From NCBI RefSeq assembly GCF_015645465.1, contig NZ_JADOEL010000001.1, positions 310,001-374,000 on the forward strand: a DNA stretch of 64,000 bases, read 5' to 3'. Made by a program: the position numbers and the translations under genes. This DNA is from Herminiimonas contaminans. GTDB lineage: Bacteria > Pseudomonadota > Gammaproteobacteria > Burkholderiales > Burkholderiaceae_D. Shown one piece after another: positions 1-64,000 of this stretch (the first letter of the stretch is position 1; every line of letters begins with the position of its first letter). The notes beneath the pieces are model-generated. The model saw only the letters and a program-made list of their open reading frames with translations. It searched no databases and was not told the DNA's origin.

Positions 1-1337
1 ACGATCTGCTCGACTGGCCGGATTGCGCCCAGTACAGGAACCTCGCCGTTAAACAGTGATGCAGCCGGTTTAACAGTCGGATTCATGGAGCCGAGTTTTG
101 TGATTAACTTATCCAAGTCTTCCTGATTCACTTTTTCTTTGCTGAATGCCGCCAGCAATGCAAGGAAATCCACCGAAGATTTCTTGTCATCGGAAACCAC
201 GGTGATCGTTTGCTTGCCGAGGCCCTCTATCGTGCCGATAGTCTGCGCTCCAGTCAGCTCACCCCAGGGCGAGCTCGGCATGTCAGAAAAGGTACCACCC
301 GAGTTGGCCGCCAGATCCTTCAGCTTGTTCGCAATCATCGCGAATTGCGTGCGCGTCATTGTTGCATCCGGAACCAGTGTCCCGTCGCTGCCGGCAGAGA
401 AGACACCTGCTTCCAGCAGCTTTTGATACTTCTCCTGCACGGTGCTTGCGGGAGATACCGGCGTCGCAGCTGGCAAGCTGGTTTGCTTGATCGGTAAAAT
501 TTGTTTGGGCTGTTCCAGCACCGGCTTTTCGACTTGTTTGATTTCTTCTTTTAATTGCTGCTGTTGTGTTTTTTCCAGCAGTTTTTGTTGCTCCAGTTGC
601 TGTGTCAACAGTAATTGTTTTTGTTGCTCAAGCGTCGGCCTCTCCACTTGCTTGATTTGTTCTTTGGTCTGCTCAGCTTGAACTTGCTCGAGCTGCTTTT
701 TTTGCTCCAACTGCTGCGTCAATAAGAATTGCTTCTGCTGTTCAGGCGTCAGCGTCTCAGTCTTCCTGATTTCTTCCTTAAGCTGCTCTTGCTGCTGCAA
801 AGTCTTGGACGGCAACTTTTGCTGCTCCATTGTCAGCTGTTCAGTTTTCTTCACTTCTTCCGGCACAGTCTGTTGCTGCGTCATTTCAGCCTGCGGCGCC
901 GACATCAATTGCCTGCGCTGCTCCAGTGTTAACTCCTGCGGCTGAGGTTGCAGTGTGACTTCCTGCTGCTTGGTCTGGGACTGCATGTAGCCCAGGATCT
1001 GCTGTCTTTCCTCCGGCGTATACGTCTTGCTCAACAAGATGTCCCGCCCTGCAGGCGTAAGATTCTTCAGCATATTCGTGATACGCAACAATGTGCTGTC
1101 GGATAAAGGTATCGGCGTCTGCTGAGCACCCGACTGCTGTCCTCCTTGTTGTCCAGGAGGCTGCTTCTGCATGGCACGCCCCAGATCGACATCGATACCT
1201 TGCACATCTTGCGCTTGGACCGGCTCGACATGCGTGGCTACGAGTGTCAACAAGACAGAAGCAGCACAACACAGCCCCCATGTCTGCCGTAGCGGCATAA
1301 GCGGGTGGTACTTATATATAGAGGTAAATGAGTGCAT
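1..1337 (-). CDS. Exported Gln/Glu-rich protein with SLH-like segment (partial, C-terminus off the left edge)
   Basis: The reading frame is open from an ATG at 1337 to base 1, so at least 445 residues are encoded and the end is missing. The start is preceded by GGGAGAA; a second in-frame ATG lies at 1298. Residues 1-42 look like a Sec signal peptide with a long n-region, a hydrophobic core (AASVLLTLVA) and a VQA-QD cleavage site. Residues about 130-285 are extremely rich in Gln, Glu, Lys and Leu and contain imperfect repeats of the type LEQQKQLLLTQQLEQ followed by KEEIKQVE, probably alpha-helical or coiled coil. Residues about 302-366 (KYQKLLEAGVF...DGTLVPDATMTRTQFA...FSDMPSSPWGEL) resemble an S-layer homology domain. 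The function is unknown; a cell-envelope or surface role is inferred. Everything beyond base 1 is unseen. Confidence 0.8.
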   Translation of the reverse strand, partial: MHSFTSIYKYHPLMPLRQTWGLCCAASVLLTLVATHVEPVQAQDVQGIDVDLGRAMQKQPPGQQGGQQSGAQQTPIPLSDSTLLRITNMLKNLTPAGRDILLSKTYTPEERQQILGYMQSQTKQQEVTLQPQPQELTLEQRRQLMSAPQAEMTQQQTVPEEVKKTEQLTMEQQKLPSKTLQQQEQLKEEIRKTETLTPEQQKQFLLTQQLEQKKQLEQVQAEQTKEQIKQVERPTLEQQKQLLLTQQLEQQKLLEKTQQQQLKEEIKQVEKPVLEQPKQILPIKQTSLPAATPVSPASTVQEKYQKLLEAGVFSAGSDGTLVPDATMTRTQFAMIANKLKDLAANSGGTFSDMPSSPWGELTGAQTIGTIEGLGKQTITVVSDDKKSSVDFLALLAAFSKEKVNQEDLDKLITKLGSMNPTVKPAASLFNGEVPVLGAIRPVEQI

Positions 1338-1639
1338 GTGCTTCTCCCGTGGCAGGCCGTATATAGAAACGGCTAATGGCGGCGAGAATAGCAATCGACT
1401 TGCCGGGAGTAAATACTGCAAATGCAGTAGTCGGACGCGACCAGAGGTGACGGCAAGGGATCAAAATTCGTCACGAATTCTTAACGATATCGTCACGCAA
1501 ATCACATGATTTTCACTCTGAAAATGATTTCAAAATATTTGTGTAATCGCGTCAACCGCATTAATTGGCTGGCGTTATATACGTACGAACTGACTAAGCA
1601 GTTCGCAAAATTTCCTAATACTTTAGAGAGAGCACTCAA
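1338..1639. promoter_or_regulatory. Divergent intergenic region
   Basis: This 302-bp stretch separates the divergent SLH-like gene and the small Ala/Lys-rich gene and must hold both promoters. I see no convincing gene in it. Two perfect short dyads stand out: TACTGC-aaat-GCAGTA at 1414-1429, and CGAACTG-actaag-CAGTTCG at 1586-1605. The second lies about 35 bases upstream of the start at 1640, so it is likely inside the leader or overlapping the promoter. No unambiguous -35/-10 pair could be assigned by eye. Confidence 0.4.
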
Positions 1640-1873
1640 ATGAATAAATTAATCGCTGCCCTGGTTGCCGGTCTGTTTGCCTCCACCGTTTTCGCACAAG
1701 CTGCTGCTCCAGCACCTGCTGCTGCCCCAGCTCCAGTAGCTGCAAAAACAGAAGCTGCAGCCCCAGCTAAAGCAACCAAAACACACGCTAAAAAACACAA
1801 AAAAGCTAAGAAAGCAAAAGCAGCGACTCCTGCAGCAGCACCTGCAGCAGCAGCGCCTGCAGCAGCTAAGTAA
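1640..1873 (+). CDS. Small exported Ala/Pro/Lys-rich protein, acid-shock (Asr)-like
   Basis: A 77-residue protein with a clear signal peptide (MNKLIAALVAGLFASTVFA, cleavage before Q20 or nearby). The mature part is almost only Ala, Pro, Lys, Thr and His, with a basic centre THAKKHKKAKKAK flanked by Ala/Pro stretches. This composition and layout recall the periplasmic acid-shock protein Asr of enterobacteria, a basic intrinsically disordered protein; homology is not proven because low-complexity sequences converge. A purine-rich AGAGAGAG lies just upstream of the ATG. Two hairpin terminators follow immediately, so it is monocistronic. It stands alone, divergent from the SLH-like gene and convergent with a gamma-glutamyltransferase gene. 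Confidence 0.75.
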   Translation: MNKLIAALVAGLFASTVFAQAAAPAPAAAPAPVAAKTEAAAPAKATKTHAKKHKKAKKAKAATPAAAPAAAAPAAAK

Positions 1874-1885
1874 TTCGCAGTAATT

Positions 1886-1914
1886 AAAAAAGACAGGTCT
1901 TGCCTGTCTTTTTT
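1886..1914. terminator. Bidirectional Rho-independent terminator
   Basis: Stem GACAGG/CCTGTC extended by an A-run on the left and a T-run on the right (AAAAAGACAGG-tctt-GCCTGTCTTTTTT). It follows the small Ala/Lys-rich gene by 13 bases. Because both an A-tract and a T-tract flank the stem, it should also work on the minus strand for the gamma-glutamyltransferase gene ending at 2014. Confidence 0.85.
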
Positions 1915-1917
1915 ATT

Positions 1918-1952
1918 GCCCGATCAGACCGGATACTGATCGGGCATTTTTA
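1918..1952. terminator. Second tandem terminator hairpin
   Basis: A perfect 10-bp stem GCCCGATCAG / CTGATCGGGC with an 8-base loop, followed by ATTTTTAT. It lies four bases beyond the previous terminator and doubles the barrier between the two convergent transcription units. Confidence 0.75.
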
Positions 1953-2013
1953 TGCGCGCTTGCTTTATGTATTGCTCAACGCGCACCAGACGCATCAAGC
2001 AACACATTGCACA

Positions 2014-3708
2014 TTAAACGCCTAAAGCCCTGCCGTCACTGCGTGGATCATGTGCACCCGTGAACGTCCCTGTTTTCTGGTTGATCATGATTGCGCCCGG
2101 ATGTCCTGCCAACGGACTTTGCGCCGGAATCACACTCATCTCATGACCACGTCGTGCCAACTCCTGGAACACCTGTTCGCCCGCATCTTTTTCCAGCTTC
2201 AAGGTATCCCGCGTATCCGAGAAGGTTTTGCCCAACAGGAAGCGCGGTCTGGACAGAGCCGTGGCCGGATCCATGCCATAGTCGATCATGCGCGTCAGGA
2301 TCGCCGCCAGTGTTTGCGGTTGCCCGTCCGCACCTTGCGTACCGTACAGGATCTGCGGCTTGTCATTTTTCATGTACATGCCCGGATTCAGGGTATGGAA
2401 CGGACGCTTGCCTGGTTGCAGTACGTTCTGATGGCCTGGCTTCAGGCTGAAAGAAGCACCACGGTTGTGCCACAAAATGCCGGTATCACCCGCCATCACG
2501 CCACTACCCCAGTCGAAGTACACGGTCTGCAACATCGACACCGAATTACCCTGATTGTCGGTTGCGCCGATGTAGACCGTATCGCCATTTTTAAAGACGT
2601 GCGGCCAGGCCAGCGCCTGATCCATCTTGATACGGCCTGCCCATTTATCGAGGTTGTACTTGGACAGCATGGTAGTTGACGGCACGTGTACAAATTCCGG
2701 ATCGGCCACGTATTGGTTGCGGTCGATGAAAGCGCGTTTCACTGCTTCCACCACAACGTGGTAGTAGTCGGCACTGCCTTCCGGGATTTTTTTCAGATCG
2801 AAGCGATCCAGTATGCCCATGATTTCCAGCGTAGTGATGCCTTGTGTCGGCGGCTGGTTGGCCAGCAATTCGCCGCCACGATAAGCAACGCGCAAAGGCG
2901 GTTCGATACGCGCCTGCGTCTTTGCCAGATCCGAAGCAGTCAGCGGCGAACCTGCATCCTTCAGGCCTTTCGCAATACGTTCTGCCAGCTTGCCGTCATA
3001 GAAGTCACGGTAACCACGCACAGCCAGCATTTCCAGCGTGTCAGCCAGTTGCGGCTGCTTGTACAACTCACCTACTTCCGGCACTTTGCCATTCACCATG
3101 AAGTGATTGGCAATCGCTGGCATGTCCGCCAATTCCTTCAGGCGGAAATCCATCCAGAAGCGCTCTGATGGTGAAACCGGGAAACCGTTACGTGCATAGC
3201 CTATCGCCGGCTTCAGCAATTCAGCCCAACTTTTGCGACCTGCCAGTTCCTTGTTGCTGATATCGAAGGCCTTGCCCAGGGTATCAACGTTAGCAGCTGT
3301 CGTCAGCATGGAACCAGGGCCACGTACCGGGATGGAACCACTGTATTGAGGGAGTATTTGCGGAGCCTGACCGATGCCAGACAGGGTCCTGACTTTGCCG
3401 TTGCGATCACTGATGATCATGAAGGCGTCACCGCCAAATCCGGAGAAATGGGGATAGGTAACGTTCAGGCAACTGGCGATGGCGATCGCTGCTTCGATCG
3501 CATTACCACCTGATTTCAACACGTCCAGACCGGCCTTGGTAGCCAGTTCGTGCGGGCTGGTGACCATGCCTTTGGTCGAGGTTGCCAATATATTCTTGGG
3601 CTTGGCATCTTGTGCCAGCGACAGTGGTGCCAGCGAACCCAGTGCCATTGCACCGGAAGCGGATAAAAAGTCTCGTCTCGTCATATCCTGAAACATCTTG
3701 TTCTTCAT
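2014..3708 (-). CDS. Gamma-glutamyltransferase, Tat-exported (GGT-1)
   Basis: A 564-residue member of the Ntn-hydrolase gamma-glutamyltranspeptidase family, which cleaves gamma-glutamyl bonds and self-processes at a Thr. The chosen start (MKNKMF) has GGAGAAGAC directly upstream; a longer frame to 3753 lacks a ribosome-binding site. Residues 1-32 form a twin-arginine signal, TRRDFLSASG at about 10-19 and cleavage near SLA-QD, so the enzyme should act in the periplasm. The processing nucleophile is Thr377 in GDTVYIGATDNQGN, with the downstream SML.T and GSGV..GD features of the small subunit. The usual TTH is TVY here, so the substrate may not be glutathione. It is separated from the gene cluster upstream by a terminator and 192 bp, so it probably has its own promoter. 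Confidence 0.88.
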   Translation of the reverse strand: MKNKMFQDMTRRDFLSASGAMALGSLAPLSLAQDAKPKNILATSTKGMVTSPHELATKAGLDVLKSGGNAIEAAIAIASCLNVTYPHFSGFGGDAFMIISDRNGKVRTLSGIGQAPQILPQYSGSIPVRGPGSMLTTAANVDTLGKAFDISNKELAGRKSWAELLKPAIGYARNGFPVSPSERFWMDFRLKELADMPAIANHFMVNGKVPEVGELYKQPQLADTLEMLAVRGYRDFYDGKLAERIAKGLKDAGSPLTASDLAKTQARIEPPLRVAYRGGELLANQPPTQGITTLEIMGILDRFDLKKIPEGSADYYHVVVEAVKRAFIDRNQYVADPEFVHVPSTTMLSKYNLDKWAGRIKMDQALAWPHVFKNGDTVYIGATDNQGNSVSMLQTVYFDWGSGVMAGDTGILWHNRGASFSLKPGHQNVLQPGKRPFHTLNPGMYMKNDKPQILYGTQGADGQPQTLAAILTRMIDYGMDPATALSRPRFLLGKTFSDTRDTLKLEKDAGEQVFQELARRGHEMSVIPAQSPLAGHPGAIMINQKTGTFTGAHDPRSDGRALGV

Positions 3709-3851
3709 GTCTTCTCCATTTTTTAATTGGGACAAGACACGCACCAACAACAAATTCCACAGCGATTGATGCGAGCTTGCCTATCTTTTTAGGTAATGCA
3801 TGCAACGGTACGGCAAGCTAAATAATAGCAGCGCCTATATCGCATATGGTC

Positions 3852-3887
3852 GAAAAAAAAGCCGCCCCATCTATCAGAGAGGGCGGC
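3852..3887 (-). terminator. Rho-independent terminator of the GGT-2/amidohydrolase/DUF1097 operon
   Basis: On the minus strand, GCCGCCC and GGGCGGC form a 7-bp G+C stem followed by a run of eight T. It lies 13 bases downstream of the stop codon of the membrane-protein gene (3901). This closes the upstream operon and separates GGT-1 transcriptionally. Confidence 0.85.
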
Positions 3888-3900
3888 GATATTTTTACAC

Positions 3901-4452
3901 TTATACTTTTTGCTCTACTTGCTGATTTTGCTTTGCCTGCGGGAAAGTATTTTCCAACGGTACATGGCGATGCGAGAAGTTAGCTGTGATCCATGCATAG
4001 ATAGGACCCAGTGCATTCATCACGATCACGACGCCCAGTGCCGACAACGGATCTTTGGGGGTAGGACCGAAACCGCCGAACATGGTCGCGAAGAACGAAG
4101 CGAAACCGAAGAACATACCTGGCACAAAGCTCAGGCCTGGTACGCGTGCCATCATGATCATCGCTGTATTGAGGATAAACAGGATAATCATTTCTGCGAT
4201 CATCAGGTTGGTGCCGGAGAAGTTTTTCGATGCGATACCGAAACCGGTGACGACCAGAAAGCCGGTAAAGGAACCGAAGGCCAGCGTAGGCCAGATACGT
4301 TTCATATTAGCTGCGGTTGGACCACCCATCGCAAAGGTACCTGCCCAGCTGACGAAGATCGCCCAGACTGGCAAATGCCACGGCAACTGGACCATAAGGA
4401 CGGTGGTAACTGCGAGTAGTGATGCAACAACGGCGTGTGGTGGCTTTTTCAT
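3901..4452 (-). CDS. DUF1097-like inner-membrane protein
   Basis: 183 residues, nearly all in hydrophobic segments: about 8-25, 30-48, 55-75, 85-105, 110-130 and 138-158, suggesting five or six membrane helices. Pattern and size resemble the DUF1097 family (E. coli YcdZ type), whose function is unknown. The start is placed at MKKPPH because AGGAGACAGAA precedes it. It lies 44 bp after the amidohydrolase gene and ends just before a strong terminator, so it is the last gene of that operon. The context suggests it could move the substrate or product of the cluster's hydrolases across the membrane, but that is inference. The family name rests on recognition by eye. Confidence 0.75.
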   Translation of the reverse strand: MKKPPHAVVASLLAVTTVLMVQLPWHLPVWAIFVSWAGTFAMGGPTAANMKRIWPTLAFGSFTGFLVVTGFGIASKNFSGTNLMIAEMIILFILNTAMIMMARVPGLSFVPGMFFGFASFFATMFGGFGPTPKDPLSALGVVIVMNALGPIYAWITANFSHRHVPLENTFPQAKQNQQVEQKV

Positions 4453-4496
4453 TTCTGTCTCCTGATTTATCAAATGATGTGATTCTTTTGTAGTTC

Positions 4497-5813
4497 TTAT
4501 TTGGCAGTAGCCGGTTCGCAGACGTGGCCTTTAGCGCCATGGTCTTTTGCACCGCAACAGCCGTGACGGTGGATTTCCGCTTTGTGCTGGGTAACGACGG
4601 TGATCTTGCCGCGTTTGATTACCCATGAACGAGCCGGAATATCCAGCAAGGCATCCGCGACCTGGTAGGTGTCGAGGATGACCAGGTCAGCCTGTTTGCC
4701 GACAGCGACACCGTAGTTACCGCCGATGCCGATGGAACGTGCAGCATTGGTGGTGCCCATTTCGAGGATCGCGGCCTGGTGTGCAGGTGTACCGAAGGAC
4801 ACTGCATGCGCCAGCATATTGCCGATGACCAGCATGTCGGCTTTACCGAAAGGCGTGAACGCATTGCGGATATTGTTCGACGAGTAAGCAACGTTGACAC
4901 CTGCTTCATGCAGCGAACGTACTGGTGTCAAACCGCGACGACGGTTCTTGGTATCGTTGCGGCCACCGAGGTAGAGATCGGTTGCTGGCAGGGTCACGAT
5001 GCTGATGTCAGCCTTGCGCAGCAATTCAATGATCGGTTTCAGTTCGTCCGGATCGAGCGAACCAAGGCTGGTGACGTGACCCATCGAGACGCGTCCCTGA
5101 TAACCGGTATCTATGGTTTTTTGTGCGACATAAGCAGTGGCTGCAAAACGCTGATCGCTGGCATCGTCGGAGAAGTCCGCGTGCAGGTCGATAGGTGCAT
5201 CATGCTTGATCGCCATGTCGAACACGATGTCGATATGACGCTTGGTGTCTTCCCAGGTCAGTTCGTTGTATGGGCAGCCACCAACCACGTCCGCACCCAG
5301 CTTCATGGATTTCTCCATCAAGTCAGTCGTGCCTGGCGATTTGATGATGCCTTCCTGTGGGAACGCAACGATCTGGATATCCATCAGGTCTTTGTATTCG
5401 TCGCGCAGCTCGACCAGTGTTTCCACACCGATCAGCCCCTGGATCAAATCAACGTCCGGGTGAGCGCGCAATGCGACGGTACCGTTTTTGACGGCCATAT
5501 CGAGCACCTGGCGGGAACGATCCAGCACGTCCTTGCGTTCCTGTTTGCTTTTCAGGATACCGGTCACGCGGATCGCTTCTTCCAGCGTACCCAGGACCGG
5601 CGGCAAGCGGCGGTGCAGGAATGCTTTTTCCAAATGCATGTGTGGCTCAACCATGCCTGGAATAACGGCACGGCCTTCTGCGTCGATTGCTTCTTTTGCC
5701 GAGGCATCGAGGCCTTCTTCTATGGCAGCAATCTTTCCATCCTTGATACCAATGTCCATCAGTGGTTTGTCATCCCACACGCGTACATTGTGTATTAACA
5801 AGTCCATCTCCAT
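4497..5813 (-). CDS. Amidohydrolase, cytosine-deaminase (CodA/AtzC) type, with Cys/His-rich tail
   Basis: 438 residues of the amidohydrolase superfamily, metal-dependent hydrolases that deaminate or cleave cyclic amides. Seen: PGMVEPHMHLEKAF with metal ligands His58 and His60; DLHADFSDD near residue 219; SMGHVTSLGS near 245; and SSNNIRNAFTPFG near 309, the order of the cytosine deaminase group. The start MEMDLLIH is preceded by GAGGAGAAGG; the longer frame to 5837 begins without one. The protein has no signal peptide, so it is cytoplasmic. Unusually, the last about 24 residues are HRHGCCGAKDHGAKGHVC..., a Cys/His cluster that does not belong to the fold and looks like a metal-binding tail. 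It sits 24 bp after GGT-2 in one operon. Substrate unknown; cytosine itself is not implied. Confidence 0.82.
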   Translation of the reverse strand: MEMDLLIHNVRVWDDKPLMDIGIKDGKIAAIEEGLDASAKEAIDAEGRAVIPGMVEPHMHLEKAFLHRRLPPVLGTLEEAIRVTGILKSKQERKDVLDRSRQVLDMAVKNGTVALRAHPDVDLIQGLIGVETLVELRDEYKDLMDIQIVAFPQEGIIKSPGTTDLMEKSMKLGADVVGGCPYNELTWEDTKRHIDIVFDMAIKHDAPIDLHADFSDDASDQRFAATAYVAQKTIDTGYQGRVSMGHVTSLGSLDPDELKPIIELLRKADISIVTLPATDLYLGGRNDTKNRRRGLTPVRSLHEAGVNVAYSSNNIRNAFTPFGKADMLVIGNMLAHAVSFGTPAHQAAILEMGTTNAARSIGIGGNYGVAVGKQADLVILDTYQVADALLDIPARSWVIKRGKITVVTQHKAEIHRHGCCGAKDHGAKGHVCEPATAK

Positions 5814-5837
5814 AACCTTCTCCTCTGGATGAAACAA

Positions 5838-7433
5838 CTAAAAACCTAAAGCAATTCCCTCGCCTCGCGGATCTGCACCGCCTTCAAAGAACGGCGACCA
5901 CGGACCCGGCAAACGGATCGCTTGCGCCGTACCCATACGTGGGAATGGCCACTGTGCCGGTTCCACTGGATGACCTTGTTCACGCAATGCGTCAAAGGTT
6001 GCCTCCGGTGCTGCGGACTCCAGCAATAATTTGTTCGATGTATCGCCCCATGAGCGACCGTACAGCACGCGTGGCGCATCGATGGCTTCCTGCACGTTCA
6101 GACCGAAGTCGACCACGCGGGTTGCAACTGATGTTTGCGTCTGTGGCTGCACTTCGCCACCCTGGGTGCCGTACACCATGTAAGGCTTGCCGTCCTTGAA
6201 CAACATGCCCGACATCAGCGTCGATGCACTTTGTTTGCCTGGTTTGAGGACGTTCGGATGATCTGGTTGCAGCGAGAAGAACGCGCCACGGTTTTGCATC
6301 AACACGCCCGAACCTGGGTCAGTGACGCAGGAGCCGAAGTCGAAGTACAGGCTTTGCACCAGGCCAACCGCATTACCGTATTTGTCGGCGATGCTGATGA
6401 AGGTGGTGTCGCTGCCGCCCGGACGGTTTTCATGCGTACGTTTGGTATCTGCCAGCCACTCTGCGCGCTCGGCGTTAGCCAGTTCCGGATCGAGCAGTTT
6501 CTCGATAGGGATATCGGAGAACTCAGGATCGGTCAGGTACTTATCGCGCTTGTTGAAGGCCCATTTAATGGCCTGGATCATGGCGTTGTAGTACTCAGGC
6601 GAGTTCGAGTCCAGTCCTGACAGGTCGATACCGTTCAGGAAATTCAGGATCATCAACCCAGCGATACCTTGCGACGGTGGCGGTACCTGGAACGCCTGGA
6701 AGCCGCGATAGTTGGTCGAGATCGGTTTGACCCACTTCGCGTGATAGTTCTGGAAGTCTTCAACCGTCAACAAACCGCCCTGGCTCTTCAGGTAAGACAC
6801 GATCGATTGTGCGGTTTCTTCGTAGAAGTAACGCGGACCGTGTTGCGCGATGTTTTCCAGGGTCTTGGCCAATGCCGGTTGCTGCAGGCGTTCGCCAGGT
6901 TGGTAGGCGTTGCCGTTTTTCAGGAAGATGCCAGCCGAGCCAGGATCTTTGCGGAAGTCTTCGGTGTCATCGCTGATCCAGCGGCTGATATCCTGCGTGA
7001 CCGCCACGCCTTCGCTCGCATAGCGAATCGCCGGTGCCAGCAGGCGGCTCAGTGGCATGGTGCCGAAACGTTCGTGCGCCAGCGCCCAGCTATCGATCGC
7101 GCCAGGTACGGTGATCGCGGATTGCGGACCACGATTCGGGATCGCGTCCATACCGCGGTAGGTGTCCAGTGTGATGTCTTTACCGCAGGTGCCGCTGCCG
7201 TTCAGCGCGGACAGGGTGTTGGATTTGGCGTCGTGTATCATCCAGAATGCATCGCCGCCTATGCCTATCATGTGCGGCAAGACCACGCTCATGGTCGCGG
7301 CCGCGCAGATTGCTGCGTCTACTGCCGTACCGCCTTCCTTCAACACATCCAGTGCTGCGCCGGTCGCCAGATAGTGGGCGGTAGCGACCATGCCATGTTC
7401 GGCATAACTGACTGGGCGGGTGGTTCTCATCAT
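5838..7433 (-). CDS. Gamma-glutamyltransferase-like Ntn-hydrolase, cytoplasmic (GGT-2)
   Basis: 531 residues of the same family as the exported enzyme at 2014-3708, but without any signal sequence (MMRTTRPVSYAEHG), so it should act in the cytoplasm. The predicted autoprocessing Thr is Thr343 in SDTTFISIADKYGN, and the small-subunit sequence continues with GLVQSLYFDFGS and GSGV..QNRG. Two ATGs are adjacent (7433 and 7430) behind TTGGAGAA; the second has the better spacing. It is the first structural gene after a two-component system and lies 24 bp before the amidohydrolase, with which it is surely co-transcribed. It could hydrolyse a gamma-glutamylated intermediate or act as an acylase like related cephalosporin acylases; the substrate cannot be told from sequence. 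Confidence 0.86.
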   Translation of the reverse strand: MMRTTRPVSYAEHGMVATAHYLATGAALDVLKEGGTAVDAAICAAATMSVVLPHMIGIGGDAFWMIHDAKSNTLSALNGSGTCGKDITLDTYRGMDAIPNRGPQSAITVPGAIDSWALAHERFGTMPLSRLLAPAIRYASEGVAVTQDISRWISDDTEDFRKDPGSAGIFLKNGNAYQPGERLQQPALAKTLENIAQHGPRYFYEETAQSIVSYLKSQGGLLTVEDFQNYHAKWVKPISTNYRGFQAFQVPPPSQGIAGLMILNFLNGIDLSGLDSNSPEYYNAMIQAIKWAFNKRDKYLTDPEFSDIPIEKLLDPELANAERAEWLADTKRTHENRPGGSDTTFISIADKYGNAVGLVQSLYFDFGSCVTDPGSGVLMQNRGAFFSLQPDHPNVLKPGKQSASTLMSGMLFKDGKPYMVYGTQGGEVQPQTQTSVATRVVDFGLNVQEAIDAPRVLYGRSWGDTSNKLLLESAAPEATFDALREQGHPVEPAQWPFPRMGTAQAIRLPGPWSPFFEGGADPRGEGIALGF

Positions 7434-7488
7434 TTCTCCAAGAATCGGGTTCATGGAAGATGAGCATAAAGATCAATGACTCAGGTGG

Positions 7489-7508
7489 GAATCAGGATTA
7501 CCTGATTC
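7489..7508. promoter_or_regulatory. Perfect dyad upstream of GGT-2, candidate operator
   Basis: GAATCAGG-atta-CCTGATTC, 8-bp perfect arms, in the 106-bp gap between the response-regulator gene and GGT-2, 56 bases upstream of the GGT-2 start. It has no T-tract, so it is not a terminator. A binding site for the adjacent NarL/FixJ-type regulator is the simplest reading. Confidence 0.45.
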
Positions 7509-7510
7509 GA

Positions 7511-7530
7511 ATCTAGGGATTTTCCTAGAT
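7511..7530. promoter_or_regulatory. Second perfect dyad upstream of GGT-2, candidate operator
   Basis: ATCTAGG-gatttt-CCTAGAT, 7-bp perfect arms, two bases from the previous dyad and nine bases beyond the response-regulator stop codon. Two adjacent dyads of about 20 bp fit binding by dimers of a LuxR-type response regulator. The sequence differs from the neighbouring dyad, so the two sites may bind different proteins. Confidence 0.45.
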
Positions 7531-7539
7531 GCTCACGAT

Positions 7540-8184
7540 TCAATCGTACCCCTCATTGATCAAGCCGTGTTTGAGCGCGTAATACACCAGGCTGGCCGTG
7601 GTGGAAGCCTCCATTTTTTGTAAAACGGCTGCTTTATGGGTGCTGATTGTTTTGTTGCTAAGTGACAATATTTTGGCGATATCGTTGACCGAATGGCCCT
7701 CGACCAGCATGCTGAAAATCTGGAATTCCCGCGCTGTCAGCTTGGTATGGGGCAAATCCGTTTCCGGCTTGTGCAACTGTTTGATCAGTTTGGCAGAAAT
7801 CTCCGGCGAAACAAAGGTCCCACCCTCGGCCACCTTGCGTATGCCTTCGATCAGCTGGCTGGAGGCGGTGTTTTTTGTGATGTAGCCAGACGCACCGGCG
7901 CGCATGGCCTGCACCGCATACTGACTCTCCTGGTGCATGCTCAATACCAGGATGGGCAAATCCGGCTTGATCGCATTGATCTGCTGGATCAGCGCGATTC
8001 CGCTCTTGCCCGGCATGGACATATCCAGCACCAGCACATCGACCTTCAGCATGCGGATTTTTTGTAGCACTTCTTCGCCGTTCGATGCTTCGCCAGCCAC
8101 CGCCATATTCGACACGAAAGAAATGATTTGCTTCAAGCCATCACGGATGATGGCATGGTCGTCAGCAATCAGGATTTGGATCAT
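7540..8184 (-). CDS. Response regulator, NarL/FixJ (LuxR HTH) family
   Basis: 214 residues: an N-terminal receiver domain (about 1-120) with acidic pocket D8/D9, phosphoacceptor Asp54 in DVLVLDMSMPG, conserved Ser/Thr and Lys in LSMHQES and YITKN, then a LuxR-type helix-turn-helix at about 146-205 (LTAREFQIFSMLVEGHSVND...LSNKTISTHKAAVLQKM). Its start overlaps the end of the histidine kinase gene by four bases (ATGA), so the two are translationally coupled. It should be phosphorylated by that kinase and, judging by position, control the GGT-2/amidohydrolase operon immediately downstream, where two dyads lie. Confidence 0.93.
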   Translation of the reverse strand: MIQILIADDHAIIRDGLKQIISFVSNMAVAGEASNGEEVLQKIRMLKVDVLVLDMSMPGKSGIALIQQINAIKPDLPILVLSMHQESQYAVQAMRAGASGYITKNTASSQLIEGIRKVAEGGTFVSPEISAKLIKQLHKPETDLPHTKLTAREFQIFSMLVEGHSVNDIAKILSLSNKTISTHKAAVLQKMEASTTASLVYYALKHGLINEGYD

Positions 8185-9245
8185 TTTCTTTCTCCCGCAT
8201 GCGCGGCATTTATTTTTGGAATACGCAGCTCGACACTGGTGCCAGACCCGGCGCGGCTCTGTATCCTTAGCTTACCGCCCAGCATAAACGCACGTTCGCG
8301 CATACCGAGCAAACCCAGGCTGTTCTGCCGCGATACGGTACTGTCTATGCCGCTTCCATTATCGGTAATTTTCATCGTGATGAAATCTTTTGTTTCTTTC
8401 AGTGCCACCACTACCAGTGTCGCCTGGCTATGCCGACTGATATTCGTCAGTGATTCCTGCAGGATGCGGAATATAGCAGTACTTGCTTCGCGACTGAAGT
8501 GCAAAGGTGCAGCGGGCAAACTCAATTCATAGGTAATCGCGCTGCGTTCGGAGAAGGATTCGAGCAGCCAGTCTATCGCTGGCAGCAAGCCCAGTTCATC
8601 CAGAATCAACGGACGTAAATCGGCCGCGATGCGCTGCACTGACTCTACGGTGGAATCAGCAATTTTCTTCAATCCGGAAACGCTCTTAAGCCATTCGTCG
8701 TCGTGCATTTCATGCTGGGTTTCTATTACGCTGAGACCGATTCGGATCGCTGTCAACGCCTGTCCCAACTCATCATGCAACTCACGTGAAATGCGCGTGC
8801 GTTCTTCTTCGCGCACCACTTGCAGATACGCCGACAGCTCGCGCAACTGGGTACGCGAAGCGAGCAATTCCTGCTCCGCCATTTTGCGATCAGTGATATC
8901 ACGCGAGATACCGGTGGTACCGATTACTTCACCTTGCTCATTGCGGATAGGTGTCTTGATGGTGTCGTACCAGCGCAGCGTTCCATCTTCGGTATGACGC
9001 CATTCTTCATAGCGCAGACGTTCACCCTGTTCCATCACCCGTTTGTCGGTATCTATGTATTTGTTACCCCATTCTTCAGGCCACACATCGGCCGGGGTTT
9101 TATGCAGGATTTCACTTTCCGGCAAACGGCATGCCGCGATGAATGCCTCATTGACCAGGATATAACGTGAATCCTTATCCTTCAGCCATGCCTGATCAGG
9201 AATATTGTTCAGAATTGCTTTCTGCAATTCATCGTCCTTACCCAT
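8181..9245 (-). CDS. Cytoplasmic PAS sensor histidine kinase (HisKA_3 type)
   Basis: 354 residues without transmembrane segments. A PAS/PAC sensor occupies about 1-125 (WLKDKDSRYILVNEAFIAAC; GTTGISRDITDRK), followed by a dimerisation and phosphoacceptor helix with His157 in SRELHDELGQALTAI, the HisKA_3 signature that pairs with NarL-type regulators. The HATPase domain shows an N box around LTNISRHSQAT and a G box DNGSGI, and the end has GLLGMRER...GTSVELRIP. Start ATG at 9245 has AGGTG upstream. It is coupled to the response regulator by a 4-base overlap. A PAS domain without membrane anchor implies an intracellular ligand or redox signal, possibly a metabolite of the adjacent hydrolase pathway. 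Confidence 0.93.
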   Translation of the reverse strand: MGKDDELQKAILNNIPDQAWLKDKDSRYILVNEAFIAACRLPESEILHKTPADVWPEEWGNKYIDTDKRVMEQGERLRYEEWRHTEDGTLRWYDTIKTPIRNEQGEVIGTTGISRDITDRKMAEQELLASRTQLRELSAYLQVVREEERTRISRELHDELGQALTAIRIGLSVIETQHEMHDDEWLKSVSGLKKIADSTVESVQRIAADLRPLILDELGLLPAIDWLLESFSERSAITYELSLPAAPLHFSREASTAIFRILQESLTNISRHSQATLVVVALKETKDFITMKITDNGSGIDSTVSRQNSLGLLGMRERAFMLGGKLRIQSRAGSGTSVELRIPKINAAHAGERK

Positions 9246-9263
9246 ACTGCACCTCGCTTACTG

Positions 9264-9284
9264 GAACTCATTTCACAAATATGA
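9264..9284. repeat. Solo end of the 270-bp inverted-repeat element
   Basis: GAACTCATTTCACAAATATGA here matches the left terminus of the structured element at 46049-46318 (GAACTCATTTCATAAATAT...) at 18 of the first 19 positions. No opposite terminus or internal hairpin is present in the 48-bp gap between the histidine kinase and patatin genes, so this looks like a truncated remnant or a separately dispersed terminus. Confidence 0.55.
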
Positions 9285-9293
9285 GTATGCTGC

Positions 9294-10700
9294 TCAATTG
9301 TCCTGTTTGGCCGAAATATCTTTCAGCAGGCGCTGGAATTCAGGCGAGTCATGCAAGAGCGTGGTCGCTGCCGCACGCAACTCGCGCACCGTTTTTTTCG
9401 GCAAGTATAAAGAGGTCGGCACGTTCAGCAAGTCAGTCCGCGCTTCTTCATCCGTCATATTCTTCAGCGAAACATTGATGTAATACACCGAAGGAGGCGT
9501 GGTGTGATTCTTCTCGGCACGCAGGCGACCTGCTTCCTGCCAGCGCTCTATCGATGACTGCATCGCCAGCTCGGTTTCCTGCGTATAACGCGCAATCGGA
9601 ATATCGCTGATCGCACGTATCACGTCGCGCCAGCCCGGCACATCGGCACTTTGGTCTATCGTATTCTCCGGATTGTTTTGCGCATTCACGACCACCAGCA
9701 CCAGCTTTTCCATTTCATCCAGGCGGAAGTCTTGCCTGACCTCTTCGCTGCCGACCAGCGCTTCCATATCCAGGATACTGCGTATGCTGAGGTTATCGGA
9801 CAGGCCGCCATCCAGCAGATGGATGTAAGGTCGTTTAATCGGATCCAGATAGCTGAACAACTCGCGCGCACGCGTGCGCGACACTGCGGCGATGCGACCA
9901 CGATTCTTATTGTCGGCTGCGGCCATCATGCTATCCGGCACATGGAAATCACAGATACCCGCGTAGTTCCACAAGGTGACAGGCGAAAACAATAAGGGCA
10001 CGGCACTGGAAGCTGCAACGGCGTGCGAAATCGAGAAACGGTTCAGATCGGAGCACAGGAAATCAAAAGTCTCCTGGATGAAATCAAAACGCGCACCGGA
10101 AGACATATCGGTCGCACTAATGATGGTCAACGGGCCTTTGCGTTTCTTTTTGGCGAGATCGGAAAAAGTCTTTTTATCAAACAAGACTTCGTCCAGTTGC
10201 TCCTCCAGCAAATCGGAGCGGCCGAAGCGCGGCGAGGTCAGGCGCCATTGATTGGAAAAGGAAATAATCTGGCTGACGATCTTGTCCTGGAAATCCAGAT
10301 TCAGAAAACGATCATTGAAACTGGGAAAAACATCCTGCCCGTGCAAACCATAGTAAGCCGCGAGGATGGAGCCACCTGACACGCCATAGACCAGGTCGAC
10401 TTCATCGAACAAACGTTTTTCCTTGCCGTTCTGCATAAACTTGTTGCGTGCCAGTTCTTCCAGCACGCCATAGCCCAAAGCAGCGGAACGCGCACCGCCA
10501 CCGGAAAACAGCACCACCATAAACATCTTGCTATCGCCAGGCGCGAGGTCTATCGACTTGATGGTGTAGCCGTGATCCGGCTTGTATTCCGTCAATGGCT
10601 CATTGATGTTGTATTGCACCAGGCTGCTGCAACCAGCAAGTAAAGCGCTAAACATCAATATGGATGCGGTACGCCACAGGCCGGAACGTTGAGTGAACAT
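9294..10700 (-). CDS. Patatin-like phospholipase, lipoprotein
   Basis: 468 residues. The N-terminus is a lipoprotein signal with lipobox LLAGC (Cys24) and Ser-Ser at +2/+3, which predicts outer-membrane sorting. The patatin domain shows the oxyanion hole GGGARSAALG (67-76), nucleophile Ser108 in YGVSGGSILAAYYG and the catalytic Asp297 in LLDGGLSDN, a Ser-Asp dyad. It should hydrolyse acyl esters of lipids; the true substrate is unknown. It stands downstream of nothing obvious and reads toward the kinase gene, 48 bp away, with the repeat remnant between them. The upstream side is divergent from the beta-lactamase-fold gene. Confidence 0.9.
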   Translation of the reverse strand: MFTQRSGLWRTASILMFSALLAGCSSLVQYNINEPLTEYKPDHGYTIKSIDLAPGDSKMFMVVLFSGGGARSAALGYGVLEELARNKFMQNGKEKRLFDEVDLVYGVSGGSILAAYYGLHGQDVFPSFNDRFLNLDFQDKIVSQIISFSNQWRLTSPRFGRSDLLEEQLDEVLFDKKTFSDLAKKKRKGPLTIISATDMSSGARFDFIQETFDFLCSDLNRFSISHAVAASSAVPLLFSPVTLWNYAGICDFHVPDSMMAAADNKNRGRIAAVSRTRARELFSYLDPIKRPYIHLLDGGLSDNLSIRSILDMEALVGSEEVRQDFRLDEMEKLVLVVVNAQNNPENTIDQSADVPGWRDVIRAISDIPIARYTQETELAMQSSIERWQEAGRLRAEKNHTTPPSVYYINVSLKNMTDEEARTDLLNVPTSLYLPKKTVRELRAAATTLLHDSPEFQRLLKDISAKQDN

Positions 10701-10900
10701 TGTTTTTATGCGTTGCTGGGTTAGAGGAAGGAGCGCTTAATCAGCATTATATCGATGTGCGCATATATTTCTGTGACAGCAAGATTACTTTCAATTTGGC
10801 TGTCACACCGACCTTTTTCTGCAATATCGCGTCGTTTAGGAATAAATCAGGCAGTATAGGGACGACATGCCCTCGCGGCAGCAAGCACTCTCCCACAGAA

Positions 10901-12244
10901 ATGGCGGCCATCATGCTTAAAACACGTATGCAACGCGCTTCCCTAGTCACTACCCTCCTTGCCTGCAGCCTGTATGGCAGCGTCCACGCCAGCGAGCCAG
11001 CCAGCTTTCCTAACGCCGCAGCCAGTGATCCGGCCACGCTAGGCTGGATGGTAGGCGCACCGCCGCCACCGGATCGCATACTGCGCTTCGAAGATGGCAG
11101 TTATTTCCAGTTCCCGGCGCTGCGCTGGAGTGTATCCAACTTCCGCCAGCTGATGCCGACCATCAATGTCTCGCGCGGTTTGTCAGCACCTGTAGCCTTG
11201 CCCCGTGCGTTGCGCAGCGATATCGACAATCTGCACTTCATGCCGCTAAACGGCAAGACCAGCATGACATGGAAAGAATCACTCGCAGCCAACTATACCG
11301 ATGGCATCGTCGTGCTGCATCAAGGCCGCATCGTGTATGAACGCTACTTTGGTGTCTTGAAAGCGGATGGCCAGCATGGCGCGATGTCAGTCACCAAATC
11401 CCTGATCGGCACCATGGGTGCGACGCTGGTCGCCGAAGGACGCATAGATGCGAACAAGCGTGTCGCAAAATACGTGCCGGAACTGGCGCAATCCGCCTTT
11501 GGCAACGCGACCATACGTCAGGTGCTGGATATGACGACAGGCTTGAAATTCAGCGAAGACTACGCTGATCCGAAGGCTGAAGTCTGGGCCCATGCACAGG
11601 CGGGCAATCCGCTACCCAAACCCAAGGACTACACCGGCCCGCGCAGCTACTACGAGTTCCTGCAAACCGTGCAGCCACAAGGACAGCATGGTGTGGCTTT
11701 CGGCTATAAAACCGTGAACACCGATGTGCTGGGCTGGGTCATCGCGCGGGTAACCGGGCGCAACGTCGCTGAACTGCTATCCGAACGTATCTGGCGTCGC
11801 CTCGGTGCCGAACAGGATGCCTACTTCAGCGTCGATTCGATAGGCACACCATTCGCGGGCGGCGGCTTCAACGCAGGCTTGCGCGACCTCGCCCGCTTTG
11901 GCGAAATGCTGCGCAACAATGGTCGCTATCACGGCCAGCAAATCGTACCAAAATCAGTGGTCGACGATATCCGTCGTGGTGGCGACAAAGAGGCTTTCGC
12001 CCAAGCCAACTACACCCTTTTGCCCGGCTGGAGCTATCGCAATATGTGGTGGGTCACGCACAATGAAGATGGCGCATACACAGCCCGTGGCGTACATGGA
12101 CAGACTATCTACATCGATCCGAAAGCGGAAATGGTCATCGTCCGCTTTGCATCCAATCCGGTCGCTGGCAATGCAGCCAATGACCCTACCTCACTACCCG
12201 CCTATCACGCGTTGGCGCAACACCTGCTCGCCCATCCGCGCTGA
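10901..12244 (+). CDS. Serine hydrolase of the beta-lactamase fold (class C / EstB / 6-aminohexanoate-dimer hydrolase type)
   Basis: 447 residues from the ATG at 10901; another possible ATG is at 10913, and a longer frame reaches back to 10700 but would encode an implausible leader. A signal peptide follows (RASLVTTLLACSLYGSVHA), so the protein is exported. The active-site SxxK is Ser163-V-T-Lys166 in GAMSVTKSLIG, the tyrosine motif is Tyr269 in FGYKTVNTD, and the third motif is VHGQTIYIDP in place of KTG. This pattern belongs to esterases and amide hydrolases related to NylB rather than to true beta-lactamases. No partner gene is adjacent. Substrate unknown. Confidence 0.85.
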   Translation: MAAIMLKTRMQRASLVTTLLACSLYGSVHASEPASFPNAAASDPATLGWMVGAPPPPDRILRFEDGSYFQFPALRWSVSNFRQLMPTINVSRGLSAPVALPRALRSDIDNLHFMPLNGKTSMTWKESLAANYTDGIVVLHQGRIVYERYFGVLKADGQHGAMSVTKSLIGTMGATLVAEGRIDANKRVAKYVPELAQSAFGNATIRQVLDMTTGLKFSEDYADPKAEVWAHAQAGNPLPKPKDYTGPRSYYEFLQTVQPQGQHGVAFGYKTVNTDVLGWVIARVTGRNVAELLSERIWRRLGAEQDAYFSVDSIGTPFAGGGFNAGLRDLARFGEMLRNNGRYHGQQIVPKSVVDDIRRGGDKEAFAQANYTLLPGWSYRNMWWVTHNEDGAYTARGVHGQTIYIDPKAEMVIVRFASNPVAGNAANDPTSLPAYHALAQHLLAHPR

Positions 12245-12380
12245 AGTTATGTCGGGGTGGCGCATGGTGTAACATGCGTCACCGCATCGCCGTGCCGGCT
12301 TGTGCAAGCGCTTGACATACTGTTATTCGTTTGCCATTTCCCGTCATACGCCATGCTCCTCCTTTGCAGAGCAACATCCC

Positions 12381-13439
12381 ATGACTAGTCCCAGCCCCAG
12401 CGCGCATACCGCCAGCAGCACAATTAGCGACCTCGCCATAGACGACGCGGAAAAACACCTGCGCGACGTACTGACGCTGGCGATACAACACACGCCTGAA
12501 CAAGCTGCTCTGATCGTGATGGATACGCGTAGCGAACTATCACGCGCATTGAGCGAGGCGTATAGACGTTGCCTGCCTGACGCACGGTTCATAGACTTTG
12601 ACGGTGTCAGCCCGGAAGCCGTACGCGCCGCCTTTGACGAACTTAAGCCCGGCGACCTGGTGGTATTGATCCAGTCCACCAACTTCCGTCTCGAAGCGTT
12701 CCGCATACGGGTCGAGCTCTTCAAACTCGGGCTCAAAGTCATAGAACATCCGCACCTGTCGCGCATGCCCGGCATCCAGGCCCTGCACTACATCGCATCG
12801 CTGGCCTATGACCCGGCCTACTATCGCGGCGTCGGCCATGCGTTGAAAGCACGCATCGATAAAGCCAGTAAGGGCATGGTGGAAAGCGACGGCGAACATT
12901 TGCACTTCACGTCGCCGTTTGAACCCGCCAAATTAAATATCGGCGACTACAGCGAAATGAACAATGTCGGTGGCCAGTTTCCGCTGGGCGAAGTCTTCAC
13001 CGAGGCGCGCGACCTGGAAGCAGTCCATGGCAAGGTAAAAATTTTCGTCTTTGGTGATACCTCGTTCCACGTCAATAAACCGGAACAACCGATTACACTC
13101 GTCATCACACAGGGACGCGTGACAGATGTCATCAACTCCACCCCGGCCTTTGACCAGGTCATGGCCAACATACGCGCCGACGAAGGCGAAGTCTGGTTAC
13201 GGGAGCTGGGCTTTGGCATGAACCGCGCGTTTTCACGAACCTGCCTGGTGGATGACATAGGCACCTATGAACGCATGTGCGGCATCCATTTGTCACTCGG
13301 AGCCAAACACGGCGTCTACAACAAGGCGCTGATCCGGCGCGCTACTGCACGCTATCACGTCGACGTATTCGCGGTGACCGACGCAGTCTATCTCGATGAT
13401 GAAGTTGTTTATCGTGATGGTGCGTGGCAGGTCAGCTAA
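12381..13439 (+). CDS. M29 aminopeptidase / NicX-like metalloprotein
   Basis: 352 residues from MTSPSPSAH; an upstream in-frame ATG at 12300 would add 27 unlikely residues. The C-terminal half carries the metal-ligand pattern of the M29 (aminopeptidase T) family: GGQFPLGEVFTEARD, a central WLRELGFGMN, GIHLSLGAKHG, and a final YHVDVFAV with the His-x-Asp pair. The same fold is used by 2,5-dihydroxypyridine dioxygenase (NicX), so peptidase activity should not be assumed. The N-terminal half has a Rossmann-like alternation (ALIVMDTRSELS, DLVVLIQST). The protein has no signal. It stands alone between the beta-lactamase-fold gene and a bidirectional terminator. Confidence 0.7.
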   Translation: MTSPSPSAHTASSTISDLAIDDAEKHLRDVLTLAIQHTPEQAALIVMDTRSELSRALSEAYRRCLPDARFIDFDGVSPEAVRAAFDELKPGDLVVLIQSTNFRLEAFRIRVELFKLGLKVIEHPHLSRMPGIQALHYIASLAYDPAYYRGVGHALKARIDKASKGMVESDGEHLHFTSPFEPAKLNIGDYSEMNNVGGQFPLGEVFTEARDLEAVHGKVKIFVFGDTSFHVNKPEQPITLVITQGRVTDVINSTPAFDQVMANIRADEGEVWLRELGFGMNRAFSRTCLVDDIGTYERMCGIHLSLGAKHGVYNKALIRRATARYHVDVFAVTDAVYLDDEVVYRDGAWQVS

Positions 13440-13470
13440 ATCAACGTCGCCACTCTTTCAGACGCACATA

Positions 13471-13501
13471 AAAAACGGACCTGCCTCAACAAGTCCGTTT
13501 T
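13471..13501. terminator. Bidirectional terminator between the M29-like gene and ohr
   Basis: AAAACGGAC and GTCCGTTTT form a 9-bp stem around a 12-base loop. The A and T tails make it usable on both strands, for the M29-like gene ending at 13439 and for ohr ending at 13530. Confidence 0.8.
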
Positions 13502-13529
13502 CGCTACAGCGGTAGTTAATTTGCTGCAA

Positions 13530-13955
13530 TCACACCAGTGTCAGCGTCACGTCGATGTTGCCACGGGTCGCGTTCGAGTATGGGCAAACGATGTGCGCCT
13601 TTTCGATCAGGCCTTGTGCTACTGCGCGGTCCAGACCTGGCAAGTTGATTTGCAGTTCCACTTCGATACCGAAACCGGTCGGGATTTGACCAATGCCGAC
13701 ATTACCCTGTACCGATGCATCTGCCGGGAAGGCGATTTTTTCGCGGGCTGAGACGAACTTCATCGCGCCCAAGAAGCAAGCCGAGTAACCAGCTGCAAAC
13801 AATTGTTCCGGATTGGTGACGGCGCCACCGGCACCACCGAGTTCTTTCGGTGTACCCAGTTTGACGTCCAGCACGCCATCGGATGAAACAGCACGGCCGT
13901 CACGGCCACCGGTTGCAGTTGCGTGAGCGCGATAAAGGACTTTTTCGATCGACAT
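13530..13955 (-). CDS. ohr: Organic hydroperoxide resistance peroxiredoxin Ohr
   Basis: 141 residues of the OsmC/Ohr family, which reduces organic hydroperoxides using two cysteines and lipoyl donors. The reactive Cys60 is in [13 protein letters not shown] and the resolving Cys124 in [13 protein letters not shown]; the Ohr-specific start ([17 protein letters not shown]) is present. The start MSIEKV is chosen because AGGAGA lies seven bases upstream; the ATG two codons before is too close to it. ohrR follows 183 bp upstream on the same strand, and an operator-like sequence shared with the ohrR promoter lies in that gap. Confidence 0.95.
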
Positions 13956-14055
13956 GGTCATTCTCCTGAAGGTTGCATCATTTAAGAAATTCAGCGATTT
14001 AATCTATACGGCTCGCTGCATACCGAAATTACAAAACAAAAGTTACAAGCTTATT

Positions 14056-14086
14056 AATTGCAAGCTATTAAATAGTGCGCTATATA
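14056..14086. promoter_or_regulatory. OhrR operator upstream of ohr
   Basis: A 31-bp A+T-rich sequence that matches, in inverted orientation, the sequence upstream of ohrR (14606-14636) at 26 of 31 positions by eye. Its first 14 bases (AATTGCAAGCTATT) are the exact reverse complement of the corresponding bases in the other copy, which shows that this half is a near-palindrome, followed by a shared AAATAGTG and GCTATATA. This fits an autorepressor that controls both genes. Confidence 0.7.
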
Positions 14087-14138
14087 AATACAACTATTAA
14101 TGGAACATTTATACACCCACCCCACGAATTTTTAAAAC

Positions 14139-14594
14139 CTAGCTATTTCCTGCCAGCTTGCCGCGTAAGGCGATCAGCTGTTCTTTCATTGCCACGACTT
14201 CATCCAGGCTGCATGCAGTCGCGCACAATACTTCGCCCTGCATTTCCAGCGCTTTGCTACGCAAGGCATCCCCGCTTTTGGTCAGCGTGATGATGACCTG
14301 ACGCTCATCGTTGGCCGCCCGGACACGGGTAATCAATTCTGCTGCTTCCATCCGCTTGAGCAAAGGCGTCAACGTAGCGGAATCGAGGAACAGGCGCTCG
14401 CCTATATCCGACACCGTCAACTCATCCTGCTCCCACAACACCATCATGACCAGATACTGCGAATAGGTCAGCCCGAGCCGCGGCAAAAGCTTGCGATAAA
14501 CCTTGCTCATCGCCAATGACGTTGAGTACAGCGCAAAGCAAAGCTGGTTATCCAGCCGTGGCGCGTTATCGGTTTTTGCGGATCTCGATTTCAT
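14139..14594 (-). CDS. ohrR: MarR-family organic peroxide sensor OhrR
   Basis: 151 residues of the MarR family. The N-terminal sensing Cys19 lies in [12 protein letters not shown], the hallmark of OhrR; a second Cys pair occurs in the C-terminal region ([11 protein letters not shown]), as in two-Cys OhrR proteins. The winged helix spans about 45-110 ([24 protein letters not shown], then the wing [14 protein letters not shown]). The start MKSRSAK avoids a leader of 12 residues encoded by operator DNA. It should repress ohr and itself until oxidised by organic hydroperoxides. Confidence 0.92.
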
Positions 14595-14605
14595 GAAATG
14601 AATAA

Positions 14606-14638
14606 TATATAGCACACTATTTAATTGCAAGCTATTTT
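14606..14638. promoter_or_regulatory. OhrR operator upstream of ohrR
   Basis: Counterpart of the site at 14056-14086, inverted relative to it, 12 bases before the ohrR start. It contains TAGC...GCTA symmetry around CACTATTTAATTGCAA. The close spacing to the start codon implies autorepression. Confidence 0.65.
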
Positions 14639-14813
14639 AAAAATAAATGTTGTAGCGCTACCACCTGCCATTCAGAGGCATAAATCATCCGGAATACGGT
14701 AGTAAGCATGCCTGCACGGTACAATACGCCCCGCCAGCGCACTTGGTGTAAGCCGTTTTAGGCTTTTCCCGAGGCAAGCGCGCAATTTATTTCCTGTACA
14801 GAAGATATCCAGC

Positions 14814-15530
14814 ATGACCGATCACACAGCCGACGACGGCAAAAAGCCTCTTTTCTACGATCCGACCGAGCACCGCATCCGCAGCTTCGTGACACGCGCC
14901 GGTCGCCTGTCGACTGCGCAAGCGCGCGCGATCGAAGAATTGGGACCGCAATTTTTTATCCCGTACAACAAAGCACCACTGGATATAGACCAGGCCTTCG
15001 GCCGCACTGCACCTACAATTTTTGAAATCGGCTTCGGCATGGGTGAAACCACCGCCAAGATCGCTGCCGGTATGCCGGAGAAAAATTTCATTGGCGTCGA
15101 AGTGCATACGCCCGGCGTCGGCAGCCTGTTAAAGCTGATCGGCGAGCAAAACCTGAGCAATCTGCGCATCATCCAGCACGATGCATTTGAAGTACTGACC
15201 AATATGATCGCCCCAGAATCACTGGCGGGCGTACATGTATTCTTCCCGGATCCATGGCATAAAGCACGACACAACAAGCGTCGCCTGATCCAGCCGCCTT
15301 TGGTCGAGCTGCTGTCGTCACGCATTAAAAAAGGCGGCTATCTGCACTGCGCTACCGACTGGCAGGAATATGCAGAACAAATGCTGGAAGTATTGAGTGG
15401 TGACGCGAGCTTGAAAAATACTGCCGATGGCTACGCGCCACGGCCGGACTACCGTCCTGTCACCAAGTTTGAAAACCGTGGCTTGAAGTTAGGCCACGGC
15501 GTGTGGGATCTGGTGTTCGAGAAAAAATAA
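14814..15530 (+). CDS. trmB: tRNA (guanine-N7-)-methyltransferase
   Basis: 238 residues. TrmB methylates G46 in the variable loop of tRNA with S-adenosylmethionine. Seen: the TrmB-typical [14 protein letters not shown] at the N-terminus, SAM-binding [26 protein letters not shown], and the family signature [17 protein letters not shown], ending with [17 protein letters not shown]. It is transcribed alone, convergent with recQ, whose stop is 26 bp away. Confidence 0.96.
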
Positions 15531-15556
15531 ATCCGCGTCCCTGATCCGGACTGGCC

Positions 15557-17380
15557 TCAGGCCATCTCGGCAATCAGGGCCACGATATCTGCTCCGTAAG
15601 TTTCCAGTTTCTTTTCACCAACCCCACTGACGCCGCGCAAATCATCCAGCGACGCTGGTTGCGCCTTGGCGATTTCACGCATGGTCGCGTCATGGAAAAT
15701 GACATACGCCGGTACATTGTGCTTGCGTGCTGTTTCCATGCGCCACCAGCGCAACTTCTCGAATACCGCTTGCTCTGCCGCCGACAAATCGGTTTCCACA
15801 AAGCCTTTAGGCTTGCTGCTGGCGCGCTTGGATTTAAGCGGTTTCTGGTATTCGCGCAGCTGTACTTTTTCACCGCCCTTCAGCACCGGACGCGCTGCTT
15901 CAGTCAGCTTGAGTGCCCCATACGACTCATGATCCACACTGACCAGGCCGAGTGCAATCGACTGACGCAAGATAGCGCGCCATTCAGCTTCACTGCGATC
16001 CGAGCCGATACCAAAGGTAGAAACTTCTTCATGCTGCCATTGCTTGATCTTGTCAGAATCAACACCGCGCAAGACATCAAGCACATGCATCGCACCAAAG
16101 CGTTGACCAACGCGGTATATCGTCGACAGTAATTTCTGCACTTCGACAGTCGCATCAAAGGAACGAGGTGGATTGAGGCAGGTATCGCAGTTACCGCAAG
16201 GCGCTGAAGCCTGTCCGAAGTAATCCAGCAAGCGCGTACGTCGACAATGCAGCGTCTCGCACAAACCCAGCATTGCATCCAGCTTGACGCTTTGCACCCG
16301 CTTGAAGGTATCGTCGGCATCCGACTCATCTATCATGCGGCGCTGCTGCACCACGTCCTGCAAACCGTAGGCCATCCAGGCATTCGCGGCACCGCCATCG
16401 CGTCCGGCACGCCCGGTTTCCTGGTAATAGCCTTCTATGCTTTTCGGCAAATCCAGATGCGCAACAAAGCGTACGTCCGGTTTATCTATACCCATACCAA
16501 AAGCGATGGTGGCCACCATCACGATGCTTTCTTCGCGCAGGAAGCGCGCTTGGTTTTTGCTACGTGTAGCGAAGTCCATCCCGGCGTGATACGGCAAGGC
16601 ATTGATGCCGTTTTCATTGAGGAACTCGGCCGTCTCTTCCACCTTCTTGCGTGACAGGCAGTAGACGATACCGGCATCACCGGGATGCTCGCTTTCTATG
16701 AAGTCCAGCACCTGTTTGCGACCGTTAGCCTTCTCTACTATTTGGTAGCGTATGTTCGGCCGGTCGAAGGATGAGACAAACATGCGCGCATCATCCAGCT
16801 GCAAACGATGGGCAATTTCAGCGCGGGTCTGTTGATCGGCGGTCGCCGTCAATGCGATACGCGGCACCTGCGGGAAGCGTTCATGCAATACCGACAGGCG
16901 TATATATTCCGGACGGAAGTCATGCCCCCATTGCGACACGCAATGCGCTTCGTCGATGGCAAACAGGGCTATCTTGGTGGTTTCCAGCATGTCCAGGCAA
17001 CGCGACGTCATCAGGCGCTCGGGTGCGACATATAGGAGGTCAAGGTCACCGCTACGCAAACGTCTTTCTATGCGTACCGACTCGTCAAAACTCTGCGTCG
17101 AATTCAGGAAGGCGGCGCGCACACCGACTTCAGCCAGCGCATCAACCTGGTCTTGCATCAAGGCGATCAAAGGGGAAATCACGACGCCGACACCGTCGCG
17201 CAGCAAGGCCGGGATCTGATAGCACAGCGACTTGCCGCCGCCGGTCGGCATCAGCACCAGTGCATCACCACCGCGCGCGACCACATCCACGATCTCGGCT
17301 TGCTCACCGCGAAAGGACGAGTAGCCGAAAACGGTTTCCAGGATATGCAGCGCCTGCGCGCCGAGGTCAGTCTTGTTCAT
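15557..17380 (-). CDS. recQ: ATP-dependent DNA helicase RecQ
   Basis: 607 residues, the usual RecQ length. Superfamily 2 helicase motifs in order: Walker [52 protein letters not shown] and [11 protein letters not shown] zinc-binding RecQ-Ct region follows ([11 protein letters not shown] near residue 390), then a winged helix, and a C-terminal HRDC domain at about 520-605 ([20 protein letters not shown]). It acts in RecF-type recombination and stalled-fork processing. The start is 13 bp from the uppP stop, so both are in one operon. Confidence 0.96.
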
Positions 17381-17393
17381 TCAGTCTTGCGAT

Positions 17394-18227
17394 TTAATCC
17401 GCCCACACAACCCAGCCGTAGTAGGCACTCAACAATACAAACAGGCCAAACACGATGCGGTAGTACGCAAAGAAAGTGAAATCATGTGTGCTGATGTAAC
17501 GCAGCAACCAGCGTACGCACAGGAAAGCAGATACGAAAGCAGCGAAACCACCGAGGCCGAATAAAGGAATATCGGCCATAGACAACAAGGCCCGGTCTTT
17601 ATAAACAGAATAAACCGTTGCCCCCATCAGGGTGGGAATCGCGAGGAAGAAAGAAAATTCCGTGGCCGCTTTGCGCGACAAACCAAAGAACATGCCACCT
17701 ATGATGCTGGCACCGGAACGACTGGTACCCGGGATCAATGCGAATGCCTGCGCGCAACCGACCTTCAACGCATCCAGCATGGTCATGTCATCCACGGTCT
17801 CTACACGCGCCACGAAATCCGTATTGCGGTTGCGCTTTTCTATCCACAGGATAATGAAGCCGCCGACGATAAAGGCAATCGCGACCGGCACCGGTGCAAA
17901 CAGTTTTTCCTTGATCTTGCTGGCGAAGACAAAACCGAGCAAGGCAGCTGGCAGGAAAGCGATGATGATATTCAGCGCAAACTTCTGCGCCTTGCGCTCA
18001 GTAAATAAGCCACCCAGCACTGCAGCGATTTTGGCGCGGTATTCCCACACCACTGCCAGCATGGCGCCGGTCTGGATCGCAATCTCAAAAACCTTAACCT
18101 TGGGTCCGGTGAAATCCAGCAGGCTGCCGGCGAGTATCAGATGTCCGGTCGAAGAAATCGGCAAAAACTCCGTAAAGCCTTCGACGATGCCCATGATGAT
18201 GGCTTTGAGCGCGAGAATTGGATCCAT
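17394..18227 (-). CDS. uppP: Undecaprenyl-diphosphatase UppP (BacA)
   Basis: 277 residues with about eight membrane helices. The active-site motifs [17 protein letters not shown] (about 15-31) and [14 protein letters not shown] (about 168) are complete. It dephosphorylates undecaprenyl diphosphate to recycle the lipid carrier for peptidoglycan and confers bacitracin resistance. It precedes recQ in the same transcript. A minus-strand terminator hairpin lies just upstream of the start. Confidence 0.96.
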
Positions 18228-18254
18228 GGCGATGTGTTCAGTATGAAGAGGGTA

Positions 18255-18290
18255 ATAAAAAACCCGCCGGTTGTGACGCCGTACGGGTTA
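18255..18290 (-). terminator. Terminator-like hairpin upstream of uppP
   Basis: On the minus strand, AACCCG and CGGGTT enclose a 17-base loop containing a small inner CCGG, followed by TTTTATTA. It would end transcription from the Cys-cluster gene (stop at 18463), although 170 bp away, and separates it from uppP. The long loop lowers confidence. Confidence 0.5.
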
Positions 18291-18462
18291 CAACGTATGC
18301 GCTGTGTGGCCAGCATGCGGCACTTCAGTCAGCGCGATCGTGCAGGCTCAAAGGTTACCACGAGAGCGCATATCGCTGTTCTGATTTCGCGTCATCAGCA
18401 GAGCTGACAGCACGTATTGCCGCACCGGAAGACTAGCCTGTCCAGCGCGCTAACGATCCGAC

Positions 18463-18729
18463 TCAGGCGGCGGTTAATCGTTCCAATGTCATTAAATAAA
18501 TCATCGCTTCTTCGCGCGAGCTACCGCACATTTCCGCTTGCGGCTGCAAACCACCGCACACTGCTGGTCGTTCCGGTTGTCCAAAAATCCGGCAAAGATT
18601 GCGCTCATCCAGTTGCACGCAACGGACCCCGGCCGGTTTGCCGTTCGGCATGCCGGGTATCGCCGATGAAATCGACGGCGCGGTGCAGCAGGCACCACAA
18701 TCGGGGCGGCAATGTAAATCGTTAGTCAT
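18463..18729 (-). CDS. YkgJ-like cysteine-cluster protein
   Basis: 88 residues with a pattern of the YkgJ/UPF0153 zinc- or iron-binding family: CRPDCGACC at 7-15, [23 protein letters not shown] at 36-58, and a further Cys in AEMCGSS. The spacing CxxxCGxCC...C...C...RPxxC fits metal coordination. The biochemical role of the family is not established. Monocistronic in appearance, between a large intergenic gap upstream and a terminator-like hairpin downstream. Confidence 0.8.
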
Positions 18730-19115
18730 TCGACAATTTAACTTGGCAAGGGGTGCAGGACAGGCGTGATTCTACCGGGAAGTGTCGAAATCGCCCCTTT
18801 TAAGCTGCAAAAGCACGCTATCGCCACAAATAAATGGCCGATTCGGCTCGCAGGCTTGACGCTTGCAGGGTGGGCGCTTACATTACGGATGCCCGGCAAT
18901 GAAGCCATTCATTTTGCCCAGGTGCAGCACAGTGCCGCAAACACTGATCATGTCGTGACCGCAGCCTCCCCCTGGAATGCTTAAGTCCTTCCGCTTCATA
19001 GCCAGCGCTTACGCCAGCTATGTTGCGACTGTTATCGACTATATGAATGCGGCCAGGTGCCCGTCATTTGATAAAATGCCTGTTTTTCTTATTTAGCTAT
19101 TCTAGAGCCAACAAA
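18730..19115. other. Intergenic region without a supported gene
   Basis: This 386-bp gap lies between the divergent Cys-cluster gene and pcm. A 72-codon frame at 18766-18984 has no ribosome-binding site and no recognisable product, so I do not call it. The promoter of pcm should lie in the last 100 bp, where the sequence becomes A+T-rich before the start. Confidence 0.4.
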
Positions 19116-19766
19116 ATGAACATCGAAAAAGCCCGTTTCAACATGATCGAACAGCAAATTCGTCCTTGGGATGTGCTCGATCAGGACGTCCTCGAATTAT
19201 TGGTTGTAGTAAAGCGCGAAGCTTTCGTTCCGCTCGCCTACCGTGCCCTAGCTTTTGCCGATAGCGAAATCCCGCTGTCGCACGAAGAAAGCATGATGAC
19301 GCCTAAGCTTGAAGCACGCATCATGCAGGAGCTGGCCGTACAAAAACACGAAAACGTACTCGAAATCGGTGCTGGCTCCGGTTACATGGCAGCACTGTTG
19401 GCGCACAAAGCACGCCACGTCACCACCGTTGAAATCGAACCAGAACTCAAAGCCATGGCTGAAAAGAACCTGGCTGACTACGGCATCAGCAACGTTAATG
19501 TTGAACTGGGCGACGGCGTACAAGGCTGGGGCGATGCGACTTATGACGTCGTCGTGGTATCCGGTTCGGTACCTAGCGTCACTGCTGGCTTGCTGGCTAA
19601 CGTTAAAGTCGGTGGTCGCCTGCTGGCTGTAGTCGGTACTGCACCTGCGATGACCGCACAAATCATCACCCGTACTTCGGATGTAGGCTACAGCACCGTT
19701 GGCTTGTTTGAGACCCTGCTCAAGCCACTGCGTAATGCACCTGCACCTTCGCAGTTCAAGTTCTAA
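19116..19766 (+). CDS. pcm: Protein-L-isoaspartate O-methyltransferase family protein
   Basis: 216 residues from MNIEKARF; a longer frame to 19047 adds 23 residues that do not fit the family. The Rossmann SAM-binding motif VLEIGAGSGYMAALLA is clear, followed by VTTVEIEPELK and a DGVQGW motif, as in Pcm enzymes that methylate damaged isoaspartyl residues for repair. The N-terminus MIEQQIRPWDV is characteristic of a proteobacterial subgroup encoded next to a TolC-type gene. Eight bases separate it from the rhodanese gene, and tolC follows, so the three form an operon. Confidence 0.9.
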   Translation: MNIEKARFNMIEQQIRPWDVLDQDVLELLVVVKREAFVPLAYRALAFADSEIPLSHEESMMTPKLEARIMQELAVQKHENVLEIGAGSGYMAALLAHKARHVTTVEIEPELKAMAEKNLADYGISNVNVELGDGVQGWGDATYDVVVVSGSVPSVTAGLLANVKVGGRLLAVVGTAPAMTAQIITRTSDVGYSTVGLFETLLKPLRNAPAPSQFKF

Positions 19767-19774
19767 GGAATAGC

Positions 19775-20098
19775 ATGCAACACCTGACTGCGCCCGAACT
19801 GGCAGCGCTGATCGCGGCACCCGATGGTGCCGCCCCCTTCCTGCTCGATGTACGCGAGCCATGGGAAGTACAAACCTGCCAGATCCAGGGCTCAGTCTCG
19901 ATTCCTATGAATACCATACCCGGCCAGCTCGAACAGCTGGACCGGAATGCATCTATCGTTTGCATCTGTCATCACGGTGCACGCAGCCTGCGGGTTGCAC
20001 ATTTCCTCGAAGCCAACGGTTTCTCGCGCGTGACCAATCTGACTGGCGGCGTCCATGCATGGGCCCAGCAAGTCGATCCAGCCATGCCTACTTATTAA
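19775..20098 (+). CDS. Single-domain rhodanese-like sulfurtransferase
   Basis: 107 residues forming one rhodanese domain. The active-site loop is CICHHGARS with Cys65 as the likely persulfide carrier; the conserved start FLLDVREPWE and end LTGGVHAWA are present. No signal peptide, so cytoplasmic. It lies between pcm and tolC, an arrangement common in this group of bacteria. The sulfur acceptor is unknown. Confidence 0.93.
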   Translation: MQHLTAPELAALIAAPDGAAPFLLDVREPWEVQTCQIQGSVSIPMNTIPGQLEQLDRNASIVCICHHGARSLRVAHFLEANGFSRVTNLTGGVHAWAQQVDPAMPTY

Positions 20099-20149
20099 TT
20101 CCTTCCGTCACTCGCCTGCCCTACACATCACTCAGCAAACGGAAAAGCA

Positions 20150-21454
20150 ATGCGTAATGCCAAGCTCGTCACATTGATCGCAGGCGCTTTTCTCTCACTG
20201 CAGGCGCAGGCAGTCAATTTGTTGCAGCTGTATCAGGACGCTTTGCTCAATGATGCGGTGTACTCGAGCGCACGTGCAAACCTGAGCGCAGGGCAAGAAG
20301 CTTCCGTACAAGGTCGTGCCGAGCTCTTGCCGTTGATCGGCATCGGCGGCACCTATCAGCGTGCACAACGCGGCAATGTGCCGGATATAAGGTCGCACGG
20401 TTACACGCTCTCACTGTCGCAACCCTTGCTGGATGTCGCAGCCTGGCAGAATTACGAACAAAGCAAACTCGCGGTCGCGGCCAGCGAAGCTGCATTCGCC
20501 GTCGTGCAGCAGGATTTGATCCTGCGCGTGGCGCAAGCTTACTTTGATGTGCTGGCAGCACAGGATACGCTGGCAGCATTGCTGGTACAGAAAGATGCAA
20601 TCAGCGAACAACTCGCTTCGGCCAAACGCAACTTCGAAGTCGGCACCGCCACCATCACCGACACACACGAAGCACAAGCTCGTTACGATCTGGTGATTGC
20701 GCAGGAATTCGGCGCGCAAAATGACCTCGCGATCAAACGCACAGCCTTGCAACAAATCATAGGCAAGCCACCCGCTGAGTTGGCCATCCTGCGCAAAGGT
20801 GTGGAATTGAATGCACCGGAACCAGCGCAAATCAGCACCTGGGTCAGCAGCGCAGAAGAACAGAATTACGTCGTGCTGCAACAAAAGCTGGCACTCGAAA
20901 TCGCCAAGCGTGAGATCACGCGCAATCGCGCTGGTCACTACCCTACCGTCGATCTGGTTGCCAGCCGCAGTGACAGCAACCAGCGCAACAGCGCCATACC
21001 CAGCCTCAACAGCGGCACCGGCGCGACCAGCTCGGTAGGCCTGCAATGGAACATCCCACTCTTCAGCGGCTTTGCCGTTACCAGCAAGGTACGACAAGCC
21101 ATTGCACTGGAAGACAAATCACGTTCGGATCTGGAAAGTGCGCGTCGTAGTGCAGCACAAAATGCGCAGCAGGCATATCTGGGTGTAACGAGTGGCCTGG
21201 CGCAAGTGAAAGCCTTGCAGGCGGCAGAAGTTTCCAGCCGTTCGGCGCTGGAATCGAATCGTTTGGGATATCAGGTAGGGGTACGTATCAATATTGATGT
21301 GCTGAATGCACAGCAACAATTATTCATCACTCAGCGCGATCTCTCGAAAGCGCGTTACGACACCCTGATGAATAGCCTGCGCCTGAAGTCGGCAGCTGGC
21401 TCATTGCGGGAACAGGACCTGGTACAGATCAATACCTTGTTGATCCAGCCCTGA
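20150..21454 (+). CDS. tolC: TolC-family outer-membrane channel (type I secretion / efflux)
   Basis: 434 residues. The signal peptide is AKLVTLIAGAFLSLQAQA, and the mature start NLLQLYQDALLNDAVY is typical of TolC. Two internally related halves with long helices follow (about 25-215 and 230-420); each contains the pattern seen in outer-membrane efflux proteins, for example the QRDLSKARYDTLMNSLRLKSAAGSL end. The closest subtype is the TolC/PrtF group used with type I secretion and various pumps. No dedicated ABC or fusion-protein gene is next to it; the RND operon downstream has its own channel. Confidence 0.92.
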   Translation: MRNAKLVTLIAGAFLSLQAQAVNLLQLYQDALLNDAVYSSARANLSAGQEASVQGRAELLPLIGIGGTYQRAQRGNVPDIRSHGYTLSLSQPLLDVAAWQNYEQSKLAVAASEAAFAVVQQDLILRVAQAYFDVLAAQDTLAALLVQKDAISEQLASAKRNFEVGTATITDTHEAQARYDLVIAQEFGAQNDLAIKRTALQQIIGKPPAELAILRKGVELNAPEPAQISTWVSSAEEQNYVVLQQKLALEIAKREITRNRAGHYPTVDLVASRSDSNQRNSAIPSLNSGTGATSSVGLQWNIPLFSGFAVTSKVRQAIALEDKSRSDLESARRSAAQNAQQAYLGVTSGLAQVKALQAAEVSSRSALESNRLGYQVGVRINIDVLNAQQQLFITQRDLSKARYDTLMNSLRLKSAAGSLREQDLVQINTLLIQP

Positions 21455-21510
21455 ATATTCTGCAGATCTCTCTGCGGATACATGCGGCCATCTGCTGATG
21501 GCGCACTTAC

Positions 21511-22164
21511 TTAGTTAGCTACAACTGCTTTTTTCTGGCGCAAGGATGGTGCATTGCGCAAACTATCCAGGCAGGCATCCACCAGCGGTTCCACTACTGC
21601 TTTCAAATCAAAACTATCTGGTGAAAACAACCAGTCAGTCAGCAAACCGACCAAGCTGGCGTGCAGGCACAAGACGGCCAGATGAGTATCCAGATCCGCG
21701 GGCAATTGCCCGATGGCAACCGCTTCGCGCAAAATGCCTTCCATCATTTCCAGACCTTCGCGATGGCACTCACGTTGACGTACCCAGATCGGATCGTTGT
21801 GATCGACCAATTCGCATTTCAGGAATATGATATCCAGTACCCGGCGTGAGCGCGGATTGTCGACGACATCGCGCAACAGATATATCCAGGTATGACGTAA
21901 ATGGCCCAAGGGATCACGCACGAATTTCTCGCCCGGCGTTGTCATCATGGTTTCCATAGGCAAACGCACGCGCTCGCACATGGCTTCAAACAGATCGCTC
22001 TTGTTTTTGAAGTGCCAATAAATTGCACCACGTGTCACATCTGCTGCAACTGCAACATCTGCTAACGAAGATTGCGCAAGACCACGAGTAAAGAACACCT
22101 CTTCCGCAGCATCAAGTATGCGACTGCGTGTTTCGAGTGCCTCTTCTTTCGTTGAGCGAGCCAT
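21511..22164 (-). CDS. TetR-family repressor of the RND efflux operon (AcrR/TtgR type)
   Basis: 217 residues. The N-terminal helix-turn-helix at about 12-58 (SRILDAAEEVFFTRGLAQ, SLADVAVAADVTRGAIYWHFKNKSDLFEAM) is a strong match to AcrR, TtgR and MexR-like TetR proteins. The C-terminal domain is the ligand pocket (WVRQRECHREGLEMMEG). It is divergent from the efflux operon, and a 28-bp palindrome near-identical to the AcrR operator consensus lies between them. It should repress the pump and itself and be released by hydrophobic drugs. Confidence 0.93.
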   Translation of the reverse strand: MARSTKEEALETRSRILDAAEEVFFTRGLAQSSLADVAVAADVTRGAIYWHFKNKSDLFEAMCERVRLPMETMMTTPGEKFVRDPLGHLRHTWIYLLRDVVDNPRSRRVLDIIFLKCELVDHNDPIWVRQRECHREGLEMMEGILREAVAIGQLPADLDTHLAVLCLHASLVGLLTDWLFSPDSFDLKAVVEPLVDACLDSLRNAPSLRQKKAVVAN

Positions 22165-22238
22165 AAAATCATAGTCCTGTCATAATTTTCGAATATTTAT
22201 GTATGTTTAGTTATCTGGCCAAATCAATAATTGCCACC

Positions 22239-22266
22239 TATACATACATTCGCGAACGTATGTATA
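22239..22266. promoter_or_regulatory. AcrR-type operator overlapping the efflux promoter
   Basis: Near-perfect palindrome with arms TATACATAC and GTATGTATA around ATTCGCGAAC. It resembles the known AcrR box (TACATACATT...AATGTATGTA) very closely. A TATAAT hexamer at 22263-22268 overlaps its right arm, so bound repressor would cover the -10 region of the efflux operon. A weaker palindrome at 22181-22201, CATAA...TTATG, lies near the repressor start. Confidence 0.8.
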
Positions 22267-22410
22267 ATACCCGATTTACCGCATAGCAGCAAAGCAAAGC
22301 AAAGCATTCTGGCCAGATCGCAGAAACGAATGTATTGCCCCAATTCAGCCTTACCTTTTTCTTTACCGGACTGTTGATGTTCTGACAGCGCAATCCACCT
22401 ACCGTGCGAG

Positions 22411-23697
22411 ATGTTTATGAGTTCACTTCCCCGTTTGACACGCCTTAGCGCCGCCCTCTTCCTTATTTATGCAATCGCCGGTTGCGGTGCAAAATCCGAA
22501 CAAGCCGGAGCCCCACCCCCACAAGAAGTATCCGTCGTCACCGTTCAGCCAGGCGTACTGGGTGTGACCAATGAATTGCCCGGCCGCATGGAATCGATCC
22601 GTGTCGCTGAAGTACGTGCGCGCGTACCCGGCATCGTCCTGAAGCGTGTCTTCCGCGAAGGCAGTGATGTCAAAGCGGGCGCGCAGTTGTATCAGATCGA
22701 TCCGGCACAGCTGCAAGCCACTTATAACAGTGCTGACGCAGCCGTCTCGCGCAGCGAAGCAACCCTGGCGACGGCGGAACTGAAAGCCAAGCGTTACAAA
22801 CCGCTGGTAGAAACCAATGCTGTCAGCAAACAGGAATATGACGATGTCGTCGCTGCCGAAAAACAAGCTATCGCTGATCTCGCTTCGGCCAAGGCTGCAC
22901 GTGAAAATGCACGTCTGTCGCTCGGTTATGCCAGCGTGACTTCGCCTATCTCCGGCCGTATCGGTCGTGCCCTCGTCACTGAAGGCGCACTGGTTGGCCA
23001 GGGCGACGTGACGCCACTCGCCGTTGTGCAGCAAATCGATCCTATCTACGTCAACATGACGCAATCAGCGAATGAAGTCCTGCAACTGAAACGCGCAATG
23101 GATGAAGGTAAATTGAAGAGCGCTGGCAAAGGTGCTGCCAAGGTCACCCTGGTGACTGATGATGGCCAGGAATATGGTCGCACCGGCAAGCTGCTGTTCT
23201 CCGATCTGACCGTAGACCAGACTTCGGGCGCCATCACATTGCGTGCTGAAATTCCTAACCCGGACGGCCTGCTGCTGCCGGGCATGTATGTACGTGCCCG
23301 CCTCGAACAAGCGGTTGATGAAAACGCCATCACCGTACCGCAACAAGCGGTACTCCGTACCCCAGGCGGCTCTGCTGTCATGGTGGTCGGTGCTGACGGC
23401 AAGGTCGCTTCGCGTCCAGTCAAAACCGGTAACTCGAGCGGCACCGCATGGATCATCACTGACGGCTTGAAAGAAGGCGACCAGGTCATCGTTGAAGGGC
23501 TGCAAAAAGTACAACCAGGCGCAACGGTTAAACCGGTGCAATGGCAAAAACCTGCACCAGCCGCTGCTGCTCCTGCGGCTGCTCCAGCAGCTCCGACAGC
23601 TGCCGCACCTGCAGAGAAACCCGCTGCTGACGCAGCTGCCAAACCTGCGCAACCAGCCCCTGCAGACAAGACCGCAGAACAATCGAAGTCGAAGTAA
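22411..23697 (+). CDS. acrA: RND efflux periplasmic adaptor (AcrA/MexA family)
   Basis: 428 residues. Lipoprotein signal with Cys25 in YAIAGCGAKSE. The membrane-fusion domains are in order: biotinyl-lipoyl hairpin flanks GRMESIRVAEVRARVPGIV and PISGRIGRALVTEGALV, alpha-hairpin about 95-165, beta-barrel, and membrane-proximal domain to about 375. It ends in a low-complexity Ala/Pro/Lys tail (about 380-428) longer than in E. coli AcrA. The start at 22411 could also be the ATG two codons on. It lies 12 bp before the pump gene. It links the inner-membrane pump to the outer-membrane channel. Confidence 0.94.
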   Translation: MFMSSLPRLTRLSAALFLIYAIAGCGAKSEQAGAPPPQEVSVVTVQPGVLGVTNELPGRMESIRVAEVRARVPGIVLKRVFREGSDVKAGAQLYQIDPAQLQATYNSADAAVSRSEATLATAELKAKRYKPLVETNAVSKQEYDDVVAAEKQAIADLASAKAARENARLSLGYASVTSPISGRIGRALVTEGALVGQGDVTPLAVVQQIDPIYVNMTQSANEVLQLKRAMDEGKLKSAGKGAAKVTLVTDDGQEYGRTGKLLFSDLTVDQTSGAITLRAEIPNPDGLLLPGMYVRARLEQAVDENAITVPQQAVLRTPGGSAVMVVGADGKVASRPVKTGNSSGTAWIITDGLKEGDQVIVEGLQKVQPGATVKPVQWQKPAPAAAAPAAAPAAPTAAAPAEKPAADAAAKPAQPAPADKTAEQSKSK

Positions 23698-23709
23698 GGG
23701 AGTACTGTA

Positions 23710-26700
23710 ATGGGTAAATTTTTTATTGACCGCCCGGTTTTTGCCTGGGTGCTGGCGATCTTCATCATGCTGGCAGGTGTCCTGGCTATCACCAGCCTCC
23801 CGGTTTCGCAGTACCCGAACATCGCGCCACCGCAAGTCGTTGTTACCGCTACCTATCCGGGTGCAACGGCACAGACGCTGGACGATAGCGTCACCAGTCT
23901 GATCGAACAGGAAATGAACGGCGCCGACGGTTTGCAATACGTCGAATCGCAAAGCCAGGCCAATGGCGTTGTGCAAATCACCGTGACCTTCTTGCCGGGT
24001 ACCAATCCGGATCTGGCAGCGGTCGATGTACAAAACCGTTTGAAACGCGTGGAAGCACGTTTGCCTGCAGCCGTTACACAACAAGGTGTGCAGGTAACCA
24101 AATCGCGTAGTAACTTCCTGCTGTTTATCGGTCTGTCTTCGACTGACGGCACACTGGATCCGGTTGCACTCGGTGACTATCTGTCACGTAACGTACTCAA
24201 TGAAATCAAACGTGTACCAGGCGTCGGCCAGGCACAATTGTTTGGTACCGAACGTGCGATGCGTATCTGGATCGACCCGAACAAACTGGTCGGCCTGAAC
24301 CTGACACCATCTGATGTCAGCAGCGCTATCTCGACCCAGAATGCACTGGTCGCTGGTGGTACGCTGGGTGACTTGCCTAGTCCGAGCACGCAACAGATCG
24401 CAGCAACCGTTGTTGTTAACGGCCAGCTGACCAGCCCGGAGCAGTTCGGCAATATCGTCTTGCGCGCCAACAAGGATGGTTCGTCGGTACGCTTGCGTGA
24501 CGTTGCCCGTATCGAAGTCGGTGGTCAGTCCTACGCGACTTCCGGTCGTCTCGACGGCAAGCCTAGCTCCTTTATTGGCGTACAGCTGACACCAACTGCA
24601 AATGCGCTGGGTACTGCAACTGCAGTGCACAAGAAGATGGATGAACTGTCGAAGTATTTCCCGGCAGGCGTGAAGTACACCATCCCTTACGACACCTCCA
24701 AGTTCGTCAAGATCTCGATCGAAGAAGTGGTTAAAACACTGTTCGAAGCGATCATCCTGGTGTTCCTGGTGATGTATCTGTTCTTGCAGAACATCCGCTA
24801 TACATTGATCCCGACCATCGTGGTGCCGGTCGCATTGCTGGGTACGTTCGCGACCTTGCTGCTGTTCGGTTTCTCGATCAACGTGCTGACCATGTTTGGT
24901 ATGGTGCTGGCGATCGGTATTCTGGTCGATGATGCGATTGTGGTGGTGGAGAACGTCGAACGTATCATGAGCGAAGAAGGTTTGTCGCCACGTGATGCGA
25001 CCCGCAAGGCGATGGGCCAGATTACCGGCGCGCTGATCGGTATTACGCTGGTTCTGATCGCGGTGTTTATCCCGATGGCATTCTTCGGTGGTGCGGTCGG
25101 TGCGATTTACCGTCAGTTCTCGCTGTCCATGGTTGCTTCGATGGTGTTCTCGGTATTGATGGCGTTCACGCTGACACCAGCACTGTGCGCAACCTTGTTG
25201 AAACCAGTGGAAGCCGGCCATCATCACGAGAAGCGTGGCTTCTTCGGCTGGTTTAACCGTCACTTCAACACCACAGCTGCAGGTTACCAGGGCTTTGTGG
25301 CGAAGATGCTGACCAAGACCGGTCGTTACATGCTGGTCTACGGTCTGATCCTGGCTTGCGTCGGCATCCTGTATGCACGCCTGCCGGCATCCTTCCTGCC
25401 TAACGAAGACCAGGGTTACATCGTGACCAACGTCCAGTTGCCAGCGGGTGCCAGCACTGGTCGTACCATGGAAGTATTGAAAACCATTGAAGACTACTAC
25501 CTGAAACAATCGGCAGTGGAACACGTGGTTGCGATTGCAGGTTTCAGCTTCTCGGGTAACGGTCAAAATGCGGGCTTGGTATTTACCCCGCTGAAAGACT
25601 GGAGCAAACGCGGTCCTGACGAATCTGCTGATGCAGTTGCAGGCAAGGCCTTCGGTGCATTCATGGGCATCAAGGATGCGATTGTGTATCCATTGAACCC
25701 GCCGCCTATCCCTGAATTGGGTAATGCAACCGGCTTCACCTTCCGTCTGCAGGATCGCGCTGGTCTCGGCCATGATGCGCTGATCGCAGCACGTAACCAG
25801 ATGCTGGGTATGGCAGCACAAAGCAAAGTGCTGGCAGGTGTACGTCCTGAAGGTCTCGAAGATGCGCCACAATTACAGGTAGATATCGATCGCGACAAGG
25901 CGAATGCTTTGGGCGTACCGTTCTCGACCATCAATAGCGTGTTGTCGACAGCACTCGGCTCGTCTTACGTGAATGACTTCCCGAACCAGGGTCGTCAACA
26001 ACGTGTGATCGTGCAGGCTGACAGCCAGGGACGTTTGCAACCAGAAGATCTGACTCGTCTGTACGCACGTAGCTCGTCGGGCACCATGGTGCCGTTCTCC
26101 TCCTTCATGACATCGAAGTGGATTATCGGTCCGGTCCAACTGATCCGTTACAACGGCTACCCAGCAGTCAAGATTTCCGGTGGTGCAGCGCCTGGCCGCA
26201 GTACTGGTGAAGCGATGGCGGAAATGGAAGCAATGGTAGCGAAGTTGCCACCTGGCTTCGGTTTCGAATGGACTGGTCAGTCGCTGGAAGAAAAAACCTC
26301 CGGCTCACAAGCTCCTGCATTGTATGCACTGTCGCTGATCGCTGTATTCCTGGTGCTGGCTGCATTGTATGAAAGCACTTCGATCCCATTCTCGGTGATG
26401 CTGGTGGTGCCGCTCGGTATCTTTGGTGCACTGTTGGGTGTGACGCTGCGCGGCATGCCGAATGATGTGTACTTCAAGGTCGGCATGATTGCGGTGGTCG
26501 GGCTCTCTGCGAAGAACGCGATTCTGATTATCGAATTTGCGAAAGACCTGCAAGCGCAGGGTAAAGGCCTGATCGAAGCAACACTGGAAGCGGTACACCT
26601 GCGGTTCCGCCCTATCATCATGACCTCGCTGGCTTTCATCCTTGGCGTATTGCCGCTGGTGCTTGCAAGCGGAGCCGGTTCTGCCAGCCAACGCGCTATC

Positions 26701-26859
26701 GGTACTGGTGTGATGAGCGGCATGATCACCGCTACCGTATTCGCAGTGTTCCTGGTACCGGTGTTCTTTGTGGTGGTTCGTACGATGTTCAAAGGTAGCG
26801 AACGTCAGCGTCGTAAATACGCTGCGAGCAAGCCACGTGATGAGGAAGAAGAATTATGA
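23710..26859 (+). CDS. acrB: RND multidrug efflux pump, HAE1 family (AcrB/MexB type)
   Basis: 1049 residues, the standard length. The start GKFFIDRPVFAWVLAI and the periplasmic entry NIAPPQVVVTATYPGA are typical of hydrophobic/amphiphilic efflux pumps. Proton-relay Asp-Asp is in GILVDDAIVVVENVER (about residues 406-421), and the Lys of TM10 is in GLSAKNAILIIEFAKD. Twelve membrane helices and two large periplasmic loops are expected. Its last four bases overlap the start of the outer-membrane channel gene (ATGA), so the tripartite system is one operon. Confidence 0.97.
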   Translation: MGKFFIDRPVFAWVLAIFIMLAGVLAITSLPVSQYPNIAPPQVVVTATYPGATAQTLDDSVTSLIEQEMNGADGLQYVESQSQANGVVQITVTFLPGTNPDLAAVDVQNRLKRVEARLPAAVTQQGVQVTKSRSNFLLFIGLSSTDGTLDPVALGDYLSRNVLNEIKRVPGVGQAQLFGTERAMRIWIDPNKLVGLNLTPSDVSSAISTQNALVAGGTLGDLPSPSTQQIAATVVVNGQLTSPEQFGNIVLRANKDGSSVRLRDVARIEVGGQSYATSGRLDGKPSSFIGVQLTPTANALGTATAVHKKMDELSKYFPAGVKYTIPYDTSKFVKISIEEVVKTLFEAIILVFLVMYLFLQNIRYTLIPTIVVPVALLGTFATLLLFGFSINVLTMFGMVLAIGILVDDAIVVVENVERIMSEEGLSPRDATRKAMGQITGALIGITLVLIAVFIPMAFFGGAVGAIYRQFSLSMVASMVFSVLMAFTLTPALCATLLKPVEAGHHHEKRGFFGWFNRHFNTTAAGYQGFVAKMLTKTGRYMLVYGLILACVGILYARLPASFLPNEDQGYIVTNVQLPAGASTGRTMEVLKTIEDYYLKQSAVEHVVAIAGFSFSGNGQNAGLVFTPLKDWSKRGPDESADAVAGKAFGAFMGIKDAIVYPLNPPPIPELGNATGFTFRLQDRAGLGHDALIAARNQMLGMAAQSKVLAGVRPEGLEDAPQLQVDIDRDKANALGVPFSTINSVLSTALGSSYVNDFPNQGRQQRVIVQADSQGRLQPEDLTRLYARSSSGTMVPFSSFMTSKWIIGPVQLIRYNGYPAVKISGGAAPGRSTGEAMAEMEAMVAKLPPGFGFEWTGQSLEEKTSGSQAPALYALSLIAVFLVLAALYESTSIPFSVMLVVPLGIFGALLGVTLRGMPNDVYFKVGMIAVVGLSAKNAILIIEFAKDLQAQGKGLIEATLEAVHLRFRPIIMTSLAFILGVLPLVLASGAGSASQRAIGTGVMSGMITATVFAVFLVPVFFVVVRTMFKGSERQRRKYAASKPRDEEEEL

Positions 26860-28304
26860 TGAAGTCCATAACCCTGGCCTTATTGGCAGCGGGCGTCTTG
26901 AGCGCCTGCTCGATGGCGCCGAAATACGTGCGCCCTGATGCACCTGTCGCTGCGGATTACGGTGTGCCATCCGCAGCTGGTAACAACCAGGTACGTGCAG
27001 CTGACATCGGCTGGCGCAATTTCTTTACTGATCCGCGCCTGCAGGTTTTGATCACCAACGCACTCGCCAACAATCGGGACCTGCGTGTAGCAGCATTGCG
27101 TATTGAAGAAGCCCGTGCGCTGTACAACATTCAGTCGGCAGACTTGTTGCCGACCCTGAATGCCAACGCAACCGGCTCACGTGGCCGTGTTCCGGCTTCG
27201 ATCAACAATACCGGCAGCAGCGTGGTATCGAGCAACTACCAGGTCGGTCTCGGTCTGGCGGCATTCGAACTGGACTTCTTTGGTCGTGTCCGTAGCCTGA
27301 GCGATGCAGCACTGGCCAGCTACCTGTCGACCGAAGAAGCACAGCGCGCTGCACAGATCAGCCTGGTATCGGAAGTTGCCAAAGCCTATCTGTCGGAGCG
27401 TGCGTTTGCCGAGCAGCAGGAATTGTCACGCCAAACTTATGAAAGCCGTGCGCAAGCCTACAAGCTGTCGAAACAGCGTTTTGACGTAGGTGCGTCATCA
27501 GCACTGGACTTACGCAATGACGAAGCACTGATGCAAACCGCACGTGCTGCCGAACTGGCGGCATCACGCCAGCGCGCACAGGCAATGAATGCACTGACCT
27601 TGCTGGTCGGTCAGCCATTGAATGATTTGCCACCGGCCCAGCCTCTGTCGGCACAAGACATCCTGACCGACATCCCGGCAGGCTTGCCTTCCGACTTGCT
27701 GACCCAGCGCCCTGACATCCGCAGTGCAGAACAAACTCTGCTCTCCGCCAATGCAAATATCGGCGCAGCGCGTGCAGCGTTCTTCCCGCGTATTTCATTG
27801 ACCGCTGGCCTGGGTACCTCCAGCAATGAGTTGTCCGGCTTGTTTGAAGGCGGTTCGCGTTCATGGTCGTTTGCACCGCAACTGGTGTTGCCGATTTTTG
27901 ATGCAGGCCGTAATCGTGGCAACCTGAACCTGGCAGAAGTGCGCAAAGACATCGCCGTTGCGAATTACGAGAAAAGCATACAAGTTGCATTCCGCGAAGT
28001 TTCGGATGCACTGGTTGCACGTAGCCTGCTCGACGAACAAATTGATGCACAACGCCTGGTACAGGAAGCACAGGCAGAGCGTTACAAGTTTGCGACGCAA
28101 CGTTTCCAGAACGGCATAGCCAGCTCGCTGGACGTGCTGGATGCACAGCGTGAATTGTTCACGGCGCAATTGACGCTGGTACAAGCACGCTTGCTGCGCC
28201 TGACCAACGCGATCGATCTGTATCGTTCGCTCGGCGGTGGCCTGGTAGAAACTACCGTGGCAACTGCTCCGGCGGCCGCACCAGCAGCGACGCCAGTAAA
28301 ATAA
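26856..28304 (+). CDS. Outer-membrane efflux channel lipoprotein (OprM/NodT family)
   Basis: 482 residues. Lipobox LSAC with Cys18, then SMAPKYVRPDAPV typical of OprM/NodT. Characteristic family sequences: WRNFFTDPRLQVLITNALANNRDLRVAALRIEEARA in the first half, LLTQRPDIRSAEQTLLSANANIGAARAAFFPRISL in the middle, and QVAFREVSDAL with SSLDVLDAQRELFTAQ in the second. It has an Ala/Pro-rich C-terminal tail. Start overlaps the pump gene by four bases; a strong terminator follows. Confidence 0.95.
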   Translation: MMKSITLALLAAGVLSACSMAPKYVRPDAPVAADYGVPSAAGNNQVRAADIGWRNFFTDPRLQVLITNALANNRDLRVAALRIEEARALYNIQSADLLPTLNANATGSRGRVPASINNTGSSVVSSNYQVGLGLAAFELDFFGRVRSLSDAALASYLSTEEAQRAAQISLVSEVAKAYLSERAFAEQQELSRQTYESRAQAYKLSKQRFDVGASSALDLRNDEALMQTARAAELAASRQRAQAMNALTLLVGQPLNDLPPAQPLSAQDILTDIPAGLPSDLLTQRPDIRSAEQTLLSANANIGAARAAFFPRISLTAGLGTSSNELSGLFEGGSRSWSFAPQLVLPIFDAGRNRGNLNLAEVRKDIAVANYEKSIQVAFREVSDALVARSLLDEQIDAQRLVQEAQAERYKFATQRFQNGIASSLDVLDAQRELFTAQLTLVQARLLRLTNAIDLYRSLGGGLVETTVATAPAAAPAATPVK

Positions 28305-28318
28305 ACTGCAGCAACAAT

Positions 28319-28355
28319 AAAAAAGGGAGGCCATTGTGTGGCCTCCCTTTTTTTT
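28319..28355. terminator. Strong terminator of the efflux operon
   Basis: GGGAGGCCA-ttgtg-TGGCCTCCC, a perfect 9-bp G+C-rich stem with AAAAAA before and TTTTTTTT after. It ends the efflux operon 14 bp after its last stop and, being symmetric, can also end the small convergent gene at 28405. Confidence 0.93.
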
Positions 28356-28404
28356 GCCATCCGCAGGTACAGACGACTACCCGTTGATGGATTACATCAA
28401 CATA

Positions 28405-28701
28405 CTAAGCAGTAACAGTTTGATTTTTTTCTGCTACTGCTTTGGGGAAATTGGTTGTCATTTGGATTTGTTCAGCCAGTGTTTTTGCCAGCGGCTCAAA
28501 CACAGCACGACGTTGCTCCGTCAATTGATCGCCAGGCTGGCCGTTGACCAGGCTAGTCACCTTGCAACTACCGGATGTACAAGCGCTCAACATGATCTGG
28601 CCCAACTGGCCGAGTTCGCTGTGACGCAAAATATATTCGTAGGAAGTCGCAGAGATGGGTTTCCGCTGCGCGGTGACATTCGGTGGTAATTGAAATGACA
28701 T
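28405..28701 (-). CDS. Hypothetical 98-residue protein
   Basis: I do not recognise this protein. The start is supported by CGGAGCACACATT before the ATG. It has no signal peptide or membrane segment. Features seen: two Cys close together in MLSACTSGSCKVTSLV (near residues 40-47) and a helical C-terminal half (RRAVFEPLAKTLAEQIQ). It stands alone between the efflux operon terminator and a divergent gene for a DUF3617-like exported protein, so context gives no function. Confidence 0.6.
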   Translation of the reverse strand: MSFQLPPNVTAQRKPISATSYEYILRHSELGQLGQIMLSACTSGSCKVTSLVNGQPGDQLTEQRRAVFEPLAKTLAEQIQMTTNFPKAVAEKNQTVTA

Positions 28702-28908
28702 AATGTGTGCTCCGTTTCAGTCTCTATTCTCGTCGTATTCGCGTTCTTTTCGTATCCCATCGATATGGGATATCGATCAAGATAAGCGCGTATAACGTCG
28801 TTTCTCGCTATTGATTATTTTTATGCCGATATGTTTCGGCTGTGATTTGAACCTCATCGCCTGATTACACTCAGACGCATATCGGATACAAACTCAACAG
28901 GAAAGTTC

Positions 28909-29439
28909 ATGCGCAAACTCCCGCTCTCCCTCACCTTGCTGATGGCACTCCATATGGGGGCACATGCTGCAGAAAACAAGATGCAAATGAAACCTGGCCT
29001 GTGGGAAATGAGTGCAAGCTCGGAATTGCTGAATCTGGTCGAACAAATTCCACCGAATCAAATGCAAAATCTGAGCAATCTGGCAAAACAATATGGTTTT
29101 GACATGCCAAAAATTCAAAACGGCGCAGCCACCTCCAAGGTTTGCATCACACCAGAAATGGCAGCACAAAACATTCCACCATCCTTCTATCATCGCCAGT
29201 CCGGCTGTGAAGCACGCAATGCCAATCGCGTCGACAATCGCTATAGCGCCGATCTGGTCTGCAACAGCGATCAGGTAAGTGGCCAGGGCAAGGCCGAAGC
29301 CACATTGAATACGCCGGAAAGTTTCAGCGGCAAAACCTCGTTCAAAGGTAACGTGCGCGGCGTGGCAGTCGATGAATCAGCCAATACCAGCGGCCGTTGG
29401 ATCGCTGCAAGCTGTCCTGTCGGCAAGGCTGGCAACTAA
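28909..29439 (+). CDS. Exported DUF3617-like protein
   Basis: 176 residues with a signal peptide (RKLPLSLTLLMALHMGAHA). The mature start KMQMKPGLWEMSASS is typical of DUF3617 proteins, as are the later paired Cys (KVCITPEMAA, SGCEARNA, DLVCNSD, ASCP), which could form two disulfides in the periplasm. The function of the family is unknown. CAGGAAAG precedes the ATG. Confidence 0.8.
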   Translation: MRKLPLSLTLLMALHMGAHAAENKMQMKPGLWEMSASSELLNLVEQIPPNQMQNLSNLAKQYGFDMPKIQNGAATSKVCITPEMAAQNIPPSFYHRQSGCEARNANRVDNRYSADLVCNSDQVSGQGKAEATLNTPESFSGKTSFKGNVRGVAVDESANTSGRWIAASCPVGKAGN

Positions 29440-29555
29440 ACTGTGGGCCTGCAGCTAGTCCAGCGCTGATACAAGTCGTAACAAAGCTTACGGATTTACT
29501 CTAGATATGACTGCTGCCTTGGTTTGTAATACAGGCATAGAACAAGGAGCAGACC

Positions 29556-29885
29556 ATGAATAAATTTTTAAGCGCAGGCGCAGGCATATTGGCTACCGCC
29601 ACCTTGCTGTTTGCAACAGCACCGGCAATGGCACGCGTGGATGTCGACCTGAATATCGGCGTCCCGGTTTACGGCGCGCCCGCACCTGTTTATGTGCAGC
29701 CACAGCCTGTATATGTACAACCGCAACCGGTGTACGTGCAGCCCCGTCCGGTTTATGTCCATCCGCGTCCTTACTACGGCGACAGACATTATCGTCACAG
29801 GCATTACTACGATCGTCACGATCGCGACCATGACGGCGTACCTAACCGTTATGACCGTCGACCTAACAATCCCTACCGCTATTGA
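29556..29885 (+). CDS. Small exported protein with PVYVQPQ heptapeptide repeats and a Ca-binding-like tail
   Basis: 109 residues. A signal peptide ends around APAMA-RV. The centre has four tandem seven-residue repeats (PVYVQPQ, PVYVQPQ, PVYVQPR, PVYVHPR), encoded by 21-bp units with different codons at 29685-29768. The end is rich in His, Tyr, Arg and Asp and includes DRDHDGVPNRYDRRPNNP, which has the spacing of a thrombospondin type-3-like calcium-binding repeat. AAGGAGCAG is the ribosome-binding site. Probably a periplasmic or surface protein; function unknown. Confidence 0.75.
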   Translation: MNKFLSAGAGILATATLLFATAPAMARVDVDLNIGVPVYGAPAPVYVQPQPVYVQPQPVYVQPRPVYVHPRPYYGDRHYRHRHYYDRHDRDHDGVPNRYDRRPNNPYRY

Positions 29886-29901
29886 TCTGAAGTGATTTGA
29901 A

Positions 29902-29925
29902 GCCGCTCATTATTTAATGAGCGGC
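29902..29925. terminator. Hairpin at the convergent ends of the repeat protein and waaA
   Basis: GCCGCTCAT-tattta-ATGAGCGGC, a perfect 9-bp stem. It includes the stop codon of waaA. There is no good T-tract on either side, so termination may be weak or the hairpin may serve mRNA stability. Confidence 0.45.
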
Positions 29926-31178
29926 ATGAGCAGGCTCATGGTGCGGCGGGTAGCGCCGCCGTGCTGCTGCGCAAAGTGTTGCGCCTTTAATCCCATCGCA
30001 TGTCGTGCTGTATCATCGTCCAGCAGACGTATGGCCTGCTGCCACAGATTGGCAGCATTCGCGACGCGAATCGCACCACCGGCAACGATGGCATTCTCTG
30101 CCGCATCGGCAAAGTTGAAGGTATGCGGCCCCACCAGTACTGGTTTGCCGACCGCACTGGCTTCTATCAGATTGTGCCCGCCCAGCGGCAACAAGCTGCC
30201 ACCGACAAAAGCCAGATCACACGCCGAATAATAGGCAAACATTTCACCCATGCTATCGCCAAGGAAGACGCGCACATCGGCATCCAGCGTTGCACTACCG
30301 GCCGTCGAGCGTCTGGCCAACGACAAACCACGCGCCCGCACCATTTGTGCGACATCATCGAAGCGCTGCGGATGGCGCGGCACTATCATCAGCAAGATAT
30401 CGGGACGGTTCACGGCGAGCAACGCATCAAGGATCAGCGTTTCCTCACCATCGCGCGTATTGGCACAGGCCAGCACTTTGCGCTGACCGAATTGCGCACG
30501 CAGCAATGCGCCACGTTGCAGCATTTCCGCTGGCGGCGTCACATCAAATTTAATACTGCCGGTGACATGTACATCGGGCGCACCCAGTTGTTTGACACGC
30601 TGGGCATCACTCTCGGTTTGCGCTGCGACGCAAGACATGGCAGCCGCAGCTTCGACAAACAGCGACGGAAACTTCAATGCTTTTTTCAATGAGCGCTCAG
30701 ACAAGCGAGCATTGACCAAAGCGACTGGCACATCGTAGCGCACACATTGCGCCATCACATTCGGCCACACTTCGGTTTCCATCAGCACACAGATACGCGG
30801 CTGGAAAGTGCGCAGGAAACGCCCTACCATCCAGCCGGTGTCATACGGCAAAAAACTTTGTAATACGCGTGGCTGCTTGCCAAATAAATCCTTGCCAGTC
30901 GCGCGACCGGTCGGCGTCATATGCGTCAGCAATAATTGATGAGTCGGATAAGCCGCCAGCAAAGCGTCGATCAGCGGTTGTGCCGCACGCGTCTCACCCA
31001 CCGACACCGCATGCACCCATAGCAAAGGCGTTTTGCCGTCATACCGTACGCCACCATAAAAACCCAGGCGTTCAGCTATATGCAAACGGTAGCCCGGTTC
31101 TTTACGCCCGCGTACAAACAGCCGCAACAAGACGAGCGGCAAGGCGAACCACCAGGCTAGGGAATAAATCAGGCGCAT
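29910..31178 (-). CDS. waaA: 3-deoxy-D-manno-octulosonic acid (Kdo) transferase
   Basis: 422 residues of glycosyltransferase family 30. An N-terminal membrane anchor (LIYSLAWWFALPLVLLRLFVRG) is followed by the GT30 signature (GYRLHIAERLGFY, LLWVHAVSVGETRAAQPLI, LLTHMTPTGRATG) and, in the C-terminal half, FVGGSLLPLGGHNLIEASAVGKPVLVGPHTFNFADAAE. It adds Kdo to lipid IVA on the cytoplasmic face of the inner membrane. It lies downstream of the phosphohexomutase gene on the same strand with 179 bp between. Confidence 0.96.
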   Translation of the reverse strand: MRLIYSLAWWFALPLVLLRLFVRGRKEPGYRLHIAERLGFYGGVRYDGKTPLLWVHAVSVGETRAAQPLIDALLAAYPTHQLLLTHMTPTGRATGKDLFGKQPRVLQSFLPYDTGWMVGRFLRTFQPRICVLMETEVWPNVMAQCVRYDVPVALVNARLSERSLKKALKFPSLFVEAAAAMSCVAAQTESDAQRVKQLGAPDVHVTGSIKFDVTPPAEMLQRGALLRAQFGQRKVLACANTRDGEETLILDALLAVNRPDILLMIVPRHPQRFDDVAQMVRARGLSLARRSTAGSATLDADVRVFLGDSMGEMFAYYSACDLAFVGGSLLPLGGHNLIEASAVGKPVLVGPHTFNFADAAENAIVAGGAIRVANAANLWQQAIRLLDDDTARHAMGLKAQHFAQQHGGATRRTMSLLMPLIK

Positions 31179-31357
31179 AGTATTGCCGGGCAGGGAAAGG
31201 GCAGCATCGCTGGCATCAATGAGAAATTAAATCGGTCAGCCGTATTATGCCGTGCAGCCGGAATCTGGTGCAGATTCCGTATGGAGTTCAGACAGGATTT
31301 CGTGTTTTTATCAACAGGCGCAACCGGCTTTGCACCGACTGCGCCCGGGATACCGGC

Positions 31358-32734
31358 TTAGTAGGGCAATACCGCATCCGGCTTGGCCGCCAGGATCACC
31401 CGTTTGAATTCAGCCTGGATGTGCTGCAAAGCCGCTTGCGACTCTGCCTCAAAGCGCATCACGATTACCGGCGTGGTGTTCGACGAGCGTGCCAGGCCAA
31501 AGCCGTCCGGATACTCAACCCGCAAACCATCGATGGTGATGATCTGATCGGAGCCGGGGAATTGTGCTTCGCGTTGCAGCTTGGCGATCAGCGGGAAGCT
31601 TTCGCCCTCTTTCAGCTTCAGTTGCAGTTCCGGTGTGCTAACCGATTGCGGCAAGGCATTCAGGACTGCCGAAGGATTATTTTCGCGGCTCAGCAATTCC
31701 AGCATACGTGCACCCGCATACATGCCGTCATCAAAGCCATACCATCTGTCCTTGAAGAATACGTGGCCACTCATTTCACCACCGAGCGGTGCACCGGTTT
31801 CACGCATTTTTGCCTTCACCAGCGAATGGCCGGTTTTCCACATCAGCGGCTTGCCGCCACGCTCGGTAATCCACGGCGCGAGGTGACGCGTACATTTCAC
31901 GTCATACAGGATTTGTTCGCCCGGATGACGGGTCAATACATCCTGTGCAAACAACATCAGTTGACGATCCGGATAAATAATCTGGCCATCCTTGGTTACC
32001 AGGCCGAGGCGATCACCGTCACCATCGAAAGCGAGGCCGATTTCAGCATCGGTAGTTTGCAGGCAACGTATCAGGTCTTGCAGGTTTTCCGGATGAGCCG
32101 GGTCGGGATGATGGTTAGGGAAAGTACCATCGACTTCGCAGAATAATTCTATGACTTCGCAACCCATCGCGCGATACAGGTCACCGGCAAATGCACCCGC
32201 CACACCATTACCACAATCGATAGCGATTTTCATAGGACGCGCCAGTTTGACGTCGCTCACTATCCGGTTTTGGTAGCCATCAGCGATATCGTATGTGCGA
32301 TAACTGCCTTTGCCTTCTGCGTATTCTTTATTCACGATGGCCTGGTATAAAGCCTGTATGGTGTCGCCGTAAATTGCTTCACCTGCCAACACCATTTTGA
32401 AACCATTGTAATCAGGCGGATTGTGGCTGCCAGTGACCATGATGCCGGACTGCGCATCCAGTACGTGAGTGCCGAGATAAAGCATAGGCGTCGCGACTAC
32501 ACCGAGGTCGACTACATCAATGCCGACTTCCTGCATGCCTTCCGCGAGTGCTGCTGCCAGCGCAGGGCCGGACAAACGCCCGTCACGTCCCAGCACCACG
32601 ACCTGCTCACCCTTGGCGCGTACCGCGCTACCGAAAGCGCGTCCGATATCGCGTGCCACATCGGCATCCAGCGTGGAATCAATAATGCCGCGTATGTCAT
32701 AGGCTTTGAAAATGCTTTGCGAGAGAGTCAGCAT
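31358..32734 (-). CDS. Phosphomannomutase / phosphoglucomutase
   Basis: 458 residues of the alpha-D-phosphohexomutase family, AlgC-like. The phosphoserine is Ser103 in MVTGSHNPPDYNGFK, the metal-binding loop is FDGDGDRLGLV, and the sugar-binding loop is GGEMSGHVFF. The C-terminal phosphate-binding loop is RSSNTTPVIVMRFE. It converts mannose-6-P to mannose-1-P and glucose-6-P to glucose-1-P for LPS and exopolysaccharide. It is upstream of waaA, consistent with envelope polysaccharide synthesis. Confidence 0.95.
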   Translation of the reverse strand: MLTLSQSIFKAYDIRGIIDSTLDADVARDIGRAFGSAVRAKGEQVVVLGRDGRLSGPALAAALAEGMQEVGIDVVDLGVVATPMLYLGTHVLDAQSGIMVTGSHNPPDYNGFKMVLAGEAIYGDTIQALYQAIVNKEYAEGKGSYRTYDIADGYQNRIVSDVKLARPMKIAIDCGNGVAGAFAGDLYRAMGCEVIELFCEVDGTFPNHHPDPAHPENLQDLIRCLQTTDAEIGLAFDGDGDRLGLVTKDGQIIYPDRQLMLFAQDVLTRHPGEQILYDVKCTRHLAPWITERGGKPLMWKTGHSLVKAKMRETGAPLGGEMSGHVFFKDRWYGFDDGMYAGARMLELLSRENNPSAVLNALPQSVSTPELQLKLKEGESFPLIAKLQREAQFPGSDQIITIDGLRVEYPDGFGLARSSNTTPVIVMRFEAESQAALQHIQAEFKRVILAAKPDAVLPY

Positions 32735-33027
32735 GTTTAGTCGTTATCCTTATCCAGTTTAGTTTTCTGTCGGCGCTGCCGCTTGCGATACCAGCCAACT
32801 GCACGCATTTTATAGGATGCGATGCTTAAGCGTTCATTTACTGCCAGCCTGTGGTCATCGTTCCTGCGGTCAACATTTGTTACACGAGCTAGTTCGACAC
32901 ATCACCGGCCCGCTAGTTTCAAACAGATTGCAGCAGGATGGGTATCTTTTGCTGCCCACCAGAAATTCCGTACGGAATCCGCGATAATGTCTGCCATCAC
33001 GCCTGCTTTTACCGGATATCTGCCTAC

Positions 33028-33852
33028 ATGACTACTTACGCCATCGGCGACCTGCAAGGTTGCCAGACGCAATTAAACGACTTGCTGCAAGAAATTGATG
33101 CAGTCGCACCACAAGCAAAACTGGTTTTCGTCGGCGATATCGTCAATCGCGGGCCGCGTTCGCTCGCCACCCTGCGCCAGGTACGTGCACTCGGCACACG
33201 TGCCCGCATCGTACTCGGCAACCATGATCTCAACCTGCTGGCAGTCGCCTGTGGCCTGCGCAAACCACACGCCAGCGATACGCTGGATGACATCATGGCA
33301 GCGGATGACAGGGATGAACTGATTACCTGGTTGCGGCACCAGCCGCTGGCGCTGGAACAGGATGGTCATTTATTTGTGCACGCCGGTGTCTTGCCGCAAT
33401 GGACTGCGGCGCAGACGGTCGCACTGTCATGCGAAGTGGAAACCGTATTGCAAGGCCCGGACTGGGTCGCCTTCCTGCAAAAAATGTATGGCAACGAGCC
33501 TGCGATATGGGATGACCGCCTGCAAGGTGATGATCGTCTGCGTTGCATCGTCAATGCACTGACACGCATACGTTTCTGCCAAGCAGATGGTCGCATGGAC
33601 TTCAAGGCAGTCGAAGGCCTCGCACACACGCCTGCCGGTTTAATGCCATGGTTTGAAGCGCCGAATCGGCGCAGTGCCGATACGACCGTGGTGTTCGGTC
33701 ATTGGTCGACGCTGGGATTGATGGTTTCACCAAATGTAATCGGACTGGATACTGGTTGCGTCTGGGGTGGTCAGTTGACAGCCATGAATCTGCAGGACCG
33801 CAGCATCATACAAGTCAGGTGTCCGCAACACCAGAAACCCGGGAAGAACTAG
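33028..33852 (+). CDS. apaH: Bis(5'-nucleosyl)-tetraphosphatase (symmetrical)
   Basis: 274 residues from MTTYAIG; the frame extends back to 32938 but the family begins here. Calcineurin-type phosphatase motifs [17 protein letters not shown] and [10 protein letters not shown] are present, with [11 protein letters not shown] near the end. It splits Ap4A to two ADP and removes Np4 caps from mRNA. Its last four bases overlap the end of the convergent plsC-like gene. Confidence 0.96.
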
Positions 33853-34595
33853 GACGCCGCTCCAGGCTGACCGTCATAGCCAAGCTTGCCAGCGATTGCC
33901 TGGCGCGCTTTCTGCGACAGGTCACGCCTGTGCTCATGCGTACTGCTTATCGTTGGCAGCAAGGTTAATTGCGCGGTCATCTGGCGTGTCTTCATGATCA
34001 GCAACATGCTATCCACAAAGGTCATGTCACCGATGAAATCGGCAGCGCTATGCAAATTGCCTTGCGCATCGACATAGCGCAGCACATACGGCTGCACCGG
34101 CACACCCGCTTCTATCGCGGCTTCAAACAGATTCGGATGGAACGGTAGCAAGGTACCTTGCGCAGCTGTCGTACCTTCCGGGAAGAAGGCGATGCGTTCA
34201 CCAGCGCGTATGCTGGTTACCAGGCCTTCGTAGACGCGACGCACTTCGCGTTGCTTGCCGCGTGCAATAAAGATGGTGCCCGACTTTGCGCACAACCAGC
34301 CTAACGCTGGCCAGCTGCGTATATCGGCTTTTGCAACGAAGCGGCAAGGTTGCAGGGAATTGATGACGAAGATATCCAGCCAGGAAATATGATTGGATAC
34401 GATTAGTGCCTGCGCCGCTGGCCCTGCTTCATTGATGACCTCTACTTCGACATGCAGGATGGCCAGCAAACCAGCCGACCATTTCTTGATACGCCGGTCA
34501 CGGCCAACGCTGCCGATAAACGGAAAAATGAAAGCACTCGTGCACAAACCCTGCAACAAATGCAGCATTACACGTACAAACGGCAAGGCTATCAT
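33849..34595 (-). CDS. plsC: 1-acyl-sn-glycerol-3-phosphate acyltransferase (PlsC family)
   Basis: 248 residues. N-terminal membrane segment, then the acyltransferase motif H-x4-D in [13 protein letters not shown], motif II around [26 protein letters not shown] and a Pro-containing motif [11 protein letters not shown]. It should make phosphatidic acid from lysophosphatidic acid at the inner membrane; some relatives acylate ornithine lipids. It is the last gene of the yqgE-to-plsC run and lies 78 bp after the pyrC' gene. Confidence 0.9.
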
Positions 34596-34673
34596 GGGTA
34601 TGCCTTGCCGCTGATGACAGCTATCAAACGATACTGAATCATGCGTGAACCGAAAGTAAGGAGAAACTACGGA

Positions 34674-35957
34674 TCAGCGCTGGAATGCGATATGTCCGGC
34701 GACGATAGTAGCCTTCACCTGCCCCGCTACTTCATAGCCTAGGAAAGGTGTGTGCTTGCCCTGGCTGGCCAATACCTTGGACGATACGGTCCAGCGCTCG
34801 GCCGGATCAAACACGCAGATATCGGCGACACTACCGGTAGCCAGCTGACCGGATTGCAAACCGACTATGCGCGCTGCATCGGTCGTGACCTTGGCAATGG
34901 CACGCGACAACTGCTGCTTGCCATCGACACAGTCCTCCGCCCATTTCAAAGCCAACGACAAGAGCAACTCAAGACCAGTTGCACCCGGTGACGCTTCACC
35001 AAACGGCAATAATTTTTCATCATCGTCGACTGGCGTGTGATCCGAACAGATTGCATCGATGGTGCCATCCAGCAAAGCATTGCGGATCGCATCGCGATCG
35101 CGCTGGCTACGCAACGGCGGTGTCAGGCGTGCATTCGAATCGAAGAAACCGATATCGTTTTCTGTCAGGTGAATATGGTGTGCACCGACGTCACAGCTGA
35201 TCGGCAAACCTTCTTTTTTCGCAGCACGCACCAACTCAAGACCAGCAGCGGTAGACATGCGGCACAGATGCACGCGGGCACCGGTGACGCGCACCAGTTC
35301 CAGGATGGTGTGCAAGGCGACGGTTTCTGCCATCACTGGCACGCCGGACAAGCCCAGGCGTGAAGCAACCGGTCCGCTATGCGCGACACCGGTGCGGCCC
35401 AGATGCGGGTCCTGCGGACGCAACCAGACCGTGTATTCAAATGTCTTTGCGTACTGCATCGCACGCAACAGGACGGTGGTATCGAGGATAGGATTATCGG
35501 CTTGCGAGAAACCGATGCAACCGGCTTCAGCCAGCTCTGCCATTTCAGTCAGCGACTCGCCTTTCAAGCCAGCGGTCAAGGCACCGAGTGGGTACACGTG
35601 TGCCTGGTTCAGCGACTTGGCGCGATGCTTGAGCATCTCGACCAGGCCCGGTTCATCCAGCACAGGCTCAGTATCCGGCGGACATACCAGGCTAGTAACG
35701 CCGCCCTGCACTGCTGCCTGCATTTCCGATTCCAGTGTCGCCTTGTGCTCATAACCAGGCTCGCGCAAGCGTGCGCTCAGGTCGACCAGGCCAGGTGCGA
35801 CGACCAGGCCGGTCGCATCAATCACCTTGCTGGCGACAAAGCCTTCCGGCGCGCTGCCGATACCGGCGATTTTCCCTGCTGCTATGAAGACGTCCTGTTG
35901 TGCATCGATGCCGTTGGCCGGATCGATCAGATGGCCGTTCTTGATATGAATTTTCAT
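34674..35957 (-). CDS. pyrC': Dihydroorotase-like subunit PyrC' (catalytically dead paralogue)
   Basis: 427 residues of the dihydroorotase family. The metal-binding HxH before REPG is replaced: VDLSARLREPGYE has no His. A further ligand position reads CRMSTA where active enzymes have H-x-S. The SDHTPVDDDEK segment is retained. This is the pattern of non-catalytic PyrC' proteins, which in Pseudomonas form the scaffold of a dodecamer with aspartate carbamoyltransferase. The start is three bases after the pyrB stop, consistent with a complex. A true dihydroorotase must be encoded elsewhere. Confidence 0.9.
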   Translation of the reverse strand: MKIHIKNGHLIDPANGIDAQQDVFIAAGKIAGIGSAPEGFVASKVIDATGLVVAPGLVDLSARLREPGYEHKATLESEMQAAVQGGVTSLVCPPDTEPVLDEPGLVEMLKHRAKSLNQAHVYPLGALTAGLKGESLTEMAELAEAGCIGFSQADNPILDTTVLLRAMQYAKTFEYTVWLRPQDPHLGRTGVAHSGPVASRLGLSGVPVMAETVALHTILELVRVTGARVHLCRMSTAAGLELVRAAKKEGLPISCDVGAHHIHLTENDIGFFDSNARLTPPLRSQRDRDAIRNALLDGTIDAICSDHTPVDDDEKLLPFGEASPGATGLELLLSLALKWAEDCVDGKQQLSRAIAKVTTDAARIVGLQSGQLATGSVADICVFDPAERWTVSSKVLASQGKHTPFLGYEVAGQVKATIVAGHIAFQR

Positions 35958-35960
35958 CTC

Positions 35961-36920
35961 TTAATTTCCCGCCAAAATACTCATCACGGCCATACGTACC
36001 GCGATACCGAAAGTCACCTGCGGCAAGATCACGGCTTGCGTACCGTCGGCCACTGCCGATTCGATTTCCACACCACGATTCATCGGGCCCGGGTGCATGA
36101 CGATGGCATCAGGTTTGGCCAATGCCAGGCGTTCTGTCGTCAGGCCGTAGCTCTTGAAGAATTCCTGCGCGGATGGCAGCAAGGCACCGCTCATGCGCTC
36201 ATTCTGCAAGCGCAGCATGATGATGACGTCGACGTCTTTCAAACCCTTGTTGATGTCGGTGAAGACACGCACGCCCATTTGCTCGAGGCCGCTAGGCAGC
36301 AAGGTACGCGGACCGATGGCGCGGATTTCCGGTACCCCCAGCGTCGTCAGCGCGTGGATATCCGAACGCGCGACACGGCTGTGCAGGATGTCGCCGACAA
36401 TCGCAACGGTCAGGTTGCTGAAGTCTTTCTTGTAGTGCCGGATCGTGTACATATCCAGCAAACCCTGGGTCGGGTGCGCATGGCGACCATCACCTGCGTT
36501 CACGACGTGCACATGCGATTGCGAGGTGTCGCTCAGATGTTTGGCGATCAGGTAAGGCGCGCCCGATTGTGCATGGCGTACCACGAACATGTCGGCATGC
36601 ATGGCTGACAGGTTATCGATGGTATCGAGCAGGGATTCGCCCTTGCTCGAGCTCGATGCCTGGATGTTCAGGTTGATCACATCGGCCGACAAACGCTTGG
36701 AAGCGATTTCGAAAGTGGTACGGGTGCGCGTCGAGTTTTCAAAGAACAGATTGAAAACACTTTTACCGCGCATCAGCGGCACCTTCTTCACCTCGCGGTC
36801 ACCGATGCTGACAAAGGACGATGCGGTGTCCAGTATGTGCAGGATGTTAGCCTTGGGCAGGCCTTCGATAGTGAGCAAATGTTGCAGCTCACCGTTTTTG
36901 TTCAGTTGCGGATTAAACAT
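35961..36920 (-). CDS. pyrB: Aspartate carbamoyltransferase catalytic subunit
   Basis: 319 residues. The carbamoyl-phosphate loop [15 protein letters not shown] and the [11 protein letters not shown] loop are complete, as are [12 protein letters not shown] and [13 protein letters not shown]. It catalyses the first committed step of pyrimidine synthesis. It overlaps the pyrR gene by eight bases and is followed after three bases by pyrC'. No pyrI regulatory gene is present, as expected for this class. Confidence 0.97.
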
Positions 36921-37437
36921 GATCCACCGTCAGGGAAAAGCGGCCGTCATCGGCCCGTTGAAGTACCAGCGATTGCTGGCCGGGAATAGAAATCGTTTTT
37001 GCGACAAAGTCAGCTGCCACCGGCAACTCACGACCACCACGATCAGCCAGTGCGGCGAGCATGATGCGGGCCGGACGGCCGTAATCAAATAACTCATTGA
37101 TCGCAGCGCGCGTGGTGCGGCCGGTGTAGAGCACATCATCCACCAACAGGATGGTCGCACCATCGACATCGAATGGAATCTGCGTTGGCTTCACGTCCGG
37201 GCGCAAACCTTTTTCTGAAAAATCGTCGCGATAAAAAGAAACATCGATAAAACCCAGGCGCTCGGTCAGCTGCAATTCCTTGGCCAGACGTTCTGCCAGC
37301 CAGGCGCCGCCCGAATGGATGCCGACTATCGCCACATTTTCAGCTTGTGCGAGACCGGTTTTCACTTGTTGCGCCAGTACCGTGTACAGGGCTTCAGCGT
37401 CGAGCGCGTGATCAGGATTCGGATTGGGTATAGTCAT
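36913..37437 (-). CDS. pyrR: PyrR bifunctional protein (pyrimidine regulator / uracil phosphoribosyltransferase)
   Basis: 174 residues from MTIPNPN; this start lies inside the end of ruvX (26-bp overlap), and no later Met fits. The PRPP-binding motif is [21 protein letters not shown], and [14 protein letters not shown] is the family's first loop. In Gram-positive bacteria PyrR binds pyr mRNA; in proteobacteria regulation is less clear. I see no obvious PyrR-type attenuator before pyrB, which would anyway be inside coding sequence here. Confidence 0.93.
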
Positions 37438-37807
37438 CGAAGTATTGTTGCAAGATGATTGCGGCAGCCTGATCATCGATCAGTTCACCACGTTGATGAG
37501 AAATCACTGCGGATGAATAACGCTCATCCACCAGCACCGTTGCCACGTTAAAACGTCCATGCAGCTGATTGGCGAAACGCCGGCAGCGCACCGTCATTTC
37601 ATGCTCTTCCCCATCCGGGTGGCGCGGCAAGCCTACTACGCATACGCTCGGCTGCCACTCCTGCACCAGTCCGGCGATGGCCGCGAATTTCGCGTCATTC
37701 GTCGCCTCGCTGATGATCGTCAAGGGTTGTGCCTGTTTAATTAATGTATTGCCGACCGCAACGCCTATGCGCTTCAGGCCAAAGTCGAAACCCAGTACGG
37801 TTTCCAC
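37412..37807 (-). CDS. ruvX: Holliday-junction resolvase-like / pre-16S rRNA nuclease YqgF
   Basis: 131 residues. The RNase H-like fold shows catalytic Asp in LGFDFGLKRIGVAVG, VGLPRHPDGEEHEM and the C-terminal LVDERYSSAVI with [14 protein letters not shown]. It processes the 5' end of 16S rRNA. It lies 15 bp after yqgE and overlaps pyrR, so it is translated from the same message. Confidence 0.95.
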   Translation of the reverse strand: METVLGFDFGLKRIGVAVGNTLIKQAQPLTIISEATNDAKFAAIAGLVQEWQPSVCVVGLPRHPDGEEHEMTVRCRRFANQLHGRFNVATVLVDERYSSAVISHQRGELIDDQAAAIILQQYFDDYTQSES

Positions 37808-37822
37808 TAGCGCGCTACCCCG

Positions 37823-38488
37823 TCACGCATGCCCGGCCTCGCCACTCAGCATCATCGGGTCTATGCCCAGCAATTTGATCGCAGCGACAAAGCGCTGCTC
37901 CAGCGGCAGGTCAAACAATACGGCCGGGTCGGCGCGTACCGTGAGCCAGCCATTGCGGGTAATTTCATCTTCCAGCTGACCGGCACCCCAGCCAGCGCAG
38001 CCGAGACTGACCAGCATGCGCTGCGGACCGGAGCCGAGCGCGACTGCCGCCAGGATATCCTTGGAGGTGGTCAGCGAAATATCTTCCGTTACCGGCAAAG
38101 TCGACGTAAAGTCGCCGCGCGGTGCATGCAGCACAAAGCCGCGATCCGACTGTACCGGACCACCGTACAGGACCGGAGCCTTGTCCAGCGCCGACAGCTC
38201 AGGGGCGATTTCCAGCGTCAAATCGATACGATTGAGCAAGACATCGACCGTCATATCAGTCGCTTTATTGATAATCACACCCAGTGCACCGTTGGCGTTA
38301 TGCTCACACAGGTACACTACGGTTCCACCAAATACCGGATCAAGCATGGATGGCATGGCAATCAGGAAATGATCGGCCAGGTTCAGCGATTCGCGGGGTG
38401 GAGTATCGGGTGCTGCGGAAAAATCGAGGGATTCCCAAGGTGAATCGGGATGTTCGGAGGATTTGCTAGTCTTACGTTGCTTCGGCAT
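37823..38488 (-). CDS. yqgE: YqgE/AlgH family protein
   Basis: 221 residues. An extra N-terminal 35-40 residues rich in Lys, Ser and Pro precede the domain. Family motifs: LNLADHFLIAMPSMLDPVFGGTVVYLCEHNANGALGVIINKA, YGGPVQSDRGFVLH and SLGCAGWGAGQLEDEI. Its molecular function is unknown; it is almost always next to yqgF, as here, and heads the operon. Confidence 0.95.
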   Translation of the reverse strand: MPKQRKTSKSSEHPDSPWESLDFSAAPDTPPRESLNLADHFLIAMPSMLDPVFGGTVVYLCEHNANGALGVIINKATDMTVDVLLNRIDLTLEIAPELSALDKAPVLYGGPVQSDRGFVLHAPRGDFTSTLPVTEDISLTTSKDILAAVALGSGPQRMLVSLGCAGWGAGQLEDEITRNGWLTVRADPAVLFDLPLEQRFVAAIKLLGIDPMMLSGEAGHA

Positions 38489-38602
38489 GGCGGTATTTTA
38501 GCAGTTTTAGCCGAAATCTAGCTCCCCAACCGCGGTCCGGATCGATTTTGCCCATATTTTTCATGTTTTTTGTTCAACCCTGAATTTTCAGACCTCCCGC
38601 CC

Positions 38603-40081
38603 ATGCTGCTATTTGATAAATCCCTGGTCTGGTTCCGCCGCGACTTGCGCAGCTTTGACCATGCCGCCCTGCACCATGCGCTGACTTTGAGCGGCCAGGT
38701 CTACTGCGCCTTCATTTTTGACCGCAACATACTGGATGATCTGCCCAAATATGACCGCCGCGTCGAATTCATCCGTGCCAGTCTGTTGGAATTGGATACG
38801 GCGCTACGCGAACTCGGTGGCGGCCTGATCGTACGCCATGTCCACGCAGAACAGGCGATCCCCGAGCTGGCAGCCGAACTCGGCGTGGATGCCGTCTTTT
38901 GCAACCATGATTATGAACCGCAGGCCATCGCACGTGATGCGGCAGTGGCCGCCACCCTGAAGAAAGCCGGGCGCGAGTTCCGCAGCTATAAAGACCAGGT
39001 CATTTTTGAAAAAGATGAAGTCTTGTCGCTGGCAGGCAAACCGTTCTCGGTATTCACGCCGTACAAGAATGCCTGGCTGAAAAAACTGCAAACCGAACTG
39101 GCACCAGCCGAACTGTCTGCGTACGAAGTCGACGCACTCAATGCACACTTCGCACCCTTGCCACCCGCAATGCCTGCCATCCCGACACTGGGCGAACTCG
39201 GCTTTGAAAAAACCAACCTGGGTGAACTGCAGATCCCGACCGGTATGCAGGGTGGCCAGGACTTGCTGGACGACTTTGCCGAACGCATGCGCAACTATGA
39301 CAGCACGCGTGACTTCCCGGCCGTCAAAGGGCCGTCTTACCTGTCGGTACACCTGCGCTTCGGTACGGTATCGATACGCGGACTGGTCAGGCGTGCGCTG
39401 GACGCCATCCGCATGGGTGCAGGCGGCAGCGGTGCCGCAGTCTGGCTATCCGAACTGGTCTGGCGCGACTTTTATTTCATGATCCTGTACCAGCATCCAC
39501 ATGTGTGCGAGAGTGCCTTCAAACCAGACTATGACGCCATCGTCTGGGAAAGCGGGCCGCATGCAGAAGAAATATTCCGGGCCTGGTGCGATGGTCGTAC
39601 CGGTTATCCGCTGGTGGATGCGGCGATGGCGCAACTGAACCAGACCGGCTATATGCATAACCGCCTGCGCATGGTGACCGCCTCCTTCCTGATCAAGGAC
39701 CTGGGCATAGACTGGCGCTGGGGTGAGCGTTACTTTGCCGAGAAGCTGAATGACTTCGACTTGTCGGCCAACAATGGCGGCTGGCAATGGGCCTCATCGT
39801 CTGGCTGTGATGCACAGCCTTACTTCCGCATTTTCAATCCGCTGACGCAGTCGGAAAAATTCGATCCGGACGGCAAATTCATACGCCGCTACCTGCCGCA
39901 ACTGGCCAAGCTATCGGGCAAGCATATCCATGCACCGTGGCGCGTACCGGCGATGGAATTGCAAAAGGCGGGCGTCACGCTCGGACAGAACTATCCGCAT
40001 CCCTTACTGCAACACGACGAGGCACGCGCACGTACTTTGCAGCGCTACGCAGTCGTGAAAAAGGTCACAGGAGACGACTAA
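38603..40081 (+). CDS. phrB: Deoxyribodipyrimidine photo-lyase (CPD class I)
   Basis: 492 residues from MLLFDKS; an upstream in-frame TTG at 38570 would add 11 residues without a better ribosome-binding site. The N-terminal photolyase domain (LVWFRRDLRSFDHAAL) binds the antenna pigment, and the C-terminal FAD domain shows WRDFYFMILYQHP, PLVDAAMAQLNQTGYMHNRLRMVTASFL, and LDFDLSANNGGWQWASSSG-type sequence with RIFNP. It repairs cyclobutane dimers with blue light. Monocistronic, closed by a terminator. Confidence 0.95.
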   Translation: MLLFDKSLVWFRRDLRSFDHAALHHALTLSGQVYCAFIFDRNILDDLPKYDRRVEFIRASLLELDTALRELGGGLIVRHVHAEQAIPELAAELGVDAVFCNHDYEPQAIARDAAVAATLKKAGREFRSYKDQVIFEKDEVLSLAGKPFSVFTPYKNAWLKKLQTELAPAELSAYEVDALNAHFAPLPPAMPAIPTLGELGFEKTNLGELQIPTGMQGGQDLLDDFAERMRNYDSTRDFPAVKGPSYLSVHLRFGTVSIRGLVRRALDAIRMGAGGSGAAVWLSELVWRDFYFMILYQHPHVCESAFKPDYDAIVWESGPHAEEIFRAWCDGRTGYPLVDAAMAQLNQTGYMHNRLRMVTASFLIKDLGIDWRWGERYFAEKLNDFDLSANNGGWQWASSSGCDAQPYFRIFNPLTQSEKFDPDGKFIRRYLPQLAKLSGKHIHAPWRVPAMELQKAGVTLGQNYPHPLLQHDEARARTLQRYAVVKKVTGDD

Positions 40082-40084
40082 CCA

Positions 40085-40119
40085 TAAAAAAATCCCGCAC
40101 CTGAATGCGGGATTTTTTT
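40085..40119. terminator. Bidirectional terminator between phrB and chpA
   Basis: ATCCCGCA-cctgaa-TGCGGGAT with seven A before and seven T after. It ends phrB four bases after the stop and, on the minus strand, chpA 16 bases after its stop. Confidence 0.93.
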
Positions 40120-40134
40120 GTGAAGAACGATTAC

Positions 40135-43100
40135 TTAATTCAGGGTCGCTGCCTTAGCCACGAAACCGGCGATCAACTCCAGCAAGGCATCTTCCTGATA
40201 CGGCTTACCGAGGTACTCATTTACACCCAGTTCCATCGCGTAGTTGCGATGCTTGCTGGCGGTGCGTGAGGTAATCATGATGATAGGAATATTACGTGTG
40301 CGTTCATCGTCACGTATATTGCGCGTCAAATCGAAACCGTCCATGCGCGGCATTTCGATATCGACCAGCATCACATCCGGCGTCACAGATTGCAAATGCT
40401 GCAAGGCATCGACACCATCTTTTGCCAGCACCACCTGATAGCCTTCACGTGTCAACAAACGTTGGGTGACACGACGCACGGTCAGGGAATCATCAACCAC
40501 CATCACGATAGATTGCGTACGCAAGCCTTGTACCGGTTCAGCGCCGCGCACATTCGAATCAGCCATCTCCGCGATCGCACCCATGCCATCAGGAGCATCC
40601 GATGGTGTCAGGCGCGGTGCACGAATATTGTCCAGCGCTGCGCGTTGTGCCAGTGGCACCGGATTCAGGATCAGCACGATCTCACCCGAACCCAACACTG
40701 TCGCACCGGCGATCCCTATCATGCGTGACAATTGCGGGCCTATGTTCTTGACCACCACCTCACGGTTGCCGAGGATTTCATCGACGTGCAAGGCGACGCG
40801 TTCATTGCCGCTCTTCAAAATCAGCAACGGTGAATACTGCTGCGTCACCGGCGCCACCTGCTGGTCGCCCAGCAAGCTGGACAGATAATGCATAGGCACG
40901 CGTTGCGACTGCCACATGACTGCGCCTTCGTTATACGCGGCGGCCAGCGGCCCCGTTTTCAATTGCTGCACTTGTTCGACCAGCACCGATGGCACTGCAT
41001 AAGTCTTGCCGCCAGTAGACAGCAACACCACTTGCGTAACGGCCAGTGTCAGTGGCAAATGGATGGTGAACTGTGCACCCTTGCCCGCTTCCGATGCAAT
41101 CGCAACGCGACCACCGAGCGAGGCGGCTTCCGAACGCACCACGTCCATACCAATGCCGCGACCAGCCAGCTCGGTGATTTCTTCTGCAGTGGAGAAGCCC
41201 GGATGGAAAATCAAATCGGTGACTTCGGCATCGGACAAATCCATATCGTTCGTCAGCAAACCACTGTTCAGTGCCTTGTTACGGATGTTATTCAGATTCA
41301 AACCCTGACCATCGTCAGAGAAATGGATCACAACTTCATTACCTTCCTGACGGATTTCTATGCGCAGCTCGCCGGTTTCATTCTTGCCTGCCGCCTGGCG
41401 TTGTTCGCGTGACTCGATACCGTGCACGATCGCATTCCGCAGCAAGTGCTCAAACGGACCGGCCATTTTTTCCAGCACGCCGCGGTCGATCTCGACCGCA
41501 CTACCGCGGATATCCAGGTTGATACGTTTGTCTGTTTCTTTGGCAGCCTGGCGCGTGACGCGGAACAGGCGCTCAGAGATGCTGGCAAACTGCACCATAC
41601 GCACACGCATCAAATCCTGCTGCAAATCGCGTGTCAAACGTGCCTGCGTAGACAAGTCAGTGGTGGCGCTATCGATGGTGCGACTCAGGTTCTGTTGCAC
41701 CGAACCGACGTCATTCACACTCTCCGCCATCATGCGTGTGAGTTCCTGCAAGCGCGTGAAGCGGTCGAACTCGAGCGGATCGAATTCACGGTCGGCCGAG
41801 ATACCCATGCGCGACGTAATCTGCGATTCCGCCTGCATTTCAATTTCGCGCAGTTGTTCACGCAAACGCACCACGTTTTCCGACAACTCGCCCATGGACT
41901 GCCGCAAGCTGCCAACCTCGTTTTCCAGCTTGGAACGCGAGATCGATACTTCACCCGCCTGATTGACCAGGCGATCCAGAATGTCGGCGCGCACCCGCAC
42001 CAAAGGCGCGGCAGTTGTCGCAGCCAGCGCAGCAGCATCCGGCACAATAGGTGCAAGACGATGCGGCGGTACCGGCATCGCGCTATGAATTTGTGGCAAC
42101 TCTGCTTTTGGCGTAACCGTCGTCGCTGCTGCGGCAGCTGGTGCTGCAGTTTTGCTTTGGCTTTGCAATTGCTCGAACAGATAGAGACCCTGGTCGTAGC
42201 GCGCCAGCAAATCTTCGAGGGCTGCATGCGATGGATGACCGGCATGCGTAATGTTTTCGATCCGGGTTTCCATCTCGTGCATATGCTGACCCAGCGACAT
42301 CGCACCAGCCATACGCGCACTGCCTTTAACCGTATGCAGCAAACGCGACAAGGATTGTGGCAACAAGGAATTACCCAGATCCTGTTGCCAGGCGCGCAGC
42401 GCCTGCCCCATCTGCGGCAGCATATCGCGGCCCTCTTCTATAAATACCGGCAACAAATCGGCATCGATTTCATCGCGGATCAGCAGCGCAGGATCATTTA
42501 ACTCTTCATCCAGCTGCGGATAAACCGGTTCGGCAAACGGCGCTGGTTGCTGACTATCGGCTTGTACTTGCGGCGCTGCTTCTGCAACTGGCGCGACAAA
42601 TACTTGCTCGTTAAGCTCAGGATAATCCGGCAATGGCGCGGCTGTTTCCGGCTCTGCATATTCTGTTTCATCAGGCGCAGCGAAGCCGTTACGCAAACCC
42701 GAACGCGCTTCGAAATCTTCCGGCATGCTTTGCAGAATAGCGACCTGATCCGGTTCTGCATCCGGCATTTCGCCGAGCGCAAACATTTGCAGCATGAAAC
42801 GTATGCGACCAACCGCATGCTCCAGCGCATCGTATTCAGAGATCAGCAATTTCACCGGTTTGCGTGCCAGGTATTGCAGCACTGTTTCCAGCGCATAGGC
42901 AATTTCCTGCAGCGGCTTGAAGCCGACGGTAGCGGAACTACCAGCCAGCGAATGCGCCGCGTGCACGACTTGGGTATTCACCTGGCGATCAGGTTCGTGC
43001 CGCCATTCACCTATATCTTGCGACAGGAAACGCACCAGCTCATCGGTTTCTGCCAGATAGATATTGTGCAGCGGCAGGCTGATTTCCAGATCGCCTATGT

Positions 43101-45960
43101 ACTTGATGTTGTCATCTGTTTTCAGCGGCGTAGGCTTGTTCGGGAAATCAATGACATCGGCTATCTGCAGATGATCAAATTCACCCGCTGCCTGCGTCTT
43201 CTTGGTTTCCGCCGCTATCGCTTCAGGTGCAGCATCGAATTGACGGAATTGCGCCAATTCTTCGTCACTTAATTCCAGTTCTTCCGCTTCCGTGACTGCA
43301 GGCGCTTCTTCCGTGTTGAACTCAAGTGCAGTATCTGCTTCTGCTACCTTGCCATCCTCAGCTTCGGCAACTACGTCTGCTACTGCAGGGGCAGCTTCAT
43401 GCGCGGCTTCCTCTGCAGTTTCGTAATAGAAGCCTGCATTATTTTTCACGCGTTCCGCTGCATTGATCAGTGCCAGACCCTGACGATCAGAGCGGCCTTG
43501 TGTCAGCAAATCCTGAACCCAGGCATCCAGTTCCTGTGTCGCCCGATCCAGCAAAGCATACAAATCAGGATCGCCACCACGAGTTTCAGACAAGCGCAGA
43601 TTCAAGACTTGCTCCACACTCCATGCGGTTTCGCCGAAAGCCAGCAAACCGACCATACGGCCACTGCCTTTGAGTGTATGGAAGGACCGACGCAGCGTGG
43701 TCAGGTATTCCTGGTTATGCGGTGCATTGCGCGATTCCGGCATGGTTTGCCTGACGCAATCCAGCACTTCGACCGCTTCCGACAAAAAGATTTCGAGCAA
43801 TTCTGCATCGATCGCCTCATCGCTGACTGGCGTCGCACGCGGTACTTCTTCATCGACTTGCGCGACTGTCTTGACCGGTGCCGCGGCGGCCAGTGCGACG
43901 TCTTCCATCGCATCCTGCGAAGCCACGAAAGCCGGATGCTCCAGCATATCGATCACGGCACGCGCCCTGTCATTGGCTTCCGGATTGTCGACCAGCGTCG
44001 CATCCAGGCGCACCTGTTCCAGCGATTCGCGCAGCTGCTCCTGCAACAAGGAGTTATCAGGCTCGGCCAGCAAGGACATCGCCAGTTCTTCCGATTGCTT
44101 CTGGTGGTAAGCGAGTTCAGCCTCAACCGTAGGCAAATCAGGTGCATCGAACGCACGATCTGCTGGCACCGGTGTGCCTTCGTCCGGTATCGGCATCAGC
44201 GCAACATCCAGCGCACTCTCATCCGGCTGATTCTTTTCCGTCAGGCGGGCATGGAACACGCCCAGCTTTTGATCAAAGGAAAAGCGATTCTTCACACCGT
44301 CCGGATGCAGTTGCAAAGTCTCGATAAAGAAACTCAGCGCACCGACGTTTTGCGCGACCTGCTCAAATTCCTGTACATAAGGCTCGTCTTCCGCTTCGAT
44401 GAAGCGACGTACTGCCGCTTGCGTATGCTGGACTGCCAGCACTGCATCATCCTGCTCCAGTACGGCCAGTGCACCGCTGATCTGATGCAGTATGGTGTCG
44501 ATATCAGCCAGACCGCTACGTTGCGTCGTGTCGCGGAAGTATTCGTCAAGCAGTTTCTCTACCTGACGCAAACTGGATTGCATTTCTGTCGCCAGCGCCC
44601 CCATGGTCTGGCGCTCTTGCGCTTCACGCGACATGTCATCCAGCCACGATGCCGATACACTCAGTTGCTCGCCCGCTACTGCCGACAACAAACGTGCAGT
44701 CAATGCATCAGCACGTTCGGCGAAGTCTTCAGACAAGTGGCCGATTTGCTGCAGGGCGTTTTCCACAAACAGCAGGCTGGTCGCGATTTCCAGGCTCAGG
44801 TTATCGCCCGGCTGGGTATGCGCCGCATGACGGGCAATGCCGCCCAGCTCACGCAACAACTTGGCCAGCGCTGGTGCATTCAGACGTGCGCCAGCTTCTG
44901 CCAGGCCGCCCATTTCTTTTTCAAAAGCCGTGGCAACACTGGCATCGCCGCTTGCGATGCGATTCCAGAAATTCTTGGCTTGCATCAGGCGCTCTTTCGC
45001 CTGTGTCAACGCCTGTGCATCAATCTGGCCGTAACGCTTCTTCTCATAATCAGGCGGGACCACGCCGTCGAGCTGATAAGCGGCGCGGATTTGCTGTACC
45101 ACCGGCGATGGTTGCTCAACTTTCGCGATGAAGAACAAGGCATCACGCAACAATCTTTCCGTGATGCTGGATGAACCCTCACTCAGACGGCGCATCTGCA
45201 GATTGATACGTGCAAACAATTGTTTGACGTAGAGTTCGTTCGGTACTTGTCCGCCTGCGACCGCTTCGGCAAAGCCTCGCATGACCCACCAGAAGCTGCG
45301 TCCCTGCTGCGTATTCTGTGCCTGCTCGACACGCAGGACGATGTCGCGCATCGCCTGCGCACTGGCGATGGCCGAACCATCAGGCGCATTCTTCAGGAAC
45401 ATCAACAGGCCGCGCTCAAAGCGTTTGCGCAGCGCTACATAATCATCGTGCGACAGCTTGACACTGGCTGATGGCAGCTGTGGTCGTATCGCCAGGTTGG
45501 GGAAAAACAGATCGGCTGGATGAATGCGTTCCGCACCGCGTACTTGCAACAATGCGCGGTAGTATGGGAATAAGCGCACCGGCTGGTGCGGCACACCTGC
45601 CAACAACTCTTCCAGGTACTCGAGCAAAGCCTGGTAAGCATGCGTGATCGCATGCACGCAGCCTTCATCCAGCTGCAACTGACCGGACTCTACGCGATCG
45701 AGCAAATCTTCTACTGTTTCGGTAATGATGACGACGCCATCAACATCCACCATTTGCAAAGCACCATGTGCCTGATGCAAATATGCCTTGGCATGACGCA
45801 AGGTGGTCGAGCTGGTTTCGGCATCTTGCATCAATGCTTCGCCCAGCGCGATTTTTGAACGCGTCAGCGCTCCGCTGATTTCACCGATCACCCATGACAA
45901 GGGGCCGGTATCGAAGTGTGCCCCGCTGCCTTGCGACAATGGGGAGGTAGGGGTATTCAT
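40135..45960 (-). CDS. chpA: Hybrid chemosensory histidine kinase ChpA/PilL (CheA with several Hpt domains and a receiver)
   Basis: 1941 residues, smaller than the about 2,470 of Pseudomonas ChpA but the same plan. Hpt-like phosphotransfer sites are seen at about residue 61 (AYLHQAHGALQMV), 759 (FHTLKGSGRMVG), 1002 (AHSLAGSSATVG) and 1207 (LHTVKGSARMAG). A CheA dimerisation region and HATPase follow (HLLRNAIVHGIES near 1507; DDGQGLNL; GRGIGMDVV), then a CheW-like domain at about 1640-1780, and a C-terminal receiver with Asp in MLVDIEMPRMDG near 1863. It should transduce surface or mechanical signals from PilJ to PilG/PilH to control type IV pilus twitching. It is separated from pilJ by 360 bp that contain an inverted-repeat element. 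Confidence 0.95.
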   Translation of the reverse strand: MNTPTSPLSQGSGAHFDTGPLSWVIGEISGALTRSKIALGEALMQDAETSSTTLRHAKAYLHQAHGALQMVDVDGVVIITETVEDLLDRVESGQLQLDEGCVHAITHAYQALLEYLEELLAGVPHQPVRLFPYYRALLQVRGAERIHPADLFFPNLAIRPQLPSASVKLSHDDYVALRKRFERGLLMFLKNAPDGSAIASAQAMRDIVLRVEQAQNTQQGRSFWWVMRGFAEAVAGGQVPNELYVKQLFARINLQMRRLSEGSSSITERLLRDALFFIAKVEQPSPVVQQIRAAYQLDGVVPPDYEKKRYGQIDAQALTQAKERLMQAKNFWNRIASGDASVATAFEKEMGGLAEAGARLNAPALAKLLRELGGIARHAAHTQPGDNLSLEIATSLLFVENALQQIGHLSEDFAERADALTARLLSAVAGEQLSVSASWLDDMSREAQERQTMGALATEMQSSLRQVEKLLDEYFRDTTQRSGLADIDTILHQISGALAVLEQDDAVLAVQHTQAAVRRFIEAEDEPYVQEFEQVAQNVGALSFFIETLQLHPDGVKNRFSFDQKLGVFHARLTEKNQPDESALDVALMPIPDEGTPVPADRAFDAPDLPTVEAELAYHQKQSEELAMSLLAEPDNSLLQEQLRESLEQVRLDATLVDNPEANDRARAVIDMLEHPAFVASQDAMEDVALAAAAPVKTVAQVDEEVPRATPVSDEAIDAELLEIFLSEAVEVLDCVRQTMPESRNAPHNQEYLTTLRRSFHTLKGSGRMVGLLAFGETAWSVEQVLNLRLSETRGGDPDLYALLDRATQELDAWVQDLLTQGRSDRQGLALINAAERVKNNAGFYYETAEEAAHEAAPAVADVVAEAEDGKVAEADTALEFNTEEAPAVTEAEELELSDEELAQFRQFDAAPEAIAAETKKTQAAGEFDHLQIADVIDFPNKPTPLKTDDNIKYIGDLEISLPLHNIYLAETDELVRFLSQDIGEWRHEPDRQVNTQVVHAAHSLAGSSATVGFKPLQEIAYALETVLQYLARKPVKLLISEYDALEHAVGRIRFMLQMFALGEMPDAEPDQVAILQSMPEDFEARSGLRNGFAAPDETEYAEPETAAPLPDYPELNEQVFVAPVAEAAPQVQADSQQPAPFAEPVYPQLDEELNDPALLIRDEIDADLLPVFIEEGRDMLPQMGQALRAWQQDLGNSLLPQSLSRLLHTVKGSARMAGAMSLGQHMHEMETRIENITHAGHPSHAALEDLLARYDQGLYLFEQLQSQSKTAAPAAAAATTVTPKAELPQIHSAMPVPPHRLAPIVPDAAALAATTAAPLVRVRADILDRLVNQAGEVSISRSKLENEVGSLRQSMGELSENVVRLREQLREIEMQAESQITSRMGISADREFDPLEFDRFTRLQELTRMMAESVNDVGSVQQNLSRTIDSATTDLSTQARLTRDLQQDLMRVRMVQFASISERLFRVTRQAAKETDKRINLDIRGSAVEIDRGVLEKMAGPFEHLLRNAIVHGIESREQRQAAGKNETGELRIEIRQEGNEVVIHFSDDGQGLNLNNIRNKALNSGLLTNDMDLSDAEVTDLIFHPGFSTAEEITELAGRGIGMDVVRSEAASLGGRVAIASEAGKGAQFTIHLPLTLAVTQVVLLSTGGKTYAVPSVLVEQVQQLKTGPLAAAYNEGAVMWQSQRVPMHYLSSLLGDQQVAPVTQQYSPLLILKSGNERVALHVDEILGNREVVVKNIGPQLSRMIGIAGATVLGSGEIVLILNPVPLAQRAALDNIRAPRLTPSDAPDGMGAIAEMADSNVRGAEPVQGLRTQSIVMVVDDSLTVRRVTQRLLTREGYQVVLAKDGVDALQHLQSVTPDVMLVDIEMPRMDGFDLTRNIRDDERTRNIPIIMITSRTASKHRNYAMELGVNEYLGKPYQEDALLELIAGFVAKAATLN

Positions 45961-46320
45961 GACTGCCTCGCGGTGCGTAGGTGATCAACCTATATTGGTC
46001 GATCACCGCAATTGCTATTGGGTCTAAGCCACTGCAAGCCTGCAATAGTTAGAACTCATTTCATAAATATCCGCGAGTGCGAACGCGGCTATTTGGGAGG
46101 TAGTGCAAGGCGTGTCGCGCAGCCAAGGGTGGTCCCTTGGCAAGCGGCGCAACGCAGCAATACGCCCAAATAGCCCGTTCCCTCCGGGTTCTTACCAAAA
46201 GCGGCGCTGGCCGCGTTGTGCTCCTTGCGCATAGGCCACTATGCGACGCGTCGCACGCCTTGCCAGCACCGCTTTTGGTAAGAACGCATCTCACGGATAT
46301 TGGTGAAATGAGTTCTAATA
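45961..46320. other. Gap between pilJ and chpA, mostly filled by a structured repeat element
   Basis: All but about 90 bases of this 360-bp gap belong to the inverted-repeat element described at 46049-46318. The remaining part before chpA holds no gene. An ATG frame across the element on the minus strand (46061-46324) has no ribosome-binding site or family resemblance. Confidence 0.6.
46049..46318. mobile_element. 270-bp non-autonomous inverted-repeat element (MITE/BIME-like)
   Basis: The ends are imperfect terminal inverted repeats of about 27 bp, both reading TTAGAACTCATTTCA then two variable bases and AATATCCG. Inside are two long hairpins. Hairpin 1 (46087-46175) pairs GGCTATTTGGG with CCCAAATAGCC and has an inner perfect CCAAGGG/CCCTTGG. 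Hairpin 2 (46189-46284) pairs TTCTTACCAAAAGCGG with CCGCTTTTGGTAAGAA and has an inner CGCATAG/CTATGCG. The right end lies two bases from the pilJ stop codon. No transposase is encoded. A partial terminus of the same sequence is at 9264-9284. Family membership and copy number are not determinable from one window. Confidence 0.75.
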
Positions 46321-48603
46321 TCAAGCGGTGACGCGGAAGCGTGATACCGAGTTCTTCAATTCTTCGGCCAGTTTCGACAATTCGCGAATCGAATGCGCCG
46401 TCTGCTGCGTACCTTCTTGCGTTTGCTCGGTAACCGTCAAAATGCCCTGGATGTTTTGCGCCACGCCGTTCGCCGATGTTGCCTGCTGTTCGGTCGCAGA
46501 TGAAATACCCTGAATCAGTTCCGCCAGTCGGTTCGACACGCGGCGGATGTCGGACAGCGCAGCACCGGCCGCATCTGACAGCTTGGCCCCCTCGACCACA
46601 CCCTGTGTAGATTTTTCCATCGCCGCTACCGCATCATGGGTATCGGTTTGAATCGTACGTACCAGTGCACCGATCTGCTTGGTCGCTTCACCTGAGCGTT
46701 CCGCCAGTCGTTGCACCTCTTCCGCCACCACCGAGAAGCCGCGACCGGCCTCACCGGCAGACGCCGCCTGGATCGCCGCATTCAGCGCCAGTACGTTGGT
46801 CTGCTCGGTAATGTCGGAAATCAGTTCAGTGATCTCACCAATCTCTTGCGACGATTCACCGAGTCGCTTGATTCGTTTCGAGGTTTCCTGGATTTGTTCG
46901 CGAATCTCGTTCATGCCCTTGATCGCATTTTCCACCGCACGTGAACCTTCTTCCGCTGCCGTCACGGACTGACGTGCAACTTCGGCTGATTCATTGGCTG
47001 ATTTGGAAACGTCGGTAATTTGTACCGCCATATCCAATACCGCCTGGCCGGTTTCTTGAATATCGCGCGATTGCTTTTGCGACGCTTCCAGCAATTCGGT
47101 CGAGATGTTCTGCGCTTGTGTCGAGGCCGAGGTAACCTGTTCCGCTGTATTCGTGACACGCCCTACCAGGCCGCGCAACTCTTCCACCGTGTAGTTAACC
47201 GAGTCGGCAATCGCGCCGGTAATGTCTTCCGAGACCGTCGCCTGCACCGTCAAGTCACCATCCGCCACTTCCTGCAATTCGTTCATCAGACGCAAAATCG
47301 CCGCCTGGTTTTGATCGTTCGCTTGTTTCGCTTCTTCTTCCTGTTTCTGCGCTTCGAGACGTTGGCCCTCAGCTTCGAGACGACGTGCATCCGCTTCCTT
47401 GGTACGGTTACGGCTGTCCTGCAGCAGTACCAGTGCAATACCTGCAGCAGACAACAGTGCCGCCAGCACGCTCAAGAGCATTAACCAGAATGGCACTGTC
47501 AGCGAATCCTGCTCGTTGCGATAGCTTTGTTGCAGTTCGGTCAGGCGTTGTTTCAGCGCTTCGTTTTCTTTAAAGATCAATTCCTCGGCTTGTTTTGCCG
47601 AGATGAAGTTTTGCAGATTACCGAGAATCAGCGAAATCGATTTTTGGTATTCATTGAAGTTGGCCTGCAATTCCAGCAGCTTGTCGCGGGTATCAGGCTC
47701 CGTGGTTTTGCTCAGGCGCAAAGCTTCGCTACCGTTCAGGAAACCGTCGACGATTTCGCGGAAGGTGTTCGTATCTTTACCCAGCAAGAAGGCTGTTTCC
47801 GGGTTCACACCTTCGGACGTCAGGAATTCGTTCGCGCTACGTGCCAGACGCTGTGTCAGCATGACCAGTTGGCCAGCCTGCGCTGTTTCGCGCGGAGAAG
47901 CACCGCCCTGTGCTTTCAGGGTCGAGATTTGTTCGGTCAGCTCCAGCAAGTTAGGTGAGATACCGTTCAGGATCTGCAATGTGCTACCGAAACCAGTCAA
48001 TTCTTTTTCCAGCTTCAGAATTGTTCCGGCAGCCTTGTCGGTACCGGTCCACAGCTTTTGTGTTTCTTTCAGCATCGCATCCATCTGTGCGTCCGGCGGG
48101 CTGATGCTGCGCCCCTGGTACACACCACCCTTGGACAGAATGGCCAGGTCGTTATTGAATTCTTTACGACTGTCAGCAAGTTGCTGGAACGCTTCCTTGT
48201 TACCCTGAATCGCATTCGGCGTCGCCTTACCCACACGCTGCGAGTGCATCAGTGCATCACCGGCGATCTGGGTCTGGGTCGAACTCAAAGCAGAGGAATC
48301 GGCACTCAGCCAGACGAACAAGGCACCAGCCACCAGCGAACCGCCAAGTGCGATCAGCAAAATACGAACCTGTTGTTGCAGTGGCAGCTTGCCGATCAGT
48401 GGCAGCGTGATGTCGCCACTTTTCTGCAATACGTCGCCGATGTAGGTCGCGTTCGGATTGATGTTGGCACGTGTAATCGTGTTTGGCGCAGCAGGAGACT
48501 CTGCGTGTGTACCCCCCTCAGTTGGCGCAGCATTATTGGCATCATTGCCTTGCGCAGCCGTCTCTTTTTTATTTTGGGAAAAGAGCGGTAATTTAAACGC
48601 CAT
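46321..48603 (-). CDS. pilJ: Methyl-accepting chemotaxis protein of the type IV pilus system
   Basis: 760 residues. An unusual cytoplasmic N-terminal extension of about 75 residues (rich in Asn, Ala, Thr) precedes TM1 at about 80-99. A periplasmic PilJ-type sensor follows to TM2 at about 370-393, then a coiled, Gln/Glu/Ala-rich linker and HAMP-like segment, and an MCP signalling domain with the tip around [41 protein letters not shown] precedes the ATG. It follows pilI by 53 bp and should couple to ChpA through PilI. Confidence 0.95.
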
Positions 48604-48656
48604 ACTGATTCTCCTGATTCTCTATAGATGAAGCGCTCGGACTATGGTTACGAGGC

Positions 48657-49232
48657 TTACAGGCCGACATGTAAAAATTGGGGGTTTTGTATTACTGAAG
48701 AAAGGTCGAGCTCGGTCCAGACTTGCGACTCTTGATCGAGGTAGCGTTTGCTGGCCCATGGTGCATCGGCTTCAGCAGTGTCAGCCTGCAATTGCATTTG
48801 CGCGACATTGCGCAAACCCAGTACACGCGACACCAGCAAACCGCTATTAAATGCCAGCGACGGACCGAAGGCCACGATACGGCTGTCTTTCTCTATATTA
48901 GTAGTGGGCAAACCCTGGAACCGCGCGAAGTCGATCACGCTGATCAGGTTGCCACGTATATTCGTCAGGCCGAGAAACCACGGCTGTGTCAGCGGCACCG
49001 GTGTGATCGTGCCGACCGAGACGATTTCGCCTGCGGTCTGCAGATTCAGCAGCCAGCGCTGATCACCTATCATCACACCCAACTGGCTTACACGTGCATC
49101 GGTACCGCTGCGTGCGGTTTGCATGCGCTCCACCAACTGCGCCTGGAATTCGCGCAAACGCGTACGCCGCGCGGTGATATCCGATTTCGGGGATGCACTA
49201 TCCGTTTGAAAATCCGACGTAGGCTGGCTCAT
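48657..49232 (-). CDS. pilI: CheW-like coupling protein PilI
   Basis: 191 residues with one CheW domain (about 45-185: RWLLNLQTAGEIVSVGTITPVPLTQPWFLGLTNIRGNLISVIDF). It should link PilJ to ChpA. It lies ten bases after pilH and 53 before pilJ. Upstream spacing and same strand support a pilGHIJ transcript. Confidence 0.93.
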   Translation of the reverse strand: MSQPTSDFQTDSASPKSDITARRTRLREFQAQLVERMQTARSGTDARVSQLGVMIGDQRWLLNLQTAGEIVSVGTITPVPLTQPWFLGLTNIRGNLISVIDFARFQGLPTTNIEKDSRIVAFGPSLAFNSGLLVSRVLGLRNVAQMQLQADTAEADAPWASKRYLDQESQVWTELDLSSVIQNPQFLHVGL

Positions 49233-49242
49233 GAGGAGCTAC

Positions 49243-49608
49243 TTATCCGAGCGCTGCAATTTTGGATAACAGTTCAGCCGGATCCACTGGTTTGACGATG
49301 TAGTCGCGCGCGCCCTGGCGCAAGCCCCAGATGCGATCGGTTTCCTGGCCCTTGCTGGTGCAAATAATGATAGGTACATCTTGGGTTTCCGGATCACGCG
49401 CAATGGAACGGGTTACCTGGAAACCGTTTTGACCTGGCATCACGACATCCATCAGGATCAATTGTGGTTTGTCTGCCTTGATTTTCAGCAGCGCTTCTTC
49501 GCCATTCTCTGCGGTAGAGACGGAAAAACCTCGTTTAATCAGGATATCGGTAAGAAAGTAACGTTCAGTCGGTGAGTCGTCCACGACCAGAATTTTTTGA
49601 ATAGCCAT
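49243..49608 (-). CDS. pilH: Response regulator PilH
   Basis: 121 residues, a stand-alone receiver domain. Phosphoacceptor Asp54 in ILMDVVMPGQNGFQ; Lys in CTSKGQETD; acidic pocket D10-D11. No output domain. In Pseudomonas, PilH opposes PilG in control of the retraction ATPase; the same role is expected. Ten bases separate it from pilI. Confidence 0.93.
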   Translation of the reverse strand: MAIQKILVVDDSPTERYFLTDILIKRGFSVSTAENGEEALLKIKADKPQLILMDVVMPGQNGFQVTRSIARDPETQDVPIIICTSKGQETDRIWGLRQGARDYIVKPVDPAELLSKIAALG

Positions 49609-49628
49609 CTGAAACCTTTAGATCGAAT

Positions 49629-50030
49629 TTACCTTGCGACTGCCTCGAGCGCGTGTTCGCGCACAGTTTTGAGCAGGCTGTCTTTTGTGAATGGCTTGGT
49701 GAGGTATGCGTCGGAACCGACCATCGCACCACGCGCACGGTCGAATAAACCATCTTTGGATGACAGCATAATGACCGGCGTTGTATGAAATTTCGCACTT
49801 TTCTTGATAAGTGCACAGGTTTGATAACCGTCAAGACGCGGCATCAGGATGTCGCAGAAGATCAGCGCAGGCTTGTGATCATGCATCTTGGCAAGTGCGT
49901 CAAATCCATCGTCAGCCAGCACGACCTTATAACCTGCCTGACCAAGGAATATCTCGGCAGACCGACGAATAGTGCTGCTATCGTCGATCACCATGATTTT
50001 CATGTCGGCATTATCCAGCGCTATTGTCAT
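49629..50030 (-). CDS. pilG: Response regulator PilG
   Basis: 133 residues, a stand-alone receiver with a short N-terminal extension. Phosphoacceptor Asp60 in LIFCDILMPRLDGYQTC; SSKDGLFDRARG and TKPFTKDSLL near the end fit PilG. First gene of the chemosensory run, 20 bp before pilH; its promoter should lie in the 151-bp gap after rubredoxin. Confidence 0.93.
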   Translation of the reverse strand: MTIALDNADMKIMVIDDSSTIRRSAEIFLGQAGYKVVLADDGFDALAKMHDHKPALIFCDILMPRLDGYQTCALIKKSAKFHTTPVIMLSSKDGLFDRARGAMVGSDAYLTKPFTKDSLLKTVREHALEAVAR

Positions 50031-50181
50031 GATTCGTCTCGTTGAACTGTGTCAACAATATACGGCGCATCCGTAACAAAAAGCAAGATTCTTTAAGCCA
50101 ACTCGGGGGTATGTATTAACACCCGTCGTTTTTAAACAAAAATTGCCGAAGTCATAACGCTGGACTAGCGTGATTACTGCC

Positions 50182-50376
50182 TTAAATTGCTACCATTTCG
50201 AAGTCTTCCTTGCGCGCGCCGCACTCCGGACAGGTCCAGTTCATAGGCACATCGGCCCAGCGCGTACCCGGCGCAATGCCTTCTTCCGGCAAACCGGCGG
50301 CTTCGTCGTAGATCCAACCGCAGATCAGGCACATCCAGGTTTGGAATTGTTCGTTCGATGTTTCGTTATTGCTCAC
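50182..50376 (-). CDS. rubA: Rubredoxin
   Basis: 64 residues. Two iron-binding pairs CLICGW and CPECGA with the rubredoxin-specific YDEAAGLPEEGIAPGTRWADVPMNW between. A short N-terminal extension (SNNETSNEQFQ) is present. Electron carrier; partner unknown here. Divergent from the thiD-like gene with 54 bp between. Confidence 0.96.
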   Translation of the reverse strand: MSNNETSNEQFQTWMCLICGWIYDEAAGLPEEGIAPGTRWADVPMNWTCPECGARKEDFEMVAI

Positions 50377-50430
50377 GTCTGACAGCCCTTCAAGTTAAAA
50401 TGCATAGTCAGCTATCTTAATATACCCGCC

Positions 50431-51279
50431 GTGCAAAACCAAACTTCTCCGCTTATATTGACCTTTGGCCCTACCGATCCGGTCGGTGCTGTTGGTATTC
50501 AGGCTGATCTGGCCTCTTTTGCCGCGATGGGCTGCCACGGCCTGTCGGTGATTACCTCCTTATTTATAGGCGACACCGCCCGGATCGAAGATACCCAAGT
50601 CATTGATTCCGACTGGGTGGCCGACCAGGCACGCGTCGTACTCGAAGATATGCCGGTCGCCGCTTTCAAGGTCGGCGCCGTCGGCAGCATAGAAAATGTC
50701 TCGGCCATTGCCGAAATCGTGTCCGATTACCCGGATATTCCGCTCATTTTCGACCCGTTCCTGTCTTCCCTGCCCGACCAGGGCCCGGATGGCGAGGATA
50801 TGTTGATGGCCACCCGTGAATTGCTGATCCCGCAAACCACGGTATTGATCATCTCTGCGGTCGAACTGTCACGCCTGGCAGAAACCTGGCGCGAAGCGTC
50901 CGAGGAAGACATGATGGCGGTCGATGCGATGCGCCTGATAGAAATGGGTTGCGAATATGTATTCGTGACCGGTACCCCGTCCGACCTGACCGATGTCGCG
51001 AATACCCTGTTCGACGAAACCGGCGTGATCCGCCACGATAACTGGCAACGCATCTCCGGTTCCTACAGTGGTGCTGGTGGCACACTGGCGGCGACCATTG
51101 CCGCCCTGCTGGCGAACGGTCTCGATGTGCCGGAAGCGGTATTCGAAGCACAGGAATTCACCATCGCCTCGATCGCCAATGCGCAACGCCTGGGCATGGG
51201 TAAGCTGGTATTGGACCGCTATTTCTGGGCGCGCGAATTCGATGAAAACATCGATATCCTGCCGCCACCGATACAATAA
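50431..51279 (+). CDS. Divergent hydroxymethylpyrimidine/phosphomethylpyrimidine kinase (ThiD-like)
   Basis: 282 residues from a GTG start. The ribokinase-like fold of ThiD is recognisable ([61 protein letters not shown]-like). However, the N-terminal loop is [14 protein letters not shown] rather than the usual Gly-rich GGGAGIQAD, and the anion-hole GTGCT motif is GAGGT, with Gly in place of the catalytic Cys. The gene is typically annotated thiD, but activity on pyrimidines is doubtful from these changes. 26 bp before hemL, so co-transcribed. Confidence 0.8.
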
Positions 51280-51305
51280 TTATTTTTCACCGCTACGGTC
51301 TCTGC

Positions 51306-52604
51306 ATGACATCCAAGAACGATCAACTCTTCGCCCGCGCACAATTGAGTACGCCGGGCGGCGTTAATTCGCCAGTCCGCGCCTTCCGCTCGGTCGGCGG
51401 CACGCCACGCTTCATCACCCGTGCCGAAGGCCCCTACTTCTGGGATGCCGATGACCGTCGCTACATCGATTACATAGGCTCTTGGGGTCCGGCCATCGTC
51501 GGCCATGCACACCCGGATGTGGTCAAGGCGGTACAGGAAGCGGCGACCCGCGGCCTGAGTTTCGGCGCACCGACGGAAGCTGAAATCGAGATGGCTGAAT
51601 TGATTTGCCGCCTGGTTCCATCGATAGAACAAGTACGCCTGGTCTCCAGCGGTACCGAAGCAGCGATGAGCGCACTACGTCTGGCGCGTGGTGCAACCGG
51701 ACGCGACAAGATCATCAAGTTCGAAGGTTGCTATCACGGCCACGCCGATTCGCTGCTGGTGAAAGCAGGCAGCGGCTTGCTGACCTTTGGTAATCCGACT
51801 TCAGCCGGGGTACCGGAAGACTTTGCCAAACACACGCTGGTGCTCGACTACAACGATCCGGCACAACTGGAAAACGTGTTCAAGGAAATGGGTGACTCAA
51901 TCGCCTGCGTCATCGTCGAACCAGTTGCAGGCAATATGAACTTGCTGCCTGCCACACCTGAATTCCTGCAAACCATGCGCCGCGTCTGTACCCAGTACGG
52001 CGCAGTGATGATTCTGGATGAAGTGATGTCCGGTTTCCGCGTCGCCCTCGGTGGGGCGCAATCGCTGTACGGCATCACACCGGATCTGACAGTACTCGGC
52101 AAAGTCATAGGCGGTGGCTTGCCAGTTGCTGCCTTCGGTGGTCGCGCTGACATCATGCGTCACCTGGCACCGCTGGGTGGCGTATACCAGGCGGGCACGC
52201 TGTCCGGCAATCCGGTCACCGTCGCAGCCGGTATGGCCACGCTGAAACTGATACAGGCTCCAGGCTTCTATGAAAACCTGAGCGCGCAAACCGCCAAGCT
52301 GGTACATGGCTTCAGCGCTGCGGCACGCGAGGCGGACATTGCCTTCTGTGCCAACTCGGTCGGCGGCATGTTTGGTTTGTATTTCGCGACAGAAGTGCCA
52401 GTGTCGTATGACACGATGATGAAGTGCGACAAGACACGTTTCAACGCTTTCTTCCATGCGATGCTGGATGCTGGCGTGTATCTCGCACCGTCTGCGTTTG
52501 AAGCTGGCTTCGTCTCGGCCCAGCATGATGACGCCATCATAGAGAGCAGCATCAAGGCAGCACGCGCCGCCTTTGCCCAGTTGGCTGACGACTGCGACGA
52601 TTGA
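51306..52604 (+). CDS. hemL: Glutamate-1-semialdehyde 2,1-aminomutase
   Basis: 432 residues. PLP-binding Lys266 in [11 protein letters not shown]; family motifs [55 protein letters not shown] and [16 protein letters not shown]. It makes 5-aminolevulinate for tetrapyrroles by the C5 pathway. Downstream of the thiD-like gene. A perfect hairpin follows 14 bp after the stop. Confidence 0.97.
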
Positions 52605-52618
52605 TGTAAGGAAATACT

Positions 52619-52640
52619 CCACGCACCGCACGGTGCGTGG
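52619..52640. terminator. Hairpin between convergent hemL and corA
   Basis: CCACGCACCG-ca-CGGTGCGTGG, a perfect 10-bp stem with a very short loop. It lies between the stop codons of hemL and corA. No real T-tract follows on either strand, so it is only a possible terminator. Confidence 0.5.
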
Positions 52641-52655
52641 AAAACATGTAGTGAA

Positions 52656-53621
52656 TTACTTCAGCCAGCCGCGGCGGCGGAAGTACCAGAATGGCGTGAC
52701 CGCAGAGGCGATCATCATGACGATGGCCAGCGGATAACCGAAGGTCCAGTCCAGCTCCGGCAGGACCTTGAAGTTCATACCGTAGATACTGGCGATCAGC
52801 GTCGGTGGCAGGAAGGCGACCGAAGCAACCGAGAAGATCTTGATGATCTTGTTCTGGTTAATGTTAATGAAACCGACGGTCGCATCCATCAAGAAGTTGA
52901 TCTTGTCGAACAGGAAGGCAGTATGACCGTCCAGCGATTCGATATCGCGCATAATCTGGCGCGCTTCTTCAAACTGCTCCGCATTCAATAAACGACCACG
53001 CATCAGGAAGCTGACTGCGCGTCGCGTATCCATCATATTGCGGCGAATACGACCATTCAAATCCTCTTCATGCGCGATGGCATTCAGCGCAACGGCGGCG
53101 TCCTGATCGCTCAGTTCTTCCTGCAAGACGCTGCGGCTGACTTCATCCAGACTTTGGTACACGCCTTCCAGCGCATCCGCCGAATACTCGGCATCGGTTG
53201 CGTACAGGTCGAGCAAGACATCCTTGTAATCTGCAATCGAGCCGGGACGCGAACGTGCACGCATGCGTACCAGGCGGAAAATCGGCAAATCTTCAGGATG
53301 GACGGAAAACAGGATGTCGCGCGCCAGGATGAACGCTACGGTCACCACACGGGACGGGCCATCATCTTCTTCCAGCAGGAAATCGGTGCGCAGGTGCAAG
53401 TCGCCGTTTTCGCCTTCGTAATAACGCGCGGACGCCTCAATGTCCTTGACGTCATCCTCACCCGGCAAGGTCACGCCATAAATGCTTTTAACCCAGTCCC
53501 GCTCATCGTCGTTCGGATCAGTCAGGTCGACCCAGACCGGCGTAGCCCGCTCGAGATCAGCACGGCTGTCGATATTGATTTGGTTCAGGCGACCATTTTG
53601 CAATACAAATACATTGATCAT
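52656..53621 (-). CDS. corA: Magnesium/cobalt transporter CorA
   Basis: 321 residues from MINVFVL, preceded by GGGAGAGCT; the longer frame to 53690 lacks such a site. A large N-terminal cytoplasmic domain is followed by two C-terminal membrane helices with the selectivity motif YGMNF between them (LPPTLIASIYGMNFKVLPELDW). The very C-terminus is basic (YFRRRGWLK), as usual. It is convergent with hemL. Confidence 0.95.
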   Translation of the reverse strand: MINVFVLQNGRLNQINIDSRADLERATPVWVDLTDPNDDERDWVKSIYGVTLPGEDDVKDIEASARYYEGENGDLHLRTDFLLEEDDGPSRVVTVAFILARDILFSVHPEDLPIFRLVRMRARSRPGSIADYKDVLLDLYATDAEYSADALEGVYQSLDEVSRSVLQEELSDQDAAVALNAIAHEEDLNGRIRRNMMDTRRAVSFLMRGRLLNAEQFEEARQIMRDIESLDGHTAFLFDKINFLMDATVGFININQNKIIKIFSVASVAFLPPTLIASIYGMNFKVLPELDWTFGYPLAIVMMIASAVTPFWYFRRRGWLK

Positions 53622-54030
53622 TAGCTCTCCCTGTCGCGCCGGAAACATCAATATGATTGATGAAACACACAACATATCCTGCAGCGCCAACGCTGCAGCT
53701 CATTATTTTTTGAGGGAACGCGGCCATGCAACAAAATACACAGGCCAGGACGCGACCACTCACCGTATCCGGCGAGAGGCGCTAAAGGAAGGTGATCGCT
53801 AAAGCACTATCTCGCGGAATAACCGTCGCAAGACGGCGGACAACTATAAGTAGGACTACCCAATTCAGGGCTCCGGAAACGAAAACAGCGCAAGTGTACT
53901 GATAAGTGCAACGGCTAGCAAGCCGCGAATAGCGCACTGCAGCATTTTTTCCTCAACTCTGTATTGCCGACACCACCTTGTCCTTCAGACTGTCTTTTAC
54001 ACAGGCAATATGACTGCAGTGTGTAGTGAC
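53622..54030. other. Intergenic region without a supported gene
   Basis: 409 bp between corA (start) and mtgA (stop), both on the minus strand. It should hold the corA promoter. A perfect hairpin CTGCAGCG-ccaa-CGCTGCAG lies at 53679-53698 with TTATTTTTTG nearby on the plus strand; no plus-strand gene precedes it closely, so a terminator role is unclear. I see no open reading frame worth calling. Confidence 0.4.
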
Positions 54031-54726
54031 TCAGGGCAAGGCCGCCGAGTTCATGCGACGCAGGATCAGATCAGTGCGACGCCCCAGATAAGCAGTACCG
54101 CGGTGCACATCGTAAAAACGCGGATTCGGCAACATCACGGCCAGGCGCGCTGCCTGAGCCGCACTGAGTTGCGCAGCGGATACACCGTAATAATGCTGGG
54201 CTGCAGCTTCAGCGCCAAACACGCCGACACCCCACTCGACCACGTTCAGATAGATTTCAAAGATACGCTCTTTGTCCATCCAGTATTCCAGCATGTAAGT
54301 GATGATGACTTCCTGCCCTTTGCGCAGGTAGCTGCGCTCACCGGACAAGAAGAGGTTTTTTGCCAGTTGCTGCGTGATGGTGGAGCCACCGGCCACAACC
54401 TTGCCTTTTTTGATATTTTTCTCGTAGGCTTTTTGCAAGGCATCCCAATCCACGCCTTCGTGCTCGGAGAAGTTGGAATCTTCCGACGCGATGATGGCGC
54501 GCTTCAGGTTATTGGAAATACGTTTATACGGTATCCACTTTTGCTTGAGCTGCGCTTTCGGATTTTTTTCCTGCAGGATGGAAAGCTGGTGCCGCATGAA
54601 GCTGGTCGAATCCGGATTATGGTTGACCCACCAACCGATCTGCAGGAAGAAGTAGAGTTGCAGTAGCAACACCAGCAGCACTGGCACAACTATTAGCCAA
54701 AACAGCAGCTTGCGCAGTATTTTCAT
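54031..54726 (-). CDS. mtgA: Monofunctional biosynthetic peptidoglycan transglycosylase
   Basis: 231 residues from MKILRKLL. One N-terminal membrane anchor ([22 protein letters not shown]), then the GT51 domain with catalytic Glu in [52 protein letters not shown] and [19 protein letters not shown]. It polymerises glycan strands from lipid II. Downstream of aroE on the same strand with 78 bp between. Confidence 0.96.
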
Positions 54727-54804
54727 TTTTATATAGTCTGCCTGGTTCTTGGAAAAAGCATGGTGCACTGTCTACGACAACTGTAAAACAGGATACTGCG
54801 CGCC

Positions 54805-55620
54805 TTACAGTTTGTCGCGTAACTCCGCGAACACGGCAGCGGTCTCTGGTCGTACACCGCGCCACAGATAAAACGATTCTGCCGCCTGCTCTACCAGCAT
54901 GCCGAGGCCATCACGCGCAGCTGCGCCATGCTGGGTAGCAAACTGCATGAAAGCGGTGGGCGCTGCGCCATACATCATGTCATAAGCCAAAGTGCGCGGC
55001 GCAAAAACACGCGGCGAAATCGGCGGCACTTCCGACGCCAGGCTGGCTGCCGTCGCATTGATCACGATATCAAAGGTATCATCCAACATGCCGAAATCGC
55101 TGACTTCCAGGCAAGGTTGCGGCGCAAAGCGTTCCACCAGTTCGACCGCTTTGGAGTGAGTACGATTCGCGACGACCAGACGTGCCGGTTTTTCATGTAG
55201 CAAAGGCAGGATCACACCGCGTGCCGCACCACCGGCACCCAGCAACAAGACTGATTTACCGGCTACTGCGACACTTGCGTTGCGCACGATGTCGGTGACC
55301 AGGCCCACACCATCGGTGTTATCACCCAACATCTCGCCGTTTTCGAACTTCAGGGTATTCACTGCACCGGCTGCACGTGCACGCTCGGTCAGGCGGGTTG
55401 CCATCGCATACGCTTCCAGCTTGAACGGTACTGTCACATTCAAGCCCTTGCCACCTGCGCGCACAAACTGCTGTACGGTTGCCAGGAAACCGTCTAGCGG
55501 TGCCAGCAAGCGATCGTATTGCAGGTCTTGCCGGGTCTGCGCCGCAAAGCGCGCATGGATATCCGGCGATTTACTGTGTGCGATCGGATTGCCGATCACT
55601 GCATAATGATCCGTCGTCAT
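54805..55620 (-). CDS. aroE: Shikimate dehydrogenase
   Basis: 271 residues from the ATG at 55620; a GTG at 55626, directly after the preceding stop codon, could add two residues. Catalytic Lys67 in [12 protein letters not shown], Asp in [11 protein letters not shown], and NADP-binding [16 protein letters not shown]. It reduces 3-dehydroshikimate. Nearly touching the TonB-like gene upstream and followed by mtgA, so translation is probably coupled. Confidence 0.96.
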
Positions 55621-55626
55621 ACTCAC

Positions 55627-56517
55627 TCACTGCCCTCGTGTTTCGGTTTGCAATGCATCGTCACGCGTGAAGTTAAAGCGCGTAATAATTTCCCACACAT
55701 CGTCCTTGCCGACTGAGCGCATATTATCGGGGAACTTGCCGAACGGCGCGGAACGCCGCACGATGTTCAGCGCCGCCTGGTCCAGTGCCGGGTTACCGGA
55801 AGTACGTTCGACCCGCGGACCACCTTCCTTCATATAAATGGTGCCGTCCTGGAAGATGGGGATATACACCACCAGTTGGCCGTAGAGTTTCTTGCCGTCT
55901 TTTTGCGGGAAATTCAGCGTGCCGTTTTTCTCGATGCGATCCTGCAAGGTCTTATAGTACGCGGCATAACCGACCTCACGCGTACTTGGTGTGACCTGGG
56001 TTTTCTTCGGACGCTTGTTGTATTCCTCTATGCTGCGCGAGATTTCCGCTTCACGCCGCAACAAAGCTTTCGCGCTATCCAGCATGTCAGTCGCATTACG
56101 CTGTATCGGCACATCCTTGACCGGTTCCACATCGCTGACTTTCGGCGTGTGCACAGGTGTTTTCTTTTCCATCTGCGCCAGCAATTTCTGCTGATGCCGT
56201 TCCAGTTCTTCTATCTTGCGGCGCGCAGCCTTCGCACTATCGCCATCCTCACTCTTGCGCAAATCCGGCAAAGGCGATTTGGCGCGTCCGGCGTCCGCAT
56301 TCCCGCCACCGTCCAGATTCGCCTGTGCCAGCGCATCCGCTTTCAACGGTTGCTTGTCATGCTTGGCGTTGACCAGGATGACTTCCAGTCCCGGATCAGT
56401 CGGCTTGAACTTGAAGGCTTCGGGTGGCGTGAAGTGCACGGCCAGCAACGCCGCATGCGCCAGCACGGAAATCGTGACGGCAGCAGTCAAAAAGCGGTTC
56501 TGGAAAAGAGACTTCAC
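55627..56517 (-). CDS. TonB-like energy transducer
   Basis: 296 residues. One N-terminal membrane helix (FLTAAVTISVLAHAALLAVHF), a periplasmic spacer with a charged helical region (KAARRKIEELERHQQKLLAQM) rather than the classical Pro-rich one, and a C-terminal TonB domain (GQLVVYIPIFQDGTIYM, SGNPALDQAALNIVRRSAPFGKFP). No exbB or exbD lies nearby. Between the RNase II-family gene and aroE on the same strand. Confidence 0.88.
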   Translation of the reverse strand: MKSLFQNRFLTAAVTISVLAHAALLAVHFTPPEAFKFKPTDPGLEVILVNAKHDKQPLKADALAQANLDGGGNADAGRAKSPLPDLRKSEDGDSAKAARRKIEELERHQQKLLAQMEKKTPVHTPKVSDVEPVKDVPIQRNATDMLDSAKALLRREAEISRSIEEYNKRPKKTQVTPSTREVGYAAYYKTLQDRIEKNGTLNFPQKDGKKLYGQLVVYIPIFQDGTIYMKEGGPRVERTSGNPALDQAALNIVRRSAPFGKFPDNMRSVGKDDVWEIITRFNFTRDDALQTETRGQ

Positions 56518-56577
56518 GTGCAGGCGTTAGGCAATAGTGTTTAAAAGAATGAATTTTACGGCAAAGCCGGTCTGCCG

Positions 56578-58644
56578 CTACGGATTCGTATTACCTTCTG
56601 GTGCGGGCTCGCCTTCCGTTGTCGGCGCTTCCTGCAATTCCGGTTCCAGCGGTACCGGCTCGGCATCGCCTTCCATCATATCGTCCGTCATTTCATCATC
56701 CAGCTCCTCGGCTACTGCCGCATTGGCAGCGGCATCCTGGATGATATCGAGCAAACGTGCTTCCACGGTCAGATCCACTTCATCCCAGCGCAGCAAATCC
56801 AGCTTGACCTGCGAACCACGTGCCAGCTGCGGCATACCGGACAGTTTGATGACCAGTGGTATATCCATCAGGCGCAAGATCTCTTCTTTCAGAACCGCGG
56901 CTTCGAGCTTCAGGGTCTCGGCCTCGCCTTTTTCCTGACTCAACCAGCGCAGACACCAGTAACGCTCCATGTCCGCCTGGAACGCACCGTAGGCGCTATA
57001 AGCAGCGTCGAATGCCGACACGATCGCAAACAGATCCGCATCACGTTGTTTGAATGGCGCGACCAGCGGTGCTGTTACACCGTGCTCTATACAAGCCAGG
57101 ATTTGCCATTGATTGACCAGATCGGTGTAACGACGCAAAGGCGAAGTGCTCCACGCATATTGATCGACACCCAGACCCTGATGCGGCGCTGCATGTGTTT
57201 GCATGCGCACCTGCATTTTTGCCGCCCAGCCATTACCAGCCCCACCTTGAGCACGGTAAATGCCTGGCACACCGTGGTCATGCAATAACTTGCCCCAGCT
57301 GCTATTGGTCAGGATCGCCAGTTCGGCGACGATTTTATCCAGCGGTGCGCCGCGTTTGCGACGCTGGATGGAGACCACGTCATTCTCTACATAGAAGTTG
57401 AAATCGACGCGATTGTTTTGTTCCGGCCGCAAGCCAAAGCTCTCACGCTTGGCCATACGACCTTGTTCCAATACCTGCGCCCATTTCCACAACAGCGCGA
57501 TATCTTCCTTGTACGGATAGTCGCCGACGTCGGCCGCCAGATTGTCTTCGGTGACATAAGCATCGAGATCGTTATGGCGCAGATTGGCAGCGATAGGCAC
57601 GCGTTCAGCACGGGTTTCAGTACTAATCACGGACCAGTCACTTGGATCAAGCGTGACGTACAAGGACAGCGCCGGACAAGTCCGGCCTTCTGCCAGCGTA
57701 TATTCTTCTACCAGTTCATCCGGCAGCATGGTGATCTTGTCACCCGGCATATACACGGTAGACAGGCGTTGACGCGCAATGACATCAAGTGCGTCGTCAC
57801 GCTTGATACCCAGGCCAGGTGCAGCGATATGGATGCCGACGCAAACCTTGCCATCCGGCAGGCGCGTCACGGACATCGCATCATCGATCTCGGTGGTGGT
57901 GACGTCATCAATAGAAAATGCCTGCACGTCAGCCACCGGCAATTCCGGCAAGGTCGGCAAAGTAATTTCAGGGAAGCCTGTGCCTTTGGGGAATGACTCA
58001 AACAGGAATTTCGAGAAGTGCAAATCCTTGGCTGATGGAATGCCGCCTACCGCCAGCATCAGGCGCTGTGGTGCCATTTGCAATTCTGCGCAGGCAGCAT
58101 CCAGCGCTTTGTACTCGATCGAGTTTTTATCCGGCTTGAACAAGAGCTGCAACACGATAGGAAGCATGGCATCCGGCAAGCGCATCGCTTTTAATTCTTC
58201 AACGTACTGGGCTTGCACCAACGCTTGCTGGCGCTTTTTCTCAACGCCCGCCAAAGCCGCTTTCAACGATGCTTCCGGCGCTGCCTTGTAACGGCCTTTG
58301 CCTTTTTTATAGAAATAAATCGGGGCAGCATGCAAACGCAGTATCAACCCGGCCGCTTCATGTGGCTTGGGTTCATGACCAAAATACTCGGTACCCAGTT
58401 CTGCAAAACCAAATTCTTCCTGGCCCGCCACTTCCCACAGGAAATCGAGATCGATATCCGCGGCGATGGCTTGCGCATCCGTCATGAATTCCGCTGGTGC
58501 AGGACTGGCAAATTGCAGCAGGACATCCTTGGATCTCACCTTGCTGCGTTTGCCCGTAGGCAGTTCTACCTGATATGCCTCACCCTGCTGCGACATCGCG
58601 ACGCCGGCCTTGAAGTCACCGGATTCATCAAAAAATAGATTCAT
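56578..58644 (-). CDS. rnb: RNase II-family 3'-5' exoribonuclease
   Basis: 688 residues. The RNB catalytic domain has the Asp cluster in DDVTTTEIDDAMSVTRLPDGKVCVGIHIA (about 250-280), with YMPGDKITMLPDELVE and YAWSTSPLRRYTDLVNQWQIL near 500. The N-terminal region is not a standard pair of cold-shock domains. The last about 60 residues are acidic and Pro/Glu-rich (after the S1-like part), an extension absent from E. coli RNase II. First gene of the run to tonB, aroE, mtgA. Confidence 0.9.
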   Translation of the reverse strand: MNLFFDESGDFKAGVAMSQQGEAYQVELPTGKRSKVRSKDVLLQFASPAPAEFMTDAQAIAADIDLDFLWEVAGQEEFGFAELGTEYFGHEPKPHEAAGLILRLHAAPIYFYKKGKGRYKAAPEASLKAALAGVEKKRQQALVQAQYVEELKAMRLPDAMLPIVLQLLFKPDKNSIEYKALDAACAELQMAPQRLMLAVGGIPSAKDLHFSKFLFESFPKGTGFPEITLPTLPELPVADVQAFSIDDVTTTEIDDAMSVTRLPDGKVCVGIHIAAPGLGIKRDDALDVIARQRLSTVYMPGDKITMLPDELVEEYTLAEGRTCPALSLYVTLDPSDWSVISTETRAERVPIAANLRHNDLDAYVTEDNLAADVGDYPYKEDIALLWKWAQVLEQGRMAKRESFGLRPEQNNRVDFNFYVENDVVSIQRRKRGAPLDKIVAELAILTNSSWGKLLHDHGVPGIYRAQGGAGNGWAAKMQVRMQTHAAPHQGLGVDQYAWSTSPLRRYTDLVNQWQILACIEHGVTAPLVAPFKQRDADLFAIVSAFDAAYSAYGAFQADMERYWCLRWLSQEKGEAETLKLEAAVLKEEILRLMDIPLVIKLSGMPQLARGSQVKLDLLRWDEVDLTVEARLLDIIQDAAANAAVAEELDDEMTDDMMEGDAEPVPLEPELQEAPTTEGEPAPEGNTNP

Positions 58645-58765
58645 TCAATACTTTGCTTATTTAGTAATTCTTAATCGTTCTTTATACAGCTGCACCTACT
58701 ATCGCTCCCGCTTGTACACAGGATAGATTGCTGCATGGATTACGCGCACATTTGCGCTGTGTTAT

Positions 58766-59359
58766 TTAGCTTTTCCTCTCGGCGTGCGGATTCTGCCGGA
58801 TCGTAGCCAGATTGGGGAGAAAAACTTCTGTTACCAGTAGCAAACCCTGGCCGCGACGATACAAACAACGACGCGCATATAAAGGTGCAGGCAAGGCCTG
58901 ACCCAGGGCTGCCGCCGCGCGCACCGCCAGCGGATGCTGTGCCGACAGGCGCGCATATTCCAGTTTGCCGCGCCACACCTTGGGATCACCAAACAAGGTA
59001 GTCCCCAACGAGCGCTCGCCCAGCGTGCCAAAAAATGGCCAGTCAGAAGCAGTCGCCGACAGCGGCACTATCGTGTGTGCATAGACGACAGGCGTGTCAT
59101 CACAGCACAGCAATACTTCACGTTCCTGCACTTGCAGACGGCGCGGCAAGGCGACCATCTCATATTCATCCGCCAACACCATCGCTTGCTGTTGTACCAG
59201 CCGGCGTATGCGAAATTGCTCACAGCGTGCGACCAGCTTCATCGTCAGCGACATCTCATCCGTCAGCCAGCCCCGCATCTGCGGCGACGGCTGCACGGCG
59301 TTGACATGTGCATACCAGTACGCGTGCGTAACCGCGCGATGTGTCCTGGTCTCGCTCAT
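58766..59359 (-). CDS. ubiC: Chorismate--pyruvate lyase UbiC
   Basis: 197 residues from MSETRTH, whose ATG shares a base with the yqiA stop (TGATG); a longer frame reaches 59389 within yqiA. Family features: MRGWLTDEMSLTMKLVARC near the N-terminus, REVLLCCDDTPVVYAHTIVP, and LGERSLGTTLFGDPKVWRGKLEYARL. It forms 4-hydroxybenzoate for ubiquinone. Last gene of the mpl-yqiA-ubiC run. Confidence 0.92.
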   Translation of the reverse strand: MSETRTHRAVTHAYWYAHVNAVQPSPQMRGWLTDEMSLTMKLVARCEQFRIRRLVQQQAMVLADEYEMVALPRRLQVQEREVLLCCDDTPVVYAHTIVPLSATASDWPFFGTLGERSLGTTLFGDPKVWRGKLEYARLSAQHPLAVRAAAALGQALPAPLYARRCLYRRGQGLLLVTEVFLPNLATIRQNPHAERKS

Positions 59360-59943
59360 CACTGCACCGCTCCGAGGTCGACACCGCAAAAGGCCAGCAC
59401 TTCATCTGCATACTCGGCAAAATCAGATATGCCGTGGTCGCTGCCTTCTATTACATGCTGTTTTGCACCTGCGAATTGCGTCACCATCTCACGCCAGTCG
59501 AGCAACTCATCACCGCTTGCTGCTATCAGGAAATAACGTTGCGGCTGCGTAATCACAGGCACGGCCAGCGCCGTCAATTCATCAATATACTCGCGCTTGA
59601 ATTCAAACGCCTCATTCGAGTGATATTGCGTTTTGACACCAACCTGGCTCGCCAGGTCGCGTGCTGCGTGCACGGCAGGATTAAGCATGACAGCCCGACA
59701 ACCCAGTCGTTCTGCCAGCCAGGTTGCGTAGTAGCCACCGAGCGAAGAACCGATCAGTGTGAGCTCGGCAGGAGGAATATCCTGCGCAAGCGACAATGCC
59801 AGCGCGATTGCTGCGCTTGGTGAAGCGGGTAGTTGCGGACAAATATATTCATCACCCCGCCCCAGCGCCTGCATGCGGGCCGCCAGCAAACTGGTTTTAT
59901 ATGACAGCGGGGAAGAACGGAAACCGTGCAGATACAAAATCAT
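59359..59943 (-). CDS. yqiA: YqiA-like alpha/beta-hydrolase (esterase)
   Basis: 194 residues of the UPF0227/YqiA family. The N-terminal oxyanion motif YLHGFRSSPLSYK and nucleophile elbow GSSLGGYYATWLAERLG are clear; the catalytic His is probably in IEGSDHGISDF near residue 170. Likely a short-chain acyl esterase. Starts by overlapping the mpl stop by four bases and ends overlapping ubiC, so tightly coupled. Confidence 0.92.
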   Translation of the reverse strand: MILYLHGFRSSPLSYKTSLLAARMQALGRGDEYICPQLPASPSAAIALALSLAQDIPPAELTLIGSSLGGYYATWLAERLGCRAVMLNPAVHAARDLASQVGVKTQYHSNEAFEFKREYIDELTALAVPVITQPQRYFLIAASGDELLDWREMVTQFAGAKQHVIEGSDHGISDFAEYADEVLAFCGVDLGAVQ

Positions 59944-61313
59944 TGAGCCAGCGCATCCAGAATCTTTTGGTGCACACCGCCAAAGCCACCGTTGCTCATG
60001 ACCAGGATCTGGTCGCCGGTTTGTGCACTTTGCGCAATCGCTTGCACCAGAGTTGGCAAGTCATTAAAGGCGCGCGCCTTGTCGCCCAAAGGTGACAGTG
60101 CTTCCGCCAGATCCCAGCCCAGCGCATCCTTGCCGTTACCGCTGGCGCCATAACCGAAGACCAAGTCGGCATCGACCAGGCTGCCAGGCAAGGCTTCTTT
60201 CATCGTGCCCAGCTTCATCGTATTCGAGCGCGGTTCCAGCACTGCGAGTATGCGTGCCTTGCCGACCTTCTTGCGCAAGCCCTCTACCGTGGTCGCGATG
60301 GCCGTCGGATGATGCGCGAAGTCGTCATAGACGGCGATATCGTTGACCGTACCGCGCAGCTCCATGCGTCGTTTGACGTTTTCAAATTGTCCGAGTGCGG
60401 CGATTGCCTGTGCTGGCAATACGCCAACGTGGCGTGCAGCAGCGATGGCAGCCAGCGCATTCATGCGATTGTGTTCGCCGGTCAGCGACCACTGCACTGT
60501 GCCTTGCAATTCGCCATTGAAGATCACATCGAAATTGCCATCGTCATGCGTGGTCAGCGACCAGCCATCCTTGCCGCCAAACCATTCGCTCTCGCTCCAG
60601 CAACCACGTTGCAATACGCGTTGCAACGCCTCCTCGCGTCCGTTTGCAATCACGCGCCCTACACCCGGCACGGTACGCACCAGATGATGGAACTGGGTTT
60701 CGATTGCATGCAGGTCAGGGAAAATATCGGCGTGGTCGTATTCCAGGTTATTCAGGATCGCTGTCTTCGCGTGGTAGTGCACGAACTTGCTGCGCTTGTC
60801 GAAGAAGGCCGTATCGTATTCATCCGCCTCAATCACGAAGAATGACGATTCCTTGCCGCTGCCGGACAAGCGCGCAGAAATACCAAAGTTCATAGGCACG
60901 CCGCCGATCAGGAAGCCGGGATCGTAGCCTGCATCTTGCAGTATCCACGCCAACATGGACGAAGTCGTGGTTTTACCGTGTGTACCTGCAACAGCGAGCA
61001 CCCACTTACCTTGCAGGATGTGCTCACCTATCCATTGCGGGCCGGAGGTGTATGGCAAACCTCGATTGAGGATTTCTTCCATCAGCGGATTGCCGCGCGA
61101 AACAACGTTGCCGATGACATATAAATCAGGGGACAGGCTGATCTGTTCGGGACCGTAACCTTCGATCAGCTTGATGCCTTGTGCTTCAAGCTGGGTACTC
61201 ATAGGCGGATAGACGTTCGCGTCGCATCCGGTAACCGTATGGCCGGCGGCCTTAGCCAGAACTGCCAAACCACCCATGAAGGTGCCGCAAACGCCAAGTA
61301 TGTGGATATGCAT
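59940..61313 (-). CDS. mpl: UDP-N-acetylmuramate:L-Ala-gamma-D-Glu-meso-DAP ligase
   Basis: 457 residues. ATP-binding AVAGTHGKTTTSSMLAWIL, the Mpl-typical start HIHILGVCGTFMGGLAVLAKAAGHTVTG, EADEYDTAFFDKRSKFVHY, and YDDFAHHPTAI. It recycles murein tripeptide into peptidoglycan synthesis. Divergent from the conserved unknown gene at 61388, 74 bp away; first gene of its operon. Confidence 0.97.
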   Translation of the reverse strand: MHIHILGVCGTFMGGLAVLAKAAGHTVTGCDANVYPPMSTQLEAQGIKLIEGYGPEQISLSPDLYVIGNVVSRGNPLMEEILNRGLPYTSGPQWIGEHILQGKWVLAVAGTHGKTTTSSMLAWILQDAGYDPGFLIGGVPMNFGISARLSGSGKESSFFVIEADEYDTAFFDKRSKFVHYHAKTAILNNLEYDHADIFPDLHAIETQFHHLVRTVPGVGRVIANGREEALQRVLQRGCWSESEWFGGKDGWSLTTHDDGNFDVIFNGELQGTVQWSLTGEHNRMNALAAIAAARHVGVLPAQAIAALGQFENVKRRMELRGTVNDIAVYDDFAHHPTAIATTVEGLRKKVGKARILAVLEPRSNTMKLGTMKEALPGSLVDADLVFGYGASGNGKDALGWDLAEALSPLGDKARAFNDLPTLVQAIAQSAQTGDQILVMSNGGFGGVHQKILDALAQ

Positions 61314-61387
61314 TGTACAATTTCAGATTGAATTAACGAGATTTTACCCGACGACGGGCCTATGTCGGCGGGAGTATCAATCACGCC

Positions 61388-62002
61388 ATGCCTACACCCC
61401 CTTTGTCCGATACCGAATTGCTGCGCGCGGAAATCGCCGCAGCCGCCGCCCGCCTGATTGCAGAAGATGGGGTCGACTACGGCACGGCCAAACGCAAGGC
61501 CGTCAAACAGATACTGGGCAATAGCAAAGTGCGCGGCAATGTGCTGCCGGACAACAGCCAGATCGAAGACGAGGTACGGATATATAACGAGCTGTTTTTC
61601 GGTGACACCCAGCCTGCCCGCTTATTGCATTTGCGGCAACTCGCGGTGCGCCTGATGGCCGAACTGGCACCTTTCCAGCCCCACCTGACCGGCGCGATCC
61701 TGAACGGCACCGCAGGCGAACACTCGGAAATCCATCTGCAATTGTTCGCAGAAAGTCCGAAAGACGTAGAAATCTATCTATTAAATAAGGGGGTGGACTT
61801 CGACGTTTCGGAGTCCAATCATTTCAAAGGTCACAACGAGCCGGTAGAAACCCTGAGCTTCCTCTGGCAACAGGAAGGCGTACACCTGGCACTCTACAAC
61901 AGCGATGATCTGCGAGGCGCCCTGAAAAAGTCATCATCCGGCCGTGCCGAGCGTGCTGATATAGAATCAGTGCGCGCACTGCTATCCGAGGAAAATGAGT
62001 AA
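61388..62002 (+). CDS. Conserved protein of unknown function next to mpl
   Basis: 204 residues, no signal peptide or membrane segment. The N-terminal half is helical (AEIAAAAARLIAEDGVDYGTAKRKAVKQILG) and resembles small DNA- or RNA-associated modules; the second half (LTGAILNGTAGEHSEIHLQLFAESPKDVEIYLLNKGVDFDV) has the look of a nucleotidyltransferase-like fold. It is similar to proteins found next to mpl in other betaproteobacteria, which are sometimes named after mpl-type ligases without support. It is two bases from the tlpA-like gene, so these two are co-transcribed. Confidence 0.75.
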   Translation: MPTPPLSDTELLRAEIAAAAARLIAEDGVDYGTAKRKAVKQILGNSKVRGNVLPDNSQIEDEVRIYNELFFGDTQPARLLHLRQLAVRLMAELAPFQPHLTGAILNGTAGEHSEIHLQLFAESPKDVEIYLLNKGVDFDVSESNHFKGHNEPVETLSFLWQQEGVHLALYNSDDLRGALKKSSSGRAERADIESVRALLSEENE

Positions 62003-62004
62003 AT

Positions 62005-62526
62005 ATGAAACGTAATGTCTTTTTGTTCGCCACTATCGCCGTATTCTTTGCTGCCTTCGGCATCTACTTCGGTGCCAAACATCACCGTCCGGCCAATCCC
62101 GAATCTCCCGCCGTCGCCAACTTCTTCGCGCAGAACATGGAAGACAGCAACGGCAAAACACATAGCTTGGGTGAATACCATGGCAAAACCCTGATCGTTA
62201 ACTTTTGGGCAACGTGGTGCGCACCCTGCGTGGAAGAAATGCCTGAACTGACGGAATTACAAACAGAGCTGGCCGGAAAGAACATCCAGATCCTCGGTAT
62301 CGGCATAGACTCGCCGAGCAATATCCGCGAATTCGCCGCCAAATATAAAATCACCTATCCGCTTTATATAGCCGGACTGACCGGCAGCGAACTGTCGCGC
62401 CAATTCGGCAATCAGGCTGGCGGCCTGCCTTTTACCGTGATCATTGGACCGAAAGGCGACGTACGCAAAACCTACCTGGGTCGCCTGAAGATGGATCAAC
62501 TGCGCGCCGACATCGCCGCTCTTTAA
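62005..62526 (+). CDS. TlpA/ResA-like membrane-anchored thiol-disulfide oxidoreductase
   Basis: 173 residues. N-terminal anchor or signal (VFLFATIAVFFAAFGIYFGA), then a thioredoxin fold with active-site Cys72 and Cys75 in NFWATWCAPCVEEMPEL and the cis-Pro loop GGLPFTVIIG. Acts in the periplasm as a reductant, often for cytochrome c maturation; no ccm genes are here. Coupled to the upstream unknown gene. Confidence 0.92.
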   Translation: MKRNVFLFATIAVFFAAFGIYFGAKHHRPANPESPAVANFFAQNMEDSNGKTHSLGEYHGKTLIVNFWATWCAPCVEEMPELTELQTELAGKNIQILGIGIDSPSNIREFAAKYKITYPLYIAGLTGSELSRQFGNQAGGLPFTVIIGPKGDVRKTYLGRLKMDQLRADIAAL

Positions 62527-62609
62527 ATCCAAAGCAAGATTTTTCCTTGCCAATCAGCGCCATTTAGCGGCAAAATGCGCCCATCGTCTGCAAACGGAGT
62601 TGCATCTCC

Positions 62610-63047
62610 ATGGCAAAAAATATTCTTTTATTAAACGGCCCGAACCTGAATTTACTGGGTTCGCGCGAGCCTGAAGTCTATGGCAGCACCACTCTTGCTG
62701 ATGTGGAACGTGCGGCCAGCGAACAGGTTGCGCAAGCCGGTGCCAAATTGACGACCTTCCAGAGCAATCATGAAGGCGCGTTAATCGACCGCATCCAGGC
62801 CGCGAAAAAAGAAGGTATCGATGCCATCGTGATAAATCCGGGCGGACTTACGCATACCAGCGTATCATTGCGCGATGCATTGGCAGGCGTTGCCATACCA
62901 TTTGTGGAAATCCACGTTTCCAACATTCACCAGCGCGAAGCATTTCGCCATCATTCCTATCTGTCCGGCATCGCTGTCGGCGTGATTTGCGGATTGGGCA
63001 CCGAAGGATATACAGCAGCTATCTCTTTTGCGCTCAAAAAGCTCTAA
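62610..63047 (+). CDS. aroQ: 3-dehydroquinate dehydratase, type II
   Basis: 145 residues. The type II signature [19 protein letters not shown] contains the catalytic Tyr and Arg; [32 protein letters not shown] and [18 protein letters not shown] follow. Dehydrates 3-dehydroquinate in the shikimate pathway. Placed before accB as in many proteobacteria. Confidence 0.97.
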
Positions 63048-63073
63048 ATTTCACCATTTGTCGGCAAATGACT

Positions 63074-63079
63074 TATAAT
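63074..63079 (+). promoter_or_regulatory. Possible -10 element for accBC
   Basis: A TATAAT hexamer lies 48 bases upstream of the accB start in the aroQ-accB gap. No clear -35 hexamer is seen at 16-18 bp upstream, so this is a suggestion only. A small hairpin CATTTG-tcgg-CAAATG at 63055-63070 lies just before it. Confidence 0.35.
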
Positions 63080-63126
63080 TGCCGCCATCTTCAATCATAA
63101 AAACTAAAATTTCCAAGGAAATTCAC

Positions 63127-63594
63127 ATGGATTTACGCAAGCTCAAGACCCTCATTGATCTGGTCGCAGAATCGGATATCGCTGAACTGGAAGTCACGGA
63201 AGGCGAAAGCAAAGTCCGTATCGTCAAATCTTCCGCAGCACCGCAAAACCAAGTAGTGATGATGCAACCGCAAGGCGCTCCAGCGCAATATGCACCTGCA
63301 CCAGCAGCAGCTCCAGTAGCCGCCGCGGCACCAGTTGCAGCAGCACCAGTTGAAATCAAGGGTCATGTCGTTAAATCGCCTATGGTTGGCAGCTTCTACC
63401 GCTCCTCTGCTCCAGGTTCGCCAGCATTCGTTGAAGTTGGCTCGGTTGTCAAAGAAGGCGACACCCTGTGCATCATCGAAGCGATGAAACTCTTGAATGA
63501 AATCGATGCTGACGCTTCTGGCGTTATCAAGGAAATCCTGGTCGAAAACGGCCAACCGGTCGAGTTTGGCCAACCGTTGTTTATCATCGGCTAA
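63127..63594 (+). CDS. accB: Biotin carboxyl carrier protein of acetyl-CoA carboxylase
   Basis: 155 residues from MDLRKLK with AAGGA upstream; a longer frame to 63079 has no ribosome-binding site. An N-terminal domain is joined by an Ala/Pro linker (about 50-76) to the biotinyl domain, where biotin is attached to Lys121 in [11 protein letters not shown]. The usual AMKM reads AMKL. Carries CO2 in fatty-acid synthesis. accC follows after 99 bp. Confidence 0.97.
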
Positions 63595-63605
63595 TAAATG
63601 GTTGC

Positions 63606-63641
63606 AGGGGTAGCGTAAGCAAGAGACGCTTAGCCGCCCCT
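63606..63641 (+). other. Hairpin in the accB-accC gap
   Basis: AGGGG-TAGCGTAAGC and GCTTAGCCGCCCCT can pair imperfectly over about 13 bp around a short loop. There is no T-tract directly after it, so it is not a classic terminator. It could tune accC expression or stabilise accB mRNA. Confidence 0.4.
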
Positions 63642-63693
63642 CCCATTTTGCTGATTCGATTCATTCCCTATAACGACGAATCCAGTTTCCACT

Positions 63694-64000
63694 ATGTTTG
63701 AAAAAATTCTTATCGCCAACCGTGGCGAGATTGCGCTCCGAATCCAGCGCGCCTGCCGCGAAATGGGCATCAAGACCGTGGTCGTCCATTCCGAGGCAGA
63801 CCGCGATGCAAAATACGTCAAACTGGCCGACGAGTCCGTTTGTATCGGCCCGGCACCATCCACATTAAGCTATCTGAACATGCCGGCCATCATCAGCGCG
63901 GCAGAAGTGACCGACGCCGAAGCGATCCATCCCGGCTACGGCTTCCTGTCGGAAAATGCGGATTTTGCTGAACGCGTAGAGCAATCCGGCTTCGTCTTTA
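63694..64000 (+). CDS. accC: Acetyl-CoA carboxylase biotin carboxylase subunit (partial, C-terminus off the right edge)
   Basis: The first 102 residues of AccC, open to the right edge. The start [17 protein letters not shown] and the segments [20 protein letters not shown] and [17 protein letters not shown] are diagnostic of the biotin carboxylase N-terminal domain. It carboxylates the biotin on AccB. Confidence 0.97.

Follow-up and report, generated by a model that had tools for sequence, protein, structure and literature searches.

The highly structured element lying just downstream of the pilJ stop codon is a mobile insertion and not a local regulator. Very probably it is a MITE that depends for its movement on an IS5-family transposase (IS5_3 type) supplied in trans, with the ends, the TA insertion and the core described below. 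Its interior is shown to consist of two inverted hairpin halves that are kept complementary by changes on both sides. The same core architecture recurs with quite different terminal repeats across proteobacteria, which is unusual.

The element at the pilJ-chpA junction and its copies

The whole stretch of DNA analysed (the window) is 64,000 nucleotides long and comes from Herminiimonas contaminans. Features of the element and of its neighbours are collected in Table 1. The initial annotation had placed a doubly hairpinned element at 46049-46318, and its terminal arms and hairpin arms were indeed present. The terminal arms (46049-46077 and 46290-46318; 29 nt) are 90% complementary and those of hairpin A (46188-46211 and 46262-46285; 24 nt) are 96% complementary. 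The insertion itself is shorter than those outer bounds, the extra bases corresponding to the two TAs and to one chance-complementary base per side. The distance of two bases to the pilJ stop holds for the outer bounds and becomes three when counted from the TA. Both hairpins are nested inside the stem made by the terminal repeats, but they stand side by side and not within each other. The layout is therefore a terminal stem, hairpin B, a small hinge and hairpin A, that is, a three-way junction (Y). The terminal inverted repeats are kept among 22 diverse copies of the window type. As had also been proposed, no transposase is encoded: for the sole ORF of at least 80 aa over the element (87 aa), neither NCBIfam nor Pfam gave a family match with E <= 1e-3.

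Table 1. Positions of the element, its parts and its neighbours in the window, and loci of the short derivatives
Feature	Position	Strand	Remarks
Whole element (MITE), 264 bp	46052..46315		No functional orientation, roughly two-fold symmetric; 40 copies are 264-268 bp
TA target duplication, left copy	46050..46051
TA target duplication, right copy	46316..46317
Left terminal inverted repeat	46052..46077	+	Outer ~18-20 bp common to an IS5-family insertion sequence
Right terminal inverted repeat	46290..46315	-
Hairpin B, first core half	46081..46180	+	Half-element model R1 match 46075-46188, + strand, 111.3 bits
Hinge joining the halves	46181..46187		Within CCC-TCC-GGG (46180-46188)
Hairpin A, second core half, other strand	46188..46285	-	R1 match 46180-46291, - strand, 107.5 bits
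pilJ, upstream neighbour	46321..48603	-	Stop codon 46321-46323, 3 nt from TA; PF13675 and MCP signal domain (Pfam)
chpA-like gene, downstream neighbour	40135..45960	-	Hpt, HATPase, CheW and receiver domains (Pfam); ORF start 91 bp beyond the element
34-bp short elements, same breakpoint			Loci L009, L010, L011, L013, L016, L102, L106, L107, L111

Seven full copies are present in the genome of origin (G000). They occur in both orientations, and identity to the window copy is 96-97% for the six others. All 13 genomes of the genus matched the end of pilJ and the start of chpA; the element was found between them in none of the 12 others, which rules out a regulatory element conserved locally. Thus, what had been named as evidence against insertion, a single copy conserved in place, is the reverse of what was observed, and the element stands as an inserted one. 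On sequence comparison, the insertion after pilJ appears recent on the scale of the genus. At the pilJ site, several bases close to the junction differ in the empty sites of G011 (Herminiimonas KBW02) and G002, so that the clean target duplication comes from another copy. In G011, the site orthologous to this second copy aligned without gap over 242 bases (91.3% identity) with the flanks of the copy joined by a single TA. This second copy was also missing from G002, with other local differences.

Forty full copies, distinguished by their flanks, were compared. TA was present on both sides in 29 of them, while a perfect TA was missing on one or both sides in 11. The target is YTAR-like: among the TA-flanked copies, the base before TA was C or T in 24/29 and the base after was A or G in 28/29. 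Of 245 genomes examined from the family, 52 contained the end pattern, and the reversed control pattern was found 0 times in every genome listed. Hosts of the window element include Herminiimonas, Collimonas, Undibacterium and others; a search of plasmids gave no match to it. A crude ORF analysis was performed on 20 Herminiimonas copies, which represent 19 sites because L007 and L094 share one. In eleven, the site was not spanned by any called ORF of 100 aa or more. Four (3 sites) had inserted at a TA belonging to the stop codon of a neighbouring gene; since the element starts with G, TA plus G restores the stop codon. Five were at 18-69 nt from a called ORF start, the true start being unsure. 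In Collimonas, two versions of about 420 bp (L095 6231-6656 and L100 2515-2938) carry an extra insert in hairpin A. A lone end-like sequence with 1 mismatch to the end pattern occurs at window positions 9264-9283, with no partner end nearby.

Insertion sequences sharing the ends of the element

A search for an insertion sequence with the same ends, suggested by the initial annotation, identified a likely parent of the IS5 family. In G069, an IS5-family transposase lies between one pair of ends 859 bp apart. It is split over two frames, the first with PF13340 and the second with PF01609, and both parts exceed the cut-off of NF033580 (IS5_3), which we take to be 'IS427-like'. Altogether, 15 copies of insertion sequences with these ends (852-855 bp) were found in 4 genomes (G069, G037, G035, G014) of 3 genera, 12 of the copies being in a single genome. 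They share with the element the ~20-bp terminal repeats, the TA duplication, with TA on both sides in 14/15 copies, and the YTAR-like target. A variant, GAAATGGGTTC, is common to elements of G037 and G069 and to the right end of the G037 insertion sequence. Other loci from the transposase search had one such end, or none. At L212 in G037, an end pair with the spacing of a full-length element and two copies of the insertion sequence lie within ~2.5 kb.

Unlike the element, the insertion sequence encodes a transposase. The core model gave no match at E <= 1 in 13/13 insertion-sequence loci, namely 11 with window-type ends and one each from G133 and G238, L210-L213 being left out because elements are nearby. 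The element is therefore not a simple deletion of its presumed driver. Using the first part of the transposase (121 aa) as the query with a cut-off of E <= 1e-25, relatives were detected in 10 of the 195 genomes searched from the family, G037 by itself having 12 copies, and no match was obtained in 13/13 genomes of the genus. To judge from these searches, the IS5-family insertion sequence of three other genera of the family is the likely source of the enzyme. The absence of such a match in the genus suggests that the copies there may now be stranded; if IS5_3 moved the element, the source of its movement in Herminiimonas may be historical.

The MITE reading is borne out by a short element without transposase gene, with terminal inverted repeats, dispersed in both orientations, flanked by TA with target duplication and empty sites, and by a complete insertion sequence with the same ends. 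In the proposed mechanism, an IS5_3 transposase, as the putative mover, would recognise the ~20-bp ends GAACTCATTTCATAAATA, insert the element at the TA inside a YTAR-like site and duplicate this TA.

For one end type, shared ends thus show the driver. For TAGGGCCTGTTAAC-type ends, no autonomous partner emerged, as the places listed in 7 genomes include no pair of ends spaced 0.7-1.5 kb apart. NF033580 matched 6 of 12 genomes with other end types (4 above the cut-off); it also matched 7 of 14 control genomes, so that the presence of IS5_3 alone says little. Examination of 11 loci from genomes with other end types revealed clear ends in two insertion sequences only. One, in G133 (831 bp), resembles the ends of that genome's element and suggests a driver for a second type; the other, in G238 (884 bp, two overlapping loci), has only partial resemblance to its element. 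By the IS5_3 match and these 11 loci, no driver was found for the remaining end types, several of which presumably are IS630-like. At L176 1440-1475, the left end of the G069 insertion sequence holds, just inside the GAACTC end, a second end-like sequence, GGGTCTGTTAAC, similar to the ends found on a different type of element, and no such sequence is present at the right end. A trace of end replacement is a possible explanation.

The two-half core across the phylum

In the alignment of window-type elements (A1, 22 diverse copies), 51 of the 102 predicted pairs had changed on both sides, as compared to 26.6 in shuffled alignments. Cells were paired at 96.5% (85.0 shuffled) and the covariation was 0.331 (0.112 shuffled); slid structures gave at most 0.065.

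Matches to the element were obtained in 25 of 148 relatives, several covering part of the core only. Such loci contained nine whole elements, 267-279 bp long and differing in their ends, plus some one-hairpin remnants. In every whole element, two halves in inverted orientation flank CCC-NNN-GGG and are themselves bounded by the terminal repeats, the half being a hairpin of ~113 nt. A half-element model, R1, was built from 38 halves. In an even draw of 274 genomes from the class it matched 94 (E <= 1e-3), and in a draw of 398 genomes from the phylum it matched 94 (E <= 1e-5). Outside the loci that were read, these tallies depend on score only; the E-values are rough, the filters strict, and the two draws overlap. 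On the 64-kb window, R1 found the two halves and one chance-level match at E 5.5. A crude search for ends in 30 class-scan loci gave lengths of 265-287 bp in 18 and no ends in 12, of which 6 are cut by contig ends. In G162, several R1 matches lie within 130 bases of contig starts, for which reason the element probably breaks assemblies.

The model was then confronted with 29 loci outside it. The class scan supplied 23 of them, named plasmids 3 and the phylum scan another 3, of which L233 sits in a genome that supplied a training member. From the class scan, the window's own locus (L118) and loci near contig ends (L129, L133, L137, L140, L142 and L147) had been dropped. Because the 26 scan loci were picked on the finding of one half by R1, the test bears on the other half. 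Both halves, on the plus then on the minus strand with starts ~105 bases apart, were found in 28 of the 29 loci, the exception being L130.

An alignment of 57 halves from 28 loci (A3) was made, leaving out L232, a close relative of the window type. Pairing was 93.2% (57.8 shuffled) and covariation 0.840 (0.186 shuffled, at most 0.130 slid), values biased towards R1, which both selected the rows of A3 and served to fit the alignment. Fresh structure prediction from A3 gave a nearly identical result. Of the five measures, double-changed pairs showed no excess (30 as compared to 29.3 shuffled) and pair types a weak one (reached by 11/500 shuffles). Mean pairwise identity of the A3 halves is 0.50, their length is 111-116 nt in 53/57, and the CCC/GGG pairs are retained in 57/57. 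An imperfectly paired motif, GCAAGGCG ... GCAACGC, is conserved across the phylum.

The sequence outside the halves was analysed in 29 elements of 28 loci, without L130. It was self-complementary above the 95% point of mixed pairs in 28 elements and exceeded the maximum of mixed pairs in 21/29. The terminal repeats themselves differ widely between elements (GAACTCATTTCAT-like, GGGCCTGTTAACA, GTGCAGCAACC, GGGAAGCGTTGAG and others) and often follow TA. Named carriers of the core family are Herminiimonas, Collimonas, Undibacterium and a Sterolibacterium MAG, together with plasmids of Pseudomonas aeruginosa, Azotobacter chroococcum and Halomonas. The plasmid search returned 4 records for the L131 element, none covering 80% of the query, and 4 for the L235 element including its own; the L076 and L136 elements gave no match there. 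The L235 element was not found in phages.

MITE interiors are usually taken as decayed filler between the ends read by the transposase. In the present family, conservation reaches further for the interior than for the ends: the terminal repeats change from one proteobacterial family to another, but the core keeps its length, symmetry, hinge and motif. We tentatively propose, as a possibility falling somewhat short of an even chance, that the Y-shaped core is the evolving unit. It would define a family of DNA parasites spread over the phylum, which retain one two-fold-symmetric double hairpin and swap terminal repeats to use different transposases. The core would be selected at the DNA level, as single-stranded hairpins or cruciforms bound by a common host factor, and would aid propagation independently of the transposase. 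Already in the main MITE reading, the conserved imperfectly paired motif would be a protein site acting in propagation or tolerance of the element. If the wider conservation of the interior holds, it becomes testable whether bacterial MITEs carry sequence acting in their own propagation and whether DNA folding matters. R1 also provides a means to annotate a widespread repeat family.

Folding, pairing and comparison with known repeats

RNA folding of 46040-46330 gave -169 kcal/mol as compared to a shuffled mean of -100.0 (z -14.8; 0/200 shuffles as good). The other strand folded as single-stranded DNA gave z -12.2, and the read-through RNA across the element forms a strong predicted double hairpin (z -13.7). 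There is no T-run after the outer stem. A scan for intrinsic terminators returned two weak terminator-like sites with 5-bp stems (0.6 expected), and no sigma-70-like promoter site was present in the 601 bp scanned.

Selection acting on one strand's transcript should leave more G.U than A.C among imperfect cells, because G.U remains a pair in RNA. G.T and A.C were equal (35 and 35) when the terminal and outer stems of A1 were counted together with the A3 outer stem; the A1 apical stems had 4 and 6. The absence of a G.T excess over A.C in the outer stems points to complementarity kept there at the DNA level, in single-stranded-DNA hairpins or cruciforms, and not in RNA. The inner motif departs from this rule. 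In the A1 motif helices, read on the B-first strand, G.T outnumbered A.C by 34 to 1 in hairpin B and 13 to 0 in hairpin A, a pattern that looks as expected of an RNA of that strand. In A3, with each half read on its own strand, the corresponding counts were 21 to 5 in the motif, 34 to 3 at the junction and 21 to 0 in the apical stem, where 18 of the G.T cells fall in one pair. Equal G.T and A.C in the outer stems would also follow from selection on the RNAs of both strands.

Short derivatives bear on the same question. Nine 34-bp elements with one common breakpoint were read in Herminiimonas and Collimonas (Table 1), five of them TA-flanked on both sides. Their end fits the loss, from a full copy, of the stretch between two GTTCT repeats. 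Very short units moving by means of an inner look-alike end are possible, and the GTTCT deletion explains them equally well. Breakpoints at TATTTG and TCAC were seen in L008 and L104, respectively. L116 holds a 56-bp derivative (6527-6582) with two B ends head to head, which suggests template switching. Deletion scars are expected when a palindrome folds during replication, and these scars thus fit folding at the DNA level. One short element is common to G000 (33 bp) and G011 (34 bp); G002 does not have it, one TA remaining there with a different left flank.

These data have to be weighed against other readings of the structure. An attenuator or RNase III site of the pil operon, setting chpA relative to pilJ, would agree with the position between two co-directional genes and with the folded read-through RNA. 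Occupation of the site in one genome out of 13 in the genus, six other full copies elsewhere in this genome and the lack of a G.U preference in the outer stems make such a role highly improbable. Most likely, the insertion past the pilJ stop is tolerated and probably incidental, doing nothing specific there. Any effect on chpA would arise through the large hairpin in the read-through mRNA, which could be cleaved by RNase III by analogy with what has been proposed, in the portion of the review available, for Neisseria elements (Delihas 2007, PMC2229807). A wider action as RNA, either as a small RNA or as an RNase III substrate with RNA pairing under selection, draws on the very stable fold, the strong covariation, the excess of G.T on the B-first strand in both motif helices of the window type and, as far as the same review is available, the NEMIS precedent (PMC2229807). 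The 35 to 35 balance of the outer stems, the lack of an Rfam family at the window copy and the lack of a sigma-70-like site in the scanned 601 bp argue against it, and we consider it rather improbable.

The complementarity of the stems could instead be unselected, template switching between the arms correcting them in an otherwise passive MITE. G.T and A.C are then expected to be equally rare in the outer stems, as is the case, and the breakage of short derivatives at repeats of 4-6 bp suggests that the palindrome misbehaves in replication. However, the imperfectly paired motif persists uncorrected across the phylum, the half keeps its length and its CCC/GGG pairs, and the same core is found with unrelated ends; we regard this reading as somewhat unlikely. 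Convergence on hairpins, by which elements with different ends would not form one family, might be argued from the low identity of the A3 halves. It is very unlikely in view of E-values down to 4e-17 (L234), the conserved motif and near-fixed length, the second half in the same inverted place in 28 of the 29 loci outside the model, and the single chance-level match in the rest of the window. The MITE with a two-half core is the reading that we retain in the comparisons below.

Several known repeats can be set beside the element. ERIC/RU-1, the 127-bp enterobacterial element, is ruled out by the length of 264-268 bp. REP sequences and REPINs are single palindromes of 20-40 bp without target duplication, associated with a RAYT transposase, and identity with them is ruled out by the long terminal repeats and the TA duplication. 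A known Rfam RNA is likewise ruled out, as the covariance-model scan of 45500-46900 returned only MIR918, below threshold (20.1 bits as compared to 268 needed, E 0.74). No name for the repeat family was found in Rfam, using the window copy, or in the part of the literature searched. RUP of Streptococcus pneumoniae (107 bp, IS630 type) is, in the available part of its description, also transposase-less, with a TA target, IS-like ends and presumed action in trans (Delihas 2007, PMC2229807). It resembles the element in these ends shared with an insertion sequence, and that part mentions no double-hairpin core. Correia/NEMIS elements of Neisseria (~107/155 bp, with an IHF site and a hairpin fold) are described there as giving a read-through RNA proposed as an RNase III substrate (PMC2229807). 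Both they and the element are small, with terminal repeats and hairpins, but the element has 264 bp and its relatives 265-287 bp where measured; the length of 40 copies and the hosts Herminiimonas, Collimonas, Undibacterium and others rule out identity. MITEPsy1 of Pseudomonas syringae (100 bp), according to the accessible part of its report, has ends like those of an IS5-family insertion sequence, duplicates 4 nt at CTAG or YTAA and was seen to transpose in a trap assay (PMC3189936). Both are MITEs with IS5-family-like ends, but the terminal repeats of MITEPsy1 are unlike those of the element and no Y core is mentioned in that part. Caulobacter CIR repeats (~110 bp), as far as that review is available, have two long hairpin arms and a linker, with GANTC in or at the loop (PMC2229807). 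They recall the two linked arms of the element and are described as unlike elements with a stem joining the 5' and 3' ends. Judged by the available description only, the Pseudomonas fluorescens repeats R200 (320 bp) and R6 (177 bp) could be relatives (PMC2718517).

A separate hairpin lies at 45980-46007, just upstream of chpA (GGTGATC... / ...GATCACC), with an 11-bp stem including one G.U in the minus-strand RNA. It is retained in G011 and G002 despite changes between its arms and is possibly a native intergenic signal.
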